Assembly: GCF_003977755.1 (NCBI RefSeq) | Contig: NZ_RQWN01000001.1 | Coordinates: forward strand, 822,995 to 886,994 | Source of the DNA: Haloterrigena salifodinae | GTDB lineage: Archaea; Halobacteriota; Halobacteria; Halobacteriales; Natrialbaceae | Direction of reading: 5' to 3' | Length of the DNA stretch: 64,000 nt | Shown here: one piece after another, positions 1 through 64,000 of the stretch | Position numbering within the stretch: the stretch's first letter is position 1 | Layout of the letters: each line of letters starts with the position of its first letter | Notes under the pieces: generated by a model | What the model saw: only the letters and a program-made list of their open reading frames with translations | Database searches by the model: none | What the model was told of the DNA's origin: nothing | Program-made: the position numbers and the translations under genes

Positions 1-887
1 CCCAGATCTCGGCCCTACTGGCCGGCGCGACCAAGAAGGTCGGCATCTACGCGATCATCCGCCTCTCGTTTACCGTCCTCGCGGACGCGGACGTGCCGGT
101 CGAACTCGCCGTGCCGGGCGTCGGAACCGTCGTCGCCGGCGACTCACCGCTCGCGTTCATCGGAGCGGTGCTGTTCGTCATGGCCGCCGCGAGCATCCTC
201 GTCGGCGGGATCGGCGCCGTCGGCCGGGACTCCATCGAGGGCGTCCTCGCCTATTCGAGCATCGGGCAGGTCGGCTTCATCGCCCTCCCGGTCGCCCTCG
301 CGGCGACGACTGCGAGCGCCGAGTTGCGCCACCTCGCCGTCGTCGCCGCGCTGGTGTACGCGCTCAACCACACGCTGGCGAAGGGGCTGTTGTTCCTGGC
401 GGTCGGCGCGATCCGGTCGGCGACCGGGACGAGCCAACTCTCCGACCTCGGCGGACTGGCCGGCCGGTCGCCGCCGCTGGCGATCGGCTTCTTCGTCGGC
501 TCGCTCGCCCTCGTCGGAATCCCGCCGCTGTCGGGCTTCTTCGGCAAGTTCCTCGTCTTCGATGCAGCGGCTCGAGCCGAGTCGGCGCCGCTGATCGTCC
601 TCCTGTTGACGGGGTCGCTGTTGACCATCGCCTACGCGACGCGGACGTGGAACCGGAGCTTCTGGGGGGCCCGAACTGACGCCGTCGAGGAGGCGTCCGT
701 CGACGTCGTGCAGGTGGGCGTCGTCCTCGTCCTCGCGACGGCCATCGTCGCGGTCGGCGTCGGCTTCGAACCGGTCTACGAGTTCGCCGACGCCGCCGCG
801 TCGGCCGCGCTGGACAGCGAGGCGTACGTCGACGCGGTCGATCCGGTCGAGCCCGACGACCTCGGGACCGGAGGAGGTGAGCACTGA
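1..887 (+). CDS. mrpD: Mrp-type Na+/H+ antiporter subunit D, C-terminal part
   Basis: The frame is open from the left edge (first whole codon at 3), so the gene begins outside the window. The product is a hydrophobic proton-translocating subunit of the complex I ND4/ND5-like family. The start of the visible part reads SALLAGATKKVGIYA, a conserved stretch of MrpD/MnhD with the membrane lysine pair, followed by about seven membrane helices and a short acidic tail. MrpD is one of the large subunits thought to carry protons in multi-subunit Na+/H+ exchange at the cell membrane. The downstream E, F and G subunits in tight order make D the best call; a related ND-type subunit cannot be fully excluded without the N-terminus. 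Confidence 0.9.
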   Translation, partial: QISALLAGATKKVGIYAIIRLSFTVLADADVPVELAVPGVGTVVAGDSPLAFIGAVLFVMAAASILVGGIGAVGRDSIEGVLAYSSIGQVGFIALPVALAATTASAELRHLAVVAALVYALNHTLAKGLLFLAVGAIRSATGTSQLSDLGGLAGRSPPLAIGFFVGSLALVGIPPLSGFFGKFLVFDAAARAESAPLIVLLLTGSLLTIAYATRTWNRSFWGARTDAVEEASVDVVQVGVVLVLATAIVAVGVGFEPVYEFADAAASAALDSEAYVDAVDPVEPDDLGTGGGEH

Positions 888-1492
888 TGCGGGTCAAGAC
901 CTGGCCGCTGGCTGGCGCCGTCTTCGCCGTGCTGTGGATCTTCGTCCGCGGCCCGTCGCTGGCGCCGTCGGCGCTCCTCGGCCAGTTTCTCTTCGGGTTG
1001 CTCGTCGGCCTCCCGACGGCGTTCGTCTTCCGACGGCTGTACATCGAGCGGGTCGACGTCGCTCGGGGGATGCGTGCGCTCCCCGCCGCTGGACGCTACC
1101 TCGCGGCCTTCTCCTGGGAGGTCGTCCGCGCGAACATAGACGTCGCCTATCGGGTGCTCTCGCCAGGAATGCCGATCGAACCCGAGGTGATCCTCGTGCC
1201 GCTCCGGGTCGAGACGGATCTGGCGGTCACGACCATCGCCAACAGCATCACGATCACGCCCGGGACGGTCACGCTCGATCACGACGGGGAGACCAACGCC
1301 CTGTACGTTCACGCGGTCGACGGCCGCGACCCCGAGGCGATCGTCGCGCCGATTCGGACGTGGGAGGACTACGCCCTCGAGATGTTCGACGAGGAGGCCT
1401 CGCCCGACGACCCGGCGCCGCGGATCGTCGTCTCCGGCGGGGAAAGAGACAGGGGCCCCGCCGGCGAACACGGAGGTGAGAACGATGAGTGA
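887..1492 (+). CDS. mrpE: Mrp antiporter subunit E
   Basis: 201-residue MnhE-family membrane protein. It overlaps the stop of mrpD by one base. Three hydrophobic segments occupy roughly residues 8-60 and 65-85, followed by the soluble part with the typical text VANIT/NSITITPGT (here ANSITITPGTVTL). MrpE is a small subunit needed for assembly or stability of the antiporter. The C-terminal tail is longer and more acidic than in bacterial MnhE, as expected in a salt-in cytoplasm. Cotranscribed with D, F and G. Confidence 0.93.
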   Translation: MRVKTWPLAGAVFAVLWIFVRGPSLAPSALLGQFLFGLLVGLPTAFVFRRLYIERVDVARGMRALPAAGRYLAAFSWEVVRANIDVAYRVLSPGMPIEPEVILVPLRVETDLAVTTIANSITITPGTVTLDHDGETNALYVHAVDGRDPEAIVAPIRTWEDYALEMFDEEASPDDPAPRIVVSGGERDRGPAGEHGGENDE

Positions 1493-1784
1493 AGCCGCCG
1501 ACCCGGCGCTGCTCGACGCCGTCGTTGGCGGGGCGCTGATCCTCGTCAGCGGCCTCTGCGTGCTCTGTAGCTACCGCGTCATCTCCGGGCCGACGAACCC
1601 CGACCGGGTCGTCGCGCTGGACGCCATCGCGACGAACGTCGTCGCCATCGCCGTCCTCTTCGCCCTCCAGACCGACCGCGGGCTCTTCATCACGGTGAGT
1701 CTGGTGCTCGCGATCATTGGCTTCATCGCGACGGTCGCCGCCGCCAAGTTCATCACCGAAGGGGAGGTGATCGACGAACCATGA
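1485..1784 (+). CDS. mrpF: Mrp antiporter subunit F
   Basis: 99-residue protein with three membrane helices, MnhF family; the text RVISGPTNPDRVVALD is the family hallmark. I start it at ATG 1485 because a strong Shine-Dalgarno sequence GGAGGTGA (1472-1479) sits five bases before it. The in-frame GTG at 1476 lies inside that ribosome site and is less likely. It overlaps the end of mrpE by 8 bases, which suggests translational coupling. It acts in the membrane as part of the Mrp complex. Confidence 0.92.
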   Translation: MSEAADPALLDAVVGGALILVSGLCVLCSYRVISGPTNPDRVVALDAIATNVVAIAVLFALQTDRGLFITVSLVLAIIGFIATVAAAKFITEGEVIDEP

Positions 1785-2155
1785 TCCGAACCGGACTGGA
1801 GATCGCACTGATCGTCGTCGGCGTCTTCTTCCTGACGGTCGGCACCATCGGCATGCTCCGCCTGCCGAACGTCTACAACCGAATGCACGCGACGAGCAAG
1901 CCCACGACGCTGGGGACGGCGGCGATTTTCTTCGCCGGCTTCGCTCACTTCGGCCCCGGCGCGGAGGGGTTGACCGCGCTCATCGGGATCGTCTTCCTCT
2001 TCCTGACCGTCCCGACCGGCGCCCACATGATCGCCCGCGCCGCCGAGCAGATCGGCATCCCCTTCGAGGGCAGCGTCACCTGGCCCGACGCCTCGGCCGT
2101 CGACCGGTCCGACCGAGCCGAGCGGGCCGAACGCACGGAGAAGTCCGACGATTAG
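1781..2155 (+). CDS. mrpG: Mrp antiporter subunit G
   Basis: 124-residue MnhG/PhaG-family protein. It starts in an ATGA overlap with the mrpF stop. Helix 1 is followed by the conserved stretch RLPNVYNRMHATSKPTTLG, and two further helices end in GAHMIARAAEQ. It is the last gene of the antiporter operon; the next gene is convergent, six bases away. The tail is rich in Asp/Arg/Ala repeats (DRSDRAERAERTEK), which looks like low-complexity extension rather than a domain. Confidence 0.92.
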   Translation: MIRTGLEIALIVVGVFFLTVGTIGMLRLPNVYNRMHATSKPTTLGTAAIFFAGFAHFGPGAEGLTALIGIVFLFLTVPTGAHMIARAAEQIGIPFEGSVTWPDASAVDRSDRAERAERTEKSDD

Positions 2156-2161
2156 GGCCCG

Positions 2162-2671
2162 TCAACGATCGTACTCGAGGTCTCGCTCCCCGTTTCCATT
2201 CCCATCCCCGTCCGCTCCTCGATCGCGGTCGCGCCCGCGAACCCACTCGTCGGCGTCCTCGAGCGTCCCTGTCTCTAACAACCGCTCGAGTTTGCGCTCG
2301 AACTGGTCGTCGGTCAACTTGCCCGCGGCGTAGCGATCGCGGAGCGTCTCGAGGGCGTCACGGCGATCCGCCGGCGCGTCCGTTCGGTCGCCGTCGGAAT
2401 CGGACTCGATGTCCGCACTCGAGTCGGTCGTCCAGTCGTCCAGCCACTCCTTTCGGTCGGCCTCGTCACCGAACACGAGGGCGACCAGCGGGACGACGAC
2501 GATGTAGCCGACCAACAGGGCGGCGAGCCACCAGTCCTGTCCCGTGAACATTGCGCCGAGCCACAGGCCGGTCACGAGCATCGACGCGATCCCGGTCGCG
2601 TTCTCGCGAAGGCGAGTTCCCAGATCGTCCTCGGTCCGCCGTCCTCGAGCGGTCCCCTCGCTCCCGTTCAT
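2162..2671 (-). CDS. SHOCT-domain membrane protein
   Basis: 169-residue protein. Two membrane helices lie near residues 28-44 and 48-66, followed by an acidic linker (about 72-105) and a SHOCT domain (about 108-138) with the family pattern ALETLRDRYAAGKLTDDQFERKL. SHOCT (short C-terminal domain) is a small two-helix module often at the end of membrane proteins; its exact job is unknown and no enzymatic activity is expected. A basic/acidic tail ends the protein. Convergent with mrpG, so separately transcribed. Function is not predictable beyond a membrane anchored adaptor. Confidence 0.8.
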   Translation of the reverse strand: MNGSEGTARGRRTEDDLGTRLRENATGIASMLVTGLWLGAMFTGQDWWLAALLVGYIVVVPLVALVFGDEADRKEWLDDWTTDSSADIESDSDGDRTDAPADRRDALETLRDRYAAGKLTDDQFERKLERLLETGTLEDADEWVRGRDRDRGADGDGNGNGERDLEYDR

Positions 2672-3280
2672 ACGTCCCTATTCGACCGGCACCGGAAATA
2701 CGTTAACGGTCCGAGATATCGCGGACCAGACGCAGCGATACGGATAGCCGCGGCCGAGAGTGCACACACTGAGAATCCGGCGTGTGGTGGCGCGCGCCGC
2801 CGCCGGGTCTGAGCGCTGCGAGGGCGCGTCGGAAAACCGTGCGAGGTCTTCGCGAACTTATGAGCGAAGGCGTTCGAGACAGCGAAGCCGGCTCGTGACT
2901 AAGCGAAGCGAAGCGGGAACGAAGGTTCCGCGAGGTCAGCGTGACGTACGTCCCGCAAGACTTCGCGATGTCCGCGAAACCTTCGGTTTCGCTTGATGCG
3001 AAAATCTTCGATTTTCAGCAGCTCGGAAGACGCTTCGCGTCTGCCTTCGGACGAGCGAACGACCGAAGGGAGTGAGCGTTAGCGCGGAACCAGAGGTTCC
3101 GCGAACCGTGCAAACGGGCGCATAGCGCCAGTGAGCAGAAATCGGCTGGGACGGGTGTGGCAATCCCCGTTACCACGGTAGCAGGGGGCCTGTTTTCGGT
3201 CGCGTTTGCGCTTCAGCCGCTGGACAATCGAGACGACGCTGTCGCTATCGACCGTGGGAGACAGCGGAGAAGTGCGCGTG
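2672..3280. other. gene-free region rich in short hairpins
   Basis: I see no convincing gene in these 609 bases. The left part (2672-2760) carries the promoter side of the SHOCT gene. From about 2760 to 3150 the DNA is built of GCGAA/TTCGC-type words and at least six near-perfect palindromes with 3-4 base loops; open frames here are by-products of that composition. See the repeat entry. Confidence 0.7.
2916..3129. repeat. array of triloop palindromes
   Basis: Inverted repeats read directly: 2916-2929 (GGAAC, loop GAAG); 2974-2992 (GCGAAACC, loop TTC); 3000-3016 (GAAAATC, loop TTC); 3028-3042 (AGACGC, loop TTC); 3083-3103 (CGCGGAACC, loop AGA, 9 bp); 3117-3129 (GGCGC, loop ATA). Arms differ between units while loop size and TTC/GAA-like loops recur, so this is a structural family rather than a copied sequence. 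Similar elements lie at 39908-39951 and 59664-59684. Role unknown: transcript ends, nucleoid protein sites or a mobile palindrome family are possible. Confidence 0.8.
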
Positions 3281-5470
3281 TTACGCGAGCGTCTCGCCGA
3301 GCGCCTCGAGCGCGGCATCGCGGACGGCATCGCGTTCGCCGGGCAGGAACTCTACGTGGCCGTCCTGCCCGCCGACGACGCTGACCCCTCCGTTGGGAAC
3401 CGCGTCGTCGATTGCGTCACCGAGTTCGCGGACGTTCAGCGACTCGGTCGCGCGGACGTGCAGTTCGTCGTCGCCGACGCCGAGAGTCACGAACGGCCCC
3501 TCGTCGCGCTGTCGACGGTGGAGCGCGTCGAGCAGCAGTTTCGTCGTCGGGAAGTTGTACCGGTGGGTGAACGCGTCGGTGTCGAGCACGGCGACGGTGA
3601 CGCCGTCGACCCGCTCGGTCTCTAGGTTCTCCCGAGCCGTCTCGAGTTCGGTGTCGAGTTTCGCGCGGAACTGCTCGGAGACGTGGGCGGCCAGATCGCC
3701 GTTTCGGCCCGTCTCCTCGTCGCCGAACAGCAGGTCGATGACGAGTTCGCGCTTGTCCTTGTACGACTGGTAGAAGGCCTCGAGGGCGACGGCTTCCCGT
3801 CGGTCCGAGACCGCGGTCTCGTCGTAGCCGGCCTCGGTCGCGAGGTCGACGTACGCCTCGGGGGTGTCCTCCCAGTAGCTGACCGCGGGGAGGTGAACGA
3901 GGTCGTCGCGGACGTCGCCGTTGACGTGGGCGGCGACGTTGGCGGCCAGCGCGGTCGACGTCAGATCGGAGACGTCGACGCCGGCGAGCGAGGGCGCGAC
4001 GGCCACGGAGACGGCGTCGGCGATCTCCTCGTCGGCGCGGCTGTCATCGATGACGACCGTCTCGGCGTCGTACAGCGAGAGCAGGTCGTAGCCGTCGATC
4101 GACTCCTCGGTCGAGCCGGCGTCGACGACGACGACCAGCGGCAGTTGCTCGCCGTGGCGGTCGCGGGCCTCGAGCATCGAGGTGACGTCGCTGGTGGCGG
4201 CGTCCATGTCGTAGACGCGGCCGTCGAGCGGGCGCCGTTCGAAGTAGTGGTACTCCGCGTCCTCGCGGGTGTGCTTCTCGCGGATCAGCGGGAGGGCGGC
4301 CCGCTCGATGGCGGCGCCGGCGACGTAGCCGTCGGCGGTCGCGCTGTGGCGGACGACGATCGGTCGGGCCTCGACGACGGCGCGTCGGATCGCGGTCGCG
4401 GCGTCAGAGAGGCCGTCCTCAACGGCGGCGACGGCGTCGTGGTCGGCCAGCAGGTCGATCTCGGCCGGTCGGGCCTCGCGTTCGATCGATTCCTCGAGTC
4501 GGTCGCGGACGGCCTCGCGGTCCTCGCCCTCGAGGATCTCGAGGGTCTCCGTCTCGATTTGAAGGTCGCCGTGGTGGCGTTCGACCTCGCCCTCCAGCGC
4601 GACGACGTCGTCGATGTCGACGTCGGGGTAGGCGCGGACGCCGGCCTCCTCGAAGGCGGCGCACTCGACAGTGGCCGTCTCGTCGCGAAGTTCGAAGACG
4701 GTTGGGCCGCTGGTCTGGCGGACGCCGGTGATCTCGCCCTCGAGGCGAACGACGCTGCCGACCTGGTCTTCGATGGCCTCGATCGTCGTGCGCTTGAGCG
4801 CCGGTTCGGACTCGGGTTCGGCGTCGGCCGCGTCGTCGGTCGCCGCGGTCGAGCCGGTCGCGGCCGTCTCGGTGGCGACGCCGCCGCTGCCGCTCCCGGC
4901 GGCGACGGTTTCGCTCGCGTTCGGCGCGCCGGTCTCGTCGGACGACCCCGTGTCGTCGGCGGCCGCCTGCAGGTCGCCGGCGGCGGGGTCCTCGTTGGCG
5001 ACGGGTTCCGAGTCGGTCTCGGTTTCGGACTCAGCGTCGGCGCTGGGGTCGGTGCCGGAATCGGAATCGGATCCGACGTCGTCCTCGAGATCCTCGGGAC
5101 GAACCTCGTCGTCGCCCGTGTCGATCAGGTGGCCGCGGAACTCGCGTTCGCGCTGGCGGATCGACCAGCCGAGGTCGACGTTGCCGTTGTCCCGAACGTC
5201 GAGGACCTGAACGAAGACCTCGTCGCCGGACTCCCAGTCGAGGCTCTCCAGTCGTCGGTCGAGTTCGCTCCTGTGCAACAGACCGGTTACGTGGTCTCCG
5301 ATGTCGACGAAGACACCGAAGTCGGCGTAGCCGTCGACGACGCCCCGGTAGTAGCGACCGGGGGTGAGCTCCGAGGCGGACGTGCCGCGAAATTCGAAGA
5401 CCGCGTCCTCCTCGTGACTCTCGCAGATTTCACCGTCGACAGCTGTGCCACAGATGATACAGTTACCCAT
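3281..5470 (-). CDS. RecJ-like DHH-family protein with zinc finger, S1 and OB domains
   Basis: 729 residues. In order: a zinc finger (C4, C7, C16, H19), an S1 RNA-binding domain (about 37-106), a long Asp/Ser/Ala linker (115-225), an OB-fold nucleic-acid domain (about 232-315) and a RecJ-like DHH phosphoesterase region (about 365-560) with a C-terminal DHHA1-like part. Family members cut single-stranded DNA or RNA 5'-3', or act without catalysis in the archaeal replisome (GAN/Cdc45-like). Here motif I reads RHSATADGY and the place of the DHH triad reads IDDSR (475-479), so metal ligands are missing; DAGS (450-453) remains. A nucleic-acid-binding, catalytically weak or dead paralogue is likely. 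TATA-like GTTTTAG lies about 30 bases upstream of ATG 5470. Confidence 0.85.
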   Translation of the reverse strand: MGNCIICGTAVDGEICESHEEDAVFEFRGTSASELTPGRYYRGVVDGYADFGVFVDIGDHVTGLLHRSELDRRLESLDWESGDEVFVQVLDVRDNGNVDLGWSIRQREREFRGHLIDTGDDEVRPEDLEDDVGSDSDSGTDPSADAESETETDSEPVANEDPAAGDLQAAADDTGSSDETGAPNASETVAAGSGSGGVATETAATGSTAATDDAADAEPESEPALKRTTIEAIEDQVGSVVRLEGEITGVRQTSGPTVFELRDETATVECAAFEEAGVRAYPDVDIDDVVALEGEVERHHGDLQIETETLEILEGEDREAVRDRLEESIEREARPAEIDLLADHDAVAAVEDGLSDAATAIRRAVVEARPIVVRHSATADGYVAGAAIERAALPLIREKHTREDAEYHYFERRPLDGRVYDMDAATSDVTSMLEARDRHGEQLPLVVVVDAGSTEESIDGYDLLSLYDAETVVIDDSRADEEIADAVSVAVAPSLAGVDVSDLTSTALAANVAAHVNGDVRDDLVHLPAVSYWEDTPEAYVDLATEAGYDETAVSDRREAVALEAFYQSYKDKRELVIDLLFGDEETGRNGDLAAHVSEQFRAKLDTELETARENLETERVDGVTVAVLDTDAFTHRYNFPTTKLLLDALHRRQRDEGPFVTLGVGDDELHVRATESLNVRELGDAIDDAVPNGGVSVVGGQDGHVEFLPGERDAVRDAALEALGETLA

Positions 5471-5539
5471 CTATTCGAACCAAGCGGTTTCGTCCTAAAA
5501 CGGTTGTCGAAATGCGGCCGCGGGCGACTGCCCCGCTGC

Positions 5540-6727
5540 TCACGGGGCGGACAGGATCGTCGCGATCGCGCAATTGCCGAAACCGCCGACGTTACAGGCC
5601 ATTCCGACGTCGCCGTCGATCTGTCGGTCGCCGGCTCGTCCGGTCAGCTGATCGTAGAGCTCGACGAGCTGTGCGACGCCCGATGCGGCGATCGGATGGC
5701 CCTTGGATTTCAATCCGCCGGACGTGTTGACCGGCAGTTCGCCGTCGCGCTCGGTCGCGCCACGTTCGACCAGCTGCCAGGACTCTCCGCGGTCCGCGAC
5801 GCCCAGTCCCTCGAGCTGGAGGAGTTCGAGGATCGTGAACATGTCGTGGACCTCGAGGAGGTCGATGTCCTCGGGACGCCGACCGGCGCGGTCGTAGACC
5901 CGGCGGCCGGCGTCGACGACCGCGCTCATAGCGGTTAGGTCGTCTCGCTCGTGGACGACGTGGGTTCCCGTTGCGCCGGCGATCCCGTCGACGCGGACGT
6001 GGTCGTCGCCCTCGAGCGCGCTCTCAGCGGCGAGCAACAGCGCCGCCGATCCGTCCGAGATCGGACAGAAGTCGTACAGCCGGAGCGGATCGGCGACCAC
6101 GGGCGACTCCAAGACCGTCGCCACATCGATCTCGCGGCGGAAGTGCGCCTTCGGGTTGGCGACGCCGTGCGCGTGGTTCTTGACCGCGACCTCCGCGAGC
6201 GCCGTTCGGGGTGCGTCGTACCGCTCGAGATACCGGCGCGCGGTCAGCCCCGCGAACGAGGGGACCGTGATCCCGTGTTTGTACTCCGCGGGGTGGGTGA
6301 TCCCGGAGACGATGTCAGTCGCCGTCGCCGTCGAGAGGTGGGTCATGCGCTCGCCGCCGACCGCGAGCGCGACCTCGCAGGCTCCCGACGCGATCGCCTT
6401 CCACGCCTCGTAGACGGCCGCTGCGCCGGAGGCCGACGTCTGCTCGATCGCCGCGGCGTGGGCCGGCCGGACGCCGAGTTCGCTCGTGAGTGCGCCGGCG
6501 AGCCCGCTCTGGCCCTCGTAGGCGCCGCCCGAGCGGGCGACGAAGAGGTGGTCGACCGCGTCCGCACCGACGGGCCCGTCCGCGAGACAGTTTTCTCCGG
6601 CCTCGGCTAACAGTTCCAGCAGCGAGGCGTCGCGCCGCCCGAACGGCGTCATCGCGGCGCCCGCGATCGCGACGTCCCGACCGGAAGCGACGTCAAGCGC
6701 GGCGGGCGCGGAACCAGTTCGCGTCAC
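5540..6727 (-). CDS. thiolase-like acyltransferase (SCP2 type) lacking the nucleophilic cysteine
   Basis: 395 residues from GTG 6727, chosen because it makes a GTGA overlap with the stop of the upstream oxidoreductase and matches the usual thiolase length. Typical C-terminal text is present: VHDMFTI, GHPIAASG with the catalytic His, and CNVGGFGN with the second Cys. At the acyl-accepting position, where thiolases read CASG, this protein reads TSASG (Ser98). It may therefore be a non-condensing thiolase homologue, acting as binding partner or using acyl-CoA differently. Archaeal SCP2-type thiolases often work with DUF35 partners, which I do not see here. Made as one transcript with the MDR oxidoreductase, pointing to acyl or quinone redox chemistry, substrate unknown. 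Confidence 0.8.
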   Translation of the reverse strand: MTRTGSAPAALDVASGRDVAIAGAAMTPFGRRDASLLELLAEAGENCLADGPVGADAVDHLFVARSGGAYEGQSGLAGALTSELGVRPAHAAAIEQTSASGAAAVYEAWKAIASGACEVALAVGGERMTHLSTATATDIVSGITHPAEYKHGITVPSFAGLTARRYLERYDAPRTALAEVAVKNHAHGVANPKAHFRREIDVATVLESPVVADPLRLYDFCPISDGSAALLLAAESALEGDDHVRVDGIAGATGTHVVHERDDLTAMSAVVDAGRRVYDRAGRRPEDIDLLEVHDMFTILELLQLEGLGVADRGESWQLVERGATERDGELPVNTSGGLKSKGHPIAASGVAQLVELYDQLTGRAGDRQIDGDVGMACNVGGFGNCAIATILSAP

Positions 6728-7701
6728 GGTTCCAGGAGCACTTTCCCGCGGCTCCGACGGTTCCGGACGTATTCGTGTGCCGCCGCCGCCTCCTCCAGGG
6801 AGAAGGTCCGATCGACGACGACTTCGACGTCCCTCGACGACAGCAGCGAGTCCAGCGGCTCGAGCGCCGTGTACACCCGTTCGGGCTGGCGTTCGACGGC
6901 TTCTCCCAGGTGATAGCCGATCACGCTGTGATTGCCGAAGAGCAGTTCGGGGGTCGATACCGTCGGCACCTCGCCGCTGGCCAATCCGTACGCGACGATC
7001 CGGCCGCCGAGCGCGAGCGCCTCCACGCTCCGGTCGAAGGCGTCGCCGCCGACGCCGTCGAGTACCAGATCGACTCCCTCGGCGCGCTCCTCGATCACGT
7101 CGGGGACCGCGTCGTAAGCGATCGCGTGATCGGCGCCGAGATCGGCCGCGAACTTGCGTTTCGATGTCGTGCTCGCGGTCGCGAACACCTCGGCGCCGGC
7201 CGCCGCGGCGAGCTGGACGGCCGCCGATCCGACGCCGCCGGCGCCCGCGTGGACGAGTACCCGTTCGGGTCCGTCGTCGGCGCCGGCGGTCTCGAGGCCG
7301 CCCCACTCGAAGAGCGCGTTGTGCGCCGTCACCCATTGGATCGGAACGGCGGCGGCCTCTCGCAGCGAGAGCCCGTCGGGGACGGGAAACGCCCTGTCGG
7401 CTGTGACGACGACCGACTCGGCGTAGCCGCCCCGCGGGACGTAGGCCGCGACCGCGTCCCCCGGCTCGAGGTCGGTTCGGTCGCCCGCCTCGGCGATCTG
7501 TCCGGCGACCTCGATGCCGGGCACGTACGGCGGCGTCGGCCCGTCTGGATAGGTTCCTCGTCGTTTCGCGAGATCGGCGAAGTTGATCCCGGCGGCCGCG
7601 ACGTCGATTCGGACTGCCGTCGCATCCGGCGTCGGCTCCGAGACGTCGGCGGGTTCTAACACCGCCGGCTCTCCGTACGCCGGAACGCGAATAGCTCGCA
7701 T
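6724..7701 (-). CDS. quinone oxidoreductase-type zinc-independent MDR oxidoreductase
   Basis: 325 residues, medium-chain dehydrogenase/reductase family of the NADPH:quinone reductase branch. N-terminal GroES-like domain includes GINFADLAKRRG and the entry motif PYVPGIEVAG; the Rossmann part has HAGAGGVGSAAVQLA for NADPH. Structural-zinc cysteines are absent, as usual in this branch. It would reduce quinones or enoyl/enone substrates in the cytoplasm. A clear TATA box (7723-7733, minus strand CGTTTATATTTC) centred about 28 bases before ATG 7701 indicates a leaderless transcript that continues into the thiolase-like gene. Confidence 0.88.
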   Translation of the reverse strand: MRAIRVPAYGEPAVLEPADVSEPTPDATAVRIDVAAAGINFADLAKRRGTYPDGPTPPYVPGIEVAGQIAEAGDRTDLEPGDAVAAYVPRGGYAESVVVTADRAFPVPDGLSLREAAAVPIQWVTAHNALFEWGGLETAGADDGPERVLVHAGAGGVGSAAVQLAAAAGAEVFATASTTSKRKFAADLGADHAIAYDAVPDVIEERAEGVDLVLDGVGGDAFDRSVEALALGGRIVAYGLASGEVPTVSTPELLFGNHSVIGYHLGEAVERQPERVYTALEPLDSLLSSRDVEVVVDRTFSLEEAAAAHEYVRNRRSRGKVLLEP

Positions 7702-7789
7702 GTCCCTGGCGTGTTACGAGCGGAAATATAAACGTCCCTATACCACGGGCCGATCAGAATGAGTCGTCTCCGGCGATTCGCCGACCGCG

Positions 7790-8053
7790 TTACTCGAAGA
7801 CCGGCGAGTCCTCCTCGAGCGTTTCGATGTCGTCGACGAGCTTCCGGACGTCCTCGGGGAACAGCGAGACCTGGACCTCGCTGCCGTCGTCGTCTTCGAA
7901 GACGAGTTTGACGCGCTTGTCACCGAATTCCCGCGCCTCGGCGGACTCGACGTCGAACATCTTGACCGTCGCCGACTTGTTCGCCGGGCCGACGTTCTTG
8001 ATCGATCCGTCGTTCAGCTCTACCATGAAGTCCTCGAGCGTCAGTGAGAGCAT
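7790..8053 (-). CDS. conserved haloarchaeal protein, 87 residues
   Basis: Small acidic protein beginning [14 protein letters not shown] place the start at ATG 8053 because upstream sequence reads as non-coding and the divergent gene needs the 158-base space for its promoter. No membrane segment, no cysteine cluster. The pattern of alternating strands ([30 protein letters not shown]) suggests a small beta-rich fold. I recognise it only as a haloarchaeal conserved hypothetical; no function can be assigned. An alternative start is the Met at residue 10. Confidence 0.7.
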
Positions 8054-8211
8054 ACTCGCCGTACGGGCCCCGGCTAAAAAACCGCACGGCATTGGCGGGC
8101 GGCCGGGCCGTCGCGGCGTCTCGTCCGAGCGGCTCGACGGGCCGATTAGCGGTCCGAAACCAACCGGCTCGACCACTTTTAAGTTGTATTCGACCCAATC
8201 GGTCGCACGCA

Positions 8212-8940
8212 ATGCAAGTCACCTGGCACGGCCACTCGACGTGGCACGTCACCGTAGGGGAGACGGAGCTGCTGATCGATCCGTTCTTCGACAATCCGAA
8301 GACGGACCTCGAGCCGGCCGACGTCGACGAGCCCGATTACGTGTTGCTGACGCACGGCCACGCCGACCACATCGCCCACGCCGGCGAGTTCTCGGACGCG
8401 ACGCTCGTCGCGACGCCGGAACTGGTCTCCTACTGCGAGGACGAGTTCGGCTTCGCGGACGCCGTCGGCGGGATGGGGATGAACCTCGGCGGCACCGTCG
8501 ACTGTGGCGACGCGTACGTCAGCATGGTCCGTGCCGACCACACCAACGGGATCATGACTGAAAACGACAAGAGCGGCGGCATGCCCGCCGGCTTCGTCGT
8601 CTCGGACACGAAGCCGACGCAGATCGCGGACGAGGAGTCGACGACGTTCTATCACGCCGGCGACACCAGCCTGATGAGCGAGATGAAAGACGTCATCGGC
8701 CCGTATCTCGAGCCCGATGCCGCCGCGGTCCCGATGGGCGATCACTTCACGATGGGGCCCCAGCAGGCTGCCATCGCTGTCGACTGGCTCGACGTCGACG
8801 TCGCCTTCCCGCAGCACTACGACACCTTCCCGCCGATCGAGCAGGATCCCGCCGACTTCGAGAGCGAGGTCGCGGGCACCGGCAGCGACGCCGACGTCGT
8901 CGTCCTCGAGGGCGACGAGTCCTACGAACTCGACGGATAG
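8212..8940 (+). CDS. UPF0173-type metal-dependent hydrolase
   Basis: 242 residues, metallo-beta-lactamase fold. It begins [13 protein letters not shown], the usual start of this family, and carries the metal motif [12 protein letters not shown] (HxHxDH), later ligands in RADHTNG, YHAGDTS and [10 protein letters not shown], and a final FPQHYDTFP. These enzymes bind two metal ions and hydrolyse phosphoester or ester bonds in the cytoplasm; the natural substrate is not known. ATG 8212 is supported by a TATA-like TTTTAAG at 8177-8183, about 32 bases upstream. Confidence 0.9.
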
Positions 8941-9199
8941 CCATCGCGGCGGGCGAGGAAGTCGAACCAGTCCCCGCCGCGTAACCGCTGCTGTCGGAGT
9001 CCCGTCTCGGTCGCTACGATCTTCTCCGGGTCGCGTCGTCGAGTGCAACTGTCGTCTCTCGCGGTCTCGAGGACCGTGACCGTCGTTCTGCTAGCGCTGC
9101 GTCGAGTTCGTCCGTCGTCTATTCGTTGGGATAGGGGCGTGATCGGCATAAGTCACGAGGTTCAGTCTTCGAAAGCAGGTCTCGGCGGAAGGCACGTCA

Positions 9200-9207
9200 T
9201 TATAAAG
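9200..9207 (+). promoter_or_regulatory. TATA box of cydAB
   Basis: TTATAAAG, centred about 22 bases before ATG 9226. Archaeal transcription starts some 22-27 bases beyond the centre, so the message would begin at or just before 9226. This excludes the in-frame ATG at 9217 as a start and argues for a leaderless cydA transcript. Confidence 0.6.
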
Positions 9208-9225
9208 ACCCGACGTATGATCGTG

Positions 9226-10701
9226 ATGTCTGTCCGGATACCGGTATCAGCGATCGGGGACTCTGCCGCCGATCTCGTAGCCACGATAGCGTTTTTGAGT
9301 CCGGAGTTGGCTAGTCGAATCCAGTTCGGTTGGACGATCACGGTCCACATTCTCTTCGCGTCGCTCTCAATCGGACTTGCACCATTTCTCGTCTACGTTA
9401 CCGTCCAAGAGGTTCGAACGGGCGACCGACGGTACGCGCGCCTCCGGGAGTTTTGGACGAAGGTCTTCGGCGTCGGTTTCGTCATGGGCACCGTTACCGG
9501 CATCCCGATGGGGTTCATGTTCGGGACGAACTTCGGCTCGTTCTCGACGACCGTCGGCGAGCTACTCGGTGGGCCCCTCTCGTTCGAGGTGAAGATGGCG
9601 TTCTTCCTCGAGGCGGTTTCCCTCGGCGTCTTGCTGTTCGGTCGCGAGCGCGTCTCCGACCGGTTCTACGTCCTGTCGTCGGTGCTGGTCGGGGTCGGTG
9701 CGTGGCTGTCGGCATTTTGGGTGCTCGTCGTCAATTCCTGGATGCAGACGCCGCGAGGGTACGAAATCGTAACCGAGGGCGGCACGTCGGTCGCGCGACT
9801 CACCGATCCCGTAGCGGCGTTTTTCAACCCGCGATTTCCGTGGATGTACGTCCACATGCAAAATGCCTCGATCATCGCCGTCACGCTGCTCGTCGCGGGC
9901 GTCGCCGCGTACTTCGTCCGGACGAACCGCGAGAGCGACGCCTGGCGAACGGCCCTCCGACTGGCCGTCGTCGTCCTGCTCGTGACGTCGGCGTTTCAGG
10001 CCGTCCACGGGGACGCATACGGCCGCCACGTGGCCGACACGCAACCTCACAAGTTCGCCGCGATGGAAGCCCACTACGAGACCGGGCAGGCCGATCTTCA
10101 CCTCGTCGCGATCCCGACCGACCCCGAGGCGATCACGGATCCACGGGCGGAGAACCTTTATACCATCAGCATCCCGCACGCGGCCTCGTTCCTCGCCAGC
10201 GGTGGTGATCCGACCGCCGAGGTGACCGGACTCGACGACTTCGAGTTCGAGTCGCCGCCGGTCGCGATCGTGTTCTGGTCGTTCCGTCTGATGGTCGGTC
10301 TCGGGTTCTGGTTCATCGCCCTCGGCGCGTGGGGAACCTACCGGTACTGGCGGGGCGACCTCGCCGAGGCCGATCGCTACCTGCAGGTACTGACGGCGTC
10401 GGCGCCGCTCGGATTCGTGGCGCTGCTCACCGGCTGGTACGTCACCGAGATCGGGCGACAACCCTGGCTCGTACAGGGCGTGTTGAGGACGGCCGAGGGC
10501 GTCTCGCCGTCGCTGACGTCGACCGAAGCGACGCTGACGCTGCTCGGGTTCGTCGTCGGGTACCTCGGCTTGCTCGCCGCGTTCCTGCTCGTCTGCAAGG
10601 GGTTCGTCGACGAGGAACGCGATCGCTGCGGTGTCGGAGACCGCGACGACACCGACGGTACTACCGACGGGCGACCACGCGAGGTGACCGCCGATGACTG
10701 A
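9226..10701 (+). CDS. cydA: cytochrome bd ubiquinol oxidase subunit I
   Basis: 491 residues with about nine membrane helices. Haem ligands are visible by position: His in WTITVHILFA near the N-terminus (high-spin b595), His in PWMYVHMQNAS and Met in FRLMVGLGFW (b558). The quinol-binding loop reads TQPHKFAAMEAHYE and is of the short type; the signature EIGRQPWLVQGVLRT is present. The enzyme oxidises quinol and reduces O2 to water without pumping, useful at low oxygen or under redox stress. Start chosen from the TATA box position. It overlaps cydB by 8 bases. Confidence 0.93.
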   Translation: MSVRIPVSAIGDSAADLVATIAFLSPELASRIQFGWTITVHILFASLSIGLAPFLVYVTVQEVRTGDRRYARLREFWTKVFGVGFVMGTVTGIPMGFMFGTNFGSFSTTVGELLGGPLSFEVKMAFFLEAVSLGVLLFGRERVSDRFYVLSSVLVGVGAWLSAFWVLVVNSWMQTPRGYEIVTEGGTSVARLTDPVAAFFNPRFPWMYVHMQNASIIAVTLLVAGVAAYFVRTNRESDAWRTALRLAVVVLLVTSAFQAVHGDAYGRHVADTQPHKFAAMEAHYETGQADLHLVAIPTDPEAITDPRAENLYTISIPHAASFLASGGDPTAEVTGLDDFEFESPPVAIVFWSFRLMVGLGFWFIALGAWGTYRYWRGDLAEADRYLQVLTASAPLGFVALLTGWYVTEIGRQPWLVQGVLRTAEGVSPSLTSTEATLTLLGFVVGYLGLLAAFLLVCKGFVDEERDRCGVGDRDDTDGTTDGRPREVTADD

Positions 10702-11719
10702 GTCGCTTTCGGCGACCGAACCGGTGCTAGCGGCGACGTCAGCGTACCTCGTCGAGTCGTTACCGGAGCTGTGGTTCGGACTCGTCGTCGCGACGTTCGG
10801 CGTGTACCTCCTGCTCGACGGCTTCGACTTCGGCGTCGGCGTCCTGTTCGCCGAAGCCGACGAGACCGAACGGCGGCAATTCCTCGCCGCGTTCGGGCCG
10901 CTGTGGAAGGCCAACGAAGTCTGGCTCGTCCTGTTCGGGACCGTGCTCTTCGCCGGCTTCCCGGCGGCGTACGCCGCGATCCTGGGGCGGTACTATCTCG
11001 CAGTCTTTGCGCTCCTGCTGGCACTCGGCCTCCGCGGACTGGGTTCGAAATTCCGGGGGGAGCGCGACGACGAGCGATGGGTTCGGTTCTGGGACCGCTG
11101 CTTCGTCGTCGGGAGCGCCGCCGCGCCGTTTCTCCTCGGTGCATTCGCCGCGAGTTGGGCGCTCGGCGAACCGTCCGTAATTGCTGTCGTCCCGCTACTC
11201 GCCGGCGCCGCTACCGTCGCACTCGTGACGGCCCTCGGCGCGGCGTTTCTCTGCGTGAAACTCGAGTCCCCGATTCGCGATCGGCTCGTTCGCCGCGGAC
11301 GTGCGGCGACGGCGGGGTACGTCGCGCTGGGCACGGTGACGCTCGTCGCGTCAGTTATTCGGTATCCCGCGCTCCGGTCGGAAATCCAGTCGGTCCCGAT
11401 GGGCGGACTCTGTATCGGTACGATCGCGTGTGCCGGCATCGCCGTCGCGGCTGCAACCGGAAACCGCTACCGGTGGTTCGCGGTCGCGACGGCCGGGCTT
11501 GCAGTCGCGTTCGCCGCATTCATCGGCGTCCTGCTGTATCCCGCGGTCGATCCCGCGACCGGAACGACGATCGCCGACGCGGTCGCCGCGCCGCTCTCCC
11601 TCAACCTCACGACCGGATTCGCGGTCATCTTCCTCCCGCTCATCGGCACGTACTTCGTCGTTCTGTACTCGCTGTTCGACGATCCGGCGAGCGACAGCGG
11701 CCAGTACCAGCACGGGTAA
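10694..11719 (+). CDS. cydB: cytochrome bd ubiquinol oxidase subunit II
   Basis: 341 residues, about eight to nine membrane helices; hallmarks are LLDGFDFGVG and FGPLWKANEVWLV near the N-terminus. CydB holds the heterodimer together and does not bind haem itself. The start codon lies inside the end of cydA (ATGACTGA overlap), giving a two-gene operon. No small cydX-like ORF is evident behind it; instead a kinase relic follows. Confidence 0.93.
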   Translation: MTESLSATEPVLAATSAYLVESLPELWFGLVVATFGVYLLLDGFDFGVGVLFAEADETERRQFLAAFGPLWKANEVWLVLFGTVLFAGFPAAYAAILGRYYLAVFALLLALGLRGLGSKFRGERDDERWVRFWDRCFVVGSAAAPFLLGAFAASWALGEPSVIAVVPLLAGAATVALVTALGAAFLCVKLESPIRDRLVRRGRAATAGYVALGTVTLVASVIRYPALRSEIQSVPMGGLCIGTIACAGIAVAAATGNRYRWFAVATAGLAVAFAAFIGVLLYPAVDPATGTTIADAVAAPLSLNLTTGFAVIFLPLIGTYFVVLYSLFDDPASDSGQYQHG

Positions 11720-11802
11720 CCGGTCACTCGACCGAATCGACCTCCTCTCGGACACCGGTTACGGCATCGGATGTGGACGTCTGGACTGGCACGAGTGAAC
11801 AG

Positions 11803-12191
11803 ATGCACTTGCTCTCCGAGGAGGGATGCAGTGCGACGAGCGAGATCCGCGAGTTTCTCTCGTTCGCCGTCGACGGCGCCGAACGGATGCGCCGGATGAT
11901 CGAGGGACTGCTCGCGTATTCGCGGGTCGAGACGCGCGGCGAGCCGCTCGAACCGGTCGAACTCGACGAGGTCGTCGAGGACGTCCGCGAGAATCTGCAG
12001 GTCCGACTCGACGAGACCGGCGCCGAACTCTCGGTGGAACACCTTCCGCGCGTGCAGGGCGACGGCAACCAACTGCGACAACTGCTCCAGAACCTCCTGA
12101 GCAACGCGATCAAGTACTCGGGAGAGACGCCGAGCCCGGCGAGGGGTCGACGCTCTCCGTGACGCTCCGGAAAGCGGCGCCTGCGGAGTAG
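11803..12191 (+). pseudogene. histidine kinase relic fused to a partial OsmC 5' end
   Basis: The frame opens with MHLLSEEGCSATSEIREF, which mirrors the first residues of the OsmC gene 480 bases downstream (TVSEEGYSATNEIREF). It then runs straight into the end of a HisKA domain (FAVDGAERMRRMIEGLLAYSRVE) and the N-box of a HATPase (LRQLLQNLLSNAIKYSGE). The phospho-accepting His is missing. After the N-box a deletion and frame change jump to the kinase's last residues, readable in another frame as GEGSTLSVTL just before 12191. The product could not work as a kinase. It lies after cydB and may be read through from that operon. Confidence 0.85.
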
Positions 12192-12268
12192 CTCCGTCAC
12201 GTCGCGACGCGGGGCCGTCCACTGCACCAGTAACGTTTACACCGCCGCCCGTGGACGACCCGAGTGCT

Positions 12269-12664
12269 ATGGCGAAGCAGGTTACCACCGTCTCCGAGGA
12301 GGGTTACAGTGCCACGAACGAAATCCGAGAGTTCGAAACGACTATCGACGCCAACGGGGAGGACGCACCGGACACGCTCGAGGCGCTGCTGGCCGCGTAC
12401 GGCTCCTGTTACGTCCCGGCGCTGCGCGTCGGCGGGCAACAGCGCGACGCGGGCGACCTCGGGACGATCGAGATCGACATCACGGGCGAACTGAACGACG
12501 ACGACAAACTCGAGTCCGTCCAATTCGACGTCCGCGTCGAGGCCGACGTCGACGAGGACACGGGCGAGGAGGTCATCGAGCGCGCCTTCGAACTCTGCAA
12601 GGTCCACGACGCGCTGAAGGACAGCCTCCACGCGGAGACGAGTTTCGAGGGGAACGCGGTCTAG
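12269..12664 (+). CDS. OsmC-family peroxide-reducing protein
   Basis: 131 residues. OsmC/Ohr proteins reduce organic hydroperoxides with two cysteines; here C51-region text is AYGSCYVPALRVGGQQ and the second is FELCKVHDALKDSL, matching the family. Start is ATG 12269; a TATA-like CGTTTACA lies near 12235-12241, about 30 bases upstream. Cytoplasmic, acidic. The first 44 bases after codon 7 share 37 of 44 identical bases with 11812-11855 in the upstream relic, evidence for a local duplication. Confidence 0.88.
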   Translation: MAKQVTTVSEEGYSATNEIREFETTIDANGEDAPDTLEALLAAYGSCYVPALRVGGQQRDAGDLGTIEIDITGELNDDDKLESVQFDVRVEADVDEDTGEEVIERAFELCKVHDALKDSLHAETSFEGNAV

Positions 12665-12885
12665 CGCGGTTCTCGACGGACGGTCCGCGCACGGCTCGCG
12701 TCGAATAGCCGACCGCCGCGGTCTCAGTTCCGCGGGAGTGACTCGTTCGATCGCTCGAACGGTCGCCCCGACCGCTCGAGAAGGGAACCAGTGTCACGTT
12801 CTATACAGTCCATATTTCCGGACCTGACAGTAGCAGCAACTGAACGATCCGAACCACCATACGCCGCGGCGTCGTCGAAACAGGT

Positions 12886-13992
12886 ATGCGACGCCACCGC
12901 GGTCTCGCGGTCGTCTCAGTCGTCGGACTGGTACTCCTGTCGGGCTGTCTGGTCGGCTTCGTCCCGAGCGACGGCGCCGAGGACGCCGGCGGGGACGTCG
13001 ATGGCGACCTCGAGATCCACCACATCGACGTGGGACAGGGCGACTCGACGCTGCTGGTCACGCCCGACGGCGAGACGGTGTTAATTGATACGGGGATCTG
13101 GCAGGCTGACGGGCAGGGTGTCATCGACTACCTCGAGGGCGAGGGCATCGAGCGGATCGATCACCTCGTCACGACCCACGGCCACGCCGACCACATCGGT
13201 GGTCACGCGGCCGTTATCGAGCACTTCGAGGAGCAAGGCGAGGGCGTCGGCGCGGTCTACGACCCCGGCGTTACGTCCACGAGCGCCACGTACGAAGGCT
13301 ACCTCGACGCGATCGAGGAGCACGACGTCAGACTCTTCGAGGTCGTCGCGGGCGATCGATTACCCCTCGAGGACGAGTCGGTCGACGCGACCGTACTGAA
13401 TCCGCCCGATGACGACGGGGGGAGTATCGACGCCTACAGCACCGTTCTCAGCGTCGAGTACGGGGAATTCTCGTATCTGACGACGGGCGATGTCGAGCGC
13501 GGAGCCGAGCAGCGATTGGTCGACGAACGCGGCGACGCCCTCGCGGCCGACGCCTATCAGGCCGGTCACCACGGTTCTTCGACCTCCTCGAGTGCGCCGT
13601 TCCTCGATGCCGTCGACCCCGAAATCGCGGTGATCTCGAGCGCGCTCGACTCCCAGTACGGTCACCCCCACGACGAGGTGCTCGAAGCCTTCGCCGATCG
13701 CGGCGTCGAGACCTACTGGACTGGCGTTCACGGTGACATCGTCCTCGAGACCGACGGCGAGGAGGTCGCGGTGACGCCCGAGACCGAGGGCCCGACTGAT
13801 CCGGCGGCGCTGCTCGAGCGAAAGGAGCAGGCCCAGTCGGCGTCGGAATCGCTGTCGGAGCCGTCGCCCACCCAACCGCCGTCCGAACAATCACCGTCGC
13901 ACGCAGGGCCGTCGATCCAGCCGCAAGCGACACTCGAGCGGCCGCTCGCACCGGTGGTTGATGGTGCCGCACCGCGTATCCCAGCCCGATGA
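12886..13992 (+). CDS. ComEC/Rec2-like MBL-fold hydrolase, lipoprotein
   Basis: 368 residues. A short signal with lipobox LLSGC (Cys21) suggests a lipid-anchored exported protein. The metallo-beta-lactamase domain (about 43-290) has [26 protein letters not shown] (HxHxDH), LTTGDVE and GHHGSSTSSS, the set found in the soluble domain of ComEC competence proteins. Such domains may degrade one DNA strand outside the membrane or act on other phosphodiesters. The last 75 residues are low-complexity Ser/Pro/Glu. It overlaps the DUF3006 gene by ATGA, a pairing that is common for this family. Confidence 0.88.
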   Translation: MRRHRGLAVVSVVGLVLLSGCLVGFVPSDGAEDAGGDVDGDLEIHHIDVGQGDSTLLVTPDGETVLIDTGIWQADGQGVIDYLEGEGIERIDHLVTTHGHADHIGGHAAVIEHFEEQGEGVGAVYDPGVTSTSATYEGYLDAIEEHDVRLFEVVAGDRLPLEDESVDATVLNPPDDDGGSIDAYSTVLSVEYGEFSYLTTGDVERGAEQRLVDERGDALAADAYQAGHHGSSTSSSAPFLDAVDPEIAVISSALDSQYGHPHDEVLEAFADRGVETYWTGVHGDIVLETDGEEVAVTPETEGPTDPAALLERKEQAQSASESLSEPSPTQPPSEQSPSHAGPSIQPQATLERPLAPVVDGAAPRIPAR

Positions 13993-14306
13993 CCGAGCGC
14001 TACACCGCGGTCCTCGATCGGATCGTCGACGGCGAGACGGCCGTACTCCTGCTCGAGGACGACGGGACGGTGGTCGACGAGCGCGTCCTCGATGTAGATC
14101 GGCTGCCCGAGAACGGTCGTCACGAGGGCGCCGTCTTCGACGTCGAACTCGCGGACGACGACAGTCTCGAGGCGGACGATGATGGTCCCGAGACAAACGA
14201 CGATGACCTCGAGACGATGAGCTATCGCCCGTCGCTCGAGCGGGATCGACGGGAAGAGGCTCAGGATCGGTTCGATCGCCTCTCTGAGCGACTCTCCGAC
14301 GAGTAG
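13989..14306 (+). CDS. DUF3006 family protein
   Basis: 105 residues. The N-terminal part, YTAVLDRIVDGETAVLLLEDDG, followed by VVDERVLDVDRLPE, fits DUF3006, a small beta-barrel-like domain usually encoded next to ComEC-like hydrolases. Residues 55-75 are an acidic insertion; the end is a charged helix (ERDRREEAQDRFDRLSERL). Translation is coupled to the upstream gene by an ATGA overlap, so it most likely helps or regulates that hydrolase. Molecular role unknown. Confidence 0.8.
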   Translation: MTERYTAVLDRIVDGETAVLLLEDDGTVVDERVLDVDRLPENGRHEGAVFDVELADDDSLEADDDGPETNDDDLETMSYRPSLERDRREEAQDRFDRLSERLSDE

Positions 14307-14642
14307 CCGAACGCGTGGCTCACGGGGAGTCACGGTGGAGAGATGGAACGAAGGCTGGGGTGAAAACCCCCACTGGTGGTTCGGGATGTGTGGGATGACA
14401 CAGCAGCGGAGTGCCTTCGATGGGGAGAGACGGATGCCGCTGCAGTTGCATCTTCATCGGGTTTGTAAATAGCAGTGACGCCAAAATACATTGGGACCGA
14501 ACGATCTGAACGCGACGATCGCGGCCCGTAACGCGGATCCGTCGTCAGTCGTCGCCCCAGCTGTCTCCCTGATGGGCCGCGAGTCGGCCGTCTCCGTTCG
14601 CCGATGGTCAGGTTCAAGACGTTCCTCGGAGCAGACGCAGCC
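14307..14642. other. intergenic region with a possible relic and a hairpin
   Basis: No firm gene. On the minus strand 14330-14489 reads MYFGVTAIYKPDEDATAAAS and then loses protein character, which could be a small remnant. The plus strand has a perfect GGGGT-GAAA-ACCCC hairpin (around 14357-14370), with a GNRA-type loop, shortly after DUF3006; it may serve as transcript end or be part of a small RNA. The last 40 bases hold the presumed promoter of the carbonic anhydrase gene. Confidence 0.4.
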
Positions 14643-15143
14643 ATGTTACGATCGTTCGACGGAACGGAGCCGCAGGTCGCCGACTCGGCGTACGTCGACG
14701 AGGCCGCGGTCGTCATCGGCGACGTCCTCGTCGAGGCGGAGGCGAGCGTCTGGCCGAACACGACGCTGCGGGGCGATCACGGTCGGATCGTCGTCGGCGA
14801 GGGGGCCAACGTCCAGGACAACGCCGTCCTCCACGAGGACGCCGCACTCGAGTCCTACGCGACGGTCGGCCACAGCGCGATCGTCCACGACGCGACCGTC
14901 GGCGAGCGCGCGCTGGTCGGAATGAACGCGACCGTCCTTGACGGCGCTCGCGTCGGCGAGGGCGCCGTCGTCGCGGCCGGCAGCGTCGTCACCGAGGAAA
15001 CCGAGGTGCCGCCGTCGACGCTCGTCGCCGGCGTGCCCGCCGAGCCGAAAACCGAGATCGACGACCCCCACCTCGAGGCGACGGCCGACCGGTACGTCGA
15101 ACTCTCGCGGCGGTACGCCGAATCATCCGAACGGCTCGACTGA
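14643..15143 (+). CDS. gamma-class carbonic anhydrase-like protein
   Basis: 166 residues folded as a left-handed beta-helix of hexapeptide repeats. Metal-binding histidines are in NVQDNAVLHED, GHSAIVHDATVG; the RGDHGRI turn and GMNATVLDGARVGEG are typical. Gamma carbonic anhydrases interconvert CO2 and bicarbonate as trimers; the acidic loop carrying the proton-shuttle Glu of the Cam type is not obvious, so it is closer to the CamH/YrdA group, whose activity varies. I prefer ATG 14643 over 14604 because the earlier residues are not family-like. Confidence 0.87.
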   Translation: MLRSFDGTEPQVADSAYVDEAAVVIGDVLVEAEASVWPNTTLRGDHGRIVVGEGANVQDNAVLHEDAALESYATVGHSAIVHDATVGERALVGMNATVLDGARVGEGAVVAAGSVVTEETEVPPSTLVAGVPAEPKTEIDDPHLEATADRYVELSRRYAESSERLD

Positions 15144-15180
15144 GCGGATCGGCCTCGAGGACCATCCGTTCAAGCGTCAG

Positions 15181-15354
15181 CTACGAGCTAGTTTTGTTCC
15201 ACCGGTACCGCTCTTCGAGGAGCGTACCCACACCGCAGATGACCACGAAGGTGTTCTTCGTCGTTCGGCCGTCGACGGCGATCCAGCACAATCCGCCGAC
15301 CAGAATCGCGATCCCGACTGCCAACTTGAGACGATGGGCTGTGAGCTGATCCAT
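15181..15354 (-). CDS. small membrane protein, 57 residues
   Basis: Starts MDQLTAHRLKLAVGIAILV. Two short hydrophobic segments (about 11-28 and 35-46) are separated by DGRTTK, giving a hairpin with charged ends. Such two-helix small proteins are frequent in haloarchaea and lack known function. Start ATG 15354 is chosen as it gives the Met before the amphipathic start; a longer version would begin at 15393. Confidence 0.55.
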   Translation of the reverse strand: MDQLTAHRLKLAVGIAILVGGLCWIAVDGRTTKNTFVVICGVGTLLEERYRWNKTSS

Positions 15355-15550
15355 GCCGTGTGCTCTTGATTGACGTGTCTCTCCGCACGTCATAGTTCTA
15401 TCTCCGTACCGAATGCTCGTCTACTGGATGCTCGCCGCGGGCGAGAACACGGACGATGCAGGCGACTAACGGTGTCGTCGGAGGGCCCTCGGCGACTCGA
15501 GCGCGAACCCGATGAAAACGCTGATACAGCCGCCGTCCCAAGCGATAGCT

Positions 15551-16021
15551 ATGAGCGACTCACCGTGGACGGACCGGATCGTCGGCGCCCGAATGACCGT
15601 CGATCAGGAGTTCTCCTCGCGGATCGTCGACTCGCAGTTTTCCAACCAGCAGTGGAGTCTGATCATGACCGCGACGGAGTTCGAGATCGAAGACGCCGAC
15701 GATCCCGACCGTGCGCGGCTCGTCGCCGACACCGAGCAGGTCGAGCAGATCATCCCCGAACTCGAGAACGTCCCCAGCGGCGGCATGGGCGCGATGGGCG
15801 GCCCGGGTGCGGGCGGCGGCAACCAGAACGGTTCGTCGGGCGGCGTCTTCGACTCGATCATGGGCGCGCTCGGGCTGGGCGGCGACGGCGGCGACGACCA
15901 CGCCGAAAAGTTACGCGCGGCCGAGAAGCTCACCCAGGAGTACGCGGAAAAGCTCCAGTCCCACCTCGAGTCGAAGGGACGCTGGCAGTCGGTTCGGAAG
16001 GCCGCGGCCGCGGACGACTAG
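15551..16021 (+). CDS. DUF5799-like haloarchaeal protein
   Basis: 156 residues from ATG 15551. Residues 1-75 form a compact acidic domain (DRIVGARMTVDQEFSSRIVD, SNQQWSLIMTATEFEIE). A Gly/Met/Asn-rich linker (about 80-105, GGMGAMGGPGAGGG) leads to a helical C-terminus with repeated Lys/Glu (AEKLRAAEKLTQEYAEKL). I believe it belongs to the haloarchaeal family DUF5799 but cannot verify it here. Function unknown; no membrane part. Confidence 0.72.
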   Translation: MSDSPWTDRIVGARMTVDQEFSSRIVDSQFSNQQWSLIMTATEFEIEDADDPDRARLVADTEQVEQIIPELENVPSGGMGAMGGPGAGGGNQNGSSGGVFDSIMGALGLGGDGGDDHAEKLRAAEKLTQEYAEKLQSHLESKGRWQSVRKAAAADD

Positions 16022-16068
16022 TGCTGCCGGCGGACTAATCGGACCGATCGAACGAGCTCGCGGCGCAC

Positions 16069-16212
16069 TCAGTCGCCGGCGTGAAAGAGCGTGTACTCGC
16101 TGGTCTCGTAGATGTTGATGAGTTCGTTGATGAGTTCGTCGTAGGACTCGTCGTCGACGCGCAGCGCCTCCAGCCGTTCGATCGTCTCCTCCTCGAGTTC
16201 GACGGATGGCAT
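16069..16212 (-). CDS. small ribbon-helix-helix-like protein, 47 residues
   Basis: Sequence starts MPSVELEEETIERLEALR, a strand then helix, followed by YDELINELINIYE, a second helix. This matches the build of antitoxin/CopG-like ribbon-helix-helix proteins, but there is no basic DNA-contacting strand, and such 45-50 residue proteins are widespread in haloarchaea without assigned role. Start ATG 16212. No toxin-like gene adjoins it. Confidence 0.6.
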   Translation of the reverse strand: MPSVELEEETIERLEALRVDDESYDELINELINIYETSEYTLFHAGD

Positions 16213-16329
16213 ACGAGACGCTTCGACGGCGATCAGCAAAAACGACACGGGGGACGAAACCGGCGCGATCGCCGCCCCGCTGCGATGCAAGCCACAGCAC
16301 CTTTAGGGACAGTTCACTACGGTAGGGGT

Positions 16330-16620
16330 ATGACCGAGGAAGTCGACACGACGACCTTCGAGATCAGCGCCGACGACGGTACCACCGACGAAGTCACGGT
16401 CCCCACCGGACTCCTCGACCTCGTGGCGGAAGGCGACCAGACCGACGCCGAAACGGTCGGCGACGTCACCCTGCTGTCCTTCGCCAGCCGCGCCCACCAC
16501 ATCGTCCACCACGGCGAGGAGTCGGACGAGGAACTCGAGGCCCAGGAGTCACGTATCATGGACCTGTTCGAGGAACGTTTCGGCGTGACCTACGGCGAAG
16601 CGACCGGCCACCAGCACTAA
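16330..16620 (+). CDS. conserved haloarchaeal protein, 96 residues
   Basis: Acidic protein with strands (TTTFEISADDG, EVTVPTGLLDLV) then a helical half (ASRAHHIVHHGEESDEELEAQ, IMDLFEERFG). It ends in GHQH. ATG 16330 lies about 26 bases after a TATA-like CTTTAGGG at 16301-16308, so the start is well supported and the transcript leaderless. I recognise no domain with a known activity. Confidence 0.7.
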   Translation: MTEEVDTTTFEISADDGTTDEVTVPTGLLDLVAEGDQTDAETVGDVTLLSFASRAHHIVHHGEESDEELEAQESRIMDLFEERFGVTYGEATGHQH

Positions 16621-16723
16621 CCGCGACAGACCCACTCGAGTCACCGATCGATCGAAACGGGCTCGAGGCGTTTTTCGAAGACGGATGAACGATCGGTAGC
16701 GCTCCGCTTCTATCGCGCCGTCG

Positions 16724-19700
16724 TTACTCCGTAGCAACCGCGGAGCCGTTCGCGTCGGCCCCCGAACCGGCTCCGTCGGAAACGGACGGCTCGTCCGTTC
16801 CGGCGGGCGATTCGGTCGTCTCCGTTCCCGTCGGCGCTTCCGGTTCGGATTCCGTCGGTGAGCCGTCCGTCGTCGGCTCCGAACCGGCCGACTCCGCCGA
16901 GACGGTGTCTTCGGACGTGCGCTGTTCCTCCGTCGGCTGCTCGGCGGTTGCGTTCGCCGGCTGCTCGTCAGCGTCTGCAGTCGGTTCCGCGTCCGCTGGT
17001 CCGTCCGCCGTCGACTCCGCGCCGGTCGGCGTCTCCGCGGCCTCGGCTTCCTCGATCGTCACGGTGGTCTCGGCGGTCTCGTTCTCGCTCGAGACCGCGA
17101 CCGGGTACTCGCCGGGCTCGAGAGTGATCGTCTCGGCGGTCAGCGTCACGAGTTCAGATTCGGTAGGCGCGAGCGAGACCGGCGTCTCGTTGACGACCGC
17201 GCCGTCGATCGCGAGTTCGACGTCCTGCGTACCGTTCTCTCCGCCGGTGTTCTCGAGGTTGGCGTCAACTACGAGGGTCTCGCCCGCTTCGACCGGCGCG
17301 TTCGTCCCGGCGATCGAGACGGTGAACGCGGCGGGATCGGTCGGTTCGCTCGAATCGATCTCGCCGGCCGGCTCCGTCTGTGCGGTCAGCGGCTCCTCGT
17401 AGTCGTAGTTGCTCATGTCGACCTCCCAGACGAGCCGTTCGTCATCGGTTTCGGGCGTCCAGTCGACGGTAAACGAATCGTTGCCGGGCTCGAGTTCCGA
17501 CGGTGGCTCGTCGTCCGTGGTTCCCTCGACGAACTCGCTGCCGGCCACCAGCGATTCCTCGTTTGGATTCTCGTACTCGAAGGTGACCGCGATTCCGTCC
17601 TCGGTCGGCGTCGTCTCCACCACGCTGATGTTCGGCCGTTCGGGCCGGATCTCCTCGAGACACTCGCTAGCATTCGGATTCAGATAGTCGATCGATCCCG
17701 GCGTCGCTTCGGGCGACGCGAAGCCGGTGATCACGGCGCCCGTATCGCCTTCGGGGACCGTGACGGTCGCGCCGTCGGCCGTCTCGGCGACGGTGAAGTC
17801 GTCGCCGGTCTCGTAGGTGATCGTCCCCTCGAACGGCGCCTCGAGGTCCTCGCCGACCGTGATGGCGTACTCGCCCATCGAGTTGCCGAAGCCGCCACTT
17901 TCGTAGAACGCGGTGCCGACGATGATCCTGTCGCCCGCTTCGAAGGAGCCGGTCACCTCGGCCTGCGAACAGCCGGGGAACGTCGCCTCGAACGTCGCCG
18001 GATCGCCGTCGACCGTGTACTCGACGGACTCGTTCGCCAGTGCCGTGCCGTTCTCGTCGGTGACGGCGACCTCGAGCGTCGCGTTCTCGGAGAGTGGCGG
18101 CTCGAGATCGAGCGACTCGAACTCGGCGGTCTCGTTGGCCTCGAAGAGATCGCTCTCCCCACGTTGCGTGCCGTTCTCGTCGGTCGCGGTGAGTCGGTAG
18201 TCAACGGTCGCGTTCGCCTCGTCGACGACGAGCGTCTCGCCGTCGCCCGTCTGGTCCGACACGTTGAGCGTGGCCGCCGATTCGTTCGGCTCAGCCGGTT
18301 CGTCCGGAGCGTCGTCGACCGTGTACTCGACGGATTCGTTCACCAGCGCCGTGCCGTTGTCGTCGGTGACGGCGACGTCGACCGTCGCGTTCTCGGAGAG
18401 CGGCGAATCGAACTCGAGTTCGAGGTCCGTCACCGTCTCGTTGGCCTCGAACGACTGGCTCTCGGCCGCGGTTCCGTTAGCCGACGCCGTCACCGCGTAG
18501 TCGACGGTCGCGCTCGCTTCGTCGACGGTCAGGTTCTCGCCGTCGCCGGTCTGATCGCTCACTGAGAGCGTCGCGTTCGGCTCGGCCGGTTCCTGCGGTT
18601 CTTGGGGCTCTTGTGGCACCTGCGGCTCGTCGCCGACCGAGACGAACGCCGTGTCGAGCACCGGCACGCCGGCGTCGGTGACGTACGGGACGTCCTCCGC
18701 CCCGTCGGTGTCGCCGTACTCGAACGCTCCGTCGTCGTTCGTATCGTGGTGGACCACCGCGGTAAGGGGCTGGTCCTCCTCGATCGGCTCCTCGAGGTCG
18801 ATCTCGACGTCGGAGTGGCTCCCGGCCTCGAGGGCGCTCGAGGTTCCGAGCACGGCGCCCGGATCGGCGACGGCGTCGGCCGCGTAGACCGCGACGAAGC
18901 CGCCCTCCGAGAGATCGAGTTCGTCGACGGTGACCGTCTCGCCGTCGCTCTCCCGGTCGGCGAACGTGATCGACGCCGTTCCCTCGAGTTCGTCGATCTC
19001 GTCAGCGCGATCCTCGGCGTCGTCCTCGACGAACTGCCGGATCTCGGTCGCGTCGGCGGTCTCCTGCTGGACCGCGTACGCGGTGGCCTCGGATGCAGTC
19101 TCCTGGGTCAGGACCTGTAGTTGCGTGACGCTGATCCGCTGGTACTGGACGACGCGGGCCGTCTCCTGCGTGGCGCTGCTGGCGGCGACCTGGATCTGTT
19201 CGACGGTCGCCTCTTGAGACTGACTCAGTGCGCCGCTGGCACCGCCGGACGCCAGCCGCTGGATCTGCGTGACGTCGACGACCTGTTGCTGGAGCACCGC
19301 TCCCTCGCCGGCGCCGAACGCGGCGGCCTGAATCTGTTCGATCTCGGCGATCTGGTACTGGACCGCCGACTCGATCGCTCCCTGAGACGCGCCGACCGCG
19401 GCGTACTGGATCTGGGTGATCGAAATCTCCTGGTGTTGGACCAACACGCCGCCCGCGGCCCCGTCGGCCGCCGCCTGGATCTGCTCGACCGTGGCCGACT
19501 GGCTCTGATAGATCGCCCCTTTGGCGGCGCCGAACGAGGCCTCCTGAATCTGGCTGATCGAGATCCGCTGGACCTGTTCGACGCTGACGGTCTGGATCTG
19601 CGTCAGCGCTCCCCTGCCGGCCCCGCGAGCCGCGGCCTGGGTCTGCTCGACGGAGACCGCCTGCCGCTGGACGAGCGCACCCTTCGCGGCGCCGGTGGCG

Positions 19701-20725
19701 GCCTTCTGCACCTGCTTGATGTTCACGCGCTGGCGCTGCTCGACGTCGACCTCCTGGCTCTGTTCGCCTGCGAGGGCTGCGGGGACGCTCCCCTCGAGTG
19801 CCCCCGCGGACGCGCCGGCCGCCGCGTGCTGGACGTGCTCGAGCGTGATCCGCTGGCGCTGTTCGACGGTGATCTTCTGGTACTGCTCGAGGACGCCGTA
19901 GGCCGCCCCCTGCGCGGCCTCCTGGGTCTTCGGGTGATCCCGAACGTCGCTATCGCCCGCTTCCCGGCACGCCCCCGCCGCGGCCCCGCGCGTGGCGACC
20001 TGAATCTGGTCGACGTCGGCGTGCTGTTTCTGGGCGAGCGCGCCGTGGGTCGCTCCCCACGTCGCGCTCTGCATCTGGTCCGCTGAGACCGTCTGCGACT
20101 GGGTGAGCGCGCCGTCGGTTGCGCCACCGACCGCGGACTGGATCTGTTCGATCTCGGCATCCTGAGACTGGATCAGCGAACCGTGGACCGCGCCGGCCGT
20201 CGCCGCCTGAATCTGCTCGGCGTCGGCCGCCTGATGCTGGGCCGCCGACCGGCTGGCGGCCTCGACGGCCGTCGCGCGCTGTTCCTGGGTTACCTCGATG
20301 CCCTGCTGCTGGGCCAGTTCGATCCCCTCGTCGACGCCGGCCTCGACGGCCGTCGTCTGTTCCTGTGCGAGCGAGGCGCTCGCGTCGGCGTCGGTGGTCG
20401 CCTCCGCGTCGGTCGCGGCCGATTCGGCCGCGGAGTCGAACGACACTAACTCGCCGTCTCCGCCCGATTGACTCGCACGCACCGGTTCACGATCCGCCGC
20501 ATCCGCGGCAGTGGCGTTCGCACTCCCGCTGCCGTCGTCTTGACTGGCGGTTGCACTGTCTGCAGCGGCGATACCGGCCGTTCTGCCGTTTCCCTCCCCG
20601 GGAGCGCTCTCGCCGCCCTCGAACGGGACGATACCGCCGCCGAGCAGCGGAAGTGCCACTACGCTCGTGACCAGCAGCGCGGCGACGGCGAGCACCGCTA
20701 CGGCCGCGCCTCGAGACCGATTCAT
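16724..20725 (-). CDS. giant exported Q-x-Q repeat protein with DUF7282-like and CARDB-like domains
   Basis: 1333 residues. Residues 8-30 form a hydrophobic signal/anchor. Residues 143-562 hold about 15 units of some 23 residues of the form V-x-V-x-Q-I-Q-x-A-A-x-G-A-x-x-G-A-L-x-Q-x-Q. Residues 585-695 look like DUF7282 (ITFADRESDGETVTVDELDL). Then come a PQEPQEPQEP linker, two Ig-like repeats (each starting LxVSDQTGDGE, about 718-900), a further beta region, and a CARDB-like domain (about 1120-1215). The tail (1216-1333) is Thr/Glu/Ser/Pro low complexity with no PGF-CTERM or final helix. Probably a cell-surface or secreted structural or adhesive protein held by its N-terminal helix. The repeat type is not one I can name. 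Confidence 0.8.
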   Translation of the reverse strand: MNRSRGAAVAVLAVAALLVTSVVALPLLGGGIVPFEGGESAPGEGNGRTAGIAAADSATASQDDGSGSANATAADAADREPVRASQSGGDGELVSFDSAAESAATDAEATTDADASASLAQEQTTAVEAGVDEGIELAQQQGIEVTQEQRATAVEAASRSAAQHQAADAEQIQAATAGAVHGSLIQSQDAEIEQIQSAVGGATDGALTQSQTVSADQMQSATWGATHGALAQKQHADVDQIQVATRGAAAGACREAGDSDVRDHPKTQEAAQGAAYGVLEQYQKITVEQRQRITLEHVQHAAAGASAGALEGSVPAALAGEQSQEVDVEQRQRVNIKQVQKAATGAAKGALVQRQAVSVEQTQAAARGAGRGALTQIQTVSVEQVQRISISQIQEASFGAAKGAIYQSQSATVEQIQAAADGAAGGVLVQHQEISITQIQYAAVGASQGAIESAVQYQIAEIEQIQAAAFGAGEGAVLQQQVVDVTQIQRLASGGASGALSQSQEATVEQIQVAASSATQETARVVQYQRISVTQLQVLTQETASEATAYAVQQETADATEIRQFVEDDAEDRADEIDELEGTASITFADRESDGETVTVDELDLSEGGFVAVYAADAVADPGAVLGTSSALEAGSHSDVEIDLEEPIEEDQPLTAVVHHDTNDDGAFEYGDTDGAEDVPYVTDAGVPVLDTAFVSVGDEPQVPQEPQEPQEPAEPNATLSVSDQTGDGENLTVDEASATVDYAVTASANGTAAESQSFEANETVTDLELEFDSPLSENATVDVAVTDDNGTALVNESVEYTVDDAPDEPAEPNESAATLNVSDQTGDGETLVVDEANATVDYRLTATDENGTQRGESDLFEANETAEFESLDLEPPLSENATLEVAVTDENGTALANESVEYTVDGDPATFEATFPGCSQAEVTGSFEAGDRIIVGTAFYESGGFGNSMGEYAITVGEDLEAPFEGTITYETGDDFTVAETADGATVTVPEGDTGAVITGFASPEATPGSIDYLNPNASECLEEIRPERPNISVVETTPTEDGIAVTFEYENPNEESLVAGSEFVEGTTDDEPPSELEPGNDSFTVDWTPETDDERLVWEVDMSNYDYEEPLTAQTEPAGEIDSSEPTDPAAFTVSIAGTNAPVEAGETLVVDANLENTGGENGTQDVELAIDGAVVNETPVSLAPTESELVTLTAETITLEPGEYPVAVSSENETAETTVTIEEAEAAETPTGAESTADGPADAEPTADADEQPANATAEQPTEEQRTSEDTVSAESAGSEPTTDGSPTESEPEAPTGTETTESPAGTDEPSVSDGAGSGADANGSAVATE
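19040..20299 (-). repeat. tandem 23-residue Q-x-Q repeats inside the giant protein
   Basis: Examples of units: VSVEQTQAAARGAGRGALTQ, AEIEQIQAAAFGAGEGAVLQ, ATVEQIQAAADGAAGGVLVQ. The strand-like V-x-V-x-Q-x-Q part alternates with a small-residue helix or turn. Three units carry an inserted extra strand (for example VEQVQRISISQIQ), and one is interrupted by GACREAGDSDVRDHPK at residues 251-266. DNA copies differ at many third positions, so the repeats are old or kept apart by selection. Confidence 0.85.
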
Positions 20726-20962
20726 GGCTCGACGCTCCTGCCGGCCCGACCGCTCGATCGGTTCGCTCGCTCCCCACGTTTAGAGCGACCATCGCGGCTC
20801 CAGCGGCCTCTGAGACCGTCGCGGTCCCACCGTCCGCGAGTCGGCCGCTGGCTACGTCTCGGTTCCCGATTGCCCCTCGGTCCGAACCGGCTACGTACGG
20901 ATGACATCAGCTTTCTATCACGGGAGCGAAAGAGCGCATAAGGCCAGCGGGTCGTTTCGGTT

Positions 20963-20989
20963 AGTAATCGGACATAATCTCCGATTACT
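20963..20989. promoter_or_regulatory. perfect 10-bp palindrome, candidate operator
   Basis: AGTAATCGGA, seven-base spacer CATAATC, TCCGATTACT. Such long perfect dyads are rare in this GC-rich sequence and it lies in the shared upstream space of two divergent transcripts, about 240 bases from each start. It may be a regulator site or an RNA hairpin; no T-run follows on either side. Confidence 0.45.
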
Positions 20990-21186
20990 CCCCTCGAGCG
21001 CGGCGTCTCCTACCAGAGCGGCGCTCTCGAGGGAGCGGCTATTTCGGACGCGTTCAGGCCTCGATCGATCTTGATTCGCCTCGAAATGTCCGTTTCTGGA
21101 GAGGAAGCGGCCTATTTCGGCCCCTCCCGGCGGACCGGGATCCGTCCCACCGCGCGTAGATGTCAATCTGTTGACTTTCCACACCC

Positions 21187-21218
21187 TCGGAAACCGAAGT
21201 GTTGAACTTGGTTTACGA
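21187..21218. promoter_or_regulatory. BirA-type biotin operator upstream of bioY
   Basis: TCGGAAACC, 14-base spacer, GGTTTACGA. The known bacterial/archaeal BirA consensus is TTGTAAACC-N14-16-GGTTTACAA; the left arm matches 7 of 9 and the right 8 of 9, with the correct spacing. It ends 13 bases before the bioY ATG, so a bound BirA-biotin complex would cover the transcription start and repress bioYMN when biotin is plentiful. BirA itself is not in the window. Confidence 0.75.
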
Positions 21219-21231
21219 GAGTGGGAGTGGT

Positions 21232-21819
21232 ATGGCAACGAATCGAGAGACGGTCGATCTCGTCGACGGGGACGTCGTCCGGCAGTTCGCTCGCGCGGCG
21301 GTGCTGGCGGCGCTGGTGGGGGCGTCGATATTCGTGACGATCCCGTATCCGTTTTCGCCGGCGCCGATCACGCTGCAGGTCCTGTTCGTCTTTCTCGCCG
21401 GCCTCGTCTTGGGGCCGGTCTGGGGAGCCGTCTCGATGCTCCTCTACCTGACCGCCGGCGCGGCCGGCCTCCCGGTCTTTTCGGGGATGGAGGCCGGATT
21501 TGGCCCCCTCGTCGGAAATACCGCGGGCTACCTCTGGTCGTACCCGCTCGCGGCGGCGCTGATCGGCGCCGTCGTTCACCGGGGCACGGACCTCCGAAAT
21601 CCCGCCGACGTCCCCCTGCCGATCGTCGTCGCCGCGCTCGTCGCCGCGACGATCCTCATCTACGCCATGGGGACGGCGTACGCGGCCTGGCTTCAGGCCC
21701 TCGAGCCCTGGGAGGCGATCACCGTCTACGCGCTCCATTTCGTTCCCGCCGAACTGGTCAAGATGGTCGCCGCGATCGCGATCGTCGAGAGCGGGCGACT
21801 CGAGCCGGTCGGATCGTGA
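21232..21819 (+). CDS. bioY: biotin transporter substrate-binding subunit BioY
   Basis: 195 residues with six membrane helices, S-component of the energy-coupling-factor biotin importer. Family text is clear: SPAPITLQVLFVFLAG, LGPVWGAVSMLLYLTAG, FSGMEAGFGPLVGNTAGYL. It binds biotin in the membrane and is moved by the BioM/BioN module encoded next. GTGGGAGTGG before the ATG (21232) contains a plausible ribosome site. Expected control by the BirA-type operator at 21187-21218. Confidence 0.95.
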   Translation: MATNRETVDLVDGDVVRQFARAAVLAALVGASIFVTIPYPFSPAPITLQVLFVFLAGLVLGPVWGAVSMLLYLTAGAAGLPVFSGMEAGFGPLVGNTAGYLWSYPLAAALIGAVVHRGTDLRNPADVPLPIVVAALVAATILIYAMGTAYAAWLQALEPWEAITVYALHFVPAELVKMVAAIAIVESGRLEPVGS

Positions 21820-21859
21820 TCGCTCGAGTGACGCCACCGACCCCGTCAGCGAGGACGCG

Positions 21860-22564
21860 ATGATCGAGTTTCGCTCCGTTACCTACGCTTTCGACGAGGT
21901 CCCGGTCCTCGAGGACGTCTCGCTGACCATCGGCGACGGCGAGTTCGTCGTCCTCGCGGGTGCCAACGGGAGCGGCAAGACGACTCTGCTGCGCCACTGT
22001 AACGGGCTGGTGACACCCGACGCGGGGGAAGTACTGATCGACGGGACCCCGGTCACCGAGAATCTCGTCGCCGCTCGCTCGAGCGTCGGCATGGTCTTCC
22101 AGCACCCGCGCGACCAGTTCGTCGCCGCGACGATCGGCGCCGACGTCGCCTTCGGCCCCGAGAACCTCGGCCTCGAGCGCACCGAGATCGACCGCCGCGT
22201 GGCCGACGCCCTCGAGGCCGTCAACATGGCCGGCCGCGAGGACGAGCGGATCGACGCGCTCTCGGGAGGCGAACAGTCCCGCGTGGCCATCGCCGGCGCG
22301 CTCGCGATGGAACCCACGCACCTCGTCTTAGACGAACCGTTCACCGGGTTGGACGATCCGGCCCGCCGATCCGTCCTCTCGCGACTCGAGGCGCTCTCGG
22401 CGGACGGAACCGGAATCCTGCTCGCGACCCACGACCTCCGAGACGTGCTCGACCTGACTGACCGCGTCGTCGCCATGCGGGACGGCGCAGTCGCCGTCGA
22501 TGACTCGCCCGACCGCGCGCTCGAGGCGCTGTCGGCGTTCGAGGTTCGAGTGCCCGATAGCTGA
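21860..22564 (+). CDS. bioM: ECF-type biotin transporter ATPase BioM
   Basis: 234-residue ABC ATPase: Walker A GANGSGKTT, Q-loop VFQHPRDQFV, signature LSGGEQSRVAI, Walker B HLVLDEPFTGLDD and the switch His in LLATHD. It hydrolyses ATP on the cytoplasmic face to drive biotin uptake through BioY and BioN. The Q-loop form HPRDQ is typical of energy-coupling-factor ATPases. It lies 40 bases after bioY, one operon. Confidence 0.95.
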   Translation: MIEFRSVTYAFDEVPVLEDVSLTIGDGEFVVLAGANGSGKTTLLRHCNGLVTPDAGEVLIDGTPVTENLVAARSSVGMVFQHPRDQFVAATIGADVAFGPENLGLERTEIDRRVADALEAVNMAGREDERIDALSGGEQSRVAIAGALAMEPTHLVLDEPFTGLDDPARRSVLSRLEALSADGTGILLATHDLRDVLDLTDRVVAMRDGAVAVDDSPDRALEALSAFEVRVPDS

Positions 22565-22609
22565 CCGCACGCGGCGCGACGATCGCCGTCCCCGCCATCG
22601 ATACCGACG

Positions 22610-23314
22610 ATGCTCACCTACGACCCCGACGACACGCTCGCCCACCGGCTCGATCCCCGCTCGAAGCTGGCCGTCCAACTCGGATTCGCCGCGACCGCGC
22701 TGGCACATACGAGCCCGCGGGCGCTGGTCGCGCTCACCACCGTCGCCGCGGCGATCCTGCTCGCCGCTCGCGTCCCGCTCCGCGAGACGTTGTCTGCCTA
22801 TCGCTTTGCCCTGCTCTTCCTCTCGCTCGCGCCGGTGCTCGCGGCGCTCACGTTCGGTCCGCCCTGGATCGACCTCGCGGACGGCCTCGCCTCTGCGCGG
22901 GCGAGCTACCGCGTCCTGCTCGTCCTGTTCGTCAGCGCCGCGTACGTCCGCTCGACGACGGTCCGGGACTCTCGAGCCGCGATCCAGCGGACGGTTCCCG
23001 GGAAACCGGGCCAGCTCCTCGGGATCGGCGTCGCGCTCGTCTTCCGGTTCCTGCCGGTCCTGCAGGCCGACCTGCGAACGATCAGCGACGCGATGGCGGC
23101 CCGACTGGGCGACCAGCGAAGCGCCGTCGACCGCGCGAGTACGCTGGGACTGCTGGGCCTCTCGCGGGCGTTCGACCGGGCCGATCGCCTCGCGCTCGCT
23201 ATGCAGGCGCGGTGTTTCGCCTGGAATCCAACCCTGCCCGCGCTGTCGCTCTCGCGACTCGACTATCCCGCCCTCGTCGTCGCCGTCGTGCTCGCGCTAT
23301 CGGCGTTACTGTAG
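22610..23314 (+). CDS. bioN: ECF-type biotin transporter transmembrane subunit BioN
   Basis: 234 residues, CbiQ/EcfT family, with the start YDPDDTLAHRLDPRSKLAV and about five membrane helices. EcfT proteins couple ATPase to S-component through two A-x-R-G helices; here they read AMAARLGDQR and AMQARCFAW, so the final Gly of both motifs is replaced (Leu, Cys). The overall fold and operon place are unambiguous, so this is probably tolerated variation. Completes a bioYMN operon. Confidence 0.92.
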   Translation: MLTYDPDDTLAHRLDPRSKLAVQLGFAATALAHTSPRALVALTTVAAAILLAARVPLRETLSAYRFALLFLSLAPVLAALTFGPPWIDLADGLASARASYRVLLVLFVSAAYVRSTTVRDSRAAIQRTVPGKPGQLLGIGVALVFRFLPVLQADLRTISDAMAARLGDQRSAVDRASTLGLLGLSRAFDRADRLALAMQARCFAWNPTLPALSLSRLDYPALVVAVVLALSALL

Positions 23315-23455
23315 GGGAACCGGATCCGCGGCGGTGCGATCCTCGAGACGGGCGCCACTCGGGAGCGGGGACGAGACTCCGCAGGCCGCAGTGGACGTGC
23401 ACGTCCCGTACATTCCGGCCCGGCCTTCATTACGACCGGCGCCGGAGTTCGGCAC

Positions 23456-24982
23456 ATGGAGGAGTACGATTTCCTGGGCGTCGGTTCGGGATCGGGGCTC
23501 GACGTCGCGAACGCGGCTGCACAGCGCGATCAGTCGGTCGCCGTCGTCGAGAAGGGGCGGCTCGGTGGCACCTGTCTGAACCGCGGCTGTATCCCCTCGA
23601 AGCAGTTGTTGTACCGCGCGGAGGTCCTCGAGACGGTCGAGCGCGCCGAGGAGTTCGGGATCGAGGCGTCGGTCGACGACGTCGCGTTCTCCGAGATCGT
23701 CCGCGAGGTCAACGAGGACGTCGCCGGAAGCTCGGAGTCGATCCGCCGGGGGCTCGAGTCCTCCTCGGATCACGACCTCTACCAGGCGGAAGGGGAGTTC
23801 GTCGACGAGCGAACCGTCGAACTCTCGGGCGGGGACCACGACGGCGAGCGCCTGACCGCCGAAACGGTTCTCGTCGCGGCCGGAACCCGGCCCGGCGTCC
23901 CGCCGATCGACGGCATCGAGGACGCCGACTACCTGACGAGCCGAGAGGCGCTCCGACTCGAGGAGCCGCCGGAACACCTCGTCATCGTCGGCGGCGGCTA
24001 CATCGCGGCGGAGCTGGGCCACTTCTTCGGAACGTTCGGCAGCGACGTCTCGATTATCGGACGGCGCCCGCACCTGCTGCCGGACGCCGACGCGGCGGTC
24101 GCCGCCGAGTTCACGGAGCGACTCGCGGACCGGTACGACGTGTACACGGGCTACGAAGCCACGGCCGTCTCGGAGTCCGACGGCGAGGTGACCATCGAGG
24201 CGCGGCCGTATCCGGCGGCCGACTCCGAATCGGAAGCGGAATCGGAGATGGGAGCGGAACCGGGATCGACACCGTACCCGGCGCCCGAAGGCGGCGAGGG
24301 CGCGGCCGAGCGGCTCTCCGTCACCGGCGACGAACTGCTCGTCGCCACCGGGCGCGTTCCGAACACCGATACGCTGAACGTCGGCGCAGCCGGGATCGAG
24401 ACCGACGAGATGGGGTTCGTCGAAACCGACGAGTACCTGCGGACCAGCGCCGAGAGCGTCTGGGCACTGGGCGACATCGTCGGCGAGTACCTGCTCAAGC
24501 ACAACGCCAACCACGAGGCCCGGGCCGTCGTTCGCAACCTCTTCGGCGACGACCTCGAGCCGGTCGACTACGACGCGATGCCCTTCGCCGTCTTCTCCTT
24601 GCCGGAGGTCGCCGGCGTCGGCGCCACGGAGGCGGAACTGCAGGCCGCCGACCGCGACTACGCCAAGCGCACGTACCGGTACGAGGACACCGCCCGCGGC
24701 TCGGCGATGAAGGCCGAGGGGATGGTCAAGCCGCTCATCTCCCTCGAGGGAGAGATCCTCGGCTGTCACATCGTCGGCCCAGAGGCCTCTAATTTGATCG
24801 AGGAAGTCGTCGTCGCGATGACGGCCGGCTCGGGAACGGTTCGAGACATTCGAGAGTCGGTGCACATCCACCCCGCGCTCTCGGAGGTCATCCAGCGAGC
24901 GTTCTCGGGGCAGTTCACCCGCGGCGGGCACGATCATGCCCACGACCACGGACACGACCACGGTCATCGTCACGACCACTAA
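23456..24982 (+). CDS. FAD-dependent disulfide reductase (dihydrolipoyl dehydrogenase / bis-gamma-glutamylcystine reductase type)
   Basis: 508 residues. FAD-binding GVGSGSGLDVANAA, redox disulfide GGTCLNRGCIPSK (C-x4-C), NAD(P) site IVGGGYIAAELG, FAD motif WALGDI and the dimer-interface active base HIHPALSEV. Homologues are usually called dihydrolipoyl dehydrogenase, but the GSGSG start resembles mycothione reductase and the haloarchaeal bis-gamma-glutamylcystine reductase, and no 2-oxoacid dehydrogenase genes adjoin it. A 30-residue acidic insertion (about 255-285) and a His-rich tail (HDHAHDHGHDHGHRHDH, 17 residues) are unusual and suggest metal binding. Confidence 0.85.
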   Translation: MEEYDFLGVGSGSGLDVANAAAQRDQSVAVVEKGRLGGTCLNRGCIPSKQLLYRAEVLETVERAEEFGIEASVDDVAFSEIVREVNEDVAGSSESIRRGLESSSDHDLYQAEGEFVDERTVELSGGDHDGERLTAETVLVAAGTRPGVPPIDGIEDADYLTSREALRLEEPPEHLVIVGGGYIAAELGHFFGTFGSDVSIIGRRPHLLPDADAAVAAEFTERLADRYDVYTGYEATAVSESDGEVTIEARPYPAADSESEAESEMGAEPGSTPYPAPEGGEGAAERLSVTGDELLVATGRVPNTDTLNVGAAGIETDEMGFVETDEYLRTSAESVWALGDIVGEYLLKHNANHEARAVVRNLFGDDLEPVDYDAMPFAVFSLPEVAGVGATEAELQAADRDYAKRTYRYEDTARGSAMKAEGMVKPLISLEGEILGCHIVGPEASNLIEEVVVAMTAGSGTVRDIRESVHIHPALSEVIQRAFSGQFTRGGHDHAHDHGHDHGHRHDH

Positions 24983-25092
24983 CTCGAATAACAGATCGGG
25001 CCCACTGGGACCGCTCGGCCTCCGTCGATGTTGCAGCGGGCGCACACGCCCGCCGGTCCGTTTTATCCGCGGATGGCCTGCGTTCACGTGTA

Positions 25093-25449
25093 ATGGTAAA
25101 CGCAGCCATCGTCATTCTCGCAGGTACCGAATCGCACGCCGACACCGGTCGACTCGTCAACGGACTCGAGGCGGCAAAGGAGTTCGCCGAGAACGACGAC
25201 GACGAACTCGAACTCATCTTCGACGGGGCGGGCACCCAGTGGGTCGAGGAGTTGGAAGACGAGGACCACGACTACTACGACCTCTACGAGTCCGTGCAGG
25301 ACGAAGTGGCCGTCTGCGATCACTGCGCCGGAGCGTTCGGCGTCGACGACGCCGTCGAAGACCAGGGGCTCGTCCGCATCGACGAGAACGAGGGCCACCC
25401 CAGCATCCGTTCGATGGTCGACGACGACTACGAGATCATCACGTTCTAA
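25093..25449 (+). CDS. DsrE-family protein
   Basis: 118 residues, beginning MVNAAIVILAGTESHADTGR with the P-loop-like strand-turn of DsrE/TusD proteins and the later text DEVAVCDHCAGAFGV. Two cysteines (CDHC) may carry persulfide sulfur or form a disulfide. DsrE-like proteins move sulfur in the cytoplasm. TTTTATCC at 25061-25068 is a good TATA, about 29 bases before ATG 25093, so it has its own promoter although it follows the disulfide reductase; the neighbourhood hints at thiol chemistry. Confidence 0.85.
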   Translation: MVNAAIVILAGTESHADTGRLVNGLEAAKEFAENDDDELELIFDGAGTQWVEELEDEDHDYYDLYESVQDEVAVCDHCAGAFGVDDAVEDQGLVRIDENEGHPSIRSMVDDDYEIITF

Positions 25450-25743
25450 CGGCTCTCGCCGAGCGCGCTGTTTTCGGCCGTAGTTCGACCCGGAGCGACG
25501 AGCGCGGATCGGGTTTCGTTCGACGCGATCGGACCCTGATGCGCCGTCGTCGGTATCGATCGCAACGACACCGTTCCGATCGGCGTCCGATCGATAAGAG
25601 CGGATTAGTTCGTCCAATCGCGCCTTAGATCGCCCGCGCGAGCGAAACATCCTGCTAAAGCCTTACGGGAATGAGCGTTTGCCGTGCCACAACGATTCGT
25701 CCCATTCTTTGCTCCGATCCCCACGGAATACATGTGGTAACAG

Positions 25744-27180
25744 ATGACAAATAAGAACGACTCGAACGATGGCGTGGCGCGGCGATCGGTACTCGCGGCC
25801 GGTGGCGTGACGACGCTCGGGGCGCTCGTAGGCGGTGTCGGAGCAGCGAACGGATCGACGGTCACCCGGCAGGAGGAGGGCGGTGGAACCGCCGACTCGA
25901 GTCGTGACGTCACGGTGCGACAGGAGTCGGGAAACGCCGTCTATTGGGTGCTTCCTGGCGAACGGCGACTGAGTCCGCAGGTGTTCGGAACGCCGGACAC
26001 CCCGCGGCGGGGGAGCGATCTGCTCGAGTCTCGGATCGAAGAGGCAAAGGGGCTTCCCGAACCGCTGGACGAGGCCATTCCGCAGCTTCTGCAGGATCTG
26101 CCACCGCTGGTGGCCGCACCGGAGGAGGCCCGCAAACCGATCGAGGACGGTGAGTCAGCCGGGATCGCACAAGAACGATTCACCGAACCGACGCTGTACA
26201 GCGACGAGGCCGAGGTGACGAGCGGCTCGTTCGAGATCACCTACGGGGATCGGCAGCCGTACGATCTTCCCGGCGAGCCCGGCGATACGAGCGACGCGGT
26301 CGACTTCAATGCACGGTTTACCGATCCGGCGGGCAACGAGTATGAACTCGAGCACGACCACGTCGTGCAGCCGCCGATTCCGGGCTACGAGACCGGCGGC
26401 GGCGTCCTGTCGGGCGGCTGGCTGCACGGGATCACGGGGACCGGTTCGCCGCTGTTCCCTCGGGTGTACACCTACGGCGCGTCGTGGGGGGTCGGCGACG
26501 TCCGGATCAACGGCGAGGTGGCGACCGAGGACGGGTTCCGCGTCATCCACTTCATGACGACCCAGACGGTCCGCGACGAGCGATACCGGATGGCCGTAGA
26601 CGAGGAGCTGCCGCTCGCGCCGGATGGGACGATCGCCGGACAGGTCCACCACACGCACGGCGTCGTCCTGCCGATCAGGCCGACGCCCGACGGCCCCGTC
26701 TACGACCCGGTGCCGACCGCGATGGAACTGCCGAACGGCGAGACCCAGCCGTTCATCCACGCGATGTGGGAACAGGATAAGATCGTCGAGGGACCGTTCG
26801 CCGACTGGGAGTTCCCCGGACGGGACGACGAAGCGACCTCGGACGCCGAGGAATCGGGGGGCGGAGACGCTGACTTCCGGCTACTCGGCGAGGCGTCGGC
26901 CTGGCAGGGTGCAGCGCCCGAGGCCGTCGCGGGCGAGGAGAATCCGACCCTTCAGCTCGAGGCCGGGACCGAGTACACCCTGATCTGGGAGAACGCTGAC
27001 GGGCTGCAGCACAACTTCGCGATCCAGAACGAGAACGGCGAGGACCTCCTCGCGACCGAGTTCGTCGGAGAAGAAGGGGCCACGCAGACGGCCACGTTCA
27101 CGGCCAGCGAGGAGATGAGCGAGTACTACTGTCAGGTCCATCCCCGGAGCATGCGAGGAGCGATCGAGATCGGGAACTGA
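25744..27180 (+). CDS. Tat-exported protein with C-terminal blue-copper domain
   Basis: 478 residues. Tat signal: Arg14-Arg15 in ARRSVLAAGGVTTLGAL. Residues 50-340 form a large region of unknown fold containing VYWVLPGERRLSPQVFG and LHGITGTGSPLFPRVYTYG, with several His (HDHVVQPP, QVHHTHGVV). After an acidic linker comes a cupredoxin domain (about 370-478) with copper ligands His423 (LQHNF), Cys463, His466 and Met470 (CQVHPRSM). Likely an extracytoplasmic electron carrier fused to a metal- or cofactor-binding part. I do not recognise the large domain. Confidence 0.75.
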   Translation: MTNKNDSNDGVARRSVLAAGGVTTLGALVGGVGAANGSTVTRQEEGGGTADSSRDVTVRQESGNAVYWVLPGERRLSPQVFGTPDTPRRGSDLLESRIEEAKGLPEPLDEAIPQLLQDLPPLVAAPEEARKPIEDGESAGIAQERFTEPTLYSDEAEVTSGSFEITYGDRQPYDLPGEPGDTSDAVDFNARFTDPAGNEYELEHDHVVQPPIPGYETGGGVLSGGWLHGITGTGSPLFPRVYTYGASWGVGDVRINGEVATEDGFRVIHFMTTQTVRDERYRMAVDEELPLAPDGTIAGQVHHTHGVVLPIRPTPDGPVYDPVPTAMELPNGETQPFIHAMWEQDKIVEGPFADWEFPGRDDEATSDAEESGGGDADFRLLGEASAWQGAAPEAVAGEENPTLQLEAGTEYTLIWENADGLQHNFAIQNENGEDLLATEFVGEEGATQTATFTASEEMSEYYCQVHPRSMRGAIEIGN

Positions 27181-27208
27181 CGACCGACGAGAGCGGCTTC
27201 CCGGGCCG

Positions 27209-28816
27209 CTACAGGTCGGCGAAAATCCCGTGGAAGCCGAGTGGGATGTGGTGGGGTGCCGGCGCTCGCGCCAGTTCCTCGAACGTCCCGGCATCGAGAA
27301 CGAGCAGAAACGACCGTTCCGCGGCCGCGTCGAGTACAACCGACAGGATCACGCCGTCGTCCTCGGCAGTCGCGTCGGGCGATTCGACGAAGACCGGTTC
27401 GCCGGCGTAGGTCCCCGGCTCCTCCCACTCGCTCGCGGCGCCGGTCTCGACGTCGACCTTGACCAGCGTGTTCGGAACATCCCGTGGCGGCTTCTCCCGG
27501 TTCCCCACGCCGTAGGCGTACCGGTACGGTTCGGCGTTCACTCGGTCGTAGTTGATCCCGGGCAACTCGATCGGTCCCTCGTAGAGCGCCTCCCGAGAGA
27601 CCGTCTCGCCGAGCCGAAACCGATCGAGTCGTCCCCCGTCGGGCGAGTACCCCTCCGATCGAATCGCCTCGAGGTAGAGGTCCTCGACGATCGAGGCGTC
27701 GTCGTAGGCGACAACGTCGACGACGAGATCATCCCTGTCCTCGAAGGCGTTGACGTGGTGAAATGCGAAGAACGCGTCTGTCTTGTGGGTACTGACCACC
27801 TCACCGGTTGCGCGCTCGATCACGAGGAATCGCGTCCCCCGATCGGGAACCCACTCGTAGTTCTCGATGAACGGCCGATCCCGCACGAGGAACTCGAGCG
27901 GGTCGACGACGAAGGGAAACTCCACGAGGATCACGTACCGGTCGGTCAACCCGAAACTGTGCATGTACGCCGGCCGGTCCCGGGAGACGGTGGCGAAGAC
28001 GTCCCGCTCGTGCTCGCCGTCGGGCATCCGGAATACCCGGTACTCGCTCGTCTGCGAGAGGTCCGTCACGTAGTTGATCGTCTCCCCGTCGTCCCGGTGA
28101 GGGTGCGCGGTCGTCAGGTCACCGAGGTCGGTCCCGTCGGCGACGACGCCCAGCGTCTCGAGCGTCTCCGGATCGAACTCGACCGGTATGGGGGTCTCGG
28201 TCATCGCACGGAACCGGTCCGCGTGGGTCGCGACGCTGACGTTCGCATTGTCGGTCGTCGTGTCGGAGAACAACGTGAAGAACCGCTCCCAGATCCGTCG
28301 ACAGGGATCCGTGGCGAATTCGCGGTAGCCGAGTTCACCCTCGTCCGTCGCGTGCTCGTACGCTCGCGTCTCGAGGAATCGGTTCGAGTACGTCACGGCG
28401 CCGTCGTCGATCGTGAACCGGTGGAGCATCGCGAAGCCGTCGAACCAGTGACGCAGGTGCCGGTCGCCGACCTCGAATTTCGCTGGTCCGGTTCGCAGCA
28501 GCGTTCCTTCCAGCCACGACGGGAACGTCCCCTCGACCGGCAGGGACCGGTCGGCGACTTCGCGCTCGAGCGATCGGAATCCCGGGTGTCGCTCGTCGAC
28601 CGAGGCGGTACCGGACGATTCGGAACCACCGATACAGCCGCCGAGAAGCGCCCCCGCTGCGACGGTGCCGGTCCCGAGCACGTCGCGTCGGTCGAGCGCG
28701 GCCGACGCGGTCGACTCCCGATCGCCTCGCTCGACCGATCGGTTCGCGTCGCCGTCGTTATCATCGGTCGTTCGGTCGTTCGAGCATCGATCAGCGGGCC
28801 GATGTTCAGGAGACAT
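27209..28816 (-). CDS. carotenoid cleavage oxygenase with Tat lipoprotein signal
   Basis: 535 residues, RPE65/carotenoid oxygenase family. The four iron-binding His are visible in TAHPHRDD, AYMHSFGLTD, FFAFHHVNAF and the final LGFHGIFADL. Members cut a carotenoid double bond with O2, for instance beta-carotene to retinal. The first 61 residues carry Arg43-Arg44 (LDRRDVLG) and lipobox LLGGC61, so the enzyme would be exported folded and lipid-anchored, which is unusual for a carotenoid oxygenase but fits a substrate in the membrane. A Bat-like regulator lies immediately upstream, as expected for retinal or carotenoid genes. Confidence 0.88.
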   Translation of the reverse strand: MSPEHRPADRCSNDRTTDDNDGDANRSVERGDRESTASAALDRRDVLGTGTVAAGALLGGCIGGSESSGTASVDERHPGFRSLEREVADRSLPVEGTFPSWLEGTLLRTGPAKFEVGDRHLRHWFDGFAMLHRFTIDDGAVTYSNRFLETRAYEHATDEGELGYREFATDPCRRIWERFFTLFSDTTTDNANVSVATHADRFRAMTETPIPVEFDPETLETLGVVADGTDLGDLTTAHPHRDDGETINYVTDLSQTSEYRVFRMPDGEHERDVFATVSRDRPAYMHSFGLTDRYVILVEFPFVVDPLEFLVRDRPFIENYEWVPDRGTRFLVIERATGEVVSTHKTDAFFAFHHVNAFEDRDDLVVDVVAYDDASIVEDLYLEAIRSEGYSPDGGRLDRFRLGETVSREALYEGPIELPGINYDRVNAEPYRYAYGVGNREKPPRDVPNTLVKVDVETGAASEWEEPGTYAGEPVFVESPDATAEDDGVILSVVLDAAAERSFLLVLDAGTFEELARAPAPHHIPLGFHGIFADL

Positions 28817-28896
28817 CAACTGGACGTAACACCCGTCTCTTCGAGTAAACTGGCCCAAGAGCTTGGGATCGCGTGGGAGACGCGGAACCTGGACGC

Positions 28897-29541
28897 TCAG
28901 TCGAGTCGATCGCCGTCCGCCCCGGTCAAGTGCCACTTGACCAGTTTGGCTTGGCCGCGACGGAGGACGCCGCTCACCGTCGATTCGTCGACGCCGAGCG
29001 TTCCCGCGACCCTGTCGAGCGTACACTCCCGTGGAACCTCGAAGTAGCCTTCCCGGAGCGCCGCTTGGAGCGTCGCCCGCTGCCTGTCGGTGAGCAGCGT
29101 CGCGGTCTCGTCGGCCTCGACGAGCGACTGGAGTTCGTACCGGAGGTTCGCGTCCTCGAGCATCGCCCGCAGCCCGTCGAACTCGTCGCGCGTCCCCGTG
29201 AAGTCCAGTTCGTACCAGCCGGCGCGGACGACGATCGGAAATTCGGGCGGAAGCGAGGCCGATTCGACGAACTCGTACAGCGCCGTCTCGATCGTTTCGT
29301 ACTTCGAGAGCGATCGGTCGTCCGTCACCGCCAGCCGCTCGTGGGCTTCGATCGACGGATGGGTCGCGATCGCTCCCGAAACCTCCCGCGGGTTCTCGGC
29401 AACCACTTCGCCCAGTTCCACTGCCCTGTCGCCGGTTCGGACTCCCGACAGGAGACGGAAGGTGACGCTCGGGAACGAGCGAGAGACCTCCGCGACCCAC
29501 GCGTCCTCGGGGAGACGTATCCGCAGCGACGCCGTGATCAT
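28897..29541 (-). CDS. Bat-like HTH transcription regulator
   Basis: 214 residues of the bacterio-opsin-activator family. The N-terminal 140 residues form the sensor half; the HTH_10 domain (about 155-205) reads LTDRQRATLQAALREGYFEVPR and TLDRVAGTLGVDESTVSGVLRRGQ, the usual signature. Such proteins activate or repress nearby metabolic genes, classically bop and carotenoid genes in response to light or oxygen. It is encoded 80 bases upstream of the carotenoid oxygenase on the same strand, a likely target. Confidence 0.88.
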   Translation of the reverse strand: MITASLRIRLPEDAWVAEVSRSFPSVTFRLLSGVRTGDRAVELGEVVAENPREVSGAIATHPSIEAHERLAVTDDRSLSKYETIETALYEFVESASLPPEFPIVVRAGWYELDFTGTRDEFDGLRAMLEDANLRYELQSLVEADETATLLTDRQRATLQAALREGYFEVPRECTLDRVAGTLGVDESTVSGVLRRGQAKLVKWHLTGADGDRLD

Positions 29542-29601
29542 CCCGTTGTGGGATAGTACGTCTCGGAGCGCCCAACAGTTTGGGGGTAGGTATCACCTAA
29601 C

Positions 29602-31464
29602 TTACGACGAAACGACCGGGTCGCCAAGTCGGATCCCCATCGGTGCCGGCCCGGGCGTCTCGAGCCCGCGAGCGTAGCCCAGATAGAGGGCGCTATTGAC
29701 GATCCCGATGTGGCTGAACGCCTGCGGGTAGTTCCCGAGATGCGCACCGGTCTCAGGGTCGATCTCCTCCGCGACGAGTCCGAGCGGGTTCAGATACGAA
29801 CGCAGCGTCTCGAATCGAGACTGCGCTTCCTCCACGCGCCCGGAGAGCGCGAGCGCGTCGATCAGCCAGCACGAACAGAGGACGAACGCCCCCTCGTCTC
29901 CCGGGAGACCGTCGTCGCCGTCGTATCGCCGGACGAACGCGTCGTCCTCGACTAGCGTCGTCTCGATCGCGTCGATCGTCCCTCGAATGCGGTCGTCGCC
30001 GAAGGGCAGAAAGCCGACGACCGGGAGCAATAGGCCGGTTGCGTCGAGCGCGTCCGATCCGTAGGACTGGACGAATGCGCCGGTCTCGTCGTCGTAGCCG
30101 TTCTCGAGGACGTCGCCTCGGATCGTCTCCCGAGCGTCCCGCCACTCCTCGAGCGGCGCGTCGTGGCCCCCGTCGATCGCGATCGAGAGCCCCCGGTCGA
30201 GAGCGCTCCAGCACATCGCCTTCGAGAAGACGAAGTGATCGTCTCCGCCGCGGACCTCCCAGATACCTGCGTCGGGCTCAGTCCAGATCTCGCGGACGTA
30301 CTCGACGATATCGTGGATTCGCACCCACTCGTCGGCGTCCAGTTCGCGTCCGTACTGGCGCATCTCGTCGACGGCGAGCAGGAGTTCCCCGTAGGTGTCG
30401 TGTTGGCGCTGCTCGGCGGCCCCGTTGCCGATTCGCACGGGACGGGACCCGCGATAGCCCTCGAAGTGATCCAGTTCCCGCTCCTCGAGGGTCGATTCGC
30501 CGTGGAGGCCGTACAGCGGCTGGATCGCCGCCGGATCGTCGGTCTGGCAGAGGTCCATGAACCAGTCGAAGTAGTCGACCGCCTCGTCGGCGGTACCGAG
30601 GTTCATCAGCGCCTGGACGGTAAACCCCGCGTCCCGGAGCCAGTTGAATCGGTAGTCCCAGTTGCGGACGCCGCCGATGTCTTCGGGCAACGAGGTGGTC
30701 GGGGCGGCGGCGATCCCGCCCGACTCGGCGTGGGTCAGGAGTTTGAGGACGAGTTCGGAGCGAACGACCGCGTCGTGCCACGGTCCCTCGAACGCGCAGT
30801 CGTCCTCGGGATCGCAGTCGTGAGCCCGGTCGGTCCAGAACTGGATCGTCTCGGCTAATGCGGCGTCCGGGTCCGTATCCGCGTCCTCGGCGCCCGTACA
30901 CCGGAGCATGAACCACGCTTCGTCGGCCGCCTCGAGCGACGCCTCGCCGGTGATCCGACCGCGATCGTCGTCGATTTCGAGGTCGATCGGACTCTCGAGC
31001 AGCGTCCGTTCCTCGTCGCCCTCGGCGAGGACGCCGCCGTCGACCCGTTCGATCGATGTCTCCGCGCGGCCGTAATCGAACCGCGGCTCGAGTTCGATCT
31101 CGACCTCGACGTTCCCGTCTGCGCAGGCGAGTTTCCGGTAGAGAACCTTCTTCGGGTGGTCGGTCCGCCCGGCCGGCGGCAGGAAGTCCGTCACCGTCCC
31201 GTCGTCGGTCCGGAACGTCGTCTCGAGGACGTTCGTGTCGTCGACGTACCGCCGCTCAGTCTCGAAGGAGTCGGTCGGGGCGATCCGAAAGCGGCCCCCG
31301 CGCTCGGCGTCGAGGATCGCGGCAAGGATGCTCGGCGACTCGAGGTGGGGAAACGGGAACCAGTCGATCGAGCCGTCCGGCGCAACGAGCGCGCACGTCT
31401 CGAGGTTTCCGACGACACCGTAGGTCTCGATCGGCGGATAGGCGTCGGATTCAGTCACCGACAT
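29602..31464 (-). CDS. GH15 glucoamylase/trehalase-type glycoside hydrolase
   Basis: 620 residues. An N-terminal beta-sandwich (to about 240) precedes the alpha/alpha-barrel with GGVRNWDYRFNWLRDA, GIWEVRGGDDHFVFSK (general acid Glu) and AEEIDPETGAHLGNYPQAFSH (general base Glu), all GH15 hallmarks. It releases glucose from alpha-1,4-glucans or splits trehalose; sequence alone does not decide. No signal peptide, so cytoplasmic, working on internal glycogen-like polymer or trehalose. Start ATG 31464 (MSVTESDAYPPIETYG) fits the conserved beginning; longer versions add non-family residues. Confidence 0.9.
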   Translation of the reverse strand: MSVTESDAYPPIETYGVVGNLETCALVAPDGSIDWFPFPHLESPSILAAILDAERGGRFRIAPTDSFETERRYVDDTNVLETTFRTDDGTVTDFLPPAGRTDHPKKVLYRKLACADGNVEVEIELEPRFDYGRAETSIERVDGGVLAEGDEERTLLESPIDLEIDDDRGRITGEASLEAADEAWFMLRCTGAEDADTDPDAALAETIQFWTDRAHDCDPEDDCAFEGPWHDAVVRSELVLKLLTHAESGGIAAAPTTSLPEDIGGVRNWDYRFNWLRDAGFTVQALMNLGTADEAVDYFDWFMDLCQTDDPAAIQPLYGLHGESTLEERELDHFEGYRGSRPVRIGNGAAEQRQHDTYGELLLAVDEMRQYGRELDADEWVRIHDIVEYVREIWTEPDAGIWEVRGGDDHFVFSKAMCWSALDRGLSIAIDGGHDAPLEEWRDARETIRGDVLENGYDDETGAFVQSYGSDALDATGLLLPVVGFLPFGDDRIRGTIDAIETTLVEDDAFVRRYDGDDGLPGDEGAFVLCSCWLIDALALSGRVEEAQSRFETLRSYLNPLGLVAEEIDPETGAHLGNYPQAFSHIGIVNSALYLGYARGLETPGPAPMGIRLGDPVVSS

Positions 31465-31636
31465 CACCTGCGGCTCGGACCGGACCGGGGAACGAAACGC
31501 GATCGAGCGGCGAGTCGATGCGCATGGCACACCGTTCGACGACGAACAGGAAAAAAGCGAACCGCGCAGGGACCGAGTCTCGAGCCGAACGCCGCTCTCG
31601 CGGTAGGCAGTGCGAGCCCGCTCTCGCTGTCTCGGA

Positions 31637-32446
31637 CTACAACTCCGGCGGCTCGAACGTGTTCGGCGGACCGGTGGGCGCGAGGGTCTGTCCCGTCACG
31701 AACGAGGCGGCGTCGCTCGCGAGGAAGCGGACGAGGTCGGCGACCTCGTGGGGAGATCCGAACTCTCGAGCGACCGGCTCTCGGTCCGGAACCTCGTCGA
31801 GGCCGTACGCCTCGCGAACGGGCGGCGTCGCGATGAACCCGGGCTCGACCGCGTTCACGCGAACGTCATCCTCGGCCCACTCGGCGGCCAGCGTTCGGGT
31901 GAGTACGCTGACCCCCGCCTTCGCGGCGCTGTACGGACCCATTCCGGCGACGCCGTAGCGACCGGCCATACTGGACGTGTTGACGATCGCTCCGCCGTCG
32001 CTCCGGAGCGCGTCGGCGAACGCGCGGGTGACGTTGTACGTACCCGTGAGGTTCACCTCGACGACCCCCTCCCAGCCCTCGGGCTCTACCTCCTGCAGTG
32101 GTCCGCCGTCGCCGGCTCCGCCCGCGTTGTTGACGAGGAGGTCGACGGCGTCGAACTCCTCGAGCGTCGCCTCGGCGAGCGCCTCAACCGAGTCGCGATC
32201 GGTGACGTCGCACTCGACGGGATGGACCGACCCGGGGAGGTCCGCCCCGTTGAGTTCGTCCGCGACGGCCTCGACGTCGTCCCGCGTTCGCGAACAGATG
32301 ACGACATCAGCGCCGTCCGCGACGAACGTCTCGGTGATCGCCCGGCCGATACCGCTCGAGGCGCCCGTCACAACGGCCGTCTCACCGGCGACGCTGGAGT
32401 GATCGCGAACGGACTCCGTCGTTCGAGGTTCGTCTGCTACTGGCAT
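31637..32446 (-). CDS. short-chain dehydrogenase/reductase
   Basis: 269 residues, classical SDR: cofactor motif TGASSGIGRA, NNAG-type text NNAGGAGDGG, catalytic Ser in NTSSMAG and YSAAK. Acidic residues after the second strand are missing (VICSRTRDDV), which favours NADP(H). It oxidises or reduces a keto or hydroxy group on an unknown substrate. It stands alone between the GH15 gene and an opposite HTH gene, so operon context gives no substrate. Confidence 0.88.
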   Translation of the reverse strand: MPVADEPRTTESVRDHSSVAGETAVVTGASSGIGRAITETFVADGADVVICSRTRDDVEAVADELNGADLPGSVHPVECDVTDRDSVEALAEATLEEFDAVDLLVNNAGGAGDGGPLQEVEPEGWEGVVEVNLTGTYNVTRAFADALRSDGGAIVNTSSMAGRYGVAGMGPYSAAKAGVSVLTRTLAAEWAEDDVRVNAVEPGFIATPPVREAYGLDEVPDREPVAREFGSPHEVADLVRFLASDAASFVTGQTLAPTGPPNTFEPPEL

Positions 32447-32647
32447 CGCGCACGCTATCGTTCCTTGGGGGAAAAGCCCCTACCGGCTGTGGGCGGATCG
32501 CACACAGTCGGTTTCGAGTGAGAGTGTAGCCGAGGTATCGATCAGCGATGGAGCCAGCCGCCCGGACCTACTGCGATCCTCGGTCGCCGATGATCGGTCC
32601 TCGCGACGGCTGAAAGCCTTTACTGCGGGGCCGGTGTATCGGCGTCA

Positions 32648-33205
32648 ATGGTATCTTCCGACGTGGAACTCGCGGTGTACCGCTGTGAGTCCTGTGGCGA
32701 CTATCAGCTGGGCAGCGCGGCGATGACGTGCTGTGACGAGTCGATGACGGAAGTCGACGACACCGTTCCGATCGAAACGCCGGACGAGAAGCGTCTCATG
32801 CGGACCGTCTTCGGGATCTCCGAGACCGAACTCGAGATCTGTCGGTGTCTGATGGCCGAACCGGAGATCACCGTCAACGAACTCGCATCGATGGTCGACC
32901 GGGATCGGAGCGTCGTCACCAGACACCTCACCGATCTGGTCGAGTTCGGCATCGTCGAGAAACAGTCGCGCGTCCTTTCCGACGGGGGACGCGTCAACGT
33001 CTACTCGCACCGGTCGGTCGACGCGGTCCGCCGACAGTTCAAGCTCGGCCTCTACACGTGGATGATCGAGGCCGTCGACGTGATCGACGATCTCAGCGAG
33101 GAGAAGGTCTCGCTGCTGGTACAGGGTGACGATCCAGAGACGGAGCGCAGTCAGATCATCGTCGATCGGGACGACACCGACGACTCCGAGAGAGATCAAG
33201 TATAA
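32648..33205 (+). CDS. zinc-ribbon winged-HTH regulator
   Basis: 185 residues. A zinc ribbon at the N-terminus (CESCGDY, then CCDESM) is followed by a winged helix (about 58-125) of the TrmB/MarR kind with ITVNELASMVDRDRSVVTRHL as recognition region and a basic wing. The acidic C-terminus may dimerise. Probably a DNA-binding regulator; the target is unknown. TTTACTG lies about 30 bases before ATG 32648. Confidence 0.8.
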   Translation: MVSSDVELAVYRCESCGDYQLGSAAMTCCDESMTEVDDTVPIETPDEKRLMRTVFGISETELEICRCLMAEPEITVNELASMVDRDRSVVTRHLTDLVEFGIVEKQSRVLSDGGRVNVYSHRSVDAVRRQFKLGLYTWMIEAVDVIDDLSEEKVSLLVQGDDPETERSQIIVDRDDTDDSERDQV

Positions 33206-33395
33206 CGACACGCTCACGGTGAGCGACAACGAGCCGACCTCCCTCGCGAAACGACACGGCCTCGACGAGACAGACGACCGTCTGGACACCGTTTCGGACC
33301 CGCCGTCGTCGCTGGCCGCTTCGCGGCCGGACAGGAGTAACGAACGCGTTAGACTACGGATTCCGATCAGCAACGAGAGAACCGCGTCCTGCCGG

Positions 33396-33701
33396 TTACA
33401 GTTCGACCGGCGACGCGGACTCGACGTCGAATCGAGTGACCTCCGGGTCGCCCGAAAGCAACTCCGGGAGCGCGTCTTCGAACGCCTCGAAGTGGTCGGT
33501 CTCCGCGTGCACACCGAAGGCGGCTTCGTTCTCGTATCGTTCGAAGAACCGGAACACGTTCGGATCCTCGGCGTCCGTCGCGACCCGATAGTCGACGACG
33601 CCGTCTTCCTCACGGGAGCTTTCGGCGAGGTCCTGTACGAGTTCGAGGGCTTCGTCGCGGTGGTCCGGATCGACTGGAAACGTCGCGTGAATGACGAGCA
33701 T
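33396..33701 (-). CDS. antibiotic biosynthesis monooxygenase (ABM) domain protein
   Basis: 101 residues forming a ferredoxin-like ABM fold: MLVIHATFPVDPDHRDEALEL, then GVVDYRVATDAEDPNVFRFFERYENEAAFGVHAETDHF. The motif FFERYENEAAF-x-H-x3-DHF is the family core. Related proteins (YgiN, LsrG) act on quinones or quorum molecules without cofactor, or are simple stress proteins. Start ATG 33701 fits the usual first strand. Cytoplasmic. Confidence 0.85.
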   Translation of the reverse strand: MLVIHATFPVDPDHRDEALELVQDLAESSREEDGVVDYRVATDAEDPNVFRFFERYENEAAFGVHAETDHFEAFEDALPELLSGDPEVTRFDVESASPVEL

Positions 33702-33802
33702 CGCACGGACTTCGACCGACGAACAAAAAAGTTCTATCCCGGGTGTGCGTCCGTCGTGCATCCCGTCGAACATCGAATGGCCGCCGACGGTTCTCGCATT
33801 CG

Positions 33803-34140
33803 TTACCGCTGTTCGTCGCCGAGCACCTTCGCGTCGTCTGACACCGGATCCCATGCCGTGTTAAACGGCGGCGCGTACGCAAGATCGTAGTTCTCCAGTT
33901 CGAAGACGGTAGCGCGCTCCGTGACCGCCGCCACGATCGCGTGACTGCGGTGGACCGTCCCTTCCCGTACTCGCTGACGAGACTCGTACCGAGGACGCGT
34001 CCCGAGTCCCGATTCGCGGTCAACGTGATCGTCACGGTTCCCCCGGTCGAGGTAGTAGCCCGCGCGACTTCATGCCGACCGTCTCGCTGACCGGATCGAA
34101 GCCGGACGACCCGACGTTGGATTCGCGTTCGTGCAGCTGA
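33803..34140 (-). pseudogene. C-terminal relic of an FAD-dependent NADH oxidase / disulfide reductase
   Basis: Read backward across frames it gives FDPVSETVGMKSR, then GYYLDRG, GTVTITLTANRDSGRVLG, SLVSEYGK, and in a third frame RSHAIVAAVTERATVFELEN and YDLAYAPPFNTAWDPV before a stop at 33803. This is the dimerisation end of Nox/CoA-disulfide-reductase-like enzymes (their end reads DLAYAPPFSPVWDPV). At least two frame changes separate the pieces and nothing of the FAD and NAD domains remains upstream. Not functional. Confidence 0.82.
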
Positions 34141-34455
34141 TCCTCGCGACTGTGCAGGCGTCGTGCACACCCTCTCAACCGTTTTAGAGGGGACCGAACT
34201 AGCATCGATCGCACCGGTAGCTCCGGTGTGCGACCGTCGCGGTCGCGGGGATGGAAACCCGGCTCGCCGGGTTGCAACGGCGAACTGCAGTGGTGCCCCG
34301 CGGTCATTGAGGCACGGGCCGCGGGGACCGCCCGCCGTCCGGTCGTCGATCGGCCATCCGTACCGGACAGCGACCCACCAGATCTATCGGTTCGAAAACG
34401 AGCACTGTCGAGATTCTCGCTGACCGCCGCAATCGGTCCGACACCGATCCGCCGC
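34141..34455. other. intergenic segment with successive stable hairpins
   Basis: No gene seen. Four inverted repeats follow each other: CACCGG/CCGGTG around 34212-34228; CGACCG-TCG-CGGTCG at 34231-34245; AACCCGG-CTCG-CCGGGTT at 34256-34273; CCCCGCGG/CCGCGGGG with a 15-base loop around 34302-34332. The run could be a structured RNA or, less interestingly, decayed sequence. Promoter and strand are not clear. Confidence 0.4.
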
Positions 34456-35256
34456 TTAGAGGTCGATCCCGCCATTGACGTCGATAACTTCGCCGGTGAC
34501 GTATCCCGACTGCTCGCTCGCGAGATACCGGACGAGCCCGGCAATTTCCTCGACGGTCGCGAACCGCTCGAGCGGGATGTCCTCGCGCAAGTCGTCCCGA
34601 ACGGTCTCGGGGATGGACTCGATCATCTCTGTCCGCGTGAAACCGGGCGCGATGCAGTTGGCCGTCGTCCCCGTTCCGGCCAACTCGAGCGCGAGCGACC
34701 TGGTAAAGCCGAAGAGGCCGCTCTTGGCCGCGGCGTAGTTCGCCTGACCGACGTTCCCCTGCTTGCCGATCACGCTCGAGACGCTGATGATCCGGCCGTT
34801 CGGAGCGGCCTCGAGGTCGTCGTAGAACGCCTTCGTGCAGTTGAACGCGCCGTTGAGCGAGACGTCGACGACGCGGTGCCAGTCCTCGGCGGTCATGTTC
34901 GCGAACGTGCGGTCGGCCGTGATGCCCGCATTGTTGACGAGGACGTCGATCGGGCCGAACGCGTCGGCGACCGCGTCGTGCATCGTGTCGACCGCACTGC
35001 GGTCGGTGACGTCGGCCTGTACCGGATGGGCCGTGCCGTCGGTATCGGCCTCGGTGATCGCGTCGGCGACCGCGTGGGCGTCGGCCTCCGAGGAGCGGTA
35101 GTTGACGATCACGGTCGCGCCGTACCGCCCGAGTTCTCGAGCGATGCCGCGTCCGATCCCGCGCGAGCCGCCGGTCACCAGACACGTTCGCCCCGCGAGC
35201 GGCTGGCGGGACGGACGCTCCAACTCGGCCGGCCGGTCGGCCGTCTCCACGCTCAT
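34456..35256 (-). CDS. phaB: 3-oxoacyl-CoA/ACP reductase, PhaB/FabG type
   Basis: 266-residue SDR with TGGSRGIGRGIA, NNAGITADRTFANM, SVSSVIGKQGNVGQANYAAAK (Ser-Tyr-Lys catalytic set) and C-terminal GGIDL. The text GNVGQANYAAAKSG is characteristic of PhaB-type acetoacetyl-CoA reductases, which use NADPH to make (R)-3-hydroxybutyryl-CoA for polyhydroxyalkanoate. No phaC/phaE is in the window, so a general fatty or keto-acyl role is also possible. Its start overlaps the upstream gene by ATGA, third gene of a three-gene operon. Confidence 0.85.
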   Translation of the reverse strand: MSVETADRPAELERPSRQPLAGRTCLVTGGSRGIGRGIARELGRYGATVIVNYRSSEADAHAVADAITEADTDGTAHPVQADVTDRSAVDTMHDAVADAFGPIDVLVNNAGITADRTFANMTAEDWHRVVDVSLNGAFNCTKAFYDDLEAAPNGRIISVSSVIGKQGNVGQANYAAAKSGLFGFTRSLALELAGTGTTANCIAPGFTRTEMIESIPETVRDDLREDIPLERFATVEEIAGLVRYLASEQSGYVTGEVIDVNGGIDL

Positions 35257-35870
35257 TGGCGACCCTCCAGCGGTGTCGGCCCCTCGCGTTGGTGCGTCCC
35301 CGGGCGAACGTCGTTTCCGTTCGCTTCGACGGTCGCGAGCAGGTCGTTGACGGTGTACGTCCGCGACCGCTCCGCCGACGGCCGTTCCGTATAGGGGACG
35401 ACGCCTCGAATCGACGCTGCGTCCGCGTCGACGGCGTCTGCGATCGTCGCGTCCTCTTCGACCTCGGAGATCGCCAGCGCGACGACCGGAACCCGAACTC
35501 GCTCGCGCGGTTCGTCGGAGTCGGTGTCGAACGGCGACGGCGGAACCGCCTGTCGGCGAAACGCCGGCTCGAGCGAGTGGCCCTTCCGGGCGGCCCAGCG
35601 TTCGAACTCGGCGACGAGTTCGTCGCGGCTCGACCCGTTTTCACCGGTCGATCCGGCGGTCGAGCGGTACTCGGGCGGCCAGTGGGTCACACGGTAGTCA
35701 TCGATCACGTCGCGTTCGTCGAGGTCTCGGAGCCGCTCGACGACGTCGTCGATGGTCGCCGTGATGGCCGGCGGAACGCTCCCTCGGACGTAACAGTCGA
35801 CCCGGAGACTCGCGGCCGAATCGATATTGAGGACCGGCGCGAATGGCGATTCGATCTCACCGGCAGGCAT
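35253..35870 (-). CDS. haloarchaeal hypothetical protein in the phaB operon
   Basis: 205 residues. The N-terminal domain (about 18-70) reads SLRVDCYVRGSVPPAITATI and VVERLRDLDERDVIDDYRVT, a beta-alpha ferredoxin-like pattern seen in many haloarchaeal proteins, followed by an Arg/Ser-rich middle and a C-terminal strand-helix part ending near residue 180. No catalytic motif. Sandwiched between a wHTH gene (14-base overlap) and phaB (4-base overlap), so it is probably a partner of that regulator. Function not known. Confidence 0.7.
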   Translation of the reverse strand: MPAGEIESPFAPVLNIDSAASLRVDCYVRGSVPPAITATIDDVVERLRDLDERDVIDDYRVTHWPPEYRSTAGSTGENGSSRDELVAEFERWAARKGHSLEPAFRRQAVPPSPFDTDSDEPRERVRVPVVALAISEVEEDATIADAVDADAASIRGVVPYTERPSAERSRTYTVNDLLATVEANGNDVRPGTHQREGPTPLEGRQ

Positions 35871-36075
35871 AACCGACCTCCGTGGACCGAACGCGGCCCT
35901 CCTCGACGAGCGATCGCAGAATCGGCAGAAGTGTCAATTTCGATAGTCCCAGCAGCTGCTGGAGTTCGGACACCGTCGCCTCTTCGAGTACCAGCACGGA
36001 GAGATACACGAGCTTCGTCCGCGGCGCGTCGAATTCGTCCGGTACTGTCGGCTGGTGTTCGGTTGTGGACATCAT
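35857..36075 (-). CDS. small winged-HTH protein, first gene of the phaB operon
   Basis: About 72 residues (ATG 36075 or 36072). Helix-turn-helix with wing: KLVYLSVLVLEEATVSELQQ, then LLGLSKLTLLPILRSLVEEG and wing RVRSTEVGYACR. It looks like an isolated TrmB/ArsR-type DNA-binding domain. A TATA box (36101-36110, minus ATCTTTATGT) lies about 30 bases upstream, so this is the promoter-proximal gene. It may regulate the operon itself. Confidence 0.75.
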   Translation of the reverse strand: MMSTTEHQPTVPDEFDAPRTKLVYLSVLVLEEATVSELQQLLGLSKLTLLPILRSLVEEGRVRSTEVGYACR

Positions 36076-36561
36076 CCATGGACGACGGCAACGAACCGAC
36101 ACATAAAGATGATTGAGAGGTGGTCCCATACACCATAGGCCGTACGCAGCCAGCGGTATTCTTGGCTATTATTCATGCATAATATCGGCCTCTCGAGCGT
36201 GACATAATTTCCGCCGGATCGATTGTTTCATCAAATCACGTATCTGTCGAGAAAGCGATAGCGGAGGTGTATCGGCGTCTCGTGAGAAGAGCGACCGCTC
36301 TCGGCGCGACTGCGTTACGGATCGGTCCGGTCGGAAGTGGATGATGTCCACGAGTGGCCGTCGACTGCGGCCAACCGCGGTGGGCGAACCCGGATCTCGA
36401 TCCGGATTCCCTGCGATCGCTTCTAGACGTTCGATCGGGAAAATTGTACTCCCAAACAATTTTGGTGTTTACTGCCTGATGATGCACGAATGTGGCGTGG
36501 ATGCCCTCACTCGAATCGCGCCGCACTAATCTCCCGAGGGCGAGCACCGTCGGATACGCAG
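36076..36561. other. intergenic region, no gene seen
   Basis: About 490 bases between two minus-strand units. Apart from the phaB-operon TATA box it holds a near-palindrome ATTATTCATGCATAAT at 36168-36183, CCGGAT-CTCG-ATCCGG near 36393-36408 and the perfect AAAATTGT/ACAATTTT dyad at 36440-36463. Open frames here have no protein character. Confidence 0.5.
36440..36463. terminator. AT-rich hairpin behind the small zinc-finger gene
   Basis: AAAATTGT, eight-base loop, ACAATTTT, perfect 8-bp stem, about 100 bases downstream of the zinc-finger stop. The arm read on the minus strand ends in TTTT, so it may end the HalOD1/zinc-finger transcript. It might equally be a protein-binding dyad. Confidence 0.35.
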
Positions 36562-36693
36562 TTAGCCCGCGGTGAATCGAAAACTCGTTCCGCCACAGTC
36601 GGGGCACGAATCAACCCGCTTCGGGAGCGGTTCGGAAGCGCTCTCAGAGAGGAGCACGAAGCCGCACTCGTCGCACTCAATGTACGTGTCCAT
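36562..36693 (-). CDS. small CPxCG-type zinc finger protein, 43 residues
   Basis: Reads MDTYIECDECGFVLLSESAS, then PLPKRVDSCPDCGG and a short end FRFTAG before the stop. Two C-x2-C knuckles (CDEC, CPDC) make one zinc site, the plan of haloarchaeal micro zinc-finger proteins, some of which affect biofilm and motility. It starts 12 bases after the stop of the HalOD1 gene and must share its message. Too short for usual gene finding; Cys spacing and tight linkage support it. A HalOD1/zinc-finger pair occurs again at 52661-52997. Confidence 0.78.
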   Translation of the reverse strand: MDTYIECDECGFVLLSESASEPLPKRVDSCPDCGGTSFRFTAG

Positions 36694-36705
36694 ACAGACC
36701 GTCAA

Positions 36706-36969
36706 TCAGCTTCCTCTCGCCGGTTCTATCCGAACTCCTGCGCCGCTGTTCTCCACAGAAACTCGAACAGTGCCGTCGGGTCCGCCGGTACCAGCATCTC
36801 TCAAAGATTCGACGGATATCGTCCTCGCGCCCGTCCAGTGGATAGCCGCCTCGAGAGCGTCCGGTTCGATACTCCGATACCGCAGAAGAAATTTCAACAG
36901 AGCGGCGTTGGTGACCAGCGAAAACTGCTTTCCAGTGGGATGAGTGATCGCGTGCTGGCTACGTTCCAT
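36706..36969 (-). CDS. HalOD1-like output domain protein
   Basis: 87 residues. The second half, RSIEPDALEAAIHWTG and TVRVSVENSGAGVRIEP, matches the HalOD1 plan (DPDAL helix, then two strands); the first half is diverged, and a 15-residue insertion lies between helix and strands. HalOD1 is a haloarchaeal domain thought to act as an output part of signalling systems. Start ATG 36969 is fixed by the TATA box 27 bases upstream, ruling out the longer frame from 37062. It heads a two-gene unit with the zinc finger. Confidence 0.7.
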   Translation of the reverse strand: MERSQHAITHPTGKQFSLVTNAALLKFLLRYRSIEPDALEAAIHWTGARTISVESLRDAGTGGPDGTVRVSVENSGAGVRIEPARGS

Positions 36970-36991
36970 ACCACCCTCAATCCACTCGACA

Positions 36992-37000
36992 GTTATAAAC
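36992..37000 (-). promoter_or_regulatory. TATA box of the HalOD1/zinc-finger unit
   Basis: On the minus strand GTTTATAAC, centred 27 bases before ATG 36969. It predicts transcription from the start codon itself, a leaderless message. A second AT-rich stretch lies directly upstream (AATAATTCAG). Confidence 0.65.
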
Positions 37001-37126
37001 TCTTTCTGAATTATTCTATTATCGTACCAAACTGGCGCAGATACTTGGATTATCGAAGCCAAACTCTATTCGATTATCTAAATCGCATCGCGTTACGATC
37101 ATCAAAACCCGAAGCTGGCGACTCGC

Positions 37127-37637
37127 TCAGGACAGTTCGTGGTTCGCATCCGGCTCGCTCTCGTCGTTGGCCACGGATTCGCTCCCAAAGTGATCGAACG
37201 GTCGAAAGTAGTGTGTTGGAGGAGTTCTTCGCTCTCCACCTGGTGCCCGAGCGTATCGAGCGTCTGCGCGATACGCGTTACGTCGTCGTGTTTCGGCGCC
37301 ACCGCCATCCCTCGATGTTCTCGCGCCCGGTCATCAACTCCTGTACTTCGATCACCCCTTCTATCTGGAGCGTCTCGTTCGCCAGTTCCTGTCGGTTGAT
37401 GATTCGGGACGTACACGTGAGGCGGATCTCGAGTTGATAACCGGCGTTCTCGTAGTTGATGGTCGGAACGTAGCCTTCGATGATCCCCCGTTGCTCGAGG
37501 TTTCTGATGGGGTTCCGAACGGTGCCATCCGAAACGCCGATCTACTCCCCGGTTTCGTTTCGCGCGTCGCGCTGCAGGCGTTGGAGGATTTTCCGATCCG
37601 TCTCGTCGAGCGGAGTGTATTCTGCCGACGCGCACAT
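37127..37637 (-). pseudogene. broken Lrp/AsnC-family regulator
   Basis: From ATG 37637: YTPLDETDRKILQRLQRDAR leads into the HTH, then a TAG stop at 37542-37544 interrupts it. The same frame continues IGVSDGTVRNPIRNLEQRG, GYVPTINYENAGYQLEIRL and QIEGVIEVQELMTGRENIEG. A frame change gives MAVAPKHDDVTRIAQTLDTL, and another HYFRPFDHFGSESVANDESE to a stop at 37127. HTH and RAM ligand domain are thus all recognisable at normal length (about 165 residues) but with one stop and two frameshifts. Assuming no sequencing errors, it is dead. Confidence 0.85.
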
Positions 37638-37864
37638 GTGCCGATCAACAATCCTGTCTTCCTTGTCGTCCCTGTCTAGACGGATTCGGACTCGTCGAGT
37701 CCGCCGTTCGAACGCGGTCGCCGTCGCGGAATGCGGCGGTTGTCGAGTTCGGAGATGGGGGTTTCTGGAGGCATTGCGTTTCACTCGGACGGCGACAGCG
37801 TAATCGAGAACTCACATCGCTCGTCTCGTCGATAACCGGCCACTCGAAACAACTGCAGGGATAT

Positions 37865-38251
37865 TCAAGACCGAAGTAACAGGACTTTCACCTGCCCCAC
37901 GGCGTCGAAATCGCGGAGTCGATACACGAGTTTGCGAACGCGGGCCGCCTCGCCGCGACAGAAAATCGTTTCCAGACACCAATCGCCTTCGTGCGTGTGG
38001 CTCGTCGTCGTAATGATGTCCTGAAAATCGTGTTGCACGTCGTGGAGTTCGCGGATCACGTGCTCGTGTTGATAATCGAAGGCAAGCGCGGTTGTCACTT
38101 CGCCCGAGACGGTCTCGAGTTCGGTGTGAGCCTCGATATACTCCTGCATCGCTTCCCGAACTGCTCGTGACCGGGAGTCGAATCCCTCAGTCTGCCACGT
38201 CTGATCAAATTCCTCGAGTAAGTCATCCGGAATATTGAAACTGGTACGCAT
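37865..38251 (-). CDS. NikR-like nickel-responsive regulator
   Basis: 128 residues. N-terminal ribbon-helix-helix (MRTSFNIPDDLLEEFDQTWQ, SRSRAVREAMQEYI) and an ACT-like ligand domain. The nickel ligands of NikR (His, His-x-His, Cys) are represented by HEHVIRELHDVQHDF and TTSHTHEGDWCLETIFCRG; the spacing HTHEGDWC is one residue shorter than in E. coli NikR. It likely represses metal transport when nickel or another metal is bound. The divergent neighbour is a NicO-like transporter with a His-rich loop. Confidence 0.83.
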   Translation of the reverse strand: MRTSFNIPDDLLEEFDQTWQTEGFDSRSRAVREAMQEYIEAHTELETVSGEVTTALAFDYQHEHVIRELHDVQHDFQDIITTTSHTHEGDWCLETIFCRGEAARVRKLVYRLRDFDAVGQVKVLLLRS

Positions 38252-38377
38252 CTGGTTACAGCGGACTTAGCGGGGTGAACGAATGGGTGCTGTGGTTTTT
38301 CACGCCGACCGTGGTATTACGATCCCCCTCAATCGGTGCTAACAGCATTTTTGTGCCGTCTCTCCCGAGGATTCCGC

Positions 38378-39133
38378 ATGGATCTCGGTCTCGTTGCAGG
38401 TGTCGTTACGATCGGCTTTATCCACGGCGTGCTCCCGGATCACGGGTGGCCGATCGCTGCGACCTACGGGTTGAATCGCTCGCGGACGTGGCTCTACGGG
38501 GCGGTCGCAGGACTCGTTCTCGGAGTCGGACATCTGATTAGCAGCGTCGCACTGGTAGTGGCGTACTTTTGGTTCAGTCGCTTCGCTGCCTTCGCCGAAG
38601 GCCCGTGGATGCGATATATCGCAGGGATCATCCTCATTCTACTGGGAATCCACGAATATCGGAACGGCGGACACGGGTCAGGTCACGATCACGATGAGTC
38701 CCACCACGACCACGCCCATACCCACACTCATGAACACGATCATTCACACGACCACAACCATTCGGGGACCACCTCCCAGCGCGGGAGACTGACCCGGATT
38801 CGGGAGCGACTGTTCGGCGGACATCGTCATTTGAGTGACGAAGACGCTGAACGCGGATTGATGGCCCTCGGGACGACCGCCCTCCTGCTGGGGTTCGCCC
38901 ACGAGGAGCCGATTCAAATTCTGGCGATCTGTACGGGGACGGCCTACTGCCTGGAACTGATGCTGGTTTATTCGCTGGTCGTGATCATTGCGATCCTCAT
39001 TCCGACGCTTCTCTTGATCGCGGGCTACGAACGCCACCGCGAAACGGTCGACCAGTACACGCCGTACCTACCGTTGCTGACGGCGACGGTGCTGGTGGGC
39101 ATGGGACTGACGTTCATTCTCGGGATCTTCTGA
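38378..39133 (+). CDS. NicO/RcnA-like nickel/cobalt transporter
   Basis: 251 residues with six membrane helices. Helix 1 carries GFIHGVLPDHGWPIA, the H-x4-DH motif of this transporter class, and helix 4 has GFAHEEPIQIL. The loop between them (about 103-135) contains more than 15 His, including HHDHAHTHTHEHDHSHDHNH. Such proteins export or import Ni2+/Co2+; the His-rich loop buffers metal. Start ATG 38378. Divergent from the NikR-like gene across 126 bases, which should hold their operator, although I found no perfect dyad there. Confidence 0.82.
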   Translation: MDLGLVAGVVTIGFIHGVLPDHGWPIAATYGLNRSRTWLYGAVAGLVLGVGHLISSVALVVAYFWFSRFAAFAEGPWMRYIAGIILILLGIHEYRNGGHGSGHDHDESHHDHAHTHTHEHDHSHDHNHSGTTSQRGRLTRIRERLFGGHRHLSDEDAERGLMALGTTALLLGFAHEEPIQILAICTGTAYCLELMLVYSLVVIIAILIPTLLLIAGYERHRETVDQYTPYLPLLTATVLVGMGLTFILGIF

Positions 39134-39231
39134 GGACTCCCGGTCCTGACCACCGTCCTCTCTTCAGCGCCAGTCCGTGTTCAGTTGCCACTTTGTGACT
39201 GGTGTCGCGAAGCGGTTCGTCGCAAAAGGAA

Positions 39232-39305
39232 AGCCGGTGGAGGGATTTGAACCCTCGACCTAATCCTTACGAAGGATTCGCTCTGCCAGTCTGAGCTACA
39301 CCGGC
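39232..39305 (-). tRNA. tRNA-Thr (CGU anticodon)
   Basis: Minus-strand cloverleaf of 74 nt: acceptor GCCGGTG/CACCGGC, D-arm GCTC/GAGC, anticodon stem AATCC/GGATT with loop TTCGTAA (anticodon CGT), T-arm GAGGG-TTCAAAT-CCCTC. Discriminator base is U; the CCA end is not encoded; no intron and no long variable arm. It reads ACG codons. Confidence 0.97.
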
Positions 39306-39389
39306 GCGAGTGTACTCTGTTGTAGGGCCGATACCAGCCATAAGGATTGCGAATCGTCACGGCCGTGCGATGGGATCTCGTACCTCGAG

Positions 39390-40472
39390 TCAGCGCTCGA
39401 GTCGAACGTCCAGACAGACGTTCAGTTCGTGGGGGGCGTACGACCGCACGACGTGCTCTGTCTCCACCGAAACGTCGTACGCCGGTTCGGCGGCCTCGCG
39501 GATCGCCCGCTCTCCGGGACCGAACGGGTCGTCCTCGTGCTGGATGTCGTAATAGTGGAGCACGCAGTTGTCGCCCGCGACGGTGACGGCGGCCTCGAGG
39601 AACTCGTCGGCGCTGTGGGGGAGGTTCATTACGACGCGGTCGGCCCAGCCCTCGTACTCGGGCGCTACCTCGCGAACACCGTCGCACTCACACCGTTCGC
39701 GCGACGAGCCCGCAACGAGGTTGCGGACGTCGTCACAGATCGCCGTCACCCGATCCTCGACGCCGTTGCGGCGCGCGTTCTCCCGCAGGTAGTCGATGGC
39801 GTCCGGGTTGACGTCGACGCCGACGCACTCGGCGCCGCGCTTCGCGATGGGGATCACGAACGGGCCGACGCCGGCGAACATGTCGAAGACGTGCTCGTCC
39901 GCCGCTCGCGGGCGCTGCCCGCTCGCGTTTTCCGAGGCGCTACGCGCCTCGCTTCCGACCTGTTCGACGACTCGATTGCGCTCGGTCGCGAGTCGCGGCG
40001 AAAAGTACACCTCGGCGAGATCGAGCAGGAACTCGCAGCCGTACTCGCGGTGGACGACCTCCGTGTTCGCGCCCGCGAGCAGTTCCCAGTCGCGGACGCG
40101 GGTCTCCCCCTTCACTTTCGAGGCCTTGTTGAGGACCGTCTCGAGGGGCAGATCCGACGCGACGATCGCGTCGGCGATCTCCCGGGCGCGTTCGTCGTCG
40201 TCCTCGTCGAGCAGCGCCGCACGGCCCAGTCGCTCGTAGGACGGCTCGAAGCCGAGCAGGTCCGCGGGCGTCGTCTGTGTCTCGCGCTCCTCGAGCGTCC
40301 GGGAGACGACCTCGAACTCCGCGGGAATCGCGTCGGGGTCAGTGATCGGGATGTAGAGGCTGCCGTCGTCGACGGTCAGTTCGTACTCGTCGTCGATCAG
40401 GTCCGCGTCCGCGAGTCGCTGACGCGTGGCTTCCCCTTCCTCGCGCGGCGCGCGGACGCACGGCACTTCCAT
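39390..40472 (-). CDS. trm5: tRNA (guanine37-N1)-methyltransferase Trm5
   Basis: 360 residues. N-terminal substrate domain, then DLAEVYFSPRLATERNRV, SAM-binding DMFAGVGPFVIPIAKRG, CVGVDVNPDAIDYLREN and catalytic VVMNLPHSADEFL, all class-I Trm5/Taw2 features. It methylates G37 next to the anticodon, which prevents frameshifting; archaeal homologues can also take part in wyosine synthesis. Residues 173-192 (VGSEARSASENASGQRPRAA) are an insertion before the SAM motif whose DNA consists of two palindromes (39908-39951). Start ATG 40472. Confidence 0.9.
   Translation of the reverse strand: MEVPCVRAPREEGEATRQRLADADLIDDEYELTVDDGSLYIPITDPDAIPAEFEVVSRTLEERETQTTPADLLGFEPSYERLGRAALLDEDDDERAREIADAIVASDLPLETVLNKASKVKGETRVRDWELLAGANTEVVHREYGCEFLLDLAEVYFSPRLATERNRVVEQVGSEARSASENASGQRPRAADEHVFDMFAGVGPFVIPIAKRGAECVGVDVNPDAIDYLRENARRNGVEDRVTAICDDVRNLVAGSSRERCECDGVREVAPEYEGWADRVVMNLPHSADEFLEAAVTVAGDNCVLHYYDIQHEDDPFGPGERAIREAAEPAYDVSVETEHVVRSYAPHELNVCLDVRLER
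39908..39951. repeat. two triloop palindromes inside trm5
   Basis: 39908-39922: GCGGGC, loop GCT, GCCCGC. 39933-39951: CGAGGCGC, loop TAC, GCGCCTCG. They have the same build as the array at 2916-3129 and fall exactly in a non-conserved linker of Trm5, in frame, so the element was tolerated in the coding sequence. Confidence 0.8.
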
Positions 40473-40598
40473 ACCCGAACGAAGCCGTCGAACCGCCGTA
40501 ACGGTGACGTTTCGCCGCGCCGTCGGACGCCGTCGATCGAGACTCGAGTCGCGGACGCCGGAGTGACAGTTTTCAGGCCGCCGCCGGTACTGGTCGGT

Positions 40599-41057
40599 AT
40601 GCGAGAGCTGACGACAACGGAGACGGTCCGCGAGAAGGGATCGTGGCTGTTCACGGTGCGGGACCAGTACGGCGAACTGGACGAAGTGATTCTCGTTCCT
40701 TGCGATAACGAGAGCGGCTCGGCCAGCGGGCAGGCGTCGACCGACGGCGGCGTCGAGGCGTGGATCAACCGCTGTACGCACGAAGCCCAGCGCTTCGATA
40801 CGGGCCGAGGCGTCCCGATGCGCGAGGGCCGGATCATCTGTCCGAAACACGGCTCGATGTTCGATTCCTGTTCGGGCTACTGTGACAACGGCGAGGCCGC
40901 CGACACGACGCTTCCGTCGGTCGACATCTCGGTCCGAAACGACGGCCGGATCGTGCTCACTGACGACGAACTGACGTTCGTCGGCGAGGGTGGGATCGAC
41001 GACAACGAGAGCGACGGCGACGACGGCCCCGCCTCGACCTCTCACATCGGATTCTGA
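40599..41057 (+). CDS. Rieske-type [2Fe-2S] ferredoxin-like protein
   Basis: 152 residues. The cluster ligands are C59-x-H61 (NRCTHEAQRF) and C81-x2-H84 (ICPKHGSMFD). Typical small Rieske proteins serve as electron carriers for oxygenases or nitrite reductase; no partner enzyme lies nearby. A Ser/Gly-rich insert (38-52) separates the first strands. No signal, cytoplasmic. ATG 40599 divergent from trm5. Confidence 0.88.
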   Translation: MRELTTTETVREKGSWLFTVRDQYGELDEVILVPCDNESGSASGQASTDGGVEAWINRCTHEAQRFDTGRGVPMREGRIICPKHGSMFDSCSGYCDNGEAADTTLPSVDISVRNDGRIVLTDDELTFVGEGGIDDNESDGDDGPASTSHIGF

Positions 41058-41142
41058 GACTCGTTCGCCGCCGACGGTCTCCGCGTGGCAAGCGCAACCC
41101 GCCGTCTTTTGCCCGTCGCGGTCGTCGCTCAGCCCGATACAG

Positions 41143-41346
41143 ATGTCGTCGACAACGAACGATCGATCGGGACTGATGAGAAAGATCGGCGTCGTGACGA
41201 CCCTGATAGACGCGATACGGGAGTTCTCGAAGGGACACCGCGGAAGCGGCCTGGTGCTCCTCGTCGCGGCCGCGCTCTCCTCGCGAATCCCCGGTATCGG
41301 AACGGCCGCGTCGCTGCTCCTGCGGGCGTACCGACGGCTCCGCTGA
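41143..41346 (+). CDS. small conserved haloarchaeal protein, 67 residues
   Basis: The core reads IGVVTTLIDAIREFSKGHRG followed by the hydrophobic LVLLVAAALSSRIPGIGTAA and a basic end LLLRAYRRLR. One membrane-associated helix is likely, or a helical hairpin. The even mixture of small and hydrophobic residues with a basic tail argues for a real protein. Role unknown. Start ATG 41143; a shorter start is Met12. Confidence 0.65.
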   Translation: MSSTTNDRSGLMRKIGVVTTLIDAIREFSKGHRGSGLVLLVAAALSSRIPGIGTAASLLLRAYRRLR

Positions 41347-41412
41347 GACGGCGTCGCGATCGGTGACCGCCGTCTCGAAAGCGTATTCCGGACGCTGATA
41401 CTACGAGCGCCC

Positions 41413-42201
41413 ATGCTCACCTTCATCGGCCTCGGACTCTACGACGAGCAGTCGATCACCGTCGAGGGCCGGGACGCCCTCCGGAACGCCGATCGCGCCT
41501 ACGCCGAGTTCTACACCAGCAAACTGCTCGGCGCGACCGCCGCGGACCTCGAGGCCGCCCACGGCGTCGACGTCGAGGTTCGGGACCGCGCGGGCGTCGA
41601 ACAGCACCCGGACGACATCCTCGCAGCCGCCGAGAGCGAGGACGTGGCCTTCCTGACCGCTGGCGACACGATGATCTCGACGACCCACGTCGACCTCCGC
41701 CTGCGGGCCCACGACCGCGGGATCGAGACGCGGGTGATCCACGGCGTCACGGCCCAGACGGCCGCCAGTTCCCTGACCGGGCTCCAAAACTACCGCTTCG
41801 GGAAGGCGACCACCCTCCCGTTCCCCTACGCTCACGGCGCCGACGGCCTGCCGGCGAGCGTGACGGATACGATCGACGCGAACCGGGAGGACGGCCTCCA
41901 CACGGTCGTCTACCTCGACATCAAAGTCGATCACGAACTCACCGACGAGGACGAGTACATGACCGCCGACGTCGGCGCCGAGTTGCTCGCTGAAGAGTAC
42001 CCCGACCTCGTCGGCGTCGTCGTCGCTCGCGCCGGCAGCCCCGATCCGCTCGTCGCGGCTGGAACCATGTCGGAACTCGCCGAGCGAGAGTTCGGCGACC
42101 CGCTGCACCTGCTCATCGTTCCCGGCGAGTGTCACGCCCTCGAGGCCGACGCGCTGGTCGAACTCGCCGACGCCGATCGGGACGCACTCGAGACGCATTG
42201 A
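41413..42201 (+). CDS. dphB: diphthine synthase
   Basis: 262 residues, tetrapyrrole-methylase fold. MLTFIGLGLYDEQSITVEGR, AFLTAGDTMISTTHVDLR, TAQTAASSLTGLQNYRFGKA and HTVVYLDIKVDHELTDEDEYM are characteristic. Using S-adenosylmethionine it methylates the modified histidine of translation factor aEF2 during diphthamide synthesis. Complete and unremarkable. Start ATG 41413, in own transcription unit. Confidence 0.95.
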   Translation: MLTFIGLGLYDEQSITVEGRDALRNADRAYAEFYTSKLLGATAADLEAAHGVDVEVRDRAGVEQHPDDILAAAESEDVAFLTAGDTMISTTHVDLRLRAHDRGIETRVIHGVTAQTAASSLTGLQNYRFGKATTLPFPYAHGADGLPASVTDTIDANREDGLHTVVYLDIKVDHELTDEDEYMTADVGAELLAEEYPDLVGVVVARAGSPDPLVAAGTMSELAEREFGDPLHLLIVPGECHALEADALVELADADRDALETH

Positions 42202-42325
42202 TCCGAGACACGAGCGAGCCGTCTTAGGCGAACTGACTCGAGTCACAAGCGGGTTCGTCCGTCCGCCAGTGACTCGAGCGCGTCGAACGCGTGGCTATTT
42301 AGGGCCCCGGCGGCTGTCCTGATCC

Positions 42326-43183
42326 ATGAGCGGTCGGGAGCGAACGGACGAATCGGCCGGTGACGAAGCGATCGGCACCGCGACCGACGGAACGAACGAC
42401 CTCGACGCCGAGACGGTCGCTGTCGCCCGCGAGGAACTCCAGCGGACGTTCGACTACCAGGTCGAGCGCCTCCAGGAGATCGACGCCAAAGCCATCGAGA
42501 TCCTGAAGGCGAACCTCCTCCTGATCGGGCTGGTCGTCACCGGCGGCTCGATCGTTTTCCAGACCGATATCCACATCATGGCCTTCGCGAACCTCTTTAC
42601 GATCGCCGGCGGGGTGCTCTTGCTGGTCTCGACGGGCCTCGCCGGAGTGACCTACACCGCGTCGAACCTCCGGGGAGGCATCGACACCGACGCCGTCGAG
42701 GTCGCGCTCGCGTCGGCTCGAGCCGACCCCGAGACGCGAGCCGGGACGGCGCAGTTCGAGGAGCGCCTGCTGCGCAGCTACGGCCGCTGGATCGAGTACA
42801 ACGCGCGGGTGACGGCCGTCAACGACATGTTCGCGACGATCACCGTCCTCATGGTGATCGCCTCGCTCGTCTACGTCACCGCCGGAATCGCGGTCGGCGC
42901 CGCCGGCACCTCGAGGGTCGTCTCCGTGCTCTCGTTTCTCGTCCTCTCGGCCGTGCTGGCGTGGCTCGGCGCCTTCGCCTACTACATGGACCACCTCGGC
43001 GTGAGCGAGGAGTCCTGGGAGGGAACCTTCGACGGCGTCCGCCTCTCGAAGGGCGTCACCCGAAAACGGGGTCTCTCGACGCTCCGGACGATGCGCAGCG
43101 AACGCGACGAGGCGGAGGTGGACGAAGCGGAAGCCGACGGAGTGAAAGCGGAGGCGAAAGCCCAGACGGATCCGCTCGACTGA
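42326..43183 (+). CDS. four-helix membrane protein with cytoplasmic coiled-coil, unknown function
   Basis: 285 residues. A helical N-terminal stretch (32-60, VAREELQRTFDYQVERLQEI) leads into two membrane helix pairs (62-79/84-109 and 168-191/198-220) separated by a 55-residue cytoplasmic loop, and a charged Lys/Glu tail. The layout, helix then 2TM, loop, 2TM, resembles SLATT/Pycsar-TM-like membrane effectors as well as ordinary haloarchaeal membrane proteins. I cannot assign a function. No partner nucleotide cyclase or defence gene is adjacent. Confidence 0.65.
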   Translation: MSGRERTDESAGDEAIGTATDGTNDLDAETVAVAREELQRTFDYQVERLQEIDAKAIEILKANLLLIGLVVTGGSIVFQTDIHIMAFANLFTIAGGVLLLVSTGLAGVTYTASNLRGGIDTDAVEVALASARADPETRAGTAQFEERLLRSYGRWIEYNARVTAVNDMFATITVLMVIASLVYVTAGIAVGAAGTSRVVSVLSFLVLSAVLAWLGAFAYYMDHLGVSEESWEGTFDGVRLSKGVTRKRGLSTLRTMRSERDEAEVDEAEADGVKAEAKAQTDPLD

Positions 43184-43189
43184 TCGCCG

Positions 43190-44275
43190 TTAGCCGTCCA
43201 GCGCGCCCTCGAGTTTGTCGCGGAAGTCGCCGGGCACCTCGATGTGGGGCGCGTGGCCGGTGTTCCCGAAGACGACCTCCTCGAACTCGCCGCCCGAATC
43301 GGCGTACTCGTCGAGGACGGCACGGGTCTGGTCGACCATCGGCTGGGGCGGGAAGACGTCCTCGCCGGGCCAGTCGGGGACCTGTCCCATCCGGCCGAGC
43401 GTGCCCACGTCGAAGACGGACTCGTTAGAGACGATTTGATCGGAGTCGCCGCGGATCCACAGAACGGGCGGTTTCTCGTCCGGATCGATATCGGTGATCG
43501 CCTCGAGGTCGCAGTACTTCGGCGAGATGGCGTTGTTCACGCCGTGTTCCCCGGGCGCGACGCCGGGCCAGTTCTCGCTCTCGACCGCGTCGCCGGGGTA
43601 GTTCTCGTCGCCGGTCGCGGTGTCGAGCATCCCCGTCAGGTACGACTCCTCGCGCTCCTCGTCGAACACGTAGCTCGGATCGACGTAGAACGTCCGCAGG
43701 ACCTTCCGCGGCGAGGATTGACCCTCCTCGCCGCGGTCCCGTTCGGCGAGTCCCGCGACGAACTCCTCGTTGCCCAGCCCCCCGCCGGAGCCGGCGTAGT
43801 CGTCGAAACACGGCGTTCCCTCCTCGTCTTTCGTCCCGCCGAAGCCGTACGGCGAGAGCGGGTTGACCAGGACGAGCGAGTCGACCGACTCGGGATTGTC
43901 GATCGCGTACCGCATCGCGACGCCCCCACCGTTCGACCAGCCGACCAGCGTCACGGGCTCCTCGAGGTTCAGTTCTGAAAATAGCGCGCGGAGATCCGCC
44001 TCGAAGTCTTGGAGGCCGTTCGTCGCATCGATCGGCTTCGTCTCGGAGTCTCCGTACCCCCGTAGGTCCGGCGCGATGGCGCGATAGCCGGCCGACAGTT
44101 CGCTCATCACGTCTTCGAAAAAGCGCGACGAGGAGACGTTCCCGTGGACGAAGACGACGGTTCCGTCGGCCTCGGTGGCCCCGTTCGGGGCGCCGGCCTC
44201 GAGGTAGTGGGTTTCGAGGCGGTCGGTGTCGGCGACGTGCGATTCGATGCCGGCGAGGGTGTCGTCTCGAGGCAT
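43190..44275 (-). CDS. alpha/beta hydrolase
   Basis: 361 residues. Oxyanion text VVFVHGNVSSSRFFEDVM, APDLRGYGDSETKP, nucleophile elbow GWSNGGG and catalytic His GNTGHAPHIE; the acid is probably Asp in WIRGDSDQIV. It contains a long lid (about 165-280) with PYGFGGTKDEEGTPCFDDYAG. Members hydrolyse esters, lactones, haloalkanes or epoxides; the substrate is unknown. Start ATG 44275 (MPRDDTLAG). Cytoplasmic, monocistronic, about 100 bases after the PTS operon on the same strand. Confidence 0.88.
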   Translation of the reverse strand: MPRDDTLAGIESHVADTDRLETHYLEAGAPNGATEADGTVVFVHGNVSSSRFFEDVMSELSAGYRAIAPDLRGYGDSETKPIDATNGLQDFEADLRALFSELNLEEPVTLVGWSNGGGVAMRYAIDNPESVDSLVLVNPLSPYGFGGTKDEEGTPCFDDYAGSGGGLGNEEFVAGLAERDRGEEGQSSPRKVLRTFYVDPSYVFDEEREESYLTGMLDTATGDENYPGDAVESENWPGVAPGEHGVNNAISPKYCDLEAITDIDPDEKPPVLWIRGDSDQIVSNESVFDVGTLGRMGQVPDWPGEDVFPPQPMVDQTRAVLDEYADSGGEFEEVVFGNTGHAPHIEVPGDFRDKLEGALDG

Positions 44276-44371
44276 AGCCGGGGGTATCACGGCGACTGTG
44301 ATAGGTGTCGGTGTTGCAGAAGTGTCACCGCGGCGGACCATCGAGGCGAACGCCGGGCAACGTCGCCCCGC

Positions 44372-44815
44372 TCAGGAGAGGAGTCGTTTGAGTCTGGCGA
44401 ACAGTCCCTTCGAGGGATCGCCGCCCCGGCTCGGCGCGCCCGAACCGGCCGTCTCGGTGCCGGAGTCGGCCGCTCCCGCCGGCTGCGCTGATTCGGCGCT
44501 CGACGCCTCGCCGTCGGCCGCCGCGATCGCTCGCTCGAAGAGTTCCTCGACGTCGTTGACGGCGTCTTTCACCGGCGCCTTGACGACCGGTTTCCCCTCG
44601 AAGCGATCCCGGTTCACCGACGTGTCCGCGGCGATTATCACCGCGTCCGCCTCGGCGATCGCGTCGCTCGAGAGTTCGTTCTCCTGGCCCATGGCGCCCT
44701 GAACCTCGACGTCGATCTCGTGGCCGAGATCGGTCGCGGTCTGCTCTAGGTTTTCGGCCGCCATCTGGCTGTGTGCGATACCCGTCGGACAGGACGTTAC
44801 TGCGACGAATTTCAT
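44372..44815 (-). CDS. ptfB: fructose PTS component IIB
   Basis: 147 residues. IIB-Fru domain (1-95) with phosphocysteine in SCPTGIAHSQMAAE and later IIAADTSVNRDRFEGKPV; a Ser/Ala/Gly-rich tail ends in a basic helix. It takes the phosphate from IIA and passes it to fructose carried by IIC. The gene overlaps ptsI by ATGA and is last in the operon. The operon order ptfC-ptfA-ptsH-ptsI-ptfB is that known from Haloferax volcanii, one of the few archaea with a working PTS. Confidence 0.93.
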   Translation of the reverse strand: MKFVAVTSCPTGIAHSQMAAENLEQTATDLGHEIDVEVQGAMGQENELSSDAIAEADAVIIAADTSVNRDRFEGKPVVKAPVKDAVNDVEELFERAIAAADGEASSAESAQPAGAADSGTETAGSGAPSRGGDPSKGLFARLKRLLS

Positions 44816-46533
44816 TGGTCTGTGGTGGTGTTGACGTGCTCGTACACGGTCGTTCTCGTGGCCGCGTCGGTCGCTCGGTTCGCGAGCGCTTCGGCCGCGT
44901 CGGTCTCGAGGTCGGCGATCGCGGCCTTCACCTCGGGGATCGTGACGGCGCTCATGCTGAGTTCGTCGAGCCCGAGCCCGACGAGCAGCGACGCCAGGTC
45001 GGGATCGCCGGCCATCTCGCCGCACATCCCGATCCAGGCGTCGCCGGCGTCGGCGGCCGCGACGGTGCGCTCGATCGCCCGGAGGACGGCCGGCTCGCAG
45101 GGATCCCGGAGGTCGGCGACGCGCTCGTTCTCCCGAGCGGCGGCCATCACGTACTGGGTGAGGTCGTTCGTGCCGATGCTGAGGAAGTCGACGCGCTCGG
45201 CCAGTTCCTCAGCGATGAAGGCGGCGCTGGGCGTCTCGATCATCGCGCCCAGCTCCGGCAGCTCGTGTTCGATCTCCTCGGACTCGAGGTCGGCCGCGAC
45301 GTCCGCGACCGTCTCGAGGGCCGCCTCGAGCTCCGGAACGGTCGCCACCATCGGGAACATCACCGAGAGCGTCCCCGATTCGGCGGCGGCCGCTCGCAAC
45401 AGCGCCCGGAGCTGGGTCTCGAAGAGGTCGGCGTCGGGACCGAGCGAGCGGCGGATCCCCCGCTGGCCGAGGAACGGGTTGTCCGCGTCGGGGGTCTCGA
45501 GGTAGGGGATCGGCTTGTCGCCGCCCACGTCGAGTGTCCGCACGACGACCCGCCCCTCGGGAAACGCCGCGAGCGCCTCGCGGTAGACCTCGAACTGCTC
45601 GTCCTCGTCCGGCGGCGCCTCGCGGTCGAGAAAGAGGAACTCGGTCCGGAAGAGACCGATCCCGTCCGCGCCCTGCGCGACGGCGCCCTCGAGTTCCGCG
45701 AGGGTGCCGACGTTGGCCGCGACCTCGACGGAACGTCCGTCGGCTGTCGCGACCGGCTCCTCGCGTATCTCGACGTCGCGACCTGCGGCCGCACGCTCGC
45801 GCTGGTCGGGCGTCGGATCGGCGATCACCGCGCCGTCCTCGCCGTCGACCAGCACGTCGGCGCCGTCGTCGATCGACTCGAGGTCCTCACCGACGCCGAC
45901 GACGGCGGGGATCCCCAGCGAGCGGGCGAAGATTGCGGCGTGGGAGGTCCGGCCACCCTCGATCGTCGCGAAGCCGGCGACGCGCTCGGAATCGAGCTGA
46001 GCGGTGTCGCTCGGCGTCAGTCGCTCGGCCAGCAGGATCGAACCGGTCGACAGCGAGGCGAGGTCGACGCGATCCGCGTCGGTCAGCAGTCGCAGCAGTC
46101 GGTCCCGCACGTCGCGGAGGTCGTCGGCGCGCTCGGCCATCCGGCCGTCCATCCCCTCGAACTGCTCGATCGGGTCCTCGAAGGCGGTTTCGACCGCGTG
46201 CTCGGCTGGCAGGCCGTCGTCGATAGCCGACTCGACGCCGTCGGTGATCTGCGGATCGTCGACGAACTGCTTGTGGGCGTCGAACACCGCGGCCTCGTCC
46301 TCGCCGACGCGCTCGGCGGTCCGTTCGCGCTCGTGCTCGAGTTCCGCTCGGGCGCGGTCGCGGGCGTCCTCGAACCGCTCGCGCTCGGTGTCAGGATTGA
46401 CCGCCTCGGCCGCCGGCGGCTCGCCGAGCTCGAGGTCGGCGTTCGGATCGTACCAGACGGCGCTGCCGACGCCGGACAGCGGCGTGACGCCGGTTCCCTC
46501 GTGCGCTCGCGGTGCGGACTCGTTGGCGGCCAT
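44812..46533 (-). CDS. ptsI: PTS enzyme I (phosphoenolpyruvate-protein phosphotransferase)
   Basis: 573 residues. Phosphohistidine domain with GGRTSHAAIFARSLGIPAVV, PEP-binding part with LFRTEFLFLDR, SIGTNDLTQYVMAAAREN and CGEMAGDPDLASLLVG. It autophosphorylates from PEP and hands the phosphate to HPr in the cytoplasm. Start ATG 46533, followed by an N-terminal extension MAANESAPRAHEGTG. Four bases separate it from ptsH, which lies upstream on the transcript. Confidence 0.95.
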   Translation of the reverse strand: MAANESAPRAHEGTGVTPLSGVGSAVWYDPNADLELGEPPAAEAVNPDTERERFEDARDRARAELEHERERTAERVGEDEAAVFDAHKQFVDDPQITDGVESAIDDGLPAEHAVETAFEDPIEQFEGMDGRMAERADDLRDVRDRLLRLLTDADRVDLASLSTGSILLAERLTPSDTAQLDSERVAGFATIEGGRTSHAAIFARSLGIPAVVGVGEDLESIDDGADVLVDGEDGAVIADPTPDQRERAAAGRDVEIREEPVATADGRSVEVAANVGTLAELEGAVAQGADGIGLFRTEFLFLDREAPPDEDEQFEVYREALAAFPEGRVVVRTLDVGGDKPIPYLETPDADNPFLGQRGIRRSLGPDADLFETQLRALLRAAAAESGTLSVMFPMVATVPELEAALETVADVAADLESEEIEHELPELGAMIETPSAAFIAEELAERVDFLSIGTNDLTQYVMAAARENERVADLRDPCEPAVLRAIERTVAAADAGDAWIGMCGEMAGDPDLASLLVGLGLDELSMSAVTIPEVKAAIADLETDAAEALANRATDAATRTTVYEHVNTTTDQ

Positions 46534-46537
46534 CGGT

Positions 46538-46831
46538 TCAGGTCCCCGAACTCGATTCGGCCGCGGACTCGGTTTCGGGCGTCGTGAGCAGTTCCTCGAG
46601 GTCGTCGAGGGCCGCCTCGGCGTCGTCGCCCTCGGCGATCAGCCGGACATCCTCGCCGCTGGCGACGCCGAGGCTGGTCACGGCGAGCATGCTCGCCGCG
46701 TCGACCGGGTCGTCCCCGTCGGCCGGAGCGACCCGCACGTCAGCGTCGAACTCGCTCGCGGTCTCGACGAACTTCGCGGCCGGCCGTGCGTGGAGTCCGT
46801 CCTCGGGAACCACGGTGACGGTGCGCTCCAT
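46538..46831 (-). CDS. ptsH: PTS phosphocarrier protein HPr
   Basis: 97 residues. The phosphorylated His lies in EDGLHARPAAKFVETA; the region around Ser46 of bacterial HPr reads DAASMLAVTSLGVASGEDV, so a serine equivalent may be present, but no HPr kinase is known in archaea. The tail of some 15 Ser/Glu residues is extra. ATG 46831 overlaps the ptfA stop (TGATG); the GTG just before it is inside ptfA. Confidence 0.93.
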   Translation of the reverse strand: MERTVTVVPEDGLHARPAAKFVETASEFDADVRVAPADGDDPVDAASMLAVTSLGVASGEDVRLIAEGDDAEAALDDLEELLTTPETESAAESSSGT

Positions 46832-47301
46832 CACGCGACCGCCTCCGTGATCGTCTCTTCGATCGCCGCCTTCGAGTCGGCCTCGTGGAGGCGCTCGCGG
46901 ACGTCGTCGTGCATCAGGGCCCGCGAGAGCGAACTTAGGAGCTCGAGGTGGTCCTCGCCGCCCTCGGCGGGGACGAGCAGCATGAACAGCAGCGTCGCCG
47001 GCTCGCCGTCCATCGCGTCGAAGTCGATGCCGGCCGAGGAGCGCGCGAAGACGATGGTCGGCTCGGCGACCGCGTCGGTCTTCGCGTGCGGGATGCCGAT
47101 CCCCATGCCGACGCCGGTCGTCGTCTCCTCCTCGCGGGCGAGCAGCGCCTCGAGGGCCGCCTCGCGGTCGGTGACGCGGCCGGCGTCGACCGCGCGGTCG
47201 AGCAGGAACTCGATCGCGGCCGCCTTCTCTGCGGGCGGTTCCTCGAGCGTGATCAGTTCGGGGGTCAGTACGGCGTCGATTGTGGGTTCGGACACAGTCA
47301 T
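46831..47301 (-). CDS. ptfA: fructose PTS component IIA
   Basis: 156 residues. IIA-Fru/Mtl domain with the phosphohistidine in GIGIPHAKTDAV and end text LLSSLSRALMHDDVRERLHEA. It accepts phosphate from HPr and passes it to IIB (PtfB). Separate IIA, IIB and IIC chains, as here, are the haloarchaeal pattern. 45 bases behind ptfC. Confidence 0.94.
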   Translation of the reverse strand: MTVSEPTIDAVLTPELITLEEPPAEKAAAIEFLLDRAVDAGRVTDREAALEALLAREEETTTGVGMGIGIPHAKTDAVAEPTIVFARSSAGIDFDAMDGEPATLLFMLLVPAEGGEDHLELLSSLSRALMHDDVRERLHEADSKAAIEETITEAVA

Positions 47302-47346
47302 CGTATGATCGCTATCGTGTTGAACGGTGAGGGTTGCGTCGGGTAG

Positions 47347-48510
47347 TCAGTCGTTCGTCTGTCCGGAGTCGGTTACGGATTTCGCGGGTTCGGCGCCGGC
47401 GACGCGCTCGTGGTAGTCAGGCTTGATCAGCGTGGCGACCGTTGCGGTGACCGCCGTTCCGAGCGCGATGCAGGCAAGGAACAGCAGCGCGCTGCTCGAG
47501 AGGATCACGACGAAGATGCCGCCGTGGGGCGCCGGCATCGTCACGCCGAGCCAGAGGGCGGCCGCGCCGGCCGTCGAGCTGCCAAGGACCGCCGACGGAA
47601 TCACCCGGAGCGGATCGGCGGCGGCGTAGGGAATCGCCCCTTCCGTGATGAAGGCGAGGCCGAGCGGAACGGCCGCCTTCGCGTTCTCGTACATCTCCGC
47701 GGAGTACTTCTGGGGCGCGATGAAGTTCGAGAGCGCGAGGCCCAGCGGCGGGACCATCCCGCCGATCATCACGGCGGCCATCGGCGCGAAGATCTGGTCC
47801 GCGACGAGGACGGTCCCGAACACGTACGCGACCTTGTTGATCGGGCCGCCCATGTCGACCGCCATCATCCCGCCGAGGATCGCTCCGAGCAGGATGGCGT
47901 TCGACCCCTGCATGCCCTCGAGCGCGGACGTCAGCGCGTCGTCGATCATGGCGATCGGGACGCCGAGTCCGAGGATGACGATCGGGGCGAGCAGCAGCGT
48001 CGTGAAGACGGGAATCACGAGGATCGGCATCATCTGGGAGACGACCGACGGTACCGACCATCCCTTCATCCAGCGAGCGACATAGCCCGCGAGCAGCCCG
48101 GCGACGATCGCCCCGAGGAAGCCGGCGGCGGCCCCGTTGGCTTCGAATCCGATGACCAGGCCGGCGGCCTCGATGATCGCCTCCTGCTGGATCGCCCACG
48201 AGAGGATGAACCCGGGCGCGAGACCGGGCTTGTCCGCGACCGCGTACGCGATGTACCCGCCCAAGACGGGGATCATAATTGTCAGCCCGAGATCGCCGAT
48301 CTGGGCCATGTACCACGCGATCGACCCCGTCTCCTCGAACACCGTTTCGGTGTTGCCAGCCGTCCACGGCAGTTCCGCCACCATGAACGCGAGCGCGAGG
48401 AAGATCCCGCCGATCGTCACGAACGGGATCATGAACGACACGCCCGTCATCAGATCCTCCTTGACCGAGAGGAGGTGGGCGCGGAGTCGTGATTCTACAT
48501 CGTTTTCCAT
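47347..48510 (-). CDS. ptfC: fructose PTS permease IIC
   Basis: 387 residues, about nine membrane helices, IIC-Fru family: KEDLMTGVSFMIPFVTIGGI, GGMMAVDMGGPINKVAYVFG, FITEGAIPYAAADPLRVIP and PAPHGGIFVV. It moves fructose across the membrane while IIB phosphorylates it to fructose 1-phosphate. First gene of the PTS operon. Start ATG 48510 with an acidic N-terminal helix. The upstream AT-rich promoter holds a perfect 9-bp inverted repeat (48553-48590), a probable regulator site. Confidence 0.94.
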   Translation of the reverse strand: MENDVESRLRAHLLSVKEDLMTGVSFMIPFVTIGGIFLALAFMVAELPWTAGNTETVFEETGSIAWYMAQIGDLGLTIMIPVLGGYIAYAVADKPGLAPGFILSWAIQQEAIIEAAGLVIGFEANGAAAGFLGAIVAGLLAGYVARWMKGWSVPSVVSQMMPILVIPVFTTLLLAPIVILGLGVPIAMIDDALTSALEGMQGSNAILLGAILGGMMAVDMGGPINKVAYVFGTVLVADQIFAPMAAVMIGGMVPPLGLALSNFIAPQKYSAEMYENAKAAVPLGLAFITEGAIPYAAADPLRVIPSAVLGSSTAGAAALWLGVTMPAPHGGIFVVILSSSALLFLACIALGTAVTATVATLIKPDYHERVAGAEPAKSVTDSGQTND

Positions 48511-48552
48511 GCTATCTCTGCCGCAGTTCTTCGACAGCGGCTGCAAAAGTGG

Positions 48553-48590
48553 TTTCGAATATGTTTGTTTTAGATTGAATTTATTCGAAA
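48553..48590. promoter_or_regulatory. inverted repeat in the ptfC promoter, candidate GlpR site
   Basis: TTTCGAATA (48553-48561), 20-base AT-rich spacer, TATTCGAAA (48582-48590), perfect arms. It begins 43 bases before the ptfC start, in the only strongly AT-rich stretch of the cluster, and so overlaps the expected TATA/BRE region. A DeoR-type regulator gene, glpR, lies two genes upstream; in Haloferax GlpR controls fructose and glycerol metabolism. Binding here is inferred from position only. Confidence 0.6.
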
Positions 48591-48621
48591 TATAGTTGCG
48601 ATCGGATATTCGGGGCGGCGA

Positions 48622-49530
48622 TCAGTACGCGGAGACGCTGATCGACTCGCGTTCGTCCCGGAGCCCCGTCAGCGACGGCGCTCGCGTCCCCGACACCGAG
48701 ACCACCCGGGAGGCGACGGCGACGCCCGATCTGAGCGCGACCGCGTCCGATTCCTGGCGGGCCCGAGCGGCGAGCACGCCCGACAGCAGGGCGTCGCCCG
48801 CCCCGACGGTGTCGACTACGTCGACGTCTGCCGCCGGCGCGCACAGCGTTCGGTCGGGCGTCGCCATGATCGCGCCGTCGGCGCCCAGGGACGCGACGAC
48901 GCGCTCGAATCCGGCCGTCTGAAGCTCCTCGGCGGCCGCGATCGCCGACTGCACGTCGTCCACGCGCCGTCCCGTCGCCGCCGCGAGCTCCTCGTGGTTG
49001 GGCTTGCAGAGCGCGTACTCGGCCTCGAGGTTGGCGAGGGTCGCCCCGCCGACGTCGACGACCGTCTCCCAGGGGCCGGCCGCGGCCAGGCGGTCGATCG
49101 TCTCGGGGCCGGTTCCCGGTGGCAGGCTGCCGGCGATCACGACTGTCTCGGGATCGTGTCTCTGGAGCGTGTCGACGATCTCCTCGATCGCCGGCGGAGC
49201 GATCCGGGGGCCGTTCTGGTTGATCTTGTACTCCCCGTCGGGGCCGAGGAGGGTAGTGTTGAGCCGCGTCTCGCCGTCGATCTCGACGAAGTCGGCGTCG
49301 ATCGCCGCCGCGGAGAGTCGCTCGAGGAGCGAGCGCCCGAGGAAGCCGCCGGCGACGCCGGTCGCGACGGTCTCGACGCCGAGTTCGGTCAGGTACTTCG
49401 AGACGTTGATCCCCTTGCCGCCCGCGTCGTAACGGTGCTCGTCGGAGCGGGCGACGGCCCCGTCGGTCAGCGGTTCGGAGAGTTCGACCGTGTAGTCGAC
49501 GGCCGGATTGAGCGTCACGCTAGCGATCAT
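48622..49530 (-). CDS. pfkB: 1-phosphofructokinase
   Basis: 302 residues, PfkB-type ribokinase family: YDAGGKGINVSKYL, GSLPPGTGPETI, CKPNHEEL and the anion-hole/base motif DTVGAGDALLSG. With ATP it turns fructose 1-phosphate from the PTS into fructose 1,6-bisphosphate. It overlaps glpR by 11 bases and is probably translated from the glpR message; the ptf operon follows after 110 bases with its own promoter. Confidence 0.95.
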   Translation of the reverse strand: MIASVTLNPAVDYTVELSEPLTDGAVARSDEHRYDAGGKGINVSKYLTELGVETVATGVAGGFLGRSLLERLSAAAIDADFVEIDGETRLNTTLLGPDGEYKINQNGPRIAPPAIEEIVDTLQRHDPETVVIAGSLPPGTGPETIDRLAAAGPWETVVDVGGATLANLEAEYALCKPNHEELAAATGRRVDDVQSAIAAAEELQTAGFERVVASLGADGAIMATPDRTLCAPAADVDVVDTVGAGDALLSGVLAARARQESDAVALRSGVAVASRVVSVSGTRAPSLTGLRDERESISVSAY

Positions 49531-50293
49531 CCGGCACCTCCACGCCGACGGTCACGTCGGCCGCCGCGCAGGCCTCCTCGATCTCGCCGGCCGGTTCCGC
49601 GTCGGTCACCAGCACATCCACGTCGGCGAGCGACGCGAACTCGACGAAGCTCCGCTCGCCGAATTTGGTCTCGTCCGTGACGAGGACGACCCGCTCGGCG
49701 CTCTCGACCATCAGCTCCTTGATCCGGGCCTCGTCCTCGTTCGGCGTCGTTAGGCTCCCGTCGCCGGCGATACCGTTCGTCCCCAGAAAGAGCAGGTCGA
49801 AGTTCGTCCGATCCATGAACGCCTCCGCGCTGGGACCGACGAGCGCCCGCGTCCGGTGGCGGAGCGTCCCGCCGGTGAGCTTGACGTCGTCGGCGTTCTT
49901 CCCGAGCTCGAGCGCCAGCAGCGGCGAGTTCGTCACCGGAATGAACGCCGTGTCGGTCGGCGCCCGCTTTGCGACCTGCATCGTCGTCGTTCCCGAGTCG
50001 AAGAAGACGACCTGCCCGTCGTGGATCTCCGTCGCGGCGCGCTCGCCGATCGCGGTCTTCGCCTCGAGATTCTGGACTTCCTTCTGGACGTACGTCTGCT
50101 CGCGTCCGACCGCCGTCACCGGGACGGCACCGCCGTGGGATCGCTCGACGAGACGCTCCTCCTCGAGGGCGTCCAGATCCCGCCGAATGGTCGCCTTCGA
50201 GACGTCGAGTTCGGCGGACAGTTCCTCGACGGAGCAACCGTCCCGCTCCGACACGAGTTCGACGATCGTCCGTTTGCGCTGTTCGGGTAACAT
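49520..50293 (-). CDS. glpR: DeoR-family transcription regulator GlpR
   Basis: 257 residues. HTH: SVEELSAELDVSKATIRRDL; sugar-phosphate-binding domain with VFFDSGTTTMQVA, LTGGTLRHRTRALVGPSAE and LFLGTNGIAGDGSLTTPNEDEA. In Haloferax GlpR represses fructose and glucose genes in glycerol medium, probably sensing a sugar phosphate. Its position before pfkB makes local control of the cluster very likely. Upstream on the minus strand lies ATAAACAAATAAAAC (about 50328-50342), an AT-rich core promoter. Confidence 0.92.
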   Translation of the reverse strand: MLPEQRKRTIVELVSERDGCSVEELSAELDVSKATIRRDLDALEEERLVERSHGGAVPVTAVGREQTYVQKEVQNLEAKTAIGERAATEIHDGQVVFFDSGTTTMQVAKRAPTDTAFIPVTNSPLLALELGKNADDVKLTGGTLRHRTRALVGPSAEAFMDRTNFDLLFLGTNGIAGDGSLTTPNEDEARIKELMVESAERVVLVTDETKFGERSFVEFASLADVDVLVTDAEPAGEIEEACAAADVTVGVEVPDDR

Positions 50294-50537
50294 GTGCCTG
50301 GGTGGTCTTCTGATCTACTTGCGTCCTGCACGGTTTTATTTGTTTATGCCGGAATTCGTAATCGTTTCTGATCGTAAAGGACGAACACAACGCGAATCGG
50401 CAACAGACTAGGGACTCTCGACGCCAAATGCGTGTCTCGAGCGTTCGAAACAGCGACGAACCGTAATACAGAAACGAAAATCAGCCTGCGAAGAACGAGA
50501 GGAACGCGCGACCGAGCGCCCGCGACTCGAGTGCCGG

Positions 50538-51518
50538 TTACAATCGTTCGATAATCGCGTCGGTCACGTCCTCGGTCGACGCGTTGCCGCCCAGATCGGG
50601 CGTCCGCGGCCCGTTCTCGAGGGTGTCCTCGACGGCCTCGTGGACGCGGTCACTTTCCTCGTCGTAACCAAGGTACTCGAGGAGCATGGCGGCAGAGACG
50701 ATCGTCGCGGCCGGGTTCGCGACGCCCTCGCCGGCGATGTCGGGCGCGGTGCCGTGGACGGGTTCGAACAGACCGCGCTCGGGACCGACGTTGGCCGATG
50801 GCAGGAGGCCGAGCCCGCCGACCAGCCCCGCGGCGAGATCCGAGAGTACGTCGCCCGCGAGGTTCGGACAGACGACGACATCGAACTGTTCGGGGTCGAG
50901 ACAGACCCGCGTCGCGAATGCGTCCATCAGCACTTCGTCGGTCTCGACGCCGTTCTCGTCGGCGACGGAGTTGACGGTGTCGCGGAAGAGGCCATCCGTC
51001 TCGCGCATGACGTTGGCCTTGTGGGCGATCGTGAAGCCGTCGTGGTCGCCGTCTTCGACGTAGTCGCAGGCGAACTCGGCGAGTCGCTCCGAGGCCGATT
51101 CGGTGACGACGCGAGTCAGCGTCGAGACGTCCTGGGTCAGCCGGTCCTCGATCCCCGAGTAGACGCCCTCCGTGTTCTCGCGGAGGAAGACCAGGTCCGT
51201 CTCGGGTCGGACGGCGTCGATGCCGGGGTAGGCCTTCGCGGGGCGGATGTTGACGAAGGAGTCGACGGCCGTCCGGAGCGGCAGGATGACGTCGGCCGCG
51301 GTCTCGCCGGCCGCGCCGAACAGCGTCGCGTCGGCCGACGCCGCCAGATCGTAGGTTTCCTGGGGCAGCGCCTCGCCGGTTTCTTCTTTCACCGCGTCGC
51401 CCGCGTCCGCTTCGGTGAACTCGAAGTCGATCTCGAGGGACTCGAGCACGTCGACCGCGGCGGGAGTGACTTCCTGTCCGATTCCGTCGCCCGGGATGAC
51501 GGCGATCTCGTGAGTCAT
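50538..51518 (-). CDS. leuB: 3-isopropylmalate dehydrogenase
   Basis: 326 residues (ATG 51518; a GTG two codons upstream is also possible). [29 protein letters not shown], and [27 protein letters not shown] are the family signatures. It oxidises and decarboxylates 3-isopropylmalate to 2-oxoisocaproate for leucine. In Haloferax leuB directly follows leuD; here about 4 kb of unrelated DNA lies between, so it needs another promoter. Confidence 0.93.
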
Positions 51519-51593
51519 ACTCACCCCTCTCTGCGGCGGCGAAAAGAGGGTATCGATACGGGCATCGCGTCGGCGATCGGTGACCGCCTCGAA

Positions 51594-52508
51594 TCACGGA
51601 CTGCCGACGCCCGTCGAGACTCCCACCGCGTCGGCGATGGTTCGGCGCTTGAGCAGGGCGAAGCCGACGGCGACCAGCGCGAAGCCGGCGATCGTCAGCG
51701 CGCCGATCGATTCGCCGAGCAGGACGACGCCCGCGACGGTCGCGACGATCGGTACCAGGTAGCCGATCAGCGCCGCCTCGAACGCGCCGTGTTCCTCGAG
51801 GATCGTGAAGTAGATCATGAAGGCGACGGCGGTTGCGAAGACCCCGAGGTAGAGAAGGGCGGTCAGCGAAGCGGGACCGATCGCGGCGGCGCCCAGTCCC
51901 TCGCCGGCGCCGAGGCTAACGGCGTGGAGGACGAGGCCGCCGACGAGCATCGACCAGCCGACCAGCGGCAACTGTTCGAGGGTCGGGCCGGCCCGCTGGA
52001 TCAGGACGCCGCCGAGCGCGACGCTACAGACCTGTCCGACGATGAGCAGCCGCGCGCCGGTGTCGCCCGCGAGGAGGTTTCCGGGATCGGGCTGGACGAC
52101 CAGGCCGACGCCGAAGAAACCGACGGCAGCGCCGACGGCCCCGAGCCCCGAGAGCCGCTCGCCCAGCAGCGGGATCGCCCACAGCGCGGTCAGGATCGGT
52201 ACCAGTCCCTGTAGGATCGCGGCGACGCCGCTGGGGACCGTCTGCTGGCCGAGGAAGAGCAGCCCGTTCCCGGCGATGAGGAAGACGCCGCCGCCCGCGA
52301 CCGCCGCGAGGTCGTTTCGGGCGGTCGGTAGCCACTTCTCGACGCGGACGATAGCCGCCGTCAGCAACAGGACGGCGGCGATTTCGTACCGGGCGGCCGC
52401 GAAGAGCAACGGCGGGAGATACTCGAGGCCGACCGAAATCGCCGGAAATGAGAATCCCCAGAGAACGGCGAGCAACACAAAAAGCGGCGCGTCGAGGGAC
52501 CGAGACAT
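51594..52508 (-). CDS. EamA/DMT-family transporter
   Basis: 304 residues with ten membrane helices in two EamA repeats: start FVLLAVLWGFSFPAISVGLE, and second repeat GPASLTALLYLGVFATAVAF with FTILEEHGAFEAALIGYLVP. Drug/metabolite transporters of this type usually export amino acids or other metabolites. Its place between leuB and the rest of the leu genes could hint at branched-chain amino-acid export, but it may simply be inserted. Start ATG 52508 (MSRSLDAPLFVLLAV). Confidence 0.88.
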   Translation of the reverse strand: MSRSLDAPLFVLLAVLWGFSFPAISVGLEYLPPLLFAAARYEIAAVLLLTAAIVRVEKWLPTARNDLAAVAGGGVFLIAGNGLLFLGQQTVPSGVAAILQGLVPILTALWAIPLLGERLSGLGAVGAAVGFFGVGLVVQPDPGNLLAGDTGARLLIVGQVCSVALGGVLIQRAGPTLEQLPLVGWSMLVGGLVLHAVSLGAGEGLGAAAIGPASLTALLYLGVFATAVAFMIYFTILEEHGAFEAALIGYLVPIVATVAGVVLLGESIGALTIAGFALVAVGFALLKRRTIADAVGVSTGVGSP

Positions 52509-52660
52509 AGAGAACGATATCGGCAGTTGCCGAAATATCTCGCGATTTGGGTACGGTCCTGCCGCTTTCGGTACGACAGCACGGCTCATATCAGCGACTC
52601 GAGACAGGCCCGTCTGCACTCGAGACGGGTGGTCGGCTGGCGATTCAAGTCGGTGAGCCG

Positions 52661-52876
52661 TTATCGAGCCTCGTCGATCACCACCTCGTCTGACCCGGGG
52701 CCGATCACGACGCGGTAGTCGCCGTATGCGAAGCGAACGGACACGTCCCCGTTCGACTCGAGCACCGCGGTCAGCGCCTCGGGGTCGATTGCCTCGTACA
52801 CCGGTGGCAGTGCCGTCCGATCACAGCCCTCACGGGCCACGATACGTGACAGTGCCGTGGCGATTGATGGGTGCAT
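52661..52876 (-). CDS. HalOD1 output domain protein, 71 residues
   Basis: MHPSIATALSRIVAREGCDR, then ALPPVYEAIDPEALTAVLES and strands VSVRFAYGDYRVVIGPG: the full HalOD1 pattern (helix, PPLY-DPDAL, two strands). Haloarchaea carry many of these alone or behind receiver domains; they are presumed signalling output or adaptor modules. The start overlaps the end of the small zinc-finger gene by 47 bases, so the two are expressed together. It is the second HalOD1 gene of this window. Confidence 0.82.
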   Translation of the reverse strand: MHPSIATALSRIVAREGCDRTALPPVYEAIDPEALTAVLESNGDVSVRFAYGDYRVVIGPGSDEVVIDEAR

Positions 52877-52997
52877 CGTGATCGTCGGGGCGTTCGAAGA
52901 CAGTCGTCGAGGGGTCCGGACATGAGGCCGGATCGTCAGTCGTCGCGAGACGGACGTCTGTACCACAGTCACAGTGGATGATAATTCTCGAGACCAT
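52830..52997 (-). CDS. small zinc-finger-like protein paired with HalOD1
   Basis: 55 residues. Begins MVSRIIIHCDCGTDVRL; C-x-CG knuckle, then SCPDPSTTVFERPDD, where the second knuckle has Pro in place of the second Cys (CPDP instead of CPDC). Zinc binding may thus be incomplete or use the His at residue 39. It is located directly upstream of the HalOD1 gene on the same message, whereas in the 36.6 kb pair the zinc finger follows. A TATA-like AAATAAAG lies about 95 bases upstream (minus strand). Confidence 0.6.
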   Translation of the reverse strand: MVSRIIIHCDCGTDVRLATTDDPASCPDPSTTVFERPDDHDAPINRHGTVTYRGP

Positions 52998-53628
52998 GTT
53001 TTGTTCGGTTTCAGGCCCCGACGCAGCGAAACGCAATCCAGCGAGAGCACCAGCCACAGGGACGACTGGGCGGCGAGACGTCGGCACATCTTTATTTCGC
53101 CACCGCCAATGGCAAATTGTCTCGCTACGCGCGGGCTACGTGCGAACCGGAGTACGTGCTTGGAGGCTGGACTTCGGCCTGGCGCACTTTCCTGCCCGTC
53201 TTTTTATTTCGTAATTAAACCTAAAGAACGCTAGGATACTGACCGGTCGGGGGTGTCGCTCGGGGGTCGAGATATTCTCTCGACAAATCGCCATGTTCCA
53301 CGAGGGTATTATTCCCCGGAACCACGATACCCCGTTTTCTCGAGTCTGCTCGGGTTACCAACTTCTCTGAGTGCTATGTGCCGACGAGATGCGTCATTTG
53401 AGAGACTGAAGAATTGGCCAACCCGATCAGAAATAGTCCAGTATCTCTGTATTCTTCGACCGGTACTCCTCATCAGTGTGGATACCGTCTTCGTCAAGAT
53501 CGTTTCAATCTCGAATTTTTCAGTCGTGCCAACTGTCAATACACTTTCAACAGATGTATACTTTGAACCAGAATAGACTGGAAAGACTATTCAATAGCTT
53601 TTAATCATTTTGAATAGAATAAAATGAT
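52998..53628. other. AT-rich intergenic region, no gene seen
   Basis: About 630 bases. The left 200 bases are promoter side of the zinc-finger/HalOD1 unit. From about 53200, and clearly from 53500, the base composition becomes AT-rich compared with the rest of the window. Frames of 76-107 codons exist on both strands (53253-53576 plus, 53309-53539 minus) but lack acidic character, codon bias and start signals. The right end carries the operator-like dyad and TATA of the next gene. Confidence 0.5.
53587..53617 (+). promoter_or_regulatory. 8-bp inverted repeat around a TATA box
   Basis: CTATTCAA (53587-53594) and TTGAATAG (53610-53617) flank TTTTAAT (53599-53605). The TATA centre is 27 bases before GTG 53629, which supports that start and a leaderless message. 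A repressor binding the dyad would block TBP. Confidence 0.6.
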
Positions 53629-54465
53629 GTGTGGGATCCATTTACGTCGAATAATTCGGGTCGCGAAGACAACAAACTAAACCGGCGATCGTGCCTGAAG
53701 GGGCTCGGTACGGCCGGTGCCACCCTGGCGACTGGACTGACGGCTGCCAGTGGTACCGCCGCGGCTACCTCGGAATGGAGTTACATGGTTCAGAAAGGCT
53801 TGGCCGAAGAGACGCCAGTTCACGTCGTCGCCGGGGAAGGGTACGGACCGACGGTCATGGTCGTCGGCGGGATGCACGGCGACGAACCAGCCGGATACAA
53901 TTCGGCGGCGAGAATCGCCCGGTGGAACATCAAGAGCGGCAGACTGATGGTGATTCCGGAGGCCTGCAAACCTGCTGTTCGGAAGGGAAATCGGTTATCC
54001 GACCGCAGCGGAGACGGTAACTTACAAGATTTGAACCGGGAGTTCCCCGCTGGTAAAACCCCGTGGTCACCGCTCGCACGAGGGATATGGAATGTCGTGG
54101 CCGACAAGGACATCGACTTCCTGCTGGACCTCCACAGTTCGAGTGGTCTGTACAAGTGGGGTAACGGAGGCGGCGTGGGCCAGGGCATCTTCGCGACGAA
54201 CGCAGGCGAGGCAGACCAGGTCCGACGCCGCCTTCAGTCGTACCTCAACGATGGCTTCATCGATAACGACACATACAAGTTCACGGGAGCGACGGCCGGT
54301 GAAGACGGCTCGAAACGTATGCTCAAGCACAAGGTCGGTGCGGACCTCAACACGCCGGCCATACTCTTCGAGACGTACCGCGGCCTCAGTGACGAGCGCC
54401 AGGAGACCCTGACGACGTCGGCCGTCTACAACGTTTGCCGACGGAAAGGGATGTTTGACAAGTAG
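53629..54465 (+). CDS. Tat-exported succinylglutamate desuccinylase/aspartoacylase-like zinc hydrolase
   Basis: 278 residues from GTG 53629 (no ATG in frame before the signal). Tat signal: Arg19-Arg20 in LNRRSCLKGLGTAGATLATG. The zinc site of the M14/AstE-AspA superfamily is visible: His83 and Glu86 in GGMHGDEPAGY, His169 in FLLDLHSSSG, and the substrate-binding DLNREFP. Such enzymes cleave amide or peptide bonds; here the substrate is likely outside the cell. Only one acidic catalytic Glu candidate (ILFETYRG) follows. Its codon use and acidity are weaker than those of neighbours and it lies in an inserted AT-rich zone, signs of transfer. Confidence 0.78.
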   Translation: MWDPFTSNNSGREDNKLNRRSCLKGLGTAGATLATGLTAASGTAAATSEWSYMVQKGLAEETPVHVVAGEGYGPTVMVVGGMHGDEPAGYNSAARIARWNIKSGRLMVIPEACKPAVRKGNRLSDRSGDGNLQDLNREFPAGKTPWSPLARGIWNVVADKDIDFLLDLHSSSGLYKWGNGGGVGQGIFATNAGEADQVRRRLQSYLNDGFIDNDTYKFTGATAGEDGSKRMLKHKVGADLNTPAILFETYRGLSDERQETLTTSAVYNVCRRKGMFDK

Positions 54466-54837
54466 GGCGATGACGGGGGCGACGGTGCGGCGAGAACGGT
54501 CTGACCGACGACGGGGACGCAAGCCCTCACCGCCTCTCGGGACGATGATCAGGCCACGTCGTGGCTCGCGTTCGGTATGACGAACGACACTAGCCAGGAG
54601 GCGAAGATCCCCGCGATGAGTATCGACCCCGATAACGACGCCGTCAACAAACTCCGGGACTACTCCGACGGCAAGGGAAAGTCGACGAACGAACTCTTCG
54701 TCGATGCCGACGTCCAGGACAGTTTGACCGAAATCCACGACGGCACGTCGCTGACGTCGACGATCGACCTCGAGACCGGAAAACGTGACTAGACACCGGG
54801 ACCGCTGGGGCACCCGAGCGAAGAGTACAGACCACGT
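54466..54837 (+). pseudogene. degraded coding remnant
   Basis: Within this stretch 54577-54792 (71 codons) reads MTNDTSQEAKIPAMSIDPDN and LFVDADVQDSLTEIHDGTSL, acidic and protein-like but not recognisable. The flanks have broken frames. It could be a short real gene, but next to a truncated PQQ-repeat fragment it looks like the remains of a larger one. Confidence 0.35.
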
Positions 54838-55155
54838 GTGACCCTCTTCAACGAGACTGTATACGTCGGCACCGACCGACTCCATGCCCGTAGCGCAGCG
54901 ACCGGCGAGGAACGCTGGAACGCATCGCTCCATGACGGTTCGATCCAGTCGGTGCCCATCACCGAAGAGCCTGTCGCGGAAGATCACGCCGTCTTCGCCT
55001 ACTCCGATGGTCGTCTCGTCGGCTTTGCACCGGATGGCGAGAAGACGTGGGAGGGATCGGTCTCGGGTGAGGTCAGCAGCTATATCGTAGACGAATCCGT
55101 GTTCGTAGCGACGAACGAGGGGATCTACGCACTGGATCGACAGGAGGACCCATAG
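54838..55155 (+). pseudogene. fragment of a PQQ/quinoprotein-like beta-propeller
   Basis: 105 codons: ETVYVGTDRLHARSAATGEE, AVFAYSDGRLVGFAPDGEKT and ESVFVATNEGIYALDRQ are three propeller blades of the PQQ-like repeat type, each ending G-x-x-x-A-x-D/G. Intact members have seven or eight blades and 350-450 residues, so this is a short end piece beginning at a weak GTG and without signal peptide. Confidence 0.7.
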
Positions 55156-55260
55156 GACCTCGGCCAAGTGCTGTACGCATTGGCGAACGGGTTGAGATGT
55201 GCGGTCCAGTCCCTGGCAAATTTTCAACCGCTACCTGTGCCTCGTATTTTGCGGAGTAGT

Positions 55261-55515
55261 GTGTCCCGATCGGCAAAATCCGCACTCGAGCTCGTAGAGC
55301 TCGAGAAGCTCCGGTCGATCTACGATCGTCTCGCGACCGAGATCGAAAGGGCCGTCGATCTGGAGTCGGTCCGTGCGGCCGCGCTCGAGGGCGACTCGCG
55401 CGACGATATCGGAGCCCCTCGGTACGACGCACTCGCGGTCTACGACCGGGTCCGCAACGTCGTTGAAGTGTGCGACACTGGGCTCATGCTCGGCGTGGCG
55501 TTAGAGGTCTACTAG
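55261..55515 (+). CDS. small hypothetical protein, 84 residues
   Basis: From GTG 55261: a helical protein with SALELVELEKLRSIYDRLAT and ERAVDLESVRAAALEGDSRD, ending GLMLGVALEVY. A TATA-like CGTATTTTG is centred 20-25 bases before the GTG. The pattern of heptad-like Leu/Ile with acidic residues is protein-like, but no family is recognised. It stands between decayed DNA and the convergent leuD. Confidence 0.45.
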   Translation: MSRSAKSALELVELEKLRSIYDRLATEIERAVDLESVRAAALEGDSRDDIGAPRYDALAVYDRVRNVVEVCDTGLMLGVALEVY

Positions 55516-55556
55516 AAGAGTTAGGTAACAGTCGAGTCGCCGTTAGCGAGAATCCA

Positions 55557-56192
55557 TCACTCGGCTTCGGGAATAGCCGACTCCTCGACGTACGGCAGCT
55601 CCCGGGCCTTCTCGCGGACCGCGCCGGCGTTGGACTTCATCAGCGCCGTCGTGTCCCAGACGCCCTCGACGAGCGCCTTGCGCTGGGCGTCGTCGACGGT
55701 GACGTCGATCGTGGTGTTGCCGTAAGTGACTTCCTCCGCTTCGACGTCGATGTCGATATCGCCGTCGGGATTCTCGTCGACCCAGTCCTGGAGGTCCTGG
55801 ATCGTCTCGCTGTCGGCCGTGACGGTCGGGATCCCCAGCGCCAGACAGTTGCCCGCGAAAATCTCGGCGAAGCTCTCGCCGATGATCGCGTCGATGCCCC
55901 AGCGCATCAGGGCCTGGGGCGCGTGCTCGCGCGAGGACCCGCAGCCGAAGTTGCTGTTGACGACCATCACCGAGGAGTCCTGGAATCGGTCCTCGTTCAT
56001 CGGGTGGTCCTTGGGGTTGTCGTCGTCGTCGAACCGGACGTCGAAGAACGCGAACTCGCCCAGTCCGTCGAAGGTGACGACCTTCATGAACCGCGCGGGG
56101 ATGATCTGGTCCGTGTCGATGTCGTTGCCCCGAATCGGGACACCGGAGCCGGAGACGTAGTTGACTTCGGGAATATCGACTTCGTCACTCAT
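55557..56192 (-). CDS. leuD: 3-isopropylmalate dehydratase small subunit
   Basis: 211 residues. Family motifs [35 protein letters not shown] and [20 protein letters not shown]. With LeuC it isomerises 2-isopropylmalate to 3-isopropylmalate. The start overlaps leuC by ATGA, giving coupled translation. After its stop the leu gene order is interrupted. Confidence 0.95.
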
Positions 56193-57610
56193 GCCAGATT
56201 CACCTCCTTCAGATCGCGTACGTCAGAGACCTCCCCGGTGATCGCCGCCGCGGCGACCATCTGCGGGTTCATCAGGACAGTGCGACCGTCTTTCGAGCCC
56301 TGTCGGCCGACGAAGTTCCGGTTCGAGGAGGAGGCGCTGGCCTCGTCGCCCTCGAGTTGATCTTCGTTCATGCCGAGACACATCGAACAGCCGGCGTTTC
56401 GCCACTCGAAGCCGGCTTCTTCGAAGATGTCCTTCAGTCCTTCCTCCTCGGCGGCTTCCTGGACGCGCTGGCTGCCGGGGACGACCAGTGCACGGACGTC
56501 GTCGTCGACCTCCCGTCCCTCGACGATCTCGGCGGCACGTCGCAGGTCGGGCAGGCGCGCGTTCGTACAGGAACCGAGGAAGGCGACGTCGATGTCGTAG
56601 CCTTCCATCGTGTCGCCGGGTTCGACGCGCATGTGTTCCTGGGCGCGTCGAGCCGTGTCCTGCTTGTCTTCGGGCAGGTCCTCGGGGGCCGGAATCGGCT
56701 TGGTGACGCCGATCCCCTGTCCGGGCGTAGTCCCCCAGGTGACGACCGGCTCGAGTTCGTTCGCGTCGATGTGGACGACGTCGTCGTACTCGGCGTCCTC
56801 GTTGGAGCGGATGGACTCCCAGTAGGGCTTGAGTTCCTCGAACTTCTCGGGGTTCTCCTGGAAGTAGTCCGTCTGCTCGAGCCACTCGTAGGTGGTCTCG
56901 TCGGGGTTGACGTAGCCCGCGCGGGCGCCGCCTTCGATCGACATGTTACAGATCGACATCCGGCCTTCCATCCCGAGGCTCTCGATGGCCTCGCCGGCGT
57001 ACTCGTAGACGTGGCCGACGCCGCCCTCGGTTCCCAGGCGACGGATGATCTCGAGGATGATGTCCTTGGCCTCGACGCCGTCGCCGAGTTCGCCGTCGAC
57101 CTGGATCTTGCGGACCTTCTGTTTCTCCATCGCGACGGTGCCCGTCGCGAGCACGTCGCGGATCTGGGAGGTCCCGATCCCGAACGCGAGCGCGCCGAAG
57201 GCGCCGTGGGTGGAGGTGTGGCTGTCGCCGCAGACGATCGTCTTGCCGGGCTGGGTCAGTCCCTGCTCCGGTCCGATGACGTGGACGATCCCCTGATCGC
57301 CCGTCGTCGGGTCCGAAAAGTCGATGCCCGCGTCGCGGACGTTCTCCTCGAGTTCGGCCATCATCTCCTCGGCCGCGTCCTCCTCGTAGGGGCGGGACTG
57401 GTCGGCCGTCGGGACGATGTGGTCGACCGTCGCGTGGGTCAGCTCGGGGTAGGCGACCTCGAGGTCGCGCTCGCGGAGCATCCCGAACGCCTGCGGACTC
57501 GTGACCTCGTGGATGAGGTGGAGCCCGACGAACAGCTGATCCTGTCCCGTCGGCAGCGTGGTGACTTTGTGTCGATCCCAGACCTTGTCGTATAGTGTGC
57601 CCTCGCTCAT
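56189..57610 (-). CDS. leuC: 3-isopropylmalate dehydratase large subunit
   Basis: 473 residues, aconitase superfamily: [40 protein letters not shown] and [14 protein letters not shown] supply the three Cys that hold the [4Fe-4S] cluster. Works with LeuD in leucine synthesis. It overlaps the upstream small gene by ATGA. Length and motifs are normal for the bacterial-type LeuC also found in haloarchaea. Confidence 0.95.
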
Positions 57611-57888
57611 TCCTCGTCCTCTACGGGGTGGTCCCGTCCGCGCTCGAAGACGCGGTTCGCGTCTTCGGCGTCCTGTGGCGGCGTGTGATCCACGTCCGCC
57701 ATCGTGTCGTTCGATTGCTCGTCCGTGCGTTCACTCGAGTCGGTCGCGTCTCGCTCGCGGCCATCCGTCCCTCCGTCGGCGACGACCGTCGGCCCGCGGC
57801 TGAACAGCCGACCGACCGTCTCCCCCGTGTAGGGGTTGGTGTGGCTGACGTTGGCCATCGTCTCGGATGTCGTTTCGTTCTCGTTCAT
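57607..57888 (-). CDS. small duplicated-motif protein between ilvC and leuC
   Basis: 93 residues with an internal repeat: [20 protein letters not shown] then [10 protein letters not shown], and [20 protein letters not shown] then [10 protein letters not shown]. The shared plan is M-A-x-V-x-H-T-x-P, R-x-F-x-R-G, V-x-D. A Ser/Asp-rich linker joins both halves. Haloferax has a small hypothetical at the same place of the operon, so it is conserved in position; it may assist LeuCD or IlvC. Tight overlaps on the downstream side prove co-translation. Start ATG 57888. Confidence 0.78.
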
Positions 57889-57904
57889 TGGTGGTGTCCT
57901 GTCG

Positions 57905-58963
57905 TTAGTCGTCCGCCTGCACCTGGACGGACTCGTCTTCGTCTTCCGCTTCCTCTTCCTCCTCGGCCCAGGCGAACAGGTCGCGCAGCCGTTCGCCGAC
58001 CTGTTCGATCTCGTGGTTTTTCTCAGCCTGTCGAAGCTGGGTGTAGCTGGGTCGGCCGGCCTGGTTCTCGACGATCCACTCACGGGTGAACTCGCCGTTC
58101 TGGATCTCCTCGAGGGTCTCCTCCATGTTCTCACGGACGTTCTCGTCGACGATCCGGTCGCCTCGGGAGAGGCCGCCGTACTCGGCGGTGTCGGAGACCG
58201 AATCCCACATCTCGGAGTGGCCGCCCTCGTACATCAGGTCGACGATCAGTTTGAGCTCGTTAAGACACTCGAAGTAGGCGATCTCGGGCGAGTAGCCCGC
58301 GTCGACCAGCGTCTCGTAGCCGTGTTTGACCAGCGAGGTGACGCCACCACAGAGGACGGCCTGCTCGCCGAAGAGGTCCGACTCGACCTCCTCCTGGAAC
58401 GTCGTCTCGATGACGCCGGCGCGAGTGCAGCCGATCCCCTTCGCGTAGGCGAGCGCGCGCTCTTCGGCGTCGCCCGTGGTGTCCTGGTAGATCGCCAGCA
58501 GGCCGGGGGTCCCCTCGTCGTTCTCGTAGTTCCGGCGGACGAGGTGGCCCGGGCTCTTCGGCGCGACCATCGTCACGTCGACGCCTTCGGGGGGCTGGAT
58601 CTGGTTGTAGTGGATGTTCAGCCCGTGGGCGAACTGCAGAGTGTCCCCCGCCTCGAGGTTGGGTTCGATGGCGTTCTCGTAGACGTCCGACTGGACGGTG
58701 TCGGGCACCAGTACGGAGACGTAGGAGGCCTGGGCGACGGCGTCGGCCGGCGTCGCGACCTCGAGGCCGTCGGATTCGGCGGCCGAGCGCGAGGACGACC
58801 CCTCGCGCAGGCCGACGACCACGTCGACCCCGCTGTCGTGGAGGTTCAGCGCGTGGGCGTGACCCTGGCTGCCGTAGCCCAGCACGGCCACGGTCTCGTC
58901 GTCGAGCGTCGATACGTCTGCGTCGTCGTCGTAGTAGATGTCGGTGGTGAATTCGTCAGTCAT
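57905..58963 (-). CDS. ilvC: ketol-acid reductoisomerase
   Basis: 352 residues, class [25 protein letters not shown] binds the nucleotide, the specificity loop is [17 protein letters not shown] (Ser/Arg rich, fitting NADPH), then [13 protein letters not shown] and the metal-binding Glu/Asp in [14 protein letters not shown] and [18 protein letters not shown]. It converts acetolactate or acetohydroxybutyrate to dihydroxy acids for Val, Leu and Ile. An acidic tail ([11 protein letters not shown]) is a haloarchaeal extra. Overlaps ilvN by 8 bases. Confidence 0.95.
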
Positions 58964-59621
58964 CGTTTGCTGTCTGGTATGTTTCGTCGTGGTTCGCCTC
59001 GGTGGCGGTCGATTCAGTCGCGTTCACGGCTGCCGCGGTCTCCTCGGTGCCGCGAGCGAGCGCCGTCGTCCCGGTTCGGGAGATTTCCCGGATCCCGAAC
59101 TGGCCGAACGTGTCGATCGCTGCCTCGATTTTCTGGCGTGCGCCCGTGATCTCGAACGTCGCCGTCTCCGGACTCGAGTCGACGGTCGTCGCGTCGTACA
59201 TGTCCGCGACGGCGCTGACCTGCGCGGGATCGTCGGCGTCGACCTTGATCAACGCCAGTTCCCGCTGCATCGCGTCGGGCTCGAGTTCGCGCACCGAGAT
59301 CACCGGCACGAGCTTGCGCAGCTGTTTCTTGATCTGGTCGATGCCCGGATCGGGCTCCTCGACGACGACCGTGATCCGCGCGCGGTCCTCGTCTTTCGTC
59401 GGCCCGACGGTCAGGCTCTCGATGTTGAACTGCCGCCTCGAGAACAGCCCCGAGACGTCCGAGAGCACGCCGGGCTCGTGTGCGACCAGCGCGGAGATCA
59501 CGGTGCGCCGGGGTTCGTGGGTCGCTTCGACCTCGGGGTCGATGCGAATGCCCTGCTTGTTGCGTCGACCCGTGGGGGTCGGTCGGTCCTCCGGCGGTGG
59601 TCCTTCTAATCCGCGTTTCAT
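58956..59621 (-). CDS. ilvN: acetolactate synthase small (regulatory) subunit
   Basis: 221 residues. ACT domain: [39 protein letters not shown]; second domain with [13 protein letters not shown] and [20 protein letters not shown]. It activates IlvB and confers feedback inhibition by valine. An extra 40-residue N-terminal part ([20 protein letters not shown]) precedes the ACT domain. Start ATG 59621, 100 bases after ilvB, with a palindrome in between. Confidence 0.93.
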
Positions 59622-59663
59622 GCGAAACACCTCGTGTGTTGCTGAACGGAGTGAAGTAACGCT

Positions 59664-59684
59664 CGAGACGGCGAAGCCGTCTCG
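59664..59684. repeat. triloop palindrome between ilvB and ilvN
   Basis: CGAGACGGC, loop GAA, GCCGTCTCG: 9-bp perfect stem, same design as the array at 2916-3129. Set in the only sizeable gap of the ilvB-ilvN-ilvC run, it might weaken read-through or stabilise a processed end. Confidence 0.8.
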
Positions 59685-59721
59685 GTGTTTCGGTTGCAGT
59701 CGGACGCGGTTTGTCCGACGG

Positions 59722-61536
59722 TCATAGTTGATCCTCCGTCAGTGCGAACTGTCCGTTGTCGCCGCCGCTCGGAACCATCGGGAAGACGTTCGCCTCGGGA
59801 TCGATGTGGACGTCGATCACCGAGGGCCCGTCATAGGAAAGCGCCTCCTCGATGGTGTCGGCGACCTCGTCGTAGTCGTCGATGCGGAAGCCGGCCGCGC
59901 CGAAGGCCTCGGCGAGCTTATCGAACTCGGGCATCCAGTGGTAGTCCGACGCGGAGTGGCGCCCCTCGAAGAAGGCGTCCTGCCACTGTCGGACCATCCC
60001 GATGTACTCGTTGTTGAGCACGGCGACCGTGATGTCCAGATTCTCGCGGACCGCAACAGAGAGACCCTGCAGCGTCATCAGGAACGAGCCGTCGCCGTCG
60101 AAACAGACGACATCCTGATCGTCGTCGGCCGCAATCCGGGCGCCGATCGCCGCCGGCAGCCCGTATCCCATCGTCCCGAGCCCGTGACTCGAGACCCACG
60201 TGCGGGGTTCGGTGTAGGTCCAGTACTGGCAGGCCCACATCTGGTGTTGGCCGACGCCGGTCGTCACGATGGTGTCGTCGTCGGTCGCCTCGTCTAAGGC
60301 TTCGACGACGAACTCCGGCTGGAGCGGCTCGTCCTCGGGTGCGTCGTAGGCCATCGAGTAGTCGGACTTCCACTGCTGGCACTGCGCACGCCACTTCGTG
60401 GCCTCGGGCGACTCGTCGACGGCCTCGACCAACTGTTCGACGACGGTTGCGGCGTCGCCGATCAGCGGGTAGTCCGCGTGGATGTTCTTCGAGATCTCCG
60501 CGGGGTCGATGTCGACGTGGATGAGCTCCGCATCGGGCGCGAAGGTCTCGATACCGCCGGTCAGGCGGTCGTCGAACCGCGTCCCGATCCCGATCAGCGT
60601 GTCGCAGTGGGTAATCGCCATGTTGGCGTAGCCGGTACCGTGCATCCCCGCCATCTCCAGCGAGAGCTCGTGATCTTCAGGGAACGCGCCGATGCCGGGC
60701 ATCGTGGTGATGACCGGAATCTCGTGTTCGATGGCGAACTTGCGGCAGGCCTCGCTGGCCTCACCCTTGATGACGCCGCCGCCCAGCAACATGGCGGGCC
60801 TGTTCGAGTTCTCGATGCGCTCGGCTGCGGCCGCGACGATCTCCTCGTCGGCCCGCTCTTGGACCTCGTAGGTCTCGGGCACCGACGGCGCGTCGGGCTC
60901 CCGGTCGGTCTCGCCGTTGGTCACGTCCTTCGGCAGGTCGACCAGCGTCGGGCCCGGTCGGCCCTCGCCGGCGAGGGCGAACGCCTCGCTGACGTCGCTA
61001 CCGACGGTGTCCGAGTCGCTCGAGAAGGCGTTATCCTTCGTGACCGGCGTCGTGACGCCCGTCGTGTCGGTCTCCTGGAAGGCGTCGTTGCCGACGAGAT
61101 CCGTCGGCACCTGGCCCGTCAGGGCCACCATCGGATCCGAGTCCATGTCGGCGTCGGCCAGCCCCGTGACGAGGTTGGTCGCGCCCGGACCGGAGGTCGC
61201 CAGGCAGATGCCCGGCTTCCCCGAGACGATGCCGTAGGCGTCGGCCGCGTGGGCCGCGCCCTGCTCGTGGGCCATCGTCACGTGGTAGATCTCCGAGTCG
61301 TAGAGGGCGTCGTAGACGGGCATGATCGCCCCGCCCTGCACGCCGAAGGCGTGCTCGACGCCCGCGTTTTCTAGCGCGCGGACGACCGCTTCGGCACCGC
61401 TGGTGACGGGCGCCGGCGTCGTCTCCGACTCGGCGTCGACCTCCTGGGCCGCGTCCGGGGCCGCGCTGTCGGTGATCTGGTCGTCGTCCTGTGCCTCCTC
61501 GTCTGCCTGTGTGACCTTTGCTGCGCGTTCGCTCAT
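59722..61536 (-). CDS. ilvB: acetolactate synthase large subunit
   Basis: 604 residues, thiamine-diphosphate enzyme: AFGVQGGAIMPVYDALYDSE with catalytic Glu in MAHEQGAAHAADAYGIVSGK, GPGATNLVTGLADADMDSDP, and ThDP/Mg motif VCFDGDGSFLMTLQGLSVAV, VLNNEYIGMVRQWQDAFFEG. It condenses two pyruvates, or pyruvate and 2-oxobutyrate. A 45-residue acidic N-terminal extension precedes the conserved part. A good Shine-Dalgarno GGGAGGT lies 6 bases before ATG 61536, and a 20-codon ORF ends in an ATGA overlap with it. Confidence 0.95.
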   Translation of the reverse strand: MSERAAKVTQADEEAQDDDQITDSAAPDAAQEVDAESETTPAPVTSGAEAVVRALENAGVEHAFGVQGGAIMPVYDALYDSEIYHVTMAHEQGAAHAADAYGIVSGKPGICLATSGPGATNLVTGLADADMDSDPMVALTGQVPTDLVGNDAFQETDTTGVTTPVTKDNAFSSDSDTVGSDVSEAFALAGEGRPGPTLVDLPKDVTNGETDREPDAPSVPETYEVQERADEEIVAAAAERIENSNRPAMLLGGGVIKGEASEACRKFAIEHEIPVITTMPGIGAFPEDHELSLEMAGMHGTGYANMAITHCDTLIGIGTRFDDRLTGGIETFAPDAELIHVDIDPAEISKNIHADYPLIGDAATVVEQLVEAVDESPEATKWRAQCQQWKSDYSMAYDAPEDEPLQPEFVVEALDEATDDDTIVTTGVGQHQMWACQYWTYTEPRTWVSSHGLGTMGYGLPAAIGARIAADDDQDVVCFDGDGSFLMTLQGLSVAVRENLDITVAVLNNEYIGMVRQWQDAFFEGRHSASDYHWMPEFDKLAEAFGAAGFRIDDYDEVADTIEEALSYDGPSVIDVHIDPEANVFPMVPSGGDNGQFALTEDQL

Positions 61537-61595
61537 CGATTACCTCCCGCCGCGTGGCGGCTGTCGATCGCTGTGGATGTCGGGTATGCTGTCAT
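61533..61595 (-). CDS. possible 20-codon leader ORF coupled to ilvB
   Basis: MTAYPTSTAIDSRHAAGGNR, stop TGA overlapping the ilvB ATG (ATGA). The last codons of this ORF contain the ilvB Shine-Dalgarno, so ribosomes finishing it would restart at ilvB. Only one Ile and no Leu or Val, so not a classic branched-chain attenuator peptide. May be chance. Confidence 0.3.
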   Translation of the reverse strand: MTAYPTSTAIDSRHAAGGNR

Positions 61596-61883
61596 CTGCT
61601 GGATTTGCTGTCGCTGTGAGAACGGTGCGACGAATTCGGGTCCGAAGCTACGAGGTACTAGATACGGGGCGTAGGCGCCCCTACAATACGAATCGGAGCG
61701 AGCGCGCTGGTGTCGACTGGGCTGCGAGCCGACAGTGAAGCGCGGACCGTCATTATCGTTCTCGTAGGACCCTCGAGTGACATAACCCTTGCGAGTTTTC
61801 AAGCCGCTGCAAGTATTGCTGGTCGGTCCGCTCGAGCGCGACAGCAGGGGCTCGCGAACGGTGGCAAACGGGGAGGACATCCC
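61596..61883. other. leader/intergenic region between leuA and ilvB
   Basis: About 290 bases. It holds the stem GGGGCG-TAGG-CGCCCC at 61666-61681 and an AT-leaning stretch near 61780-61815 that may include the ilvB promoter (minus GGGTTATGTC). I find no gene. The distance suits a long untranslated leader or an independent promoter for ilvB. Confidence 0.45.
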
Positions 61884-63120
61884 TTAGACGCGCACCTCCT
61901 CCTCCTCTTCGGACTGGCGTTCGATGCCAGCCTCTTCGGCGAAGCGCTCCAAGTCGTCGACGGTGACCCGACGCTTCTCGGCCCCGAAGTCCTTGACGCG
62001 GCGGGTGACCGCCCTGACCTGATCGTCGGTAGGCTCGAAGCCCAGTTCGGCCAGGCGCTCCCGTACCGAGTGGGTACCGGTGTGCTTGCCCAGGATCAGG
62101 CGGCGTTCGGCGCCGACCATCTCCGGGGTCATGACGCCGGGCTCGAAGGTGTCGGAGTTCTCGATGACGCCGGCGGCGTGGATGCCGCTCTCGTGGGAGA
62201 AAGCGTTGTCGCCGACGACGGGCTTGTTGCCCGGCGTCGCCATCCCGCTTTTCTCCTCGACGACGTTCGAGAGCTCGGCGATGCGCGTCGTGTCGATCCC
62301 CGTATCGGTCTGATACAGGGACTCGACGGCCATTACGAACTCCTCGTAGGCGGCGTTGCCCGCGCGCTCGCCGATGGAGTTGACTGAGACCTGCGCCTGA
62401 TCGGCTCCCGCTTCGATGCCGGCCAGGGCATTGGCGGTGGCCAGCCCGAAGTCGTCGTGGGTGTGGACGTCGATCTGCGCGTCGGTGTGGGCACAGACCT
62501 TCTCGATCATGGCCCGGAACCGCGTCGGTGTAGCGACGCCGCAGGTGTCCGGAATGTTGATCCAGTCGACGCCGGCCTCGCTGACGGCCTCGATGATCTC
62601 GAGCAGGAACTGCTCGTCAGTTCGTGTCGCGTCCATCGGCGAGAACATGCAGGTGGTTCCCGTCTCAGTGACGCGCTCGACCGATTCGACTGCGCGTTCG
62701 ACGACTTCGTCTCGCGTCGCGTGCATCGAGTCCTCGATCTGGACGTCGCTGGTGCTGACGAACGTGTGCACCATCTCGACACCCGAATCGAGTGCGGCCT
62801 CGATGTCCGCATCGACGACACGGGCTAGCCCGCAGGTCGTCGTTTGCGTCGACGACGCGATATCGCGAACGGCTTCGAATTCCGCGTCCGAGTTGACCGG
62901 GAAGCCCGCCTCGATGACGTGGGTTCCCATGTCGTCCAGGATGGACGCGATCTGCCGTTTGTCGTCGTAGGAGAACGAAGTTCCGGGCGACTGCTCGCCG
63001 TCCCGGAGGGTCGTATCGAAGACACGTGCTGACTCTATTTCGTCAGTGGAATCTAACGTGCCCTGGAAGAACTCGACCCCCCTGACTGGTGTCAGAGGAC
63101 GAATCGTCTTGTGAAGACAT
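61884..63120 (-). CDS. leuA: 2-isopropylmalate synthase/homocitrate synthase-family LeuA, 5' end out of frame
   Basis: About 412 residues. ARVFDTTLRDGEQSPGTSFS, HVIEAGFPVNSDAEFEAV, DVHTHDDFGLATANALAGIE and SVNSIGERAGNAAYEEFVMA are clear DRE-TIM metallolyase signatures; the C-terminal LeuA regulatory domain is lacking, so the short type. It condenses acetyl-CoA with 2-oxoisovalerate (or pyruvate, for citramalate). ATG 63120 is 30 bases behind a TATA box and reads MSSQDDSSSDTSQG, but a run of six G (63077-63082) shifts it out of frame with VEFFQGTLDST. With five G the two join. Without a shift the enzyme has no ATG or GTG between promoter and core. See findings. Confidence 0.85.
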
Positions 63121-63600
63121 TGTATCTGAATTCGACGGGCGACGAGGTATATAAAGATACCGCTGTCTCGACTCCCGAATGTCAAGTCATCACAACACAC
63201 ATTATCCGATGGAGGTCGAAAACCGCAAGACACCAACGTCCTTTCCCATCCTATTACCTCCTATTATCATACTTCGATCGAGAGCGAACGAGACCGTGAT
63301 CGTCTCGAATTGACCCCGATCGCGAGCCGACGACGACCGAGACTCGCTGGCGCGCGCTCACCGGTTGACAGTTGGGTAGAATTCGCCCCCCTGATTCGGA
63401 CCGAGACGAACATTTCGATTATATCGGCCCATTAGCGCCCATTCGTCGATATATCTCCAAGCGCCCCCCTCAGCGCGGCGTCGTGCGGGCGGACGTAGCC
63501 GCGCCGCTGCGGATCGGCGACGAACGGCCGGGTGTTCATAAACGCGTCATGCAGGCGCGCGGTGCAGGGTTTTACCGCTCGCTGTGGTAGGTCGGCCGGC
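63121..63600. other. intergenic region between leuA and the ferritin-like gene
   Basis: 480 bases between divergent genes. Left end: TATA box of leuA (63148-63156, minus CTTTATATA). Right end: TTTTACC at 63570-63576, about 28 bases before the ferritin-like ATG. Between them a pyrimidine-rich AT-leaning stretch (63235-63290) and no supported gene. Confidence 0.5.
63148..63156 (-). promoter_or_regulatory. TATA box of leuA
   Basis: Minus strand CTTTATATA, centred about 32 bases before ATG 63120. It predicts a very short leader and excludes any start upstream of about 63126, which matters for the frame problem at the leuA 5' end. Confidence 0.65.
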
Positions 63601-64000
63601 ATGACGAACGACGAGATCAAGGATCTCCTGACGGAGGCCTACGTCGACGAACTCGAGACCGTGATGAACTACCTCACGAACGCGATTGTGCTCGACGGCA
63701 TCCACGCCGAGGAGGTCAAGGAGAGCTTAGAAGAGGACATCCAGGAGGAACTCGACCACGCGCGGATGCTCGGCGAGCGCCTGAAGCAACTCGACGAATC
63801 CCCGCCGGGTTCGGAGGGGTTCGAGGCCAACCAGCACAGCCTCCAGCCGCCCGAGGACACGACGGACGTCCAGTCGGTCATCGAGGGCGTCCTCGAGGCC
63901 GAAAACGACGCGATCGAGACCTACCGTTCGCTCCACGAGGCTGCCTCCGAGGCCAGCGACCCCGTTACGGAGGACGTCGCGGTGACGATCCTGGCCGACG
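63601..64000 (+). CDS. ferritin-like di-iron protein, N-terminal part
   Basis: 133 codons to the window edge. MTNDEIKDLLTEAYVDELET, HAEEVKESLEEDIQEELDHA and LEAENDAIETYRSLHEAASE supply Glu and E-x2-H pairs of a four-helix ferritin-like di-iron bundle. Such proteins store iron or remove peroxide with iron. Gene continues beyond 64000, so class (Dps, bacterioferritin or rubrerythrin-like) cannot be settled. Start ATG 63601 fits the TATA-like TTTTACC at 63570. Confidence 0.85.
   Translation, partial: MTNDEIKDLLTEAYVDELETVMNYLTNAIVLDGIHAEEVKESLEEDIQEELDHARMLGERLKQLDESPPGSEGFEANQHSLQPPEDTTDVQSVIEGVLEAENDAIETYRSLHEAASEASDPVTEDVAVTILAD

Follow-up and report, generated by a model that had tools for sequence, protein, structure and literature searches.

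The window analysed here, a stretch of 64,000 nucleotides from Haloterrigena salifodinae, carries on its reverse strand a gene for an exported multi-domain protein, in which a long array of 23-residue repeats stands ahead of a DUF7282 domain and further domains. The features of the locus, with the basis of each assignment in brackets, are as follows:

16724..20725, minus strand: gene of the exported repeat protein, 1333 amino acids (ORF; the frame is open in all close relatives)
20633..20725, minus strand: N-terminal segment of residues 1-31, MNRSRGAAVAVLAVAALLVTSVVALPLLGGG, a signal or signal anchor (hydropathy; conserved TSVxALPxLGGG)
20381..20632, minus strand: acidic low-complexity linker, residues 32-115 (composition; poorly conserved)
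18989..20380, minus strand: predicted helical repeat domain, residues 116-579 (repeat statistics, unit scan, AlphaFold2)
18641..18976, minus strand: DUF7282 domain of residues 584-695, modelled as beta (PF23951, E 4e-34; AlphaFold2)
18011..18628, minus strand: residues 700-905, a pair of Ig-like repeats with 'ATLxVSDQTGDG..' (PF23951 at E 4e-5, short of the cut-off)
17456..18013, minus strand: uncharacterised beta-type region, residues 905-1090 (sub-threshold Pfam match only)
17135..17326, minus strand: CARDB-like domain, residues 1134-1197 matched (PF07705 E 5e-4, 20.6 bits)
16727..17134, minus strand: acidic tail of low complexity, lacking a C-terminal membrane segment (hydropathy, composition)
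21199..21819, plus strand: bioY, a divergent neighbour by which the locus is recognised in Natrialbaceae; not part of the mechanism (tblastn)

Domain layout and gene order

Our analysis supports the view of the initial annotation that the protein is exported and built of several domains. Among the joined domains that it named, DUF7282 is secure (117.6 bits against a cut-off of 27), whereas the CARDB-like match is borderline and falls below the cut-off (20.6 against 22.7 bits) and the Ig-like part is weak, with a weak likeness to DUF7282. By hydropathy the N-terminal segment is the sole strongly hydrophobic stretch, so that the protein is either set free or kept attached through a signal that is not cleaved; an archaeosortase-type C-terminal anchor (a hydrophobic segment followed by Arg) is absent from the window protein. 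Across Natrialbaceae, the signal segment keeps its TSVxALPxLGGG motif to an unusual degree, beyond the needs of a plain signal peptide. Unlike the repeats, the rest of the protein is acidic: acidic residues account for 10.5% of the repeats and for 24-26% of the other large domains.

Gene order was compared by tblastn of the window neighbours against 57 relatives. The genes bioY-bioM-bioN lie divergently upstream at every one of the 37 loci from Natrialbaceae with enough flanking sequence to include them, and a small conserved gene (16330-16620 in the window) is found on the opposite side of the repeat gene in 36 of them. Outside Natrialbaceae, the neighbours are unrelated and bioYMN are absent beside the repeat gene. 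Four genomes (L151, L152, L155 and L156), including one from a genus whose other species carry the repeat gene, show the same order without it, the small gene adjoining bioY with a gap of 174 bp in one of the four. Thus, the repeat gene is dispensable, and its absence from these genomes is probably a recent loss. A link to biotin uptake, suggested by this adjacency, was considered and rejected, because relatives outside the family lack bioYMN and bioY persists where the repeat gene is absent; for the same reasons, the adjacency is treated as inherited gene order.

A widespread 23-residue repeat

The repeat is real and lies where the initial annotation placed it, at residues 143-562, which correspond exactly to 20299-19040. 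This region holds 31 Q-x-Q motifs, compared with a mean of 11.8 and a maximum of 21 in 2000 composition shuffles, and it matches itself best at a lag of 23, where 112 residues are identical; 2000 shuffles give no more than 72 at any lag. In agreement with the estimate of about fifteen units, 13 clear ones pass a pattern scan and two to three degenerate ones flank them. These QxQ/GxxxG units make up the repeat domain together with predicted capping helices. Their spacing is mostly 23 residues, and also 26, 31 and 41 at three-residue or octad (QxQxVxVx) inserts; the stretch is composed of 17% Gln, 21% Ala and 8% Gly. From one Q-x-Q to the next in 58 proteins, spacings of 8 (892 cases) and 15 (478), which together give 23, are dominant, and extra octads are present. 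As DNA, the copies in the window gene are old: where two units have the same residue, the third base of the codon is shared in only 43% of cases.

A set of 663 units was gathered by a pattern that itself fixes Q3, Q5, G10 and G14. Among the positions not fixed in this way, A7 reaches 89%, A11 83% and Gln at -5 and -3 97-98%. Ser, Thr, Asn or Asp occupies position 0 in 86% of units, as opposed to 30-37% at the further variable positions that were checked, and Lys, Arg, Val and Ile are almost absent from position 0; positions -1 and 4 are hydrophobic and position 2 is mostly Glu or Thr. The variable positions 2, 6, 9, 13 and 17 share one helix stripe, and G10 and G14 with A7 and A11 give small-xxx-small faces. 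A unit matches its positional counterpart at 78% and other units at 47%. The repeat domain is the best-conserved part of the protein in the family, with a median identity of 70% against 31-62% elsewhere (60% for DUF7282, 37% for the tail).

A search of haloarchaeal genomes found the repeat in 103 of the 125 genomes of Natrialbaceae, the GTDB family of the window itself, and in 26 of its 29 genera, nearly always in single copy and over the full 420 residues. The sample of the order gave 87 matching genomes out of 293, with several copies in some lineages, and a phylum-wide sample gave relatives only in this same order and none outside. Among others, they occur in Natrinema, Natronorubrum, Haloterrigena, Natrarchaeobius and Natrialba, and further in Halorussus, Haladaptatus, Halosimplex, Halorientalis and Haloarcula. 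Two haloarchaeal plasmids carry partial relatives, and IMG/VR and phage collections contained no viral or phage relative of the repeat. One contig of Natronolimnohabitans innermongolicus (NZ_AOHZ01000079.1, L106) terminates at 7799-7817 in ctgtctcttatacacatc, which we take to be the Nextera transposase adapter, so that its open frame ends in false residues (CLLYT).

Where an annotation was seen, the relatives are listed only as hypothetical proteins. The repeat region has no match above the curated cut-off in Pfam, NCBIfam or PHROGs, the latter two giving none, and a profile search with the repeat found no significant sequence match among PDB chains. Its best sub-threshold family match is SNARE (E 0.11, 12.9 bits against a cut-off of 26.8); a relationship to Syntaxin and SNARE was rejected, the weak matches (E 0.03-0.4) being helix-composition matches. 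Text searches of the literature on DUF7282, on solenoids in haloarchaea and on large haloarchaeal surface proteins brought up nothing on this repeat family, and one on 23-residue repeats brought up only unrelated ones. In line with the earlier statement that no named repeat is known to have this consensus, the QxQ domain, helical by prediction, is widespread but unnamed, and is described in no library searched.

Predicted fold of the repeat array

The fold was predicted in two AlphaFold2 runs, one on residues 110-700 of the window protein (53 sequences) and the other on the repeats alone of the Haloarcula rara homologue (a domain of 387 residues; 38 sequences). In the first, the repeat region came out all-helical and DUF7282 as a beta domain (pLDDT 87.9, pTM 0.79), and the second was likewise all-helical, with one helix of 16-17 residues per unit (pLDDT 89.3, pTM 0.86); two of the five models were poor in each run (mean pLDDT 67 and 66; 51 and 46). 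In both models, the helix starts just after position 0 in most units, and the cap residues at this position with hydrophobic residues at -1 and 4 suggest a helix N-cap with staple. The initial annotation had proposed a solenoid of strands with stacked Gln ladders. The confidence of the models is good (pLDDT 88 and 89) and a solenoid-type arrangement is probable, but the array is predicted as helices rather than strands: with one helix per unit the models fall in the alpha-solenoid class, and in-register strands in each unit, as in a Gln-ladder beta-solenoid, appear in neither.

Several observations count against a helical array, besides the poor models in each run. The models put Gln -5 and -3 in loops although these residues are 97-98% invariant, and from -5 to 6 the entropy rises and falls at every second position (a power of 9.3 at 180 degrees and of 0.2 near 100), which suits a strand. 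In addition, two short paralogues with a twin-arginine leader bear the QxQSVxVxQxQ part by itself, set between Gly/Ser linkers. A rival fold is a beta/alpha solenoid, with QxQxVxVxQxQ as an 11-residue strand and AAxGAxxGAL as a 12-residue helix in leucine-rich-repeat-like coils, Gln and Val facing the helices and the Gln ladder being retained. It would agree with the period-two variability, with the helix-like variability of positions 6-17 (best angle 96 degrees), with the octad inserts, which preserve the same alternation, and with the isolated QxQSVxVxQxQ modules of short paralogues. Nevertheless, the repeat part of both models is free of strands, bar isolated residues, and position 0 is nearly always a helix-cap residue, unlike an exposed strand position; we regard such a fold as doubtful, although worth keeping in mind. 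A pure beta-solenoid or curli-like amyloid with stacked Gln ladders, as first read, seems very improbable. Its Gln positions are invariant, and curli (curlin) repeats also have a period of 22-23 residues and conserved Gln, a likeness that we compared via Pfam only; however, no curlin or other Pfam repeat family matched, and the AAxGAxxGAL half of each unit is helix-like both in its pattern and in the two models. Taken as a whole, the models make a helical solenoid the likely fold of the array.

Like known alpha-solenoids and designed repeats (TALE, DHR designs, the FD15 flat repeat), the predicted stack has short helices and short loops; it differs from them in its single helix per 23-residue unit and in the lack of sequence similarity to PDB chains. 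The best PDB folds from Foldseek and VIA-align include designed repeats and TALE, and ammonium channels for the second model. When normalised to the model, their TM-scores are about 0.1-0.25, and Z is at most 7.3 (repeat-only model), values within the range of unrelated helical models. For TALE, HEAT, TPR and other natural alpha-solenoid families, the TM-scores likewise reach about 0.25 or less and Z at most 7.3. No close PDB fold was found with either program, which is not evidence of a new fold.

A candidate outer head in haloarchaeal exported proteins

In relatives, the parts behind the repeats are of extracellular type and variable: some have DUF7282, some a beta-helix, some a set of twelve TSP3 repeats together with a CAP domain, and others stretches rich in Thr and Pro. 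The C-terminus of five relatives (L117, L122, L125, L127 and L130) consists of a hydrophobic segment with Arg behind it. The conserved repeats, the varying partners and the anchors point to a constant head on a changing stalk or anchor. Moreover, several relatives have N-glycosylation sequons inside the repeats, mostly with Asn at position 0, which fits exposure of the repeat domain. Some paralogues (L136-L138, L140 and L141) carry a twin-arginine leader, and the domain may therefore also be exported folded. Haloarchaeal surface proteins with DUF7282, TSP3 or CAP and C-terminal anchors share partners, acidity and an exported N-terminus with the window protein, and differ from it in the QxQ domain itself, which no searched library holds.

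The paralogues are diverse in build. L136 (4095-5120, minus strand) and L137 (4185-5165, minus strand) encode proteins of 341 and 326 amino acids that begin with a twin-arginine leader and contain 4-5 units; their middle is rich in Lys, and in their tail single QSQSVDVSQSQ modules are set apart by Gly/Ser linkers. This type is full-length in only 2 of 125 family genomes. The same leader is found in L140 (2676-5762, minus strand), L141 (2842-5439, minus strand) and L138 (3598-5232, plus strand), and the tandem units of L140 are near-identical (..QHQEVTVEQIQYAATGTAQGAASG..), in contrast to those of the window gene, which are old and have diverged. L142 (3916-10521) encodes a 2201-residue relative in which the repeats occur together with TSP3 repeats and a CAP domain; at its C-terminus, a hydrophobic segment followed by Arg resembles an anchor.

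On balance we favour, by some margin short of confidence, an exported alpha-solenoid head for binding or self-assembly, the parts behind it being spacers or anchors. The repeat domain would form the N-terminal domain of a Sec-type exported protein, and each unit would provide one short helix (V-x-Q-I-Q-x-A-A-x-G-A-x-x-G-A-L) capped by Ser, Thr, Asn or Asp. The Q-x-Q loop would join each helix to the next, so that the helices stack; Ala and Gly would permit very close packing, the invariant Gln at both helix ends would probably hydrogen-bond neighbouring helices and loops, and the solenoid core would have little charge. DUF7282, Ig-like, CARDB-like, TSP3, CAP and Thr-rich parts would be interchangeable spacers and anchors behind this constant head, which would most likely bind a cell-surface partner or pack with its own copies. 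That last function is a guess from conservation over most of the helix surface. A comparable case of a 23-residue repeat in an exposed protein is the neck of DC-SIGN, the oligomerization domain of a glycan-binding receptor (PMC5275740); no sequence relation was shown, and the window units form a conserved N-terminal domain.

The initial annotation also suggested a stalk, sheath or adhesin. A putative role as adhesin or sheath is possible. As a spacer or stalk, the repeats would serve to display the C-terminal beta domains, which would do the work; the long array does adjoin Ig-like domains, and the number of units differs between lineages, from 10 to 19 by pattern count. However, within Natrialbaceae the array can be aligned from end to end and is the constant, most conserved part, the C-terminal domains being variable or exchanged for others, and in relatives anchored at the C-terminus the repeats would lie at the end remote from the anchor. 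We thus find a stalk unlikely, and rather less attractive than a head.

To conclude, an exported alpha-solenoid head might, as a tentative proposal, represent a new natural solenoid class of single-helix 23-residue units, tightly packed through Ala and Gly, with invariant Gln at either end of each helix and low in charge, kept in Halobacteriales as the constant outer domain of an otherwise variable set of exported proteins that would assemble or bind at the cell surface. Most sampled Natrialbaceae keep the domain in single copy at a fixed locus, where it can be followed, deleted and solved. Most haloarchaeal proteins rely on acidic surfaces in high salt. If the predicted packing is true, the domain would show how a low-charge helical array rich in Gln, Ala and Gly stays folded under these conditions.

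Follow-up and report, generated by a model that had tools for sequence, protein, structure and literature searches.

A candidate structured RNA associated with a zinc-ribbon gene and a HalOD1 gene in haloarchaea

What does a HalOD1 protein do when its gene adjoins that of a very small zinc-finger protein? The name HalOD1 was given to a provisional output domain, which is common as a stand-alone haloarchaeal protein and, among the small domains of these archaea, is one of the most numerous (PMC5847659, in excerpt). One HalOD1 protein, DdfA, is required for the disk shape of Haloferax volcanii (PMC10869688, in excerpt). Our literature search found no established partner or mechanism for the domain. 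In a 64,000-nucleotide stretch of Haloterrigena salifodinae DNA (the window), a sequence-only reading had noted two HalOD1 genes, each tightly linked to a small zinc-finger gene, which raises the questions of whether the two products work together and whether such pairing is a rule.

HalOD1 and zinc-finger genes in the window

In the first pair, the HalOD1 gene P0001 (71 aa; 52661..52876, minus strand) and the zinc-ribbon gene P0002, called the finger gene below (55 aa; 52830..52997, minus strand), overlap by 47 bp in different frames. P0001 matches PF18545 (HalOD1) with 50 bits against a gathering cut-off of 26.3, and coordinates and domain match together confirm the HalOD1 gene with its overlapping small finger gene. 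The finger had been credited with CDCG and CPD knuckles; these cysteines are present, but they number only three, whereas relatives carry four as CxCG-x(n)-CPxC, and the fourth cysteine appears to have been lost in the window copy. Zinc finger micro-proteins are recognized by two knuckles with four cysteines; P0002 has three, and its family consensus (CxCG plus CPxC) has four. Such micro-proteins are numerous in Haloferax, are shorter than 70 aa and bear two C(P)XCG-like knuckles (PMC11241148, in excerpt; see also PMC10716476). The finger is like them in length (<70 aa) and in its two C(P)XCG-like knuckles (PMC11241148, in excerpt), but the window finger is tied to an RNA and to HalOD1 and has no family match: no Pfam or NCBIfam family was matched by P0002, and a four-cysteine relative gave no Pfam or NCBIfam match above cut-off.

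Structure prediction gave a model of a finger relative with four strands in the finger part (mean pLDDT 74), in which zinc binding is putative, and a model of the module HalOD1 with a mean pLDDT of 83. A sequence search of solved structures returned weak or repeat-driven matches for the finger and no relative for HalOD1. With the HalOD1 model, Foldseek found nothing significant (best E 0.57), and VIA placed the ZAP central domain first (best Z 3.9 over 60 residues) and WWE domains next, none of it significant; the ZAP/WWE resemblance of this predicted model is a lead only. One module HalOD1 (L068) scores 54 bits against the NCBIfam DdfA family (NF053557), under the curated cut-off of 70. Neither window protein matched a type III toxin-antitoxin (ToxN-like) Pfam family.

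The second pair consists of a strongly diverged HalOD1-like ORF, P0003 (87 aa; 36706..36969, minus strand), and the zinc-ribbon protein P0004 (43 aa; 36562..36693, minus strand), which belongs to a separate family and lacks the RNA. The genes and the 12-base gap between them are as originally described, but the HalOD1 identity of P0003 goes unrecognized by Pfam, with no match at E<=1 and the PF18545 gathering cut-off unreached; P0003 and two orthologues attain only 10–16 bits with a home-made HalOD1 profile. Relatives of P0004 occur in 19 of 119 genomes. Among 20 loci of such relatives, a clear HalOD1 gene lies just upstream in three (26–68 bits; L328, L327 and L318) and a weak one (9–15 bits) in four, the window's own included; no convincing RNA was found at these loci, the best score being 13.1 bits. 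To judge from these scores, a HalOD1–finger linkage at the second pair is plausible though eroded in the window, and the pair is a separate finger–HalOD1 arrangement. The proposal of two linkages stands in part, as a co-inherited first pair and a differently ordered second pair in a few distant genomes, but the idea that the two are repeats of one module was rejected, the RNA being present at the first only.

Pairing as a general rule fares no better. This genome holds 38 HalOD1 domains, and only one has a two-knuckle neighbour, defined as a same-strand ORF of <=75 aa with two CxC/CxxC within 150 bp; most HalOD1 genes here are without a finger neighbour, and general pairing was rejected. The first pair of the window itself fails this rule because of its lost cysteine. 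In a control, 2 of 316 predicted genes of any kind in a sampled 354 kb of the same genome had such a neighbour, in a sample chosen around HalOD1 genes and with numbers so small that 1/38 against 2/316 neither shows nor excludes enrichment. A third HalOD1–finger neighbourhood in this genome lies at L177:4075-5444 (minus strand), where a two-knuckle zinc finger gene (71 aa) lies 47 bp upstream of the gene of a 368-aa HalOD1 protein.

A bounded unit and its predicted RNA

At the first pair, a putative promoter, the RNA, the zinc-ribbon gene and the HalOD1 gene form one discrete, sharply bounded unit of ~600 bp. Similarity among copies within a genome begins ~255 bp before the finger gene and stops ~345 bp past its start. 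Between genomes, 29 intact copies share 79% identity in the promoter region, 81% in the RNA, 66% in the finger gene and 71% in the HalOD1 gene, with 21–25% in the flanks. The RNA is the most conserved element of the unit, and it had been overlooked in the sequence-only reading.

Relatives of the finger were found in 22 of 149 genomes searched (E<=0.01), the genome of the window included, with up to eight matches per genome; the weakest, in G060, looks spurious, and five other species of the genus yielded none. Named carriers include Natrinema species, Halopiger djelfimassiliensis, Natrialba swarupiae and Natrarchaeobius chitinivorans. Gene order was read in 54 fetched regions around finger relatives and in the window, and in most of them the finger overlaps a HalOD1 relative in the same order. 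All but one of the 58 finger relatives read lie in the unit with the RNA upstream, the sole exception being a truncated finger in G076, and in 34 of the 58 an intact HalOD1 of 65–80 aa starts exactly 47 nt before the end of the finger stop codon. By these two counts, the finger–HalOD1 linkage of the first pair exceeds chance. Co-inheritance of the finger and the module HalOD1 subfamily across genera is likewise supported by the sequences.

The RNA is ~200 nt long and lies upstream of the finger gene, behind a promoter-like motif, ATCCTAACGTTCTTTAGG (ATCCTAGCGTTCTTTAGG in the window; 53220..53237, minus strand), which is near-invariant in 48 copies, aligns with CCGAAC..TATAAATA-type boxes of distant copies and may be read as an archaeal BRE plus TATA box. 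A near-invariant ATCCTAACGTTCTTTA motif is followed by the hairpin P2 with its GAAA-type loop and by P3, P4 and P6; the RNA also contains a long near-invariant unpaired stretch, GAAATAAAGA. In the window, the structured core (P2, P3, P4, P6) covers 127 nt (53078..53204, minus strand), is degenerate and scores 91.7 and 90.7 bits with the covariance models R1 and R2, respectively. P2 (53182..53197, minus strand) keeps a GAAA loop, and its pairs are partly broken. P3 (53144..53180, minus strand) encloses a hypervariable loop of ~20 nt (53153-53171), found in both orientations among copies and set in an otherwise rigid scaffold. The rest of the leader (52998..53077, minus strand) carries the 3' strand of a long-range helix, which closes near the finger start, and ends at the finger start codon.

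Rfam 15 gave no family at gathering score for the RNA, the only such hit in the window being a tRNA elsewhere; the best local match at the RNA reached 16.9 bits, far under its cut-off of 55. A literature search of titles and abstract openings found no description of the RNA, though one may exist in print. Covariation supports the fold: with distant members included, and in an alignment fitted to this fold, both sides have changed at 17 of 30 pairs in at least one sequence, and 50 cells are doubly changed against 11.7 in shuffles, slid controls giving at most six pairs. The main group taken by itself gives a weaker signal (4 of 36 pairs). Of 11 predicted leaders, 10 have folds clearly more stable than those of their dinucleotide shuffles (z −2.5 to −7.3), and the window leader is the exception (z −0.9). 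By this evidence, the element appears to be an undescribed structured RNA tied to a zinc ribbon and HalOD1. To our knowledge, well-defined classes of structured leader or noncoding RNA that are proper to Archaea are few, and the RNA adds a candidate class hidden in the intergenic space of sequenced Natrialbaceae. The stand-alone HalOD1 proteins and DdfA have the same domain and are multicopy as well, but no RNA or finger partner is mentioned for them in the excerpted accounts (PMC5847659; PMC10869688). An RNA linked both to a dedicated zinc ribbon and to one HalOD1 subfamily offers a concrete starting point for testing the role of HalOD1.

A search of 391 haloarchaeal genomes from the class with R1, a model of the RNA core, gave matches in 38, with up to eight copies each, or in 35 after removal of three weak ones (G200, G371 and G009), which were taken as chance with no module genes adjoining. 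R2, a second model with distant members added, matched in 41 of the 391 at E<=0.01. Among seven further R2 places read, the one in G163 has a finger, the one in G076:C4 has HalOD1 and five have neither; weak matches in G178, G130, G295 and G244, again with no module genes adjoining, were also put down to chance. Eight distant R1 matches (families f1, f4 and f5), found by RNA alone, precede a finger and/or HalOD1 on the same strand: G048 and G086 (a near-identical copy) and G278 have both, G166 has HalOD1, G254 has HalOD1 and an eroded finger, and G150, G171 and G199, of one genus, have a finger only. With G048/G086 and G150/G171/G199 as near-duplicates or congeners, these eight amount to about five independent cases. 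The stems of the distant copies differ strongly from those of the main group yet remain paired. Two RNA matches stand apart: L176 (G076:C4:13933-14061) is a diverged RNA copy directly before a HalOD1 gene, without a finger, and L170 (G166:C12:133838-133960) is a good RNA match (6.5e-10) with neither gene downstream.

In total, 77 copies were read, of which two were masked and 75 counted for composition, not every R1 match having been fetched. After hand correction, 52 have a four-cysteine finger and HalOD1, 14 a finger only, 8 HalOD1 only and 1 neither; the script had counted 53, 14, 7 and 1. The difference is L099, moved by hand since its finger pattern came from another frame and the real finger lacks one cysteine; the L096 pattern also came from another frame, and the real L096 finger is intact. 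Since 8 of 75 RNA copies are without a four-cysteine finger and 14 of 75 without HalOD1, neither partner appears obligatory beside the RNA. Variation at codon positions 1, 2 and 3 in the 29 intact units is 0.232, 0.164 and 0.328 for the finger and 0.215, 0.165 and 0.348 for HalOD1, whose frame is the constrained one in the 47-bp overlap. Because third positions vary most in both genes, both proteins are evidently translated; selection on them is mild, and they diverge faster than the RNA. The median RNA score is 135.3 where both genes are intact (50 copies), 117.5 where the finger is broken (5 copies; one-sided p 0.003) and 121.9 where HalOD1 is lost (10 copies; one-sided p 0.008), the p-values being rough because copies are not independent. 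Lower RNA scores where a partner is lost suggest that RNA, finger and HalOD1 work together.

The window copy is itself poor. Its R1 score is the second-lowest full-length score among main-group copies, far below the intact-copy median given above; P2 pairs are broken, the finger has lost a cysteine and the fold is no better than shuffles, and HalOD1 is intact. The unit in the window is probably decaying.

Possible roles of the RNA

The position of the RNA fits a 5' leader of the finger gene, with the transcript start predicted from sequence. With a transcription start that probably lies at the foot of P2, the RNA would be the 5' leader of the finger–HalOD1 mRNA. Immediately upstream of the finger start codon, it could adopt either of two folds that exclude each other, a local hairpin or the long closing helix, and the leader may then be a cis-acting translation switch. 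The zinc ribbon would most likely bind its own leader, and HalOD1 would be its co-translated signalling partner. Such a cis-acting leader, autoregulated by the encoded zinc ribbon, is the reading that we tentatively prefer, with real reservations. An RNA more conserved than either protein also fits action in trans, and copies exist in which the four-cysteine finger or HalOD1 is missing. Covariation, moreover, favours neither fold strongly, and 39 of 48 sequences leave one pair of the local hairpin open. Both folds are nevertheless largely paired: 90.6% of cells in the local hairpin with its downstream mini-hairpin, and 87.3% in the long closing helix.

Autoregulated leader RNAs are known for ribosomal and other RNA-binding proteins. 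The unit is like them in having a structured 5' leader before a small, possibly RNA-binding zinc-ribbon gene, and it differs in that no Rfam leader family matches, many dispersed copies occur per genome, HalOD1 is a partner and binding is predicted.

It is possible, though we consider it unlikely, that the RNA acts in trans, as a noncoding RNA processed from or independent of the mRNA, which would assemble into a particle together with the zinc ribbon and HalOD1, the P3 loop giving each copy a target of its own. Conservation of the RNA beyond the proteins, its presence in up to eight copies per genome, the hypervariable loop on a rigid scaffold and the retention of the RNA beside fingers without HalOD1 in other families all fit; the RNA nevertheless lies directly against the finger gene, and the end of its closing helix is close to the start codon. 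OLE RNA, an ornate RNA, is coupled to a partner protein gene of its own next to it. The unit resembles it in this respect, but is archaeal, shorter and multicopy, has other proteins and leaves the OLE Rfam model unmatched.

The P3 loop bears on how far such recognition might go. Among 65 distinct loops, 49 have one orientation, 12 the other and 4 are unclassed. Mean identity is 0.587 within the first class and 0.413 between classes; after reverse complementation the second class shows 0.584 identity to the first, and after plain reversal 0.292, a similarity partly built in by the CCAA/TTGG-type motif that set the classes. The loops of L116 and L117 (both in G085) match at 0.95 after reverse complementation. 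The simplest reading of these sequences is that the loop has been inverted within its palindromic stem, via recombination or template switching. That the multicopy RNA, zinc ribbon and HalOD1 make up a new archaeal RNA–protein module, in which this inversion yields a reversible, copy-specific recognition sequence, strikes us as distinctly improbable.

Still more doubtful is control of a small signalling operon by a riboswitch that would sense a small molecule or ion. The near-invariant unpaired stretch, the rigid scaffold and the two exclusive folds could suit one, but just two small genes would be controlled, with no known pathway and no clue to a ligand, and the copies are patchy and dispersed beside unrelated housekeeping genes. 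We return to the autoregulated leader as the preferred reading of the RNA.

Dispersal of the unit

Copies of the unit adjoin unrelated genes in either orientation. At a site that we take to be pabB-pabA-pabC (28 loci in 29 genomes of one genus), the RNA motif is present in 14 loci and pabA abuts pabC in 14; in G205, the motif lies 1.5 kb away from this site. At the leu locus, a ~2.98-kb stretch (52581..55558), which contains the unit and an M99-type peptidase gene, is missing in five of five congeners. That gene (53629-54465, plus strand), M99/AstE-like by Pfam, has a weak Tat signal. A link to amino-acid biosynthesis, suggested by the pab and leu sites, was dropped, as other copies lie beside radA-, alaS-, phoU-, TYW2-, RIO2-like and other genes.

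In the least likely reading, the unit would be a small mobile element, selfish or domesticated, that spreads by means of its RNA or DNA hairpins. This would account for the unrelated loci, the presence or absence of the unit at the pab and leu sites and the P3 loop inversions, but the unit holds no transposase or recombinase, the insertions compared (leu, pab) carry extra flanking DNA, so that they show presence and absence but neither clean ends nor target duplications, and the promoter and protein-coding constraint suggest cellular use. An origin of the finger family from plasmids or viruses gained no support, a pattern-based search of viral contigs and a search of plasmids having found no finger relative.

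At L066 (G028) and L167 (G357), a gene called winged-helix-like by eye, with no Pfam match, and a second small gene (MAKIPENT..) lie between two copies of the unit, and the arrangement looks like a composite element.
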